A DNA stretch of 24,928 nt, taken from the IMG/VR virus record IMGVR_UViG_3300020205_000291, positions 1-24,928 of that record, one strand, 5' to 3'. Under the pieces are notes generated by a model. That model made no database searches. It was not told the origin of the DNA and worked only from the letters and a program-made list of their open reading frames with translations. This DNA comes from a virus. Shown here in pieces: positions 1-24,928 of the stretch. Each line of letters starts with the position of its first letter. Within the stretch, counting starts at the first letter, position 1. Both the position numbers and the translations under genes were made by a program.

Positions 1-1
1 C

Positions 2-388
2 AAGCTGACCCCCAACGTGACGTACGGGGAGCTCACTCAACAATCAGAGGCCCGTCGGTTCACGGCTCAACACCAGTGCGACACGGCCCTAGTGCTGGCT
101 CAGTTCGTCCAAAAGGCCCGGGATCACTTCGGTGGACCCGCAATCATCACCAGTGGCCACCGTCCCCCCAAGATCAACGCCCAGGTGGGTGGGGCCAGCC
201 AGTCCGAGCACCTCTACAACGCCAAAGACACCGGTGCCGTCGACTTCTACGTCGATGGGACCTCCGTTTACACCCTGCAGGCCTGGGCCGACAAGGAGTG
301 GCCGTATTCCCTGGGCCTCGGAGCCCCTCGGGGGTTCATTCATGTGGGGATGCGCCCCGGCAAACCCCGCATAAGATGGGACTACTGA
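2..388 (+). CDS. M15-family peptidase, probable endolysin (5' end outside the window)
   Basis: Zinc D,D-/L,D-peptidase of the Peptidase M15 type (PF08291-like), expected to cut peptide cross-links of peptidoglycan for host lysis. The visible residues include the SGHRPP motif followed by SEH and GAVDF (first His and Asp zinc ligands) and then GFIHVGMR (last His ligand), in the order and spacing of the family. A GTG lies at 17, but the frame stays open to the window edge and the residues before it (KLTPN, then VTYGELT) look like the usual 'L(T/S)-pN-f-ELt' opening of M15 endolysins. The true start is therefore probably upstream and the gene partial. It is the only clear plus-strand gene here and converges on the late gene block. 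T7 uses an amidase (gp3.5) instead. The family call is firm; the lysis role follows from phage context. Confidence 0.85.
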   Translation, partial: KLTPNVTYGELTQQSEARRFTAQHQCDTALVLAQFVQKARDHFGGPAIITSGHRPPKINAQVGGASQSEHLYNAKDTGAVDFYVDGTSVYTLQAWADKEWPYSLGLGAPRGFIHVGMRPGKPRIRWDY

Positions 389-398
389 CATCAGACCC

Positions 399-455
399 AT
401 GAAAAAAGGCGGCAAAGGCACCAAGGGCGGCGGCGGCGGCAAAAAGGGCTACTGA
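399..455 (+). CDS. Lys/Gly-rich 18-residue mini-ORF (possible)
   Basis: Ten bases after the endolysin stop, an ATG opens an 18-codon frame made almost only of Lys and Gly, ending GKKGY before a TGA. It is co-directional with the endolysin and its stop lies 10 bases from the stop of the convergent minus-strand cassette. The low-complexity, strongly basic composition would suit a nucleic-acid or membrane-surface binding peptide, but no function can be assigned. No good Shine-Dalgarno sequence is visible, so it may be translated only by coupling to the endolysin, or not at all. The GGC run could also be simple-sequence DNA. Confidence 0.35.
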   Translation: MKKGGKGTKGGGGGKKGY

Positions 456-458
456 TCT

Positions 459-472
459 GCGGTTTTTACCGC
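459..472. repeat. Short inverted repeat at the convergent gene ends
   Basis: GCGGT and ACCGC are perfect 5-bp arms around a TTTT loop, placed between and over the two convergent stop codons (plus-strand stop at 453-455, minus-strand stop at 466-468). The position suits a bidirectional transcription end, but the stem is short and no T-run follows in either direction, so a terminator role is weakly supported. Confidence 0.25.
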
Positions 473-654
473 TTCACCAGTGGGGTGATGACACCAGCCA
501 AGATCTCGATGGCCCGGTACAGCTTCACCGCCATCCGGCTGTACTTGCCCAGGACCTCGTTGTCCCGAGGGGTGGGTGTCAGGTTCACGATGGCCACCGC
601 AGCGCCATGGACGGCCACAGCTACAGCTACGTACTCAACGATCCTGGGGGTCAT
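466..654 (-). CDS. Small membrane protein, conserved phage hypothetical (holin candidate)
   Basis: A 62-residue protein. Residues about 5-24 form a short hydrophobic Ala/Val-rich segment (EYVAVAVAVHGAAVAIVNL) that could span the membrane. It is followed by a polar PTPRDNEVLGKYSR stretch and a second moderately hydrophobic helix (YRAIEILAGVITPLVKR). The TPTPxDxE / Y-R-x-(I/L)-E-I-L-A pattern resembles a small protein common in cyanophages and other phages whose role is undetermined. It is the last gene of the minus-strand late block, overlaps the preceding gene by 20 bases, and faces the convergent endolysin. A membrane helper of lysis (holin or spanin-like) is plausible but not shown. The ATG start has no clear Shine-Dalgarno, consistent with translational coupling. 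Confidence 0.7.
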   Translation of the reverse strand: MTPRIVEYVAVAVAVHGAAVAIVNLTPTPRDNEVLGKYSRMAVKLYRAIEILAGVITPLVKR

Positions 655-880
655 GTGCGGGGGAGTTGCTGGTTGCAGTTTGCCACTTGCGATCCAGGTT
701 GTCTGCTGCCTCCTTGGCCAACCATCGGGTCACCATCACTTCATGGTGCCAAGCGGTGTTCAACAGCTCTGCTGTGGCCAGCAGCCCTGACCAATCTTCA
801 TCCTGGTACAGCTCCAACAACTGTCGCTGGACTCGTTCTTCACTGAGCTCCAGCTCAAGGCTTTGCTCGATTGGGTTCAA
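635..880 (-). CDS. Conserved small hypothetical protein
   Basis: An 81-residue, mainly helical, acidic protein that opens with an amphipathic Glu/Leu-rich segment (IEQSLELELSEERVQRQL) and then a Trp/His-containing helix (NTAWHHEVMVTRWLAKEA). This resembles a small gene type found next to tail-fibre and lysis genes in cyanophages; no biochemical role is known to me. The likely start is a TTG whose bases overlap the TGA of the upstream gene (4-base overlap), typical of coupled translation. No signal peptide, membrane segment or catalytic motif is visible. The last ~15 residues (TATSNSPAHDPQDR) look disordered and lie over the start of the next gene. Confidence 0.65.
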   Translation of the reverse strand: MNPIEQSLELELSEERVQRQLLELYQDEDWSGLLATAELLNTAWHHEVMVTRWLAKEAADNLDRKWQTATSNSPAHDPQDR

Positions 881-1119
881 TACTTGCGCTCAATGGCCCG
901 AAGGCGTTCCTCATGGTCTTGGAGCATGACCTGCATTGCGCCAAGAATCGTGGTGGTCTTGGCCTCAAACCGACCCAGGCCCCCGGCAATTTTCCAGAGA
1001 GCAGAGACCCCGGCACCGCCAAGACCAAAAATAGCAACGACGGTGGCGGGGTCCACGGGCAGCGGGTCTGCGTCAACGCAATTTAGCAGCGGATGCGGAT
1101 CGAGCCAGTGTTTATGCAA
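877..1119 (-). CDS. Single-membrane-segment protein, holin-like by position; start uncertain
   Basis: The core is a hydrophobic Gly/Ala helix (ATVVAIFGLGGAGVSALW) followed by a charged, coiled-coil-prone tail (MLQDHEERLRAIERKY). One membrane helix near the N-terminus with a charged C-terminus, encoded just after the tail fibre, matches the position and shape of T7 gp17.5-type class II holins; this is inference. The start is ambiguous. A TTG at 1119 overlaps the TAA of the upstream gene, as other starts do in this packed cassette, and is used here. A TTG at 1140 would add 7 residues. A GTG at 1056 would give a compact 59-residue protein beginning with V/M-DPATVV, which looks more natural for a holin. 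None has a clear Shine-Dalgarno. Confidence 0.6.
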   Translation of the reverse strand: MHKHWLDPHPLLNCVDADPLPVDPATVVAIFGLGGAGVSALWKIAGGLGRFEAKTTTILGAMQVMLQDHEERLRAIERKY

Positions 1120-1351
1120 GCGATGCCTGGTACGCGGCAATCACCTCTGGCGTCCATAGCGCAGCAGCAACTGCCTGTAGCTCAGGGCAGTCGTCGCTTA
1201 CGTCATCGCCGGGGGTGCGGACATGGCGGTGGTAGGTCTTGCCGACTTGCTCGCCGTCCTTTTCGATGATGTCAGCGCGGCGGCACTGGATGATCGAATA
1301 GGGCGGGATTACTTCAAGCTGGTGTTCGTGACGCTCGGTGAAAGTGGCCAT
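1112..1351 (-). CDS. Conserved small hypothetical protein downstream of the tail fibre
   Basis: A 79-residue soluble protein. The N-terminus TERHEHQLEVIPPYSIIQCR is followed by a basic stretch (GKTYHRHVRTPGDDVSD) and a C-terminal helix (ALWTPEVIAAYQASLA). The pattern ExxxEVIPPYSIIQ...HR...PGDDVSD is one I associate with a small, function-unknown gene widespread in cyanophages near tail-fibre genes. It starts with ATG 68 bases downstream of the tail-fibre stop and opens the four-gene cassette. No membrane segment or enzyme motif is seen. It is probably a real conserved gene; function unknown. Confidence 0.7.
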   Translation of the reverse strand: MATFTERHEHQLEVIPPYSIIQCRRADIIEKDGEQVGKTYHRHVRTPGDDVSDDCPELQAVAAALWTPEVIAAYQASLA

Positions 1352-1419
1352 TTTAGAAACTGCCGACTGGCAGGAACAGGTTTAATGGTCGTAGTTTTGA
1401 GCCGGGTTGCGGGCTTGGG

Positions 1420-4287
1420 TCAAGCTGTTTGATATGAGCCGCTTGTATAAAGCTCAGTGACGGCACTGTCATACGCAACATTAGTTGTTGCACCGCCACC
1501 AACAACGTTTTGCATAAGAAATATATTATTGTTTGTGTGAACGAAAGAAACGGCAGTTGTATTGGCAGTCAAGGCAAGGCCATTGGCATATCCAATGACA
1601 AGAGAAGAATAAGCTGATGGAACAAACGGTAGTCCAGTAATTTTCAGGTTTCCAGTGCCAGTACCAGCGGACCACGAAAGCTCAATACCAATATAAACTA
1701 AATTGCCAATTTTAGTGTATTTACCAGTCCTGTTAGTGTAACTAGCAGTTCCTGTTGTACTTGTTCCTTCAACCGTAGGCGTCCACGTCCCCTCTTCATA
1801 GTCATCCAGCGTATTGACATCAGTACACGCCACAGCAGTAGCGGGGAACGTGATGCCGCTGGTAAGTTGCAAGATGCCGCCGTTGGTATTTTCAGTAACC
1901 GTACCAACTAAGAGCCTGCCGCTGGAGTCGATGCGGGCGCGTTCAACACTGCTGGTAACAAACTTAATTGGACCGACACTAGAGTAAATGTTCCGTGTCA
2001 ATACATCCAGATTACCGCCAAGCTCAGGACTAAGGTCAGAGACAAGGTTAGTGGAATATGAGTTGGGGTCAATGGTGACAAAGCCTGTCTGCTGATCAAC
2101 AGCAAACGTATCTCCAACCTTGAACTTACCGCTCTGGTCGGTACTGGTCAGCCACACCTTGCCACTATTAAGATTGATGGCTTCTTTGCTTTCATCAGCA
2201 ACACCACCATTCTCAGGCAATGCGTTGTAGTTAGTACCAGAACCGGCGTACTCCATCGTGTGGGACGCAGTGCTGATCATTGACCGCAGGAAGAACGACA
2301 CTGTTGCGCCGTTGGCGTGGCTGTTGATCAAACCAAGGTTCTCTGCCCTGTTGCTTGGGTTAGGGCGACTGATGACAACGTTCCAGCCAGCACCATTAGC
2401 CGTAGCACTGAGGATCGGGTAAATGTCAGAACCGATCTGAACCAGCATGTTGATGGCTGGACGGGTCGCATCACCAAACCAGGTGCCACCTGCCGTTGGA
2501 GCATTGATGGCGAAGGTGGTGGCAGAAGCAGACGCAGCACCGTTGGCGGTGGCCGTAAAGATGGCAGCGGAGCTCTTGCCGTCAGCAATCAGTCCGTACC
2601 GACCAAAGTCAGTGGTGCCCACCTCCATGTTGATCTGGCCGCCAGACAACGCTTTGGCGTGGTAGTGACAGAAGAGGCCGAAGAACGACACGGCCTGGGC
2701 ATAGCCGTTATTGCACACCAGCAGGCCAGGACCATCAAGGCACACCTGGGTGAACTCGTTGACGACGAAGCTCCTCAGGGGGCTGCTGACGCTTGGGACA
2801 GAGCCATCAACGATGATGCCACCACCAGTCGGAGCAGATGTCAGATCACCACCAGTGCCTGCGTAGTTGTTGGGGTTGAACGCACTGTTGTCGATGCCGC
2901 TGTCGGCAAAGTTGGTGCAGTTGTTGATGTACGGGCTCTTCTTAATGCTGCAGCCGGGGTAGAAGCCTGCCACCCAGCCCTGGTTGGTAGGCAGGCCATA
3001 AGTGGCGTTGCTGTCAATGGCATTACCACCACGGCCCCCAGAAGCCTTCAGCCCGACAAAGGTGAACCCATCGATGTAGGTGCCAGAGTTGCAGCGGAAC
3101 ATGATCTGTTCCTGCGTGGCGACAGTCGGGTGGATGAAGCACGACCGCTGTGCCTCACCAACGATGGAGAGGTTGGCGACAGTGATGTCGATGGGCAGGG
3201 ACTCCTGGTAGACCCCAGGTGCCACCTTGATGATGTCGCCGGCAGCAGCGGCGATGACTGCCGCCTTGATGGTTTTCTTGGGATTGATGATGCGGTGACC
3301 ATCAGCAGCATCGTCACCGTTGACGGAGTCCACGTAGATCACCGTGGGCTGTGTCGTGAACGTGCCGCCGGAAGCGATGCCCAGCCAAGAGGACCCGTTC
3401 CAGACCGACAGCGTCTTGTTGGCGTCGTTCTGCAGCCAGGTCTTGCCAAGCCTCCAGCCACTCCCGGATGGTGTGGAGGTCTGGACCAGCGTGTCGTGAC
3501 GCACGTCCATCTCGCTGGTCGTGGCGCCAGTGGTGCCGATGTACGCATTGCTCGAGACCCAGGTCTCGGTTGAATCAATGGTCTCGTCGGTGTTGTTCCA
3601 GGTGGTGGAGTCGACGTAGGTCTTGGTGGCAGCGTCCTGGTTGGACGTTGGATCACCCAGCCCGGTGATCTTGTTGGTCGACATGGCCAAGGGGCCAGTC
3701 ATCGTGTCCCCGGCAGACGCGACCGTGGTGGTGTCCACGTACGTCTTGGTGGCTGCGTCCTGGGCGTTGGTCGGGTTGCCGAGACCGGTGATCTTGTTGG
3801 TGCCCATGGCCAGGACACCAGTCATCGTGTCGCCAGCAGATGCGACGGTGGTGGTATCGACGTAGTTCTTGGTGGCTGCGTCCTGTGCCGCTACCGGATC
3901 AGCAACGTTGGTGATGCGTTGGTTGCTGGCCGTCGGGAAACCCGTTGTCGGGTCCACGTACACCGATTGCTTGATGTCGTCGTCGATCTCCTGTTCTTTG
4001 TACAGGTGCTGGTTGTTGGTGGTGTCCAGGTCAGCAGCGACCAAGGTCGACCCGTCCGCAAAGTCAACCAGGTTGCCGGGCAGGGGCGTCAGTCGCCTGA
4101 TCTCAACCCGAACCCCCGCCCCAGGCGCTGTCGTGAACTGGATGGTGCTGTCGTTGACCCAGGTGAAGGCCGACGTCAGGGTGTAATTGACATAAGCAAC
4201 GATGTGTTCCTTGCGGATATAAGGAAACGCCACTGCAAACTGGGTGGTCGACCCGTTGCCCGTGGTGATGTTGTAGGAGTAAGGCAT
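1420..4287 (-). CDS. Tail fibre protein (T7 gp17-type N-terminus, beta-helix trunk)
   Basis: Receptor-binding tail fibre of 955 residues (T7 gp17 is about 553). Residues 1 to ~120 match the T7 gp17 N-terminal anchoring region, with SYNITTGNGSTTQFAVAFPYI and an E(I/V)RRLTP motif. Residues ~125-228 carry three 41-residue units with the motif ITGLGxPTxxQDAATKxYVD, typical of phage fibre stems. From ~312 a YVDSVNGDD..DG..NPKKTI motif starts a pectin-lyase-like right-handed beta-helix. The C-terminal part contains LSPELGGNLDV, RIDSSGRLLVGT and DYEEGTWTPT, modules recurrent in cyanophage fibres. The tip region (about 1420-2240) is clearly richer in A+T than the rest of the gene and genome, suggesting exchange of the receptor-binding end. 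It starts 6 bases after the stop of the giant gp16-position gene. Confidence 0.92.
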   Translation of the reverse strand: MPYSYNITTGNGSTTQFAVAFPYIRKEHIVAYVNYTLTSAFTWVNDSTIQFTTAPGAGVRVEIRRLTPLPGNLVDFADGSTLVAADLDTTNNQHLYKEQEIDDDIKQSVYVDPTTGFPTASNQRITNVADPVAAQDAATKNYVDTTTVASAGDTMTGVLAMGTNKITGLGNPTNAQDAATKTYVDTTTVASAGDTMTGPLAMSTNKITGLGDPTSNQDAATKTYVDSTTWNNTDETIDSTETWVSSNAYIGTTGATTSEMDVRHDTLVQTSTPSGSGWRLGKTWLQNDANKTLSVWNGSSWLGIASGGTFTTQPTVIYVDSVNGDDAADGHRIINPKKTIKAAVIAAAAGDIIKVAPGVYQESLPIDITVANLSIVGEAQRSCFIHPTVATQEQIMFRCNSGTYIDGFTFVGLKASGGRGGNAIDSNATYGLPTNQGWVAGFYPGCSIKKSPYINNCTNFADSGIDNSAFNPNNYAGTGGDLTSAPTGGGIIVDGSVPSVSSPLRSFVVNEFTQVCLDGPGLLVCNNGYAQAVSFFGLFCHYHAKALSGGQINMEVGTTDFGRYGLIADGKSSAAIFTATANGAASASATTFAINAPTAGGTWFGDATRPAINMLVQIGSDIYPILSATANGAGWNVVISRPNPSNRAENLGLINSHANGATVSFFLRSMISTASHTMEYAGSGTNYNALPENGGVADESKEAINLNSGKVWLTSTDQSGKFKVGDTFAVDQQTGFVTIDPNSYSTNLVSDLSPELGGNLDVLTRNIYSSVGPIKFVTSSVERARIDSSGRLLVGTVTENTNGGILQLTSGITFPATAVACTDVNTLDDYEEGTWTPTVEGTSTTGTASYTNRTGKYTKIGNLVYIGIELSWSAGTGTGNLKITGLPFVPSAYSSLVIGYANGLALTANTTAVSFVHTNNNIFLMQNVVGGGATTNVAYDSAVTELYTSGSYQTA
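3607..3915 (-). repeat. Tandem 123-bp (41-codon) repeats in the tail fibre gene
   Basis: The sequence TCTTGGTGGC(A/T)GCGTCCTG recurs in plus-strand reading at 3621, 3744 and 3867, exactly 123 bases apart. It encodes three units of the motif ITGLGxP..QDAATKxYVD; the second and third units are near identical and the outer ones partial or diverged. Such repeats build the fibre stem and are natural sites for recombination and length change. Confidence 0.85.
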
Positions 4288-4293
4288 CGGGGT

Positions 4294-7200
4294 CTAGCGG
4301 GGGGTTGGGGACCAGGAGGACTGCATGCCGTAGGTGGCGTTAAAGGTGGCCTGGGCTTGGGAAGCCTTGTTTTCTTCAATCATCCTCGCAAGCTCTGGCT
4401 CTGATGCCAAGAACTCAGCCTTGATGAAAGGCTTGTAGTAGTTGATCTCCTTGTTGATACGGATGACCCGTTCGCTTTGAGTGGCCTTGCTGGCCTCCGG
4501 TGGCGGCAGCTGCCAATAGCTGGAACCAGGGGCCACCATGGCGCTCAAGCCCTGGTGCAGCGTCGATCCACGACCTGGTGGGATGAATTGGCTGGTGATC
4601 ACAGCCAACTTGTTGAGTTGGGTCTGGTTCATGCGGAAGTTTGGCAAGCCCAGCTCATTGGGTCCCCAGATCTGGAACGCTGTGCCGCGACCAGACAACC
4701 GACCCAGCTCGATGTCGACCGGGTCCCTGGAGCCTTCCTTGGTGGGGGTAAAGGCCAGGGGGCTCATGGCGTTGACGGCACCTTTGAGCCACGGCTGATC
4801 CTGTGGCAAGTAGTTGACGCCCCAGGCCTGCTCAACGGCGATTGGCTCACCGGTAAGGGGGTGCAGAATCGGTGGCAACTGGTCCGACAGGCCCGGGATC
4901 CTGCTGGCAAACCGTTGCGCTAGCTCATGGGCAAAGGCAAAGGGTTGTGGCAGCTCAGACTTTTCAATGGCCCGCTGGTACCCATCTGCCCCCTTGCGGG
5001 TGTTGTTGAAAATGGCCGGCATGAACCCAGCGAGACGTCGTTGCACGTAGCCGGAGAACGGATCAATCTGGCCCTCGGTCGGCACGAAGCTCTTGTCCTG
5101 CAGCTCGGAGATCAGGTTGAAGATCTCACCCATGGACTTGTACATGTCCTTGGTGAACTGGGCAAAGCCCACTTGCCGCGCTGTTTCAGCAACGGACAAG
5201 ACGAAGTTGGACGCCAGGATCTCCCGGGCCTCCTTCGGCAAGCTGTTGTTCAGGCTCATCTGCAAGCCGATCAACGAGAACACATTGGAGACGGTGTCCA
5301 GGGCCTGCAGATCCCACCACCGTGTCGTGTCACCAGTGGCCGGGTTCTTGAACCGGATGGAGTACGACTGGATGCCAAGGCGCTGCATCTTGGCCCGGGT
5401 CTGTGCGTTGTACGACCCAGGGCCACTGAACTCAACGAAACCGCTGGTGGCCAGCATGACCCCACCGACGAGCGTCATGTACGCGGTTGCGATCTCCCCA
5501 ATGGCCCGGCTCCGGGTGTTGCGGTCTTCGCTGAAGACGTCCCGGTAGAAGGTGTCGGCCAACAAAGCGCCGGCGCCTGTGGCCCGCATGGCGGCCTTGG
5601 TGATGTTGGCGGGGCTGGTTGGGAACGGGTTCAGGATGCCCAGCGCTGGCGTGTGGTTGATCGCGTCCTTGAACGCTTTGGGCATCCAACCAACGGCCTG
5701 GCCAATAGCCATGCCTCGCTGCGGCCAGATGCCTGGCTCCTCCTGCATCCAGGCCAAAGCCCGCTTGTTGATCTCAGCGGTGTCAGTGATGCCCTCTTCC
5801 TTGGCCTTGGCAATGCCGTACTCGTAGCTCCGGGGTTGGAACTGAACGTCGAGGGAGTCGGTGAAGTTGATCCAGTCCATCGCTGCTTTGGCGTGGATCC
5901 CGGTGAACGCACCGTTCTCGATCATCTGGTCGTTCAAGAACACGTTGACCCACTGGTTCTCGATGCGTTCGTCGGTGATCTTGCCGGCCTCGATCCGAGC
6001 CGCGTCACCAGTCAGGCCACGACCCTCGGCTTTCTCGAGCTCCAGGCCCATGATCCGGCTCCACTCGGCGCTAGGGCCGATGAGTGACGAGAAGAACGTG
6101 TCCAGCGAACCGGAGACCCGGCCAGAAACGCTCAGGGCTTTCCAGGCCTTGTGGGCAAACAGGGCCGGGATGTTCATGTTTTCGGGATCAATCCACCACG
6201 GGTTCTCCAGCGTGTTGGCCGGGTCATTGGTCTCCCCAAAGAGCGACGTCTGGCCGTCGCTTTGTCCCAGGTTCCGCTGGGCCAAGTCCATGGACGAGGC
6301 ACCCAGGTTGCCGAAGCTCTCGCCAGCCCGGAACGATTCCCCAACCAACCGCCAAGCGTTGGACCAGTTGGACACGTACCGGCCGTACATGCCCATGTTC
6401 AAGCCGGCCTGGCGCATGGCCCGGTACGCGGCCTTGTTGTCGCCTTTCAAAGTGGCGATGCCAGCTGCTCCGGTCTCAGCAATGGCCTGGTTGATGGGCA
6501 TCGTGACGGCCCTGTACGCAGAGCCGACGAGCATCTTGGTCCAGGTCTTGGGCGACCACAGCAACGCAGCCCGGTACACCTGCACAAACATCTCTTGGTT
6601 TAACCGACCGACGTCGATCTTGCCGACGATGCTGTTGAGCTTGGCCCGCATGCCGGGATTGCCGCGGCTAGAGATAGCAACCTGGGCGGCGATCTCGGTC
6701 ATTTCGGTGGCTTCGGGGCTCATGACCCCTTGCTCGATGTCGGACCTGATGTCGGGGTCGATTTTGCCCAGGATCGTGTTCATGGGGTTGGCGATCTCCC
6801 CCTCGATGTCGGTGCCCATGGATTCATTGGCCACCGGGACCTCGGGCTCCACTGCTGCCTGGGAGCCGACGACCCGGTTGGCGACATTGGTGTCGAAAAT
6901 GACGGTCTCTGGGGCGCCACCACCCAACTCAAAGTCCGGGCTGAACCGGATGCCGGAGTAACCCTGGCCGGTGGCCCAATCCCGAACGGCAGTCCTCTGG
7001 CCATCAGTCAGCGACAAGTTGCCGTCCACGCGCTCAAGGGCTCCAAGGTTCAGCTCCTGCACCAGGTCGGCAATGCGCTTGTCCATCGCCACCAGGTCCA
7101 GGATGCGCACGTCACTGGGCAGGTCACCAGCGGCAACGACGTCTCCGTACGCTGCTGCGCTCTGAGGGGACTCGGTGAAGTAAGCACCCGTGCCCAACAG

Positions 7201-10200
7201 GTTGCTGCGGAGATCGGTGTCCTTGAAGCCACCCTCAACGATGCCCTGGGCCGCGGCCTCCGTGGTGCCGTGATACATGGGGGTCCCGGATGGCACCTGC
7301 CGATGCGTCGGGTCGAAGTCGTACTTGATCTGCATCACGCTCAGCCGTTGGCCGTCCTTGCGGCTGGCCGTCATCAGGGCGGTGTCGAGACGGTGCTGGT
7401 CCTCAAGCCCGGACCACAACCGTTGCATCGACACAGCGCGATCGGCCTCGTCGACAGTGGACTGCCACTCGATCGCAGTCATGCCGTTCTGGGCGGCGAT
7501 GTGATCCCGGTGGATCAGGTTGGCGGCAAGAGCCACCAGGTCCTGCTGGGACTTGGGGTCACCACGTCGAGCAGCTTCGAGCCTGGTCACCGTTGACTCA
7601 ACGGCCCACCCATCAGTGTCCAGCTGGTCCATGGCGGCCTTGACGACCGCTGGCTGGCTGTAGCTCTCAATGCCGGTCTGCTGGGCCCTGCTGGTCAGCA
7701 TCTCGCCCAGGGCCCTGTTGCTGGCGATCAGGGTGTCTGGTGCGTTCGGCACGTACTGGGTGTTGCCGGACCTGCTGGTGATCCGACGCACGTCGCTGGC
7801 CCCCATCTGAGCAATCTCCTCGGGGGTCAAGTCCCCGGACTCCAGGGCCTGCAGGTTCTGGTCGATGCGTCGTGCGAACTCAGCGGGGTCCGGGGGATCA
7901 GCGGAGAACTGGATGCCGTCGTCAACGGCGCCAGCGCCACCACGGTCTTTCATTTGGCCCAGGGCCGCTTTTTCAAACACGTCGTCCCAGGTCTTGTACT
8001 TGCCGCGGGTCAGCAAGAAGTTGATGGATTGGTCGACCAACTCCTTGATCTTGGTGAATATGCCCCCGACTTTCTCGGGAAGCTGGAGCCCCCGGGCAAA
8101 CCCAGCAAACGCTTCAGCTGTGGCTTCTTTCAGGCCGATGGTGCCGTCACGGAACCTGGCAGCGTTTCTGGGGTTGCCGAGGCTTTCGGCGTTCAGGGCC
8201 GCCAATTCCCGGATGGCTTTCTCGCTGCGGGCCAAGACCCCTTGCTCCGCGGCCGTCAAGAACCACCGCTGGAGCCGGTGGAACGATTCGTGGTACGTGG
8301 TGCTGAGCATCTGGGTGAACGACTTCGTCACCCCGTACGCCGACATCGCCACGCGAATCTGGTCGTCGGCCATGTTTCCGCCGAACCGGGGGCCCGGTGC
8401 GTACAGGCCAGCCAGATCCACCTTCTGGCCGACCAGGCTCATGTCGCCATAAGCCTCGGCCTGGACTGGTCCGTAGACCTCTTCAATCCGCTTGACAACC
8501 TCGAAGTCGGTCACGCCGCTGATGTTGAACGCGATCCGGGCCAACTCATTTGCTTCCCGTTCGGTGATGCGGGAGACCCCGGTGTAGCCCTCACCAACGG
8601 TGCCACCGGAGCCGGTCTCGACGTTGCGCCAGCCCTCGAGATTGGGCAACTCGGCCGCAAAATCAGCCCCGCCAAAGCCTTGGTTGCGGACCTGGAGGGT
8701 GCCAGACGTCGCAGTCGAGCTGGCTGCCATCTCCTTGATGCTGGGCTTGACAACACGGGCCCCGTACGAAGCAACCTCAGCTGGGTCCAAGCCATTGGAC
8801 TCCAGCCAATCCCGGTACTTCTGGTGAGATTTAGATGGCTTGCCGGTCGCGTCACCAGCCAAGGTGTAGGCGACCCGGTCCAGGTCGGTCTCAAAGGTCA
8901 ACTCGAACCGCTTCTGGCCGTAGCTGTAGCGGGGCTTGAGACCTGCCAGTTCACGGGGCAAGGTCAGCGCAGCCGGGGGCTCGGCAGGAGCAGCGGGCAC
9001 GGAGTCGCCGAGGTAACGCTGCTCGCCCTGGACGTTGACGCCGCGGCGACTCAACCAGCCACGTAGCTCTGCAGCCAGTGAGGTGTTCCCAAACTCCTCA
9101 GCAAGGCCCAGGCGCTCCAGGGCCGCAGAGATGGCTTCGTTCTCGTCCTTGGTGCCGCCGGCCTTAGCCGCAGCCCGGTCCTTGGCCGTGAAGCCAGGGG
9201 TGATGGAGACAGCGGGTGCAACGGGCGCCACGTCGACCGGCTTGGCCTGGATCGGCACCGGGTTCCCAGCGTTCTCAGGGGCCTTGACTTCAGGCAGGGC
9301 CCTTAGGTCAATCTCTTTCTTGCCGGCAGGCAGACCGAAGTCCCCGGTGAACACGATGCCGTCGTAACCCTCCTGCTTGGCCACCCGCGCAACCTGGGCC
9401 ACGTTGGCGGTCGCAGGGAGCCCCAGGAACTGGCGGGCATCAGCCAGGTTCTCGGCCTCCAGAGGGTCGGTGTACCCGGTGGCCGGGGTTTCAGTTGTTG
9501 TTGCGGCTGCGGCCGGCTCCTCGATCTGTCGAACGATCGCTTCGTCCTGAAGCAACCGTGGCCCATTCATCTCCTCAGAAATCGCGTCCCTCAACCGCTG
9601 CAGGTTGAACTGCACCAGGTTCGCGGCTGCTTTGGTGCGACCTGCCCCTTCCGGCAACTGGGCCGCCAGTTCGTTCAAGATGTCACGGACCGGTCCTTCG
9701 TACGCGGTGACCCTGTTGAACACAGCCACGGCTTCAGCGGCCATCTTGCGAGCTGCTTGGCTGCCTTCGACGTTGATCGTGTTGCCGGCTGATTCCAGGT
9801 AGGGGGTGTTCTTGGCTTGGGATGCCGCGGCCAGGGCCCGCATCTCGACCGAGAGCTGCTTGTACGCCGCGGTTCTGATGTCGATCAAGGCCACCACGTT
9901 GCTGGTCTTCGTCCACTCCTCGAACCCAGGCAACACAGGACCTGCGTCGCCGCCCCCAGCGCCGGTGCTGGCGAATTTCGCCTCCTGCATCGCCTGAACG
10001 ATCTTCTCGGCCGACCACTTGCCAGCGATCGCTTGCTTGGCGACGTCACTGATGATTGCGTCGTCGATCCCTTCAGCAGAGCCCAGGGCCACGGCCTTTG
10101 ACGTAGGCAAGTCACCGGTGGCGGTCTTGTCAAAGAGCCATTGGGGGAGACGGCTGAGGGCCACACCCTCGGACGCCAGCTTCCCGTTCAGGTTCACGTT

Positions 10201-12543
10201 CTGGAGACGCAGGTCCTCGACGGACATGCCGGTGTCCCGGAAGATCTTGGCCGCATCAATCGCCGTGCCCTTGTCGTCCTTGATGTTCTGCAGGGCCCCG
10301 GTCATCCGGGCGTCTGCTGCTGTCGGTGCGTCGATGAACTGGACGTTGATGACAGGGAACCCGGAGCGGTTGGCCAGCTCCAGGCGGTTGTGGCCATTGA
10401 CCACATAGATCTGGCCAGGGGGCCCTAGCTCGCCCTGGGTGTCCCGCCAGACGCTGATGACACCGCCGTACCGGGGGTCGTAGACGTTCTCCTCAGCGAG
10501 CGATCCACTGCGACCGGTCGCTGTTTGGCCCTCCGCTTTGTATTGGAACACCTTGGGGGCCGCGACGACCGAGCCGGTCTCGATGGTTGCGACTTGCTCG
10601 TATGCCGGCTGGTTCATGCCCGGGAGCTGGCCCTGGGGCACTGCTGCAACCTCAGGTGCGGTCACCACCTCCTTGGCGGCTTCGGATTGCAGTCGTTGTG
10701 TCGCTACAACTAGCTCGGACTGGGCCTGTTGCAGTGCTGCTGCCGCTACCTCTGGCGTCGGTGGTGCGCTGGGGGCCGGGATGGTCCGTTGTGCGTCAGG
10801 GTCCGGCACCAGGCCAAGCTCGACGCCGGCGTCTTCCCGGGCCTTGCGACCGATCGACGTCAGCTGCCAGGACTTCAGGCGCTTGCCTTCGACGTCGACC
10901 CCTTTGGTGATCTCGTACCCGAGAGCCCGGTCGACGATGTCGGCCTGGACCTGGATGTTGGTCAGCGGGTTGCCAAGCACATACGGCTTGTTGCTTTTCG
11001 CTGGGTTGGCATCCATGTACAGCTGCTTGCCGATGTCCCACATGGACCACGACTGGCTTCCGGCATTGGGACCAAGCTCGATGCCAAGCTTTGCGGCTGC
11101 GTTGTTGAACGTGGCCCGGAGTTTCTGCGACGTCGCCTCGATGGCGATCTGATCCTGGCCAGCCAGGGCCTGTGCGTACCTCTTGCCACTGGCGTTCAGG
11201 GGGCCAGCAGCGGGATTGACGTCGCTGTAGTTCAGCTTGGCGGTGTACGAGTCAACCGGAAGCGGCTGTGGGGCCCGAGCCTGGGGCTCTAGACGTCCCT
11301 GGATCTGAACACCCGTCTGCTCCCACAGGGGTTGACGACGCAGGCCCTGGTACACCTGGGACGAGAACGCTGGCTTGCCAGACACGACACGTGGTGCTGG
11401 TGCAGCTGCAGCAGGGGCTGGAGTTCCCGCACTTGGGACACTCGGGTCAACAGTGGCCGCGGCCGGTGCTGTTGCTGCATCCTTTACGGATTGATCGGCC
11501 TGGCCGACCTTGATCACGTTCTGGATGACGTCGGCAAACGCCCGCTTCGTGGCACTTTGCATGGCACCAACGCCGCGGAACCCTGCCCGCTTGAGCGAGT
11601 TGAGACCAGCAGCGCCCGTGCCAATGCCGCCACCCAGGGGCACCGACCAGATCAGGTCGTCAATGGATTTCTTGATGCGGGCCTGCTCGACCGTGTCGTT
11701 CGGGTCGGTCAACAGACCCTTGGCCACGACACCCTCAAATGGTGTGCCCTTGACCACCGGCGCCAACCATGAGTCGCTCAACGTCTTGTCGGTGGGATCG
11801 GCGCCGTAATACGTGGCGATAGCGCCAGGCACAGCGCCTTCCACCGCTTCCTTGGCAAAGATGCCCCCAACCCTTTGAAGGCGACTGCCCCCCTCCAGTG
11901 CTGCAACCTTCTTGTCGAAGCCAGCGGCCAGCCGGGACACCCCGGGCAACATGCGAGTCATGTTCCCGACGCCTGATCCCTTGCCAAGGGCAAAGTACGG
12001 GACAAGGGCAATGATTTCGGCAGCGACGTCCTCGACCGGGTTCGCTGGTTCGACTCGTATGTCGTCGTAGTTGGCCCACTCGGGCAGCCGCACCCGTTGA
12101 GCACTAGGAGCGCCGGGTCCGGTGGATGGCAGCTTGACGTCCATGGGCGACGTGCCTGCAGCTATTTGCTCCCGGGCCAGCCGTGCTCGATCAATCTCGG
12201 TCCGGGCTATGTCCACTGACCGTTGAGCACCCGCTTGCGCAACCCGCGCCAAGGATTGGTTGACCCCTCGACCCAGATCTGTCGTCGGCGCAGCTTCCCT
12301 CGACGCGGCCGCAATGCTTTTGTTCAGGTCCCCGGTCTGGAGAAACGTGGACACCCCGGTGCCCAGGGCCCCGATCTGTTTCATGGGGTTGAAGTCGTTC
12401 AACGTGCCCATGAATCCACCGCCGGCCGGTGGTCGTGGCTGCGGCCTGGGCTTAGGCGGACCCCCTGTGCCCATCCCACCTGTCGACACATAGACCCGGC
12501 GCTTCTCCCCGGTCTTGGGGTCGACAATGATTTCGATGGGCAT
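4294..12543 (-). CDS. Giant internal virion / polyvalent protein at the gp16 position (ParB-like, metallopeptidase-like, ART-like domains)
   Basis: A 2,749-residue protein directly upstream of the tail fibre, the place of T7 gp16 (1,318 residues), the inner core protein ejected into the host. Domains in order: Gly/Pro-rich N-terminus and hydrophobic helices (~150-330); low-complexity Ala/Pro linker (~360-390); ParB/DdrB-like domain (~660-850) with VNGHNRLELA, GHNR at 717-720; a degenerate ART-like end (EGYDGIVF, ~1027-1090); a KPRYSYG...FELTFETDLDRVAYTL module (~1200); a metallopeptidase-like domain with HESFH at 1418-1422 and a second conserved segment EATAEAFAGF (Glu at 1473 and 1477); an ADP-ribosyltransferase-like domain with YHGT (His1758), GAYFTESP (Tyr1788) and PETVIFD (Glu1879); then a long helical C-terminal half (~1930-2749) of gp16-like type. 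This matches the polyvalent proteins of Iyer and Aravind. The domain calls rest on motifs; enzymatic activity is inferred. Confidence 0.85.
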   Translation of the reverse strand: MPIEIIVDPKTGEKRRVYVSTGGMGTGGPPKPRPQPRPPAGGGFMGTLNDFNPMKQIGALGTGVSTFLQTGDLNKSIAAASREAAPTTDLGRGVNQSLARVAQAGAQRSVDIARTEIDRARLAREQIAAGTSPMDVKLPSTGPGAPSAQRVRLPEWANYDDIRVEPANPVEDVAAEIIALVPYFALGKGSGVGNMTRMLPGVSRLAAGFDKKVAALEGGSRLQRVGGIFAKEAVEGAVPGAIATYYGADPTDKTLSDSWLAPVVKGTPFEGVVAKGLLTDPNDTVEQARIKKSIDDLIWSVPLGGGIGTGAAGLNSLKRAGFRGVGAMQSATKRAFADVIQNVIKVGQADQSVKDAATAPAAATVDPSVPSAGTPAPAAAAPAPRVVSGKPAFSSQVYQGLRRQPLWEQTGVQIQGRLEPQARAPQPLPVDSYTAKLNYSDVNPAAGPLNASGKRYAQALAGQDQIAIEATSQKLRATFNNAAAKLGIELGPNAGSQSWSMWDIGKQLYMDANPAKSNKPYVLGNPLTNIQVQADIVDRALGYEITKGVDVEGKRLKSWQLTSIGRKAREDAGVELGLVPDPDAQRTIPAPSAPPTPEVAAAALQQAQSELVVATQRLQSEAAKEVVTAPEVAAVPQGQLPGMNQPAYEQVATIETGSVVAAPKVFQYKAEGQTATGRSGSLAEENVYDPRYGGVISVWRDTQGELGPPGQIYVVNGHNRLELANRSGFPVINVQFIDAPTAADARMTGALQNIKDDKGTAIDAAKIFRDTGMSVEDLRLQNVNLNGKLASEGVALSRLPQWLFDKTATGDLPTSKAVALGSAEGIDDAIISDVAKQAIAGKWSAEKIVQAMQEAKFASTGAGGGDAGPVLPGFEEWTKTSNVVALIDIRTAAYKQLSVEMRALAAASQAKNTPYLESAGNTINVEGSQAARKMAAEAVAVFNRVTAYEGPVRDILNELAAQLPEGAGRTKAAANLVQFNLQRLRDAISEEMNGPRLLQDEAIVRQIEEPAAAATTTETPATGYTDPLEAENLADARQFLGLPATANVAQVARVAKQEGYDGIVFTGDFGLPAGKKEIDLRALPEVKAPENAGNPVPIQAKPVDVAPVAPAVSITPGFTAKDRAAAKAGGTKDENEAISAALERLGLAEEFGNTSLAAELRGWLSRRGVNVQGEQRYLGDSVPAAPAEPPAALTLPRELAGLKPRYSYGQKRFELTFETDLDRVAYTLAGDATGKPSKSHQKYRDWLESNGLDPAEVASYGARVVKPSIKEMAASSTATSGTLQVRNQGFGGADFAAELPNLEGWRNVETGSGGTVGEGYTGVSRITEREANELARIAFNISGVTDFEVVKRIEEVYGPVQAEAYGDMSLVGQKVDLAGLYAPGPRFGGNMADDQIRVAMSAYGVTKSFTQMLSTTYHESFHRLQRWFLTAAEQGVLARSEKAIRELAALNAESLGNPRNAARFRDGTIGLKEATAEAFAGFARGLQLPEKVGGIFTKIKELVDQSINFLLTRGKYKTWDDVFEKAALGQMKDRGGAGAVDDGIQFSADPPDPAEFARRIDQNLQALESGDLTPEEIAQMGASDVRRITSRSGNTQYVPNAPDTLIASNRALGEMLTSRAQQTGIESYSQPAVVKAAMDQLDTDGWAVESTVTRLEAARRGDPKSQQDLVALAANLIHRDHIAAQNGMTAIEWQSTVDEADRAVSMQRLWSGLEDQHRLDTALMTASRKDGQRLSVMQIKYDFDPTHRQVPSGTPMYHGTTEAAAQGIVEGGFKDTDLRSNLLGTGAYFTESPQSAAAYGDVVAAGDLPSDVRILDLVAMDKRIADLVQELNLGALERVDGNLSLTDGQRTAVRDWATGQGYSGIRFSPDFELGGGAPETVIFDTNVANRVVGSQAAVEPEVPVANESMGTDIEGEIANPMNTILGKIDPDIRSDIEQGVMSPEATEMTEIAAQVAISSRGNPGMRAKLNSIVGKIDVGRLNQEMFVQVYRAALLWSPKTWTKMLVGSAYRAVTMPINQAIAETGAAGIATLKGDNKAAYRAMRQAGLNMGMYGRYVSNWSNAWRLVGESFRAGESFGNLGASSMDLAQRNLGQSDGQTSLFGETNDPANTLENPWWIDPENMNIPALFAHKAWKALSVSGRVSGSLDTFFSSLIGPSAEWSRIMGLELEKAEGRGLTGDAARIEAGKITDERIENQWVNVFLNDQMIENGAFTGIHAKAAMDWINFTDSLDVQFQPRSYEYGIAKAKEEGITDTAEINKRALAWMQEEPGIWPQRGMAIGQAVGWMPKAFKDAINHTPALGILNPFPTSPANITKAAMRATGAGALLADTFYRDVFSEDRNTRSRAIGEIATAYMTLVGGVMLATSGFVEFSGPGSYNAQTRAKMQRLGIQSYSIRFKNPATGDTTRWWDLQALDTVSNVFSLIGLQMSLNNSLPKEAREILASNFVLSVAETARQVGFAQFTKDMYKSMGEIFNLISELQDKSFVPTEGQIDPFSGYVQRRLAGFMPAIFNNTRKGADGYQRAIEKSELPQPFAFAHELAQRFASRIPGLSDQLPPILHPLTGEPIAVEQAWGVNYLPQDQPWLKGAVNAMSPLAFTPTKEGSRDPVDIELGRLSGRGTAFQIWGPNELGLPNFRMNQTQLNKLAVITSQFIPPGRGSTLHQGLSAMVAPGSSYWQLPPPEASKATQSERVIRINKEINYYKPFIKAEFLASEPELARMIEENKASQAQATFNATYGMQSSWSPTPR

Positions 12544-12597
12544 GGGTCAGTTAGCGATGGGATCAGTTTGAACTGTTGCCGTCAAAGAGCCAAGCCT

Positions 12598-15390
12598 TTA
12601 ACGAAGATATTTGCGAGCTTCCTTCTGCACTTTGTTGTCTTGGGCTTGGCTTCCGCCTGGCAACGACGGCCAGGTATTGCGCAGCAAACGATCTGCCTCG
12701 TCGTAACGACCGGCCTGTATTGCTGCCCAGGCTTTCTTGTTGTAAACGCGAATCCAGGCGGCCGATGCCTTGGCTGATCGGTTGTAATTGCTGTCCCGGG
12801 GGTCGATGCCGCCTGATGCCGCAATGGCTTCAGCAGCAAACGGCGGGAACGCTTGGAAATAGCCACGGCCAGGCGACCCTTCGGCGTTGGGGACGTTGCG
12901 GATCCTGGTCTCGATATAGGCCAGCCGCTTCATGTAGCCATCGACCCGGGCCTGGGGCGTAACAGTTGCCTTTGGCGGCTTTGGTTTTGCCGCTGGACTG
13001 GTATTGGACATCGACATGATGTCCGACCCTGCGCTGGCATAGGTCCTGGACGCAGTGCCCGGCTCAGCGGCAGCAGCCGGTGGCACCAGCAGGTTGCCCA
13101 GGGCCCCGCCGACAATCTGGACACCAGCCAGGGCTCCGTTTTGTTGAGGGGTCGTCCGACGTGCAGGTGTCGCCCTTGAGATCTCTTGGCCGTCCAGGGC
13201 CCGGATCTTCTGGCGCTCGTTTTCTGGCACTTCGATGCCAAGCAACCTGAATTGGTTGAGGATCACATCAGACGGCTTCTGTCCACCAGTGCCTGTTGTC
13301 AACGTCTTCAGCAGCGTCTTGAAGTTTTGACTGGGGTTGCCGTTGAGCAAAGACGTGACGTCGCGGTCCCAGGCCTCAAGTTTCATCAACGGACGGACCT
13401 TGGCTTGAGACCGCAGCTCGTTGGCTTCCCGGGGGGCAATGGTGCTGCGGGCCCAGTTGCCGGTGTTCTTTTGGATCAACTGGGTGGTGTCGTCGTACCT
13501 GGGGGGCTGGACGCCAGGTACCTCCTCACGACGCCGGAGCCCAAAGTTGTTGCTGGCCTGAACCTTGTTCATGGCCTCCGTCGGGTCCTTGCCATTCTCG
13601 ATGGCTTGGTACACAGCTTCCTCCAGCTTGCGAGTTGCTTGGCTCCGAGCGTTGTAAATGGATTGGGACTCAAAGTCGACAATCTTTTCGCGGCCGTAAG
13701 AGTTAGGGCTTGTTACGTACGCCTCAAACTCCTTGACTATGTCGTCAACGCGCTTGTTGATCTCCTTGCGGTAGGACTGCACTTGCCTGTCGCCCTGGGC
13801 GTCCAAGGTGGTCAGGATGCGAACGCCCTCTGCGCTGGAAAGCTGCTTGTTTTGCACAAGGATCTCCACTTCGGCCCTCAACGCGTTTCGCTTGGCTTCG
13901 CTGTCTCGGGTCTCGTCAAGTTTTCGGGCAATGGCAAAGGCTTTCTCGTCCTGGACTGGCTTGACGACCCTCGCGTCGTTGTTTTGCCGGTCTGCCTCGA
14001 TGGCTGACATCCGGGCATTTCGGACCTGGTAATCGGAGATTTGCGCAGCGGCCGCTTCCTCGCGTTCGTACCAAGCCGTGGATGCAGCTGGATCATCTAA
14101 CGTGCCGTCCTTCTTGGCGGCCGTCCGACGAAGGTCGTAGTCCTGCTGCTCCTGGATCCCAGCCATCTGGGCTTGCTGGGTGTTGTCCTGGATCTGGCTG
14201 GCGTTCAGCTTTGCTCTCAGTTGATCCCGAAACGCCAAACCACCCAACTTGTTGACAAGGCGCTGGGACTCGTTTGGGGTCCCGTCTGCCTTGACTCGCT
14301 GGTCGATGGGGCCATCGAACACCCCAAGCAAGGGCTTCAACAAAAGCGGTATAGAGATAGATCCACCGCGTTGTTTTACGGCTGCACGGGCCTGCATTGC
14401 CCACCCCTCTGGGTACGCAGCAATCTGCTCGGCCTGCTGCTCCGGAGGCAAGGATGAGGACCTGATTGCCTCTATGTCGGACTGGCTTCTGCTAGTCGCA
14501 AGGCGCTCGGCTTCGTCCGGCGCCATGCCGGCAAGAATGTTGGCGACGTACTCCTGGGCGCCGGACTGCCGGTTCCAGGCCATCTGCTCGGTCTGCCTTG
14601 CGACTTGGCCCGCGTTGAACTTCTTGCGTTGGATCTGGCGGGCCTGAAGCTGCGCTTGGATGATGATGCCTTGGTTTTTGGCGTAGCCCTGGTTCGACAT
14701 CTGCACCCCGCCAAACAGCAGATCGGACTCAAGCGCCAGGTACTGGGGGTCCTCGGACGACAGCGTGTTGCTGTCGTAGTCCTTGCCATCCGTTCCCTTG
14801 ATGACGGAGGTGTTGGCGATACGGTCCGGCAGGCTCAGGGCCGCGTTCTGGATTGCGTTCTGCTCAATGGAACGCTCGAGCCAGTACTTGCCAACCGAAG
14901 AGTTTTGCTTTTCCCGGAGCATGTCCAGCATCTGGGCTGCGCCTGGAGTGCCAAGGGCCTTGGCTTTCTCCAGGTTGGCGGCTAGGTCAGCGATGCCACG
15001 GGCTGGGCCATATTTGCTGGTCTGGCCAACGAAGGCCCCAGTGGCGGCCTCCACCTTCTTGTCCTGCTCCTGCTTGTTGGCGAGCCATGTCTCGCCGAAA
15101 CTCTGCAGGGTCGAGCTGAATCCCCCCAGAGCCTTGGACAGGTTCGCCAGATCTTGGCCAGGGTTCGGCAGGTCCGGCGGTGCAAAGAACTTGGGGGCCC
15201 CGCCCAGCGTCGGTGCGCCCACCCGCTGAAACGTATCGACCGGTGTCGCCCGTGGCTGTAACGACGGGGCATTGATCGAGCCTTGGGCCAGGGCCTCGCC
15301 AGACGCGTCGGTGGGGATACCACCCAGGAGCCGTGCGGCTGAGGTCCGGCCGACCTCACCGTAGGACTGGCCGGTAGATAGACGTGCCAT
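12598..15390 (-). CDS. Internal core protein, gp15 position, with C-terminal lysozyme-like domain
   Basis: A 930-residue virion core protein located between the gp14- and gp16-position genes, as T7 gp15 (747 residues) is. Residues 1-750 are mostly helical, Gln/Ala-rich and coiled-coil-prone, as expected for ejected core proteins. The last ~125 residues are different. YIETRI (Glu827), GRGYFQAF (~842-848) and RNTWPSLPGGSQ (Trp907) follow the order of the lambda R / GH104 lytic transglycosylase family, where the catalytic Glu lies in an AWSEG motif, GRYQ is in the middle and WASLPG is near the end. Inferred role: local peptidoglycan opening during DNA entry. In T7 that activity sits at the N-terminus of gp16, so the module has moved. 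An SLT-type call is possible but fits less well. The ATG has a good Shine-Dalgarno (AAGGGA) inside the end of the preceding gene. Confidence 0.82.
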   Translation of the reverse strand: MARLSTGQSYGEVGRTSAARLLGGIPTDASGEALAQGSINAPSLQPRATPVDTFQRVGAPTLGGAPKFFAPPDLPNPGQDLANLSKALGGFSSTLQSFGETWLANKQEQDKKVEAATGAFVGQTSKYGPARGIADLAANLEKAKALGTPGAAQMLDMLREKQNSSVGKYWLERSIEQNAIQNAALSLPDRIANTSVIKGTDGKDYDSNTLSSEDPQYLALESDLLFGGVQMSNQGYAKNQGIIIQAQLQARQIQRKKFNAGQVARQTEQMAWNRQSGAQEYVANILAGMAPDEAERLATSRSQSDIEAIRSSSLPPEQQAEQIAAYPEGWAMQARAAVKQRGGSISIPLLLKPLLGVFDGPIDQRVKADGTPNESQRLVNKLGGLAFRDQLRAKLNASQIQDNTQQAQMAGIQEQQDYDLRRTAAKKDGTLDDPAASTAWYEREEAAAAQISDYQVRNARMSAIEADRQNNDARVVKPVQDEKAFAIARKLDETRDSEAKRNALRAEVEILVQNKQLSSAEGVRILTTLDAQGDRQVQSYRKEINKRVDDIVKEFEAYVTSPNSYGREKIVDFESQSIYNARSQATRKLEEAVYQAIENGKDPTEAMNKVQASNNFGLRRREEVPGVQPPRYDDTTQLIQKNTGNWARSTIAPREANELRSQAKVRPLMKLEAWDRDVTSLLNGNPSQNFKTLLKTLTTGTGGQKPSDVILNQFRLLGIEVPENERQKIRALDGQEISRATPARRTTPQQNGALAGVQIVGGALGNLLVPPAAAAEPGTASRTYASAGSDIMSMSNTSPAAKPKPPKATVTPQARVDGYMKRLAYIETRIRNVPNAEGSPGRGYFQAFPPFAAEAIAASGGIDPRDSNYNRSAKASAAWIRVYNKKAWAAIQAGRYDEADRLLRNTWPSLPGGSQAQDNKVQKEARKYLR

Positions 15391-15393
15391 GGT

Positions 15394-16089
15394 TTATCCC
15401 TTCCAGGATTGTGGAGCGTTTTTGTAAGCGCCGAAGCCTGTTGTGACACCAGACACGACGGCACTGGCCCCCTGCAAGATGAATGGCAGCTTGCTCGGCT
15501 TCGACTGGTAAATGGGTTCCAACGGATCCAACACTGGTTGCTCGATGTACGGCTGCTGACTGGCGATCCGGGATCCACGTTCAGCTGCGACCCCTCGTTT
15601 CTGGAGTTGGATCTGGGTGCCAGTGAACGCCAAGTTCTGGCTGGTGGCGTAATCAAACTGCGCCTGTTGTCGGCGGAAATCCGCGACCAGGTTGTCGACA
15701 GTGTTGCCCAGGCGGCCGGACGCAATGATCTCGCCCCGGGCCTTGGTCCCCGCGATGGCGCCTTTCTGTGCCTCTTGGCTGGCCGCCGCCGTCTCCTGCA
15801 TCAACCTGGCGTTCAGGGCTCCGATGTCGTTGGCGTAAGCGTTGTCCGCCATCAAGCGATTGATGCGCATCAGCTCTTCCTGCTGATTGGCCCGCATCTG
15901 CTCAAAGTTCCGGGCAGAGCCGGCCTGCATCTGCTGAAACCGGAACCCTTGTGCCGCCTGGGCATTGGCGAACGACGCTTGTTCCTGGGCAGCCTTGGCG
16001 CCAGCCATCGCTTGACCGATGCCGAGGCCAGCACTGGCGACGCCGGAGCCAATGGCAAAAACAAGGGCTGGTGTTAGTGGTCCACACAT
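15394..16089 (-). CDS. Internal virion protein, T7 gp14-like
   Basis: A 231-residue protein (T7 gp14 is 196). It begins MCGPLTPALVFAIGSG with a Gly/Ala-rich hydrophobic segment (residues ~6-35), then a long Gln/Ala/Arg-rich amphipathic helical region, and near the end a second Ala/Gly-rich segment (LQGASAVVSGVTTGFGAY). T7 gp14 has the same layout and also starts Met-Cys with a hydrophobic segment. In T7, gp14 leaves the virion first and forms a channel across the outer membrane for the later core proteins. The gene lies between the gp13-like and gp15-position genes, 4 bases after the former. Assignment is by synteny plus architecture, as the family diverges strongly in sequence. Confidence 0.85.
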   Translation of the reverse strand: MCGPLTPALVFAIGSGVASAGLGIGQAMAGAKAAQEQASFANAQAAQGFRFQQMQAGSARNFEQMRANQQEELMRINRLMADNAYANDIGALNARLMQETAAASQEAQKGAIAGTKARGEIIASGRLGNTVDNLVADFRRQQAQFDYATSQNLAFTGTQIQLQKRGVAAERGSRIASQQPYIEQPVLDPLEPIYQSKPSKLPFILQGASAVVSGVTTGFGAYKNAPQSWKG

Positions 16090-16093
16090 GGCT

Positions 16094-16561
16094 TTAGATC
16101 CTCACGAACTCATGGAACAGCCGACCTTCTGTTCCGAATCTGGGATGCGACGAGATGAAGGTGAACCCCATCCACCGCAACCATTTGATATGCACCACGT
16201 TACGAGCATCTGCAAGATTGAAAAGGACCTTGTACCGGAGTTGAACTCGATCCAGGTGACCCCTGGCTTCCCTCAGAAACCGCATGGAGTTGAGGCGATC
16301 CCGGACCAGGTCGTCAGTGCACAGCATCCAGATGGTGCCGAGGTCTCCAGCTTGAGGGACGACGCCCCACATACCCATGGGCCTGCCATCCCTGCCGATC
16401 ATGGTCATGCAGGGGTCCCCGGCGAAGAAGCTATGCAGCAAGGACTCCTGAGGGGTGTGGCCTGAGTGTGCCCGCACCTCTGCGACGTCCTCCTCCCGCA
16501 TGTACTTGGCCACATACGGAATATCGGCGACCCTGGTGGGCCTGGTGTACGCAGACGTCAC
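16094..16561 (-). CDS. gp13-like protein, GNAT-fold (DUF2833-type)
   Basis: A 155-residue protein from a GTG start whose bases overlap the tail-tube B stop (GTGA). The product then opens V/M-TSAYTRPTRVADIPYVAKYM, the usual 'R-x-A-x-x-x-D-(I/V)-P' beginning of GNAT folds. An upstream ATG at 16618 would add 19 residues overlapping the tail gene and is less likely. Motifs typical of the T7 gp13 family are HSGHTPQESL, GRPMGMWGVVP, TIWMLCTDD and LADARNVVHIKWLRWMGF, the last giving the C-terminal acetyltransferase-like signature. In T7, gp13 is needed for internal core assembly though it is not a stable virion component. No acetyltransferase substrate is known. The neighbours (gp12- and gp14-like genes) agree with the call. 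Confidence 0.85.
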   Translation of the reverse strand: MTSAYTRPTRVADIPYVAKYMREEDVAEVRAHSGHTPQESLLHSFFAGDPCMTMIGRDGRPMGMWGVVPQAGDLGTIWMLCTDDLVRDRLNSMRFLREARGHLDRVQLRYKVLFNLADARNVVHIKWLRWMGFTFISSHPRFGTEGRLFHEFVRI

Positions 16562-19209
16562 AGGCGAGCAGCTCGAGTGTGATAGAAACCTTCCCATTCT
16601 GCGGACTGGAGCCGACACGGCAGCGGTGAAGAGCTGGTGACTTCGATCTTGGCCTCGATGTTCTGAGCCATGACCGGCACCCGAAACTTGGAAGTCCGGA
16701 GAGCCAACTCACCCAGGGCCACCTCCTGGTCCCCAAGCTCAAACCCTGTGTACGGGTACGTCTGGGTGTCCCTGCCGCGGGGCGTGATCTTGATGTTGAA
16801 GAACGACGACTTGTCGAACAGCATGGTCCAGGTGCGGAGCTGCAACTTGGGGCCTGAGATCACAGCCATGCCACCACCAGGCGGTTGTTCTTTCAGGTAC
16901 TGGGTGCTGAACTCGTACAGCATGGGATAAAGCTCACCCACAAAGAACTTGGCACCAGTCAGGTTGCCCCGGACCGTAAGGGTTCCGTTGCCACCGGCAC
17001 CACCAGCAGCGGTCGACGACAGGACCTGAACGACCTGGCCGTGCATCAAGCTGTTGCCAGCAAAGGACCGGCCGACCACAGCCATGTTGCTGGTGCTGGT
17101 GTTGATGGGGTACGGCAGGGTGATGGTGCTCTGGATGTCGAGACCACCTGGTGTCGTCAACGCCACGGTGCAGCTGGCCTCTGTGGTCTTGCGATCCACC
17201 AACATCTCCACCGTCGTCCCGGCATCCACGGTCTCGGGATGCGTCACAACTTTCTCGAGATAGACACCATCGGAATACTGGACCACGACGTACAGATCGC
17301 TGTCGACCAGGTCGATGCCAATGACACTCTTGCCGGCGTTGAGCTCCCAGTACCCCCAGGCGCTTTGCAGCTTGTTGTCCCCCTGAAACAGGAACTTGTA
17401 GAGATAGATGCGTCGGGGCTGGCTCTTGGTCACGGCGTACACCGCTTCCTCAGCTGCTGTCGCAACCAGGTTCGACAGGTCCGACGGCAGAAACCGTGGC
17501 ACCGCTGCTGTCACTTCCTCCGACGTCGGCACCGGGCCTGATGCATCCGGCAAGAAGAACTCCCGCAACCCGCCGTACTCACCCCTGGGCACCGGAAAAT
17601 ACATGGTGCGACCCACGATCACTGGGTCCACCGCTTGGCTCATCTCAAACGCTGTGATCTGGGTGATCGTCGCGGTCTTGGGTGTCAACGACGCAGCGAC
17701 TGCATTGCCACCACTCAACCTGAATTGCCCGTTGCGACTGAAGAGCAGCAAGACGTCGGCAAAGGCCAGGCTCGACGTGAGCAAGTTGATCTTCCTGCTG
17801 CCGGCACTGAGATCAATGGGGTCAGAGTCGACCACGGTCTGCACGGACTCCGGCCAGAACCTGTCGTACGCATCAGCTGCCGACATGATGACGTTCTCAT
17901 CAGCCAGCAACGCCAGCCGATTGCGGAACAGGTTGACGTTCTGGATCTTGGAGCCAATGAAGCTGGGTTCCTTTGCGGTGATGGCATCGCCAGCAACCCG
18001 GCCGGACCAGGTGAACTTCCGGAACGTGAAGGTGCCGTCGTTTTCTCGCACCAACACGTGGGGCATGGTGGTCGCATCAAACAAGTACTGGATGCCAGGG
18101 GCCACGGTTTCTTGCCAGACGCCATGGCCAAAGCCAGAGCCTGCGGTGGCCACGAACTTCACGTAGTAATCATCGGCACCAGTCGCCGCAGCGCCAATGA
18201 CCTCAACAATGAACCCGTGCTCAGCGGTGGTTGGCAGGTCACTAATGGCGTCGATGGTGCCCTTGATCGGCACGGTTGCCAGACCTGTCTTGGTGTCTGA
18301 GCTGCCAAGGGTATAGTCGGTGCCGTCGTTCTTGGCAATGCGAACAATAAACTCACCTGCCCCGTGAATAATGGTCCAGCTGGCGCCCAAGGCCGTGGCC
18401 AAGGCCGCCTTTAATCCAGTGGCAATTTCAACCGTGCTCGGGCTGTAGTTCGGCTGGTAAACAACAGTGCAGTTGCCAGACGTCGTACCACCCACCGGGT
18501 CCGCGTACTCAAACGTGTTGGCGGTAGTCGTCCCGACCGTAAACGTGCCTGCGGTGCCAGAGCCGCTCTGAAAGCTCATGTCCACTTGGTTGTTAGTGAC
18601 CAAGCCGTGAGCCGTGGCTGTCACCGTGACGACATTGCCACTCCTGCTGTACGTGCCGGACATTCGCTTGCCACCGGCTGGCAAGGTCGCGTAGGTGACC
18701 GTGGTGGAGTTGACGGTGATGCTGTACGTGGTGGCGTACTCAGCAGACCTAATGAACACCATGGACTTGGTGCCCCAGGTGGGTGACGCCGTGGCCGCCA
18801 TGACCGCCGTCTTTTCACGGTTCACGATGAACGTGTAATCGGCCACTGAAGCCACGCGAAACACGGCACTGGGTTCACCAGCAATGTCGAGGTACGACGT
18901 GCCGTCAGGCGTGGCCACCGTCTTGACGGAGCCATCCAGGCCAAAGACTTTGATGTCGTTGTCCAGGAGCAACACCAGAAACTGGATGGTCCCGTCGCGG
19001 TCCACGATCGTCGTGAACGGACGCTTGGCACCAGCTGAGCCCGCGAACAACTTGGCCACGTGTTGAGCTGGTGGTCGCTTCTTCAGGCCCTCGACCGGGC
19101 TCGGCATGCAGTTGACCATCTGCTCACACTGGGACGCCAGTCGCAACGCTGCTGGTTGCTGGCTGACCCCGTTGATCAGGTTCGGAATAGAGCTACTGAT
19201 CAGTGGCAT
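16558..19209 (-). CDS. Tail tubular protein B (T7 gp12-like, tail nozzle)
   Basis: An 883-residue structural protein (T7 gp12 is 794) that forms the distal tail nozzle carrying the fibres. The N-terminus PLISSSIPNLINGVSQQPAAL with the following QCEQMVNCMPSPVEGLKKRP is the hallmark of this family. The body is beta-rich with repeated Thr/Val/Gly strands; the segment DPIDLSAGSRKINLLTSSLAFADVLLLFS is also family-typical. The gene begins 3 bases after the stop of tail tube A, and its stop is overlapped by the start of the gp13-like gene. Length and domain order are normal; nothing is broken. Confidence 0.95.
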   Translation of the reverse strand: MPLISSSIPNLINGVSQQPAALRLASQCEQMVNCMPSPVEGLKKRPPAQHVAKLFAGSAGAKRPFTTIVDRDGTIQFLVLLLDNDIKVFGLDGSVKTVATPDGTSYLDIAGEPSAVFRVASVADYTFIVNREKTAVMAATASPTWGTKSMVFIRSAEYATTYSITVNSTTVTYATLPAGGKRMSGTYSRSGNVVTVTATAHGLVTNNQVDMSFQSGSGTAGTFTVGTTTANTFEYADPVGGTTSGNCTVVYQPNYSPSTVEIATGLKAALATALGASWTIIHGAGEFIVRIAKNDGTDYTLGSSDTKTGLATVPIKGTIDAISDLPTTAEHGFIVEVIGAAATGADDYYVKFVATAGSGFGHGVWQETVAPGIQYLFDATTMPHVLVRENDGTFTFRKFTWSGRVAGDAITAKEPSFIGSKIQNVNLFRNRLALLADENVIMSAADAYDRFWPESVQTVVDSDPIDLSAGSRKINLLTSSLAFADVLLLFSRNGQFRLSGGNAVAASLTPKTATITQITAFEMSQAVDPVIVGRTMYFPVPRGEYGGLREFFLPDASGPVPTSEEVTAAVPRFLPSDLSNLVATAAEEAVYAVTKSQPRRIYLYKFLFQGDNKLQSAWGYWELNAGKSVIGIDLVDSDLYVVVQYSDGVYLEKVVTHPETVDAGTTVEMLVDRKTTEASCTVALTTPGGLDIQSTITLPYPINTSTSNMAVVGRSFAGNSLMHGQVVQVLSSTAAGGAGGNGTLTVRGNLTGAKFFVGELYPMLYEFSTQYLKEQPPGGGMAVISGPKLQLRTWTMLFDKSSFFNIKITPRGRDTQTYPYTGFELGDQEVALGELALRTSKFRVPVMAQNIEAKIEVTSSSPLPCRLQSAEWEGFYHTRAARL

Positions 19210-19212
19210 GGC

Positions 19213-19821
19213 TTAACGACGCAGGGCCCAGGCGGGCTTGTAAGTCATGAAAACATCTGTGTGGTTTGGATTGCCACGTAGCCAGCTGTGGTCCCCGCGG
19301 GTCGTCTCTTCCTCCAGGAACAAGCTGCGGGCCTCAGCCTCGGCAGTGACGTTGATCCTCGAGAGGTCAGCTGATCCCAGGATCGCCTCTTGCAACTGGC
19401 GGCCAGCCTTGATCATGAAGTACTGGTGGGCGTATTCAGGCACCTCGTCCCACTCAAGGATGTAGGTGACGTCGGCGTACAGGTCCTCGTCGAACTGGTA
19501 GCTGCCGGCACGGCGGTCGTAAAGCCTGCCCCCTCTCATGACGACGTCGACGTCTGGGTAGGAGTAGGGGTCGACCTTGACCCGGCTGACATTGGCGCCA
19601 ATGGAGATCTGTTTGGTCACCGAGTCCCGCATCAGCAGGCGTTCGTAGTCCGTATTGAACGACCACCCCTCGGTCTGGATCTTGCGAGAGACGTCGTTGA
19701 TGGCGTCTTGGGCCTGTTGTGCCAGGCCAAACTGACCGTTGAGACTGTTGACTGGTGCCTCGCCGAGCATCTGCAGCACCCGGTTCACGGCTTCCAGGAA
19801 CGTGGTACGTGCAAGCGTCAT
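19213..19821 (-). CDS. Tail tubular protein A (T7 gp11-like, tail adaptor)
   Basis: A 202-residue adaptor between portal and nozzle (T7 gp11 is 196). The start chosen is ATG at 19821, giving MTLARTTFLEAVNRVLQMLG, the typical N-terminus (x-T-x-LEAVNxxL..IGE.PV). A longer open frame to 19992 would run through the terminator and into the capsid gene and carries no family similarity. Further family marks are IQTEGWSFNTDYE, an R-G-G-R-L-Y-D-R segment and a YIARRAGRQLQ-like helix, here YFMIKAGRQLQEAILGS. It is the first gene after the capsid terminator, so its expression depends on readthrough of that terminator or on a weak local promoter. Confidence 0.93.
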   Translation of the reverse strand: MTLARTTFLEAVNRVLQMLGEAPVNSLNGQFGLAQQAQDAINDVSRKIQTEGWSFNTDYERLLMRDSVTKQISIGANVSRVKVDPYSYPDVDVVMRGGRLYDRRAGSYQFDEDLYADVTYILEWDEVPEYAHQYFMIKAGRQLQEAILGSADLSRINVTAEAEARSLFLEEETTRGDHSWLRGNPNHTDVFMTYKPAWALRR

Positions 19822-19832
19822 GGCAAGAACCC

Positions 19833-19866
19833 AAAGAAAAAAAGGGGGGAACCGAAGCTCCCACCC
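19833..19866 (-). terminator. Intrinsic terminator after the capsid gene (T7 T-phi-like position)
   Basis: On the minus strand, GGGTGGGAGC, a TTCG loop and GTTCCCCCC form a GC-rich stem with a stable cTTCGg tetraloop and one internal mismatch, followed by TTTTTTTCTTT. The stem lies 13 bases past the capsid stop. This is the exact place of the T7 terminator between genes 10 and 11, which lets part of the transcripts through and so sets capsid mRNA high over tail mRNA. Confidence 0.85.
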
Positions 19867-19879
19867 ATATTGACCGCGG

Positions 19880-20863
19880 TCAGCTGGTTGCGGTATAGAT
19901 CTCAATGGCGCAATCGGGACGAAGGACGCCAGAGCCCAGGGCCATGGAGGCAACCATGAAGGTGCCTTGCCACAGGGCATGAACGTCAGCACCGGTCTGT
20001 TCCATCCTGAGATCCATCAGCTTCACAGTGCCGACGGCTTGCTTGTTGAAAGCAAGGGCGACGGAGTCAGTGAAGTTGGCGGCGTAGTCGTTCTGCTCCC
20101 CGGTAACCGCAGTGCGGTTGGTGGTGGGCAGGTGGTTCGACTTCAGGATGGTGATGCCAGCAACCTTCAGCACGGTGCCGTCGGCATAGGCACCAGCGCC
20201 GCCCCAGTCACGGTTGATCACGTCGGTGGTCTGGACGAGTTTGTAGTACTCGGCAGGGGCCAGGACGCAGTAGCGATCCATCTCGGGCAAGCTGTTCTCA
20301 TCCATCTTCTGCGCCGCAGCGAACAGCGCAGTGGCCAGCTGGACGCCAGTGATGGCAGCCTTAGTGGCGGCCACGATCTTGATGCGGGTACCGCCGGGCA
20401 GGTCGGTGTTGAAGTTGGTGGCGGTACGTGCAGCCTTGGCGATCGTTGCCGCAGTGTTGCGGTCAAAGGTGTACGCCAGGGCGTTGCCCATCTCCGTGGA
20501 GTAAGGAGAGCGCACGTCCCAGTGGTTCTTGGCCTCGTCGATGTCGGCAACAAACACGTTGGATACGAGCTTGTCGTCGATCTTGATGACAGCCTCAGCG
20601 TTCTTGACTGCGGTGCCCGTCAGCATGGTGCCGGGGGTGTGGTACGCAGCGGAGTTGAGACCGACGATCGGGAACGACGCGGACTTGCCAGAGCTGATGG
20701 TGCGGACAGTGTGCAGAGGCTCAAAGATGGTGGCCTTACGGAACGCGGTGAGAACTTCACCGGCCCAGACCTGAAGGAAAAGGGCGTTGTCACCGGCCCA
20801 AGTGCCACCACCTGCAGCGTTAACAAGGCCTAAGCGTGAAGCGGTAAAATCGGGGGCTGCCAT
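19880..20863 (-). CDS. Major capsid protein (T7 gp10A-like)
   Basis: A 327-residue HK97-fold shell protein (T7 gp10A is 345). It shows the family N-terminus (LGLVNAAGGGTWAGDNALFLQVWAGEVLTAF), then ATIFEPLHTVRTISSGKSASFPIVG in the E-loop region, DKLVSNVFVADIDEAKNHWDVR, and the late VLAPAEYYKLVQ ... INRDWGG region. A strong Shine-Dalgarno AGGAG (20871-20875) sits 7 bases from the ATG. The gene stands alone between two intrinsic terminators and after a 188-base gap, as fits a transcript needed in the highest amount. There is no sign of a T7-type gp10B frameshift extension: the terminator follows the stop at once. Confidence 0.96.
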   Translation of the reverse strand: MAAPDFTASRLGLVNAAGGGTWAGDNALFLQVWAGEVLTAFRKATIFEPLHTVRTISSGKSASFPIVGLNSAAYHTPGTMLTGTAVKNAEAVIKIDDKLVSNVFVADIDEAKNHWDVRSPYSTEMGNALAYTFDRNTAATIAKAARTATNFNTDLPGGTRIKIVAATKAAITGVQLATALFAAAQKMDENSLPEMDRYCVLAPAEYYKLVQTTDVINRDWGGAGAYADGTVLKVAGITILKSNHLPTTNRTAVTGEQNDYAANFTDSVALAFNKQAVGTVKLMDLRMEQTGADVHALWQGTFMVASMALGSGVLRPDCAIEIYTATS

Positions 20864-21005
20864 TGCTGGGCTCCTAGATAAAGAAAGGGTTGGGGGTTAC
20901 CCCGACGCCGGGCTCCCATTCACGATCGGGTATCCACCGCAGTGGGCCGTCGAGGATTTGTGAGTGGGCCTAGGTGTAATCAGTGTACGGATAAAGGCAA
21001 GCCAT
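20864..21005 (-). promoter_or_regulatory. Capsid leader region with strong RBS and possible phage promoter
   Basis: The longest gene-free stretch on the minus strand lies between the scaffold terminator and the capsid ATG. It contains AGGAG 7 bases before the ATG and two small mutually exclusive hairpins (GGGG-TTA-CCCC at 20893-20903 and CCCG-ACGC-CGGG at 20901-20912). At 20924-20936 the minus strand reads TGGATACCCGATC, loosely like the Syn5 RNA polymerase promoter as I recall it (ATTGGGCACCCGTAA). A second weak candidate, CCCACTCACAAAT around 20954-20966, resembles the core of T7 promoters. A promoter is expected here because a terminator precedes the gene, but neither motif is convincing alone. 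Confidence 0.4.
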
Positions 21006-21034
21006 GAAAAAGCCCCCCAGAAAAATGGAGGGCC
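21006..21034 (-). terminator. Intrinsic terminator after the scaffold gene
   Basis: On the minus strand, GGCCCTCCA, a TTTTTC loop and TGGGGGGC form an 8-bp GC-rich stem (one G-T pair) followed directly by TTTTTC. It lies about 18 bases past the scaffold stop. Because of the A/T-rich loop and flanks, part of the structure also reads on the plus strand, but no plus-strand gene ends here. It separates the portal/scaffold operon from the capsid gene. Confidence 0.8.
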
Positions 21035-21051
21035 TAAAGCAAACACACCGA

Positions 21052-21888
21052 TCAGAAGATACTGGATCGACCAAGTTTCTCCTGGATCTTCCTCTGATAA
21101 GCCGGGTCCTTGCTGTAGCGCGGGTCCGACATGGCTTCGACCAGCTGAGCAGTGCTCTCGAACTTGTCGCTGCTGCCCTTGGAGGCACGGCCACCAATGA
21201 GCTTGGGTTCACGGCCCTCGACAGCTGTGTACCGGGCATGAAGGCCAGCCACGGCCATCTTCACTGCAGCCATGGGCTGGCTGTTGATGATCTGGTTGAA
21301 GCCTTCGACCTCTTCAGGGGCCAGGTTGTCGCCGGCCCACTGGATCATCTTGTTGTACTCAGCCTCGCCCCCAAGGGATTCCTTGATGGACGTCACCTCC
21401 TTGACCGACAGCGCCGTGTCTTGCGCTGCCTTGTACTGCAGGCCGGACAGATACGCATCAACCATGTCGCGGCTGAAGCCAGCCTCGGCCAGCTGGTCAT
21501 AGTCCCCGGACTCCAAGGTGCCCGACTGTTGCCAGCGGACGTTCATGTCCTGGAAGTCGATACCAGCATCGTCGAGCTTCCCGCCGATCAGGTCCCCGTA
21601 GATTTCACGGGCGTCACCAGCGGGCTTGTCATCCTCCTTGTCGTCGCCACCGTCCTGGTCGTCAGCAGCGTCGTTGTCTTCAGCTTCTGGCGCGGTTGAT
21701 TGGCCACGGCCGAGTTTGGTCTGCAACTCCTTGTAAGCCTTCTCCAAGTCCTCGACGGACTTGTACTTGCCGGCCAAGAGTTCGGCTGGCTTGTCATCTC
21801 CTTCGCCTGCCAGGGCGGCAAGCATCTCCTCGTTCTCGGGCGACAGTGCCGGGTTTTCGCTTTGGGTGATCGTGACTGCTTCAGGCAT
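21052..21888 (-). CDS. Scaffold / capsid assembly protein (T7 gp9-like)
   Basis: A 278-residue, very acidic assembly scaffold (T7 gp9 is 307). KYKSVEDLEKAYKELQ at residues 41-56 is the family signature, followed by a long disordered Asp/Glu/Gly stretch (~69-90) and a helical C-terminal part with ASKGSSDKFESTAQLVEAMSDPRYSKDPAYQRKIQEKL, typical of the capsid-binding end. It acts inside the procapsid, guiding shell assembly around the portal, and then exits. It starts 9 bases after the stop of the overlapping small gene and lies between portal and capsid as in T7. Confidence 0.93.
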   Translation of the reverse strand: MPEAVTITQSENPALSPENEEMLAALAGEGDDKPAELLAGKYKSVEDLEKAYKELQTKLGRGQSTAPEAEDNDAADDQDGGDDKEDDKPAGDAREIYGDLIGGKLDDAGIDFQDMNVRWQQSGTLESGDYDQLAEAGFSRDMVDAYLSGLQYKAAQDTALSVKEVTSIKESLGGEAEYNKMIQWAGDNLAPEEVEGFNQIINSQPMAAVKMAVAGLHARYTAVEGREPKLIGGRASKGSSDKFESTAQLVEAMSDPRYSKDPAYQRKIQEKLGRSSIF

Positions 21889-21897
21889 GGCTGGTAG

Positions 21898-22131
21898 TTA
21901 TTTGATGGTGATGGATCCGTCGTCGCCGTATGTGGCGACAGGTGTTGGGCTGGGCTCCGGCTTGGCCTTGGCCTGGACGTTGTCGATGACGATGTCAGGC
22001 GTTGGCCCCTGCTGCGGCACCTGGGCCGGTGGGCCCACTAGGGATACCGGGTCCGCCTGGGGGGCTGGGGAGGGCGTTGGGCTGGGCTCCCTCTTGGGTT
22101 GGGTCCGTGCCGTCTGCGAATTGAGGGCCAT
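21898..22131 (-). CDS. Small proline-rich protein overlapping the portal 3' end
   Basis: A 77-residue frame that starts inside the portal gene and runs 137 bases over its end in another frame, then continues 97 bases alone to stop just before the scaffold. A perfect Shine-Dalgarno AAGGAG (22138-22143) stands 6 bases from its ATG, better than those of most genes here, so translation is likely. The product is Pro/Ser/Thr-rich with a repeated EPSPTP motif (residues ~15 and ~60) and ends in a polar tail (TYGDDGSITIK). No Cys, membrane segment or known domain is visible. It could be a disordered virion or assembly factor. An alternative is a +1 frameshifted portal extension, but the SD argues for a separate gene. 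Confidence 0.6.
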   Translation of the reverse strand: MALNSQTARTQPKREPSPTPSPAPQADPVSLVGPPAQVPQQGPTPDIVIDNVQAKAKPEPSPTPVATYGDDGSITIK

Positions 22132-23758
22132 AGGGTGCTCCTTCTTGGGTGTAGTTGTTGGCCACTTGTGCCATGGCTGACGACTTGAGACCAGTCATCA
22201 GCATTTCACGTTGAGCGGCTTGCTGTTGTTCCGCCTGGGCGGCAGCCGCCTCTTGCTCTAGCTGGTCCCTGGACTTAACCAGGTTGGTGGTGTCGATGGA
22301 TTCACTTGCAGCCAGGCGACGCAGTGCCTCATCGATGTTCACAAACTTAGCGATGACCTCAGGACCCAGGGTCTGGGTGGCAGTGGTGATGAACTGGATC
22401 AACTTGTTCCGGTCATCGCCACGGCCGATGGCCTCCAGACCAGTGACGGGCCTGGGGTTCACCAATGGCACACCACCTTGCCCTTTCGGGAAAGCCGAGA
22501 GCTTGCGTTGTTTGCGCAGCACATGCAGCAACCGACGCACCAAGGGCAGCTGTAGCTCCTGGGTGAGGATGGAGTACAGGCCACCGATGCCGGCTTCTAG
22601 CTCCTGTGACATGTAGCGGATTTCTTCCGCGGTCACTCTTTCCCCTCGTCGCTGGATGGCGGTGTTGAGCAGAAACGCAAACTGCAACCGGGCCTCGATC
22701 CGTTCAATGGTGTTGTTGGCAATGCTCAAGTCCTGAGCCTTCTGGGTCTGGATGACGGTGACGTCGGCAGCGTTGCCTTGGACGATGGCTCCGTTCTCAG
22801 CGTTGGCCAGGGTCCTGGGCCTGGTCGTGCCGTTGGGGTTGACGAGGAACAGAACCTTGGCCGCGGCCGCAGCCCCCTCGATGATGGCTTGATACAGGCT
22901 TTCCAGGGCCAGCAGGTCCCCGTAATACTCCTCGATGTAGGAGCGGCCATACTCCTCGCTGTCCACCCGGTTGAACCGAAGGGGGATCCAGGGATTTACG
23001 TCGCCGTCGCACATGCCATGGGACCCAGGGATCTCTTTGCCCCGCGCCTCTTGGTACCAATGGACCTTGCCTTCCTCGTACTCGACGTGGGTGTAGAGCT
23101 TGATCGTCTTCGAGCTACGACCTGACTCGTATCCACCGTCCTCGTCGTCGATGTCGTCGTACAACCCGGGCGGCAGGGCGTCGGGGTACACCTCCTCCTC
23201 GACGACGATCTCGGTGACGGACCCCATCGGGTCACGGCACACGACAAAGCGATTCAGGTGAATCACCTTGATGCCATCCTCTGCCACGTACAGCAGGACG
23301 TTGCCGCCTACCAGCAGGTGCTTGAACGCTTCGTGCATGGAGGCCCGGCCGTTGGCCACCTCAAACGCAGACATGCCGGCTCGCTCGACCTGGACCAAGG
23401 CGGTGTCGAGTTCCGTCTTGATCTCTGGTCCTTGCTCTGCGACACGTAACGCGAGGTCGTCGATCTCGAGCTTGAAGAAGCTGGAGTTCGGGGGGAACAA
23501 GGTGATCAGCAACTTGCTGGCGAGATAGTTCACACCCCTTGCGCCAAGGCTTTGGTACGGGGTCTTCAGTCGACCCCGGTCCCCTTGTCCTGCGTCCGGA
23601 ATGAGACCCGGGATCGTGACCTTGCTGCAGTCCCGGGCCCGTTGCAGGTACGCATCCCGGTTGGTCTGCAGCTGGCCGTACCTGGCCGCAGCCGTGCCGT
23701 CGTCCTCCCCGTACGGCTTGGCTTGGCGGTCGACGTTGCTGGTCAGGTTGAGTTCCAT
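21995..23758 (-). CDS. Portal / head-tail connector protein (T7 gp8-like)
   Basis: A 587-residue portal (T7 gp8 is 536) forming the dodecameric ring through which DNA is packaged and ejected. Family marks: RARDCSKVTIPGLIP (~40-54), YQSLGARGVNYLASKLLITLFPPNSSFF (~68-95), KHLLVGGNVLLYV, YVEY-like strand blocks, GDLLALESLYQAIIEGAAAAAKVLFLVNPNGTTR, and RVTAEEIRYMSQELEAGIGGLYSILTQELQ of the tunnel and crown helices. The last ~50 residues are Gly/Pro/Ala-rich and disordered, and this is where the small gene overlaps. The ATG at 23758 lacks an obvious Shine-Dalgarno and follows a strong RNA hairpin in the preceding gene. Confidence 0.96.
   Translation of the reverse strand: MELNLTSNVDRQAKPYGEDDGTAAARYGQLQTNRDAYLQRARDCSKVTIPGLIPDAGQGDRGRLKTPYQSLGARGVNYLASKLLITLFPPNSSFFKLEIDDLALRVAEQGPEIKTELDTALVQVERAGMSAFEVANGRASMHEAFKHLLVGGNVLLYVAEDGIKVIHLNRFVVCRDPMGSVTEIVVEEEVYPDALPPGLYDDIDDEDGGYESGRSSKTIKLYTHVEYEEGKVHWYQEARGKEIPGSHGMCDGDVNPWIPLRFNRVDSEEYGRSYIEEYYGDLLALESLYQAIIEGAAAAAKVLFLVNPNGTTRPRTLANAENGAIVQGNAADVTVIQTQKAQDLSIANNTIERIEARLQFAFLLNTAIQRRGERVTAEEIRYMSQELEAGIGGLYSILTQELQLPLVRRLLHVLRKQRKLSAFPKGQGGVPLVNPRPVTGLEAIGRGDDRNKLIQFITTATQTLGPEVIAKFVNIDEALRRLAASESIDTTNLVKSRDQLEQEAAAAQAEQQQAAQREMLMTGLKSSAMAQVANNYTQEGAPYGPQFADGTDPTQEGAQPNALPSPPGGPGIPSGPTGPGAAAGANA
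22138..22143 (-). promoter_or_regulatory. Shine-Dalgarno for the overlapping proline-rich gene
   Basis: AAGGAG on the minus strand, 6 bases upstream of the ATG at 22131 and within the portal coding sequence. It decides the start and supports the overlapping gene as translated. Confidence 0.65.
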
Positions 23759-23780
23759 CAGCTGGACATGGGATTGATGG

Positions 23781-24152
23781 TCAGGGCTTTGCCGGCGTAG
23801 CGGGCACTAGCGGAACTCTGGCCATAGCTCCGCTAGTGCCCGCTGCTGCTGCTGCAACTGGTGCTGCAACTGGTGCCGGCTTAGGTGCACGGGATTGCTG
23901 GTACAGGTACCGGGCTTCAGGGCTGACGCCCTTGTACTTGCCGGCCGACGCAGCCACCGCTGGCATTTGGTTCCGGCCAGAGAACGTCCGGGGCTGGGCT
24001 TGCCTTGCTCCGATCACCTCGTTCGGATCACCAAAGCCTTGGTCCATGTACCACTGGCGCTCCTCTTGAGCGACAGGTGACGGAGCCCCGGCCGGTGCTC
24101 TGCCGTAGTTGTCTCTACCTGTTGCCTGGCCCACGATATTTCCTGAGCACAT
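23781..24152 (-). CDS. Minor virion protein candidate with Met-Cys start (upstream of portal)
   Basis: A 123-residue protein beginning MCSGNIVGQ, with a conserved-looking centre (EERQWYMDQGFGDPNEVIGARQ and KYKGVSPEARYLYQQSR) and an Ala/Pro-rich disordered tail. It has no membrane segment or enzyme motif. It lies immediately upstream of the portal, in the slot where T7 encodes the small virion proteins gp6.7, gp7 and gp7.3, and starts 2 bases after the stop of another Met-Cys gene. The 3' end holds a perfect inverted repeat. A role as ejected or tail-associated minor virion protein is inferred from place and N-terminus only. Confidence 0.7.
   Translation of the reverse strand: MCSGNIVGQATGRDNYGRAPAGAPSPVAQEERQWYMDQGFGDPNEVIGARQAQPRTFSGRNQMPAVAASAGKYKGVSPEARYLYQQSRAPKPAPVAAPVAAAAAGTSGAMARVPLVPATPAKP
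23799..23844. repeat. Perfect 16-bp inverted repeat (RNA hairpin) at the gene end before the portal
   Basis: AGCGGGCACTAGCGGA at 23799-23814 is exactly the reverse complement of TCCGCTAGTGCCCGCT at 23829-23844, with a 14-base loop. It lies inside the coding sequence, about 40 bases before the portal ATG. No T-run follows on either strand, so it is not an ordinary intrinsic terminator. It may act as an RNA processing, stabilising or translation-control hairpin. Confidence 0.85.
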
Positions 24153-24154
24153 GA

Positions 24155-24484
24155 CTAGGCCGCTCCCGGTATCGCAAGGGCCGACATCTGGGGCATGTCG
24201 GCCCGGAGCTTGCGACGACTGGTGCCAGCTCGCATGGTCTGGCCGGTCGCTGCATCAACAGATTCGATGGCTGACATTGGCGCCATGGCCCCTTCGTTCG
24301 GGGCCGGTGGCGGGGGAGCGTTGCTGATGGCCAGCTGTTCCCGGTACTGGGCTTGCTGTGTCTCCATCTGTTGGCGCTGCATTTCCATCTGCTCACGCTG
24401 GAGCGCAATGCTCTGCTCTTGAGCCTGGGCTGCAGCTTGAGCCTGTTGCTGTTGCTGGCGCTTAGCTCCTCCTCCTCCACACAT
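24155..24484 (-). CDS. Gln-rich minor virion protein candidate (T7 gp6.7/gp7.3-like by position)
   Basis: A 109-residue protein. It begins MCGGGGAKR, followed by a Gln/Ala-rich coiled coil (~9-60, with IALQREQMEMQRQQMETQQ), a Pro-rich hinge (PPPPAPNEG) and a basic C-terminus (MRAGTSRRKLRADMPQMSALAIPG). T7 gp6.7 also starts Met-Cys, and both gp6.7 and gp7.3 end in a similar Gly-Arg-Lys-rich tail. In T7 these are minor virion proteins ejected with gp14. The gene starts 3 bases after the preceding stop with a GAGG Shine-Dalgarno 8 bases upstream. The assignment is by position and overall shape; sequence similarity is short. Confidence 0.7.
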   Translation of the reverse strand: MCGGGGAKRQQQQQAQAAAQAQEQSIALQREQMEMQRQQMETQQAQYREQLAISNAPPPPAPNEGAMAPMSAIESVDAATGQTMRAGTSRRKLRADMPQMSALAIPGAA

Positions 24485-24487
24485 GAA

Positions 24488-24667
24488 TCAGTCCTCGTTT
24501 TGTTGCTCAAGATAAACGGCCCGTAGCATGCGCACCACCTGGCGGCAGCCGACTGCCATCCAGATGTCTCGCTCAGATGCAGCTGGGTCCGGACAGGCTT
24601 CGGGGTAAACCTCGTCCAGTTGTTTCAACAGGGCCTCGTCGATTGGTGGCCAGAGTGTGTCATCCAT
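24488..24667 (-). CDS. Small conserved hypothetical protein (59 residues)
   Basis: An ATG at 24667 overlaps the exonuclease stop by 8 bases and opens a 59-codon frame. The product begins MDDTLWPPIDEALLKQLDEVYPE and continues with a DP.ASERDIWMAVGCRQVVRMLRAVYLEQQ segment, a pattern (WPPID..LL..L....P..CPD....(E/D)R(D/E)IW...G...VV..LR) I associate with a small gene in the same place of other T7-like marine phages. Function unknown; no membrane segment. It fills an otherwise empty interval with tight junctions on both sides, which supports it as a real gene. Confidence 0.72.
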   Translation of the reverse strand: MDDTLWPPIDEALLKQLDEVYPEACPDPAASERDIWMAVGCRQVVRMLRAVYLEQQNED

Positions 24668-24928
24668 CGGTCTTCATGGCGGGGTCACGGTCTGGGTCCC
24701 AGAGCTCAACGGTACCGGCGGTGAAGTCGTAGTCCCCGTAGCGCAGGATGCGGGCCATGCGGGCATTGAGCAACGCATCAGCAAAGGTGCCACCACCCTT
24801 GCGGTAAGCGCCAACGACAGCTGACCACATGGCCGGCAAGGTCTTGCAATCAGCCAGCAGTTTCTCAGCCTTCACTGGTCCGAACCCTTTCAACCCGGGG
24901 TAATTGTCACTGGTGTCACCGACGAGGG
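24660..24928 (-). CDS. 5'-3' exonuclease C-terminal part (T7 gp6-like), cut by the window edge
   Basis: The frame is open through the right edge of the window, so the 5' part is missing. The visible residues start LVGDTSDNYPGLKGFGPVKAEKLL, the helix-3-turn-helix signature of FEN/T7 gp6-type exonucleases (GDxxDNxxGxxGxGxxxA), where the Asp residues bind metal and the Gly-rich loop binds DNA. A C-terminal ~60 residues with ARMARILRYGDYDF and ELWDP complete the family pattern. The enzyme removes RNA primers and degrades host DNA during replication. A TTG at 24893 could be mistaken for a start but lies inside the conserved domain. Confidence 0.9.
   Translation of the reverse strand, partial: LVGDTSDNYPGLKGFGPVKAEKLLADCKTLPAMWSAVVGAYRKGGGTFADALLNARMARILRYGDYDFTAGTVELWDPDRDPAMKTDG

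Follow-up and report, generated by a model that had tools for sequence, protein, structure and literature searches.

The window, meaning the whole stretch of DNA analyzed, comprises all 24,928 bases of an uncultivated-virus record in IMG/VR, which is complete and has a T7-like morphogenesis block on its minus strand. In order, the block encodes a head-tail connector, scaffold, capsid, gp11, gp12, a gp13-like protein, gp14, a protein of 930 amino acids (aa), a 2749-aa protein, and a T7-type tail fiber. The gp13-like protein matched Pfam Phage_T7_Gp13 at 3.3e-5, just under the cut-off, and gp12 was 62.9% identical to that of Prochlorococcus phage P-SCSP1, the nearest isolate by this protein. Three genes of the block concern us here:

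15394 to 16089, minus strand: gp14-like internal virion protein (Pfam T7_gp14, 2.3e-11)
12598 to 15390, minus strand: putative gp15-position ejection protein of 930 aa with a C-terminal hydrolase-like domain (open reading frame and synteny)
4294 to 12543, minus strand: gp16-position protein of 2749 aa, in which no wall hydrolase was detected by Pfam or nine home-made hydrolase HMMs

By gene order and Pfam, the 930-aa protein (P0001) sits between gp14 and gp16, the gene position of T7 gp15. A tblastn search of 50,697 phage records gave no match at 1e-5 to gp15 of isolates such as T7. Since similarity to T7 gp15 itself is undetectable, it is synteny and size that support the gp15 assignment. Against gp15 of P-SCSP1, overall identity was 20% (MAFFT), and BLASTP against a small database gave 1e-9 across ∼225 N-terminal residues. 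Most likely, the virus is a podoviral relative of the P-SCSP1 (MPP-C) cyanophages and the protein its internal core (ejection) protein at the T7 gp15 position, which would as such be located in the virion.

Residues 794 to 930 of this protein are encoded by positions 12598 to 13010 (minus strand). In this part, the sequence-only reading had picked out YIETRI, GRGYFQAF, and RNTWPSLPGG as motifs in the order of phage lambda R. All three were present where it had placed them, YIETRI spanning residues 825 to 830 so that its numbering of Glu827 was also right, and the order is that of lambda R (LAWSEGT ... GAGRYQ ... IWASLPGAG). The alignment pairs Glu827 with lambda Glu19, GYFQ with GRYQ, and TWPSLP with IWASLP. 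Homologous domains were gathered to a set of sixteen and then of twenty-one (alignments A3 and A5, respectively), and the following features were delimited:

12601 to 12960, minus strand: R-type lysozyme/lytic-transglycosylase-like domain, residues 811 to 930 (HHalign to the lambda-R family, models, homologues)
12910 to 12912, minus strand: codon of Glu827, the predicted catalytic acid, aligned to lambda Glu19 and with the Glu of all lambda-R family members
12847 to 12870, minus strand: GRGYFQAF motif, residues 841 to 848, aligned to lambda R GAGRYQ (GYFQ invariant in A5)
12652 to 12681, minus strand: RNTWPSLPGG motif, residues 904 to 913, aligned to lambda R NIWASLPGAG (TWPSLP invariant in A5)

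When the domain family was aligned by HHalign with a seven-member lambda-R family, the probability was 94.8% (E 5e-8, score 50.9), and 94.5% with a smaller set. Of 100 column-shuffled versions of the family, none exceeded a score of 19.4, and the reversed profile reached 12.0. Scores against other profiles were 21.7 for SLT, 16.9 for M15, 14.8 for GH24, and 8.8 for DPBB, with SLT_3 also at or below 21.7; Pfam likewise gave no Phage_lysozyme (GH24) match in the window domain. An HMM of the lambda-R family alone, run over six-frame open reading frames of 48 records, found only window-type domains and two GH104-like domains, those of L049 and of Bordetella phage BB8, the latter being itself a member of the family from which the HMM was made. 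The listed top tblastn matches of the domain in phages were all lambda-R-type endolysins or unannotated copies, each below significance, and no relatives were found in bacterial and archaeal genomes. Searches of Pfam, NCBIfam, PHROG, and PDB sequences with the domain returned no match. Lambda R, searched as a control, also scored nothing in Pfam or NCBIfam, so the misses there are uninformative. A TPR match at residues 887 to 904 (E 0.2), which falls within the lambda-R-aligned part, was rejected as chance. As judged by profile comparison, the domain at residues ∼811 to 930 is a distant relative of phage lambda lysozyme R, as had been proposed for the C terminus of this gp15-position protein.

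The two domains differ between the first and second motifs. The beta lobe of lambda R (YDVIVGG...HP, about residues 20 to 60), which occupies ∼40 residues after the catalytic Glu, is replaced by ∼11 residues in all members, and in the alignment the window domain has no counterpart of the lambda R QD motif. The relationship to lambda R given in the sequence-only reading stood, and its GH104 label did not: because no member has the beta lobe between Glu and GRYQ, the domain was not filed as GH104 and is, by alignment, a compact relative of lambda R rather than a canonical member of that family. The shortened distance from Glu827 to the Gln of GYFQ resembles that of SLT domains. The domain might accordingly be a true SLT/GH23-type transglycosylase with a likeness to lambda R at its C-terminal end only, acquired by convergence; its E-x(n)-GxxQ spacing comes near the one in T7 gp16 and other SLT domains, and the SLT profile weakly aligned domain residues 11 to 46 (score 21.7, probability 5%). 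However, the lambda R profile scored far higher and covered the C-terminal half, and Pfam gave no significant SLT match: P0001, P0015, P0016, L033, L022, and L024 had none, and L043 alone had SLT_4 at E 0.079. Convergence from an SLT ancestor is thus quite unlikely.

Two AlphaFold models of the domain were compared with known structures. For both the first (pLDDT 77.6) and the second (pLDDT 73.4), the best match was lambda lysozyme 3d3d_A, with Z 5.7 over 110 aligned residues and Z 5.3 over 102, respectively, values that are modest in being below 8. The next matches of the first model were 8kea (cyanophage A-1(L) baseplate), 4qdn (glucosaminidase), and 1am7 (lambda lysozyme), followed by bromodomains at 3.6 or less. 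The aligned structural ranges began 6-on-3 and 7-on-4, so that their starts are offset by 3 in both models, which was counted as evidence for pairing Glu827 with lambda Glu19. Foldseek with the domain models found nothing at E below 1 in PDB and no significant match in BFVD, and the bromodomains in its lists were rejected as generic helical matches. The deeper alignment used for the second model did not raise confidence, and the stretch around the second motif was among the least confident parts of both. Fold prediction against lambda R, which the sequence-only reading had proposed as a check, gave lambda lysozyme as the top match of each model, at modest Z and with nothing significant from Foldseek. 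A lysozyme fold is modestly supported by the agreement of sequence and structure, and by neither alone.

Glu827, whose conservation had been anticipated, was invariant in 21/21 sequences and is one of 45 invariant columns. Neither of the outcomes that the sequence-only reading had named as refuting it, lack of a lysozyme fold or a Glu827 that is unconserved and outside the cleft, was observed. For the same gene pairs, omega was 0.08 to 0.19 in the domain versus 0.34 to 0.42 in the body, so purifying selection acts far more strongly on the domain than on the remainder of the protein. The domain is also found in other settings. In L024 to L030, it ends a gp15-position protein of 1033 to 1055 aa in which no resemblance to the window protein could be detected outside the domain, and in L175 to L179 it is embedded in long proteins. 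That of L175 is a tape-measure protein (TMP_3, 9.6e-34), and that of L178 is probably another, as suggested by gene context and C-terminal sequence. In both, a Peptidase_M23 endopeptidase is followed by the R-type domain (residues 1205 to 1451 in L175 and 1019 to 1278 in L178). The domain is therefore a module occurring in otherwise dissimilar proteins. During infection, tape-measure proteins pass into the envelope, as do ejection proteins. Muralytic domains are known on both, a tape-measure example being T5 pb2 (PMC5380687). As a separate observation, the L024 protein (6244 to 9342) has a HYDGRTFDI segment just before its C-terminal R-type domain, which by eye resembles M15-like peptidase motifs and had no Pfam match.

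These data also bear on whether the motifs arose by chance or composition, the C terminus being an ordinary linker or structural tail. The lack of a significant match in any curated library would fit such an origin, which is contradicted by the shuffles and reversed profiles, by the low omega, and by the independence of the module; it is hardly credible.

At the C terminus of gp15 in relatives, at least five other hydrolase types were found (lambda-R/GH104-like, SLT_3, SLT, RlpA/DPBB, and M15), distributed as follows:

L004, L005, L041, and L049: GH104-like, at the same end of gp15-body homologues
L037: DPBB_1/RlpA type (Pfam 8.6e-10)
L051: Peptidase_M15_3 (Pfam 3.4e-6)
L052: SLT (3e-4, marginally under the Pfam cut-off)
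P-SCSP1 and the near-identical L053: SLT_3 (Pfam 1.1e-13 in P-SCSP1)

The exchange could be followed at the DNA level. L021, which has the window type, and L004, which has the GH104-like type, are 83.5% identical up to residue ∼772; the domain is unmatched, and the match resumes at 86.4%, 28 bases past the gp15 stop. L017 compared with L037 (DPBB) gave the same two junctions. In the window, these correspond to

13065 to 13152, minus strand: left junction, conserved PQQNxALxGxQI...PPA (residues ∼747 to 775) and then a variable Pro/Ala linker; DNA similarity stops at residue ∼772 in L021 and L017
12539 to 12570, minus strand: right junction, conserved CAAACTGATCCCATCGCTAACTGACCCATGCC across the gp15-gp16 spacer and the gp16 start, single copy in the window

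The 32-base sequence of the right junction is near-identical in L002, L004, L011, L017, L021, L037, and L041, whatever hydrolase precedes it, and may be either a translation signal or a recombination anchor. In a tree of gp15 bodies, L004 was placed beside L021, nested and with strong support. The R-type label required 5 switches on the best tree, 2 of them forced by well-supported branches, counts that are approximate because L049, L051, and L052 have long branches. The exchanges demonstrated between close relatives are those with the GH104-like and DPBB types, since L051, L052, and P-SCSP1 have bodies that have diverged much further. The gp15 C terminus is thus an exchange slot, in which the cassette is swapped for unrelated hydrolases among close relatives.

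The presence of recognized enzymes at this slot is relevant to function. As the domain lacks the lambda R beta lobe, catalysis is not assured, and the lysozyme-derived domain could have ceased to be an enzyme and instead bind glycan strands or give structure or anchorage to the ejection tube. Deletion of the lobe, loss of the QD motif, and the low model confidence around the second motif would all be compatible with this. However, Glu827 is invariant across different protein backbones, recognized catalytic families replace the domain one for one at the same slot, and in tape-measure-type proteins the domain adjoins an M23 endopeptidase, all of which make a purely binding or structural role unlikely.

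Several known systems resemble the window protein in part. The lambda R endolysin (GH104, PDB 3d3d/1am7) shares the catalytic Glu after the first helix, GxxQ, and a C-terminal half ending in W-x-S-L-P, in addition to the profile match and the modest fold match; it is a free endolysin, whereas the window domain forms the C terminus of a putative internal virion protein and lacks the beta lobe and QD motif. T7 also has an entry muralytic domain on an ejection protein, but this is the N-terminal SLT transglycosylase of gp16, on the opposite side of the gp15/gp16 boundary. Closer in position are phiKMV gp36, SP6 gp36, and K1-5 (K1E gp35), in which a lysozyme is found on the gp15-position ejection protein, C-terminally in phiKMV and in a K1E-like phage. 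The phiKMV gp36 gene is at the same position (Pfam Phage_lysozyme, 3.7e-6), and gp36C is an active lysozyme, with the SP6 gp36 and K1-5 domains described alongside it (PMC5380687). An entry role has been reported for virion lysozymes of the phiKMV/SP6/K1-5 type (PMC5380687, PMC8954989). In phiKMV and the K1E-like phage UKE2, however, the domain is a T4-type Phage_lysozyme (GH24), not a lambda R relative. PhiM1, a Pectobacterium phage, has a lysozyme-like domain on the octameric ejection protein (OEP) of its ejectosome, in this case with a solved structure (PMC11440229). P-SCSP1 has a wall-enzyme domain at the same C terminus, which differs in being SLT_3, on a protein annotated as hypothetical in its record.

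A lysozyme at the C terminus of the gp15-position protein is therefore established in phiKMV, SP6/K1-5, and PhiM1, and its relocation there is not new. A 2022 review had noted both that K1E/K1-5 gp35 carries a lysozyme and that the gp15 homologue can receive the hydrolase domain of gp16 in a swap (PMC8954989). The accompanying idea of a move from the T7 arrangement to the present one fits less well than an exchange slot occupied by different hydrolases in close relatives. In Bordetella phage BB8 (L010, 8001 to 8420), for example, a GH104-like domain is found at the gp16 N terminus, which is the T7 position without being the T7 family, and which lies just across the same gp15/gp16 gene boundary. 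In fifteen isolates (fourteen T7-like phages and P-SCSP1), within the stretches and profiles tested, a recognized hydrolase was found on one of the gp15- and gp16-position proteins or on neither, never on both. Fri1 and F23s2 were put into the GH24 profile by inspection, with no Pfam hit of their own, and are not independent evidence. What is new here is the site as an exchange slot; neither a compact lambda-R-related domain at the gp15 position, nor its sharing with tape-measure proteins, nor cassette exchange between close relatives was found in the open-access PMC papers searched.

Taken together, the window very probably encodes a gp15-position ejection protein with a compact, lambda-R-related entry muralytic domain centered on Glu827, in an exchangeable slot, the activity being predicted from sequence. 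Such a protein would be carried inside the capsid and, on infection, be ejected into the periplasm, where the domain would use Glu827 as general acid to cut the MurNAc-GlcNAc glycan and make a local gap in the wall to admit the ejection tube. The chemistry would most likely be that of a lytic transglycosylase, as in lambda R, rather than of a hydrolase. Through recombination between the linker past residue ∼772 and the gp15-gp16 spacer, an unrelated wall hydrolase would take the place of the entire enzyme.

In the P-SCSP1-related cyanophage group, for whose putative internal virion proteins no function had been named (PMC9860041), a wall-cutting enzyme, with putative activity, is thereby placed on an ejection protein that lacked annotation. 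The domain family is absent from Pfam, PHROGs, and NCBIfam at the thresholds used. The relatives form a natural series of virion proteins differing mainly in the hydrolase, with which it can be asked whether the entry enzyme limits host range. A wider interpretation, which we consider possible but doubtful, is a dedicated host-adaptation slot for whole wall-cutting enzymes (glycosidase, transglycosylase, RlpA-type, peptidase) that match the host peptidoglycan. Conserved flanks on both sides would permit the trade, hydrolase type would be linked to host wall chemistry, and the compact R-type domain would form a novel subfamily intermediate between lambda R and the SLT enzymes, moving between podovirus ejection proteins and the tape-measure proteins of long-tailed phages.

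The gp16-position protein (P0002; 4294 to 12543, minus strand) is 36% identical to its P-SCSP1 counterpart. The claim that it had gained other domains found slight backing in one PHROG segment, one sub-threshold PARP hit, and one motif. The two segments lie at residues 601 to 821 and 1753 to 1801: one matched phrog_21 ("portal protein") at 2.5e-34 and looks ParB-like, and the other is PARP-like (Pfam 0.021, YHGT...GTGAYF). The motif, HESFH, is zincin-like. All three are possibly injected effector domains. Similar segments were also present in the P-SCSP1 protein.
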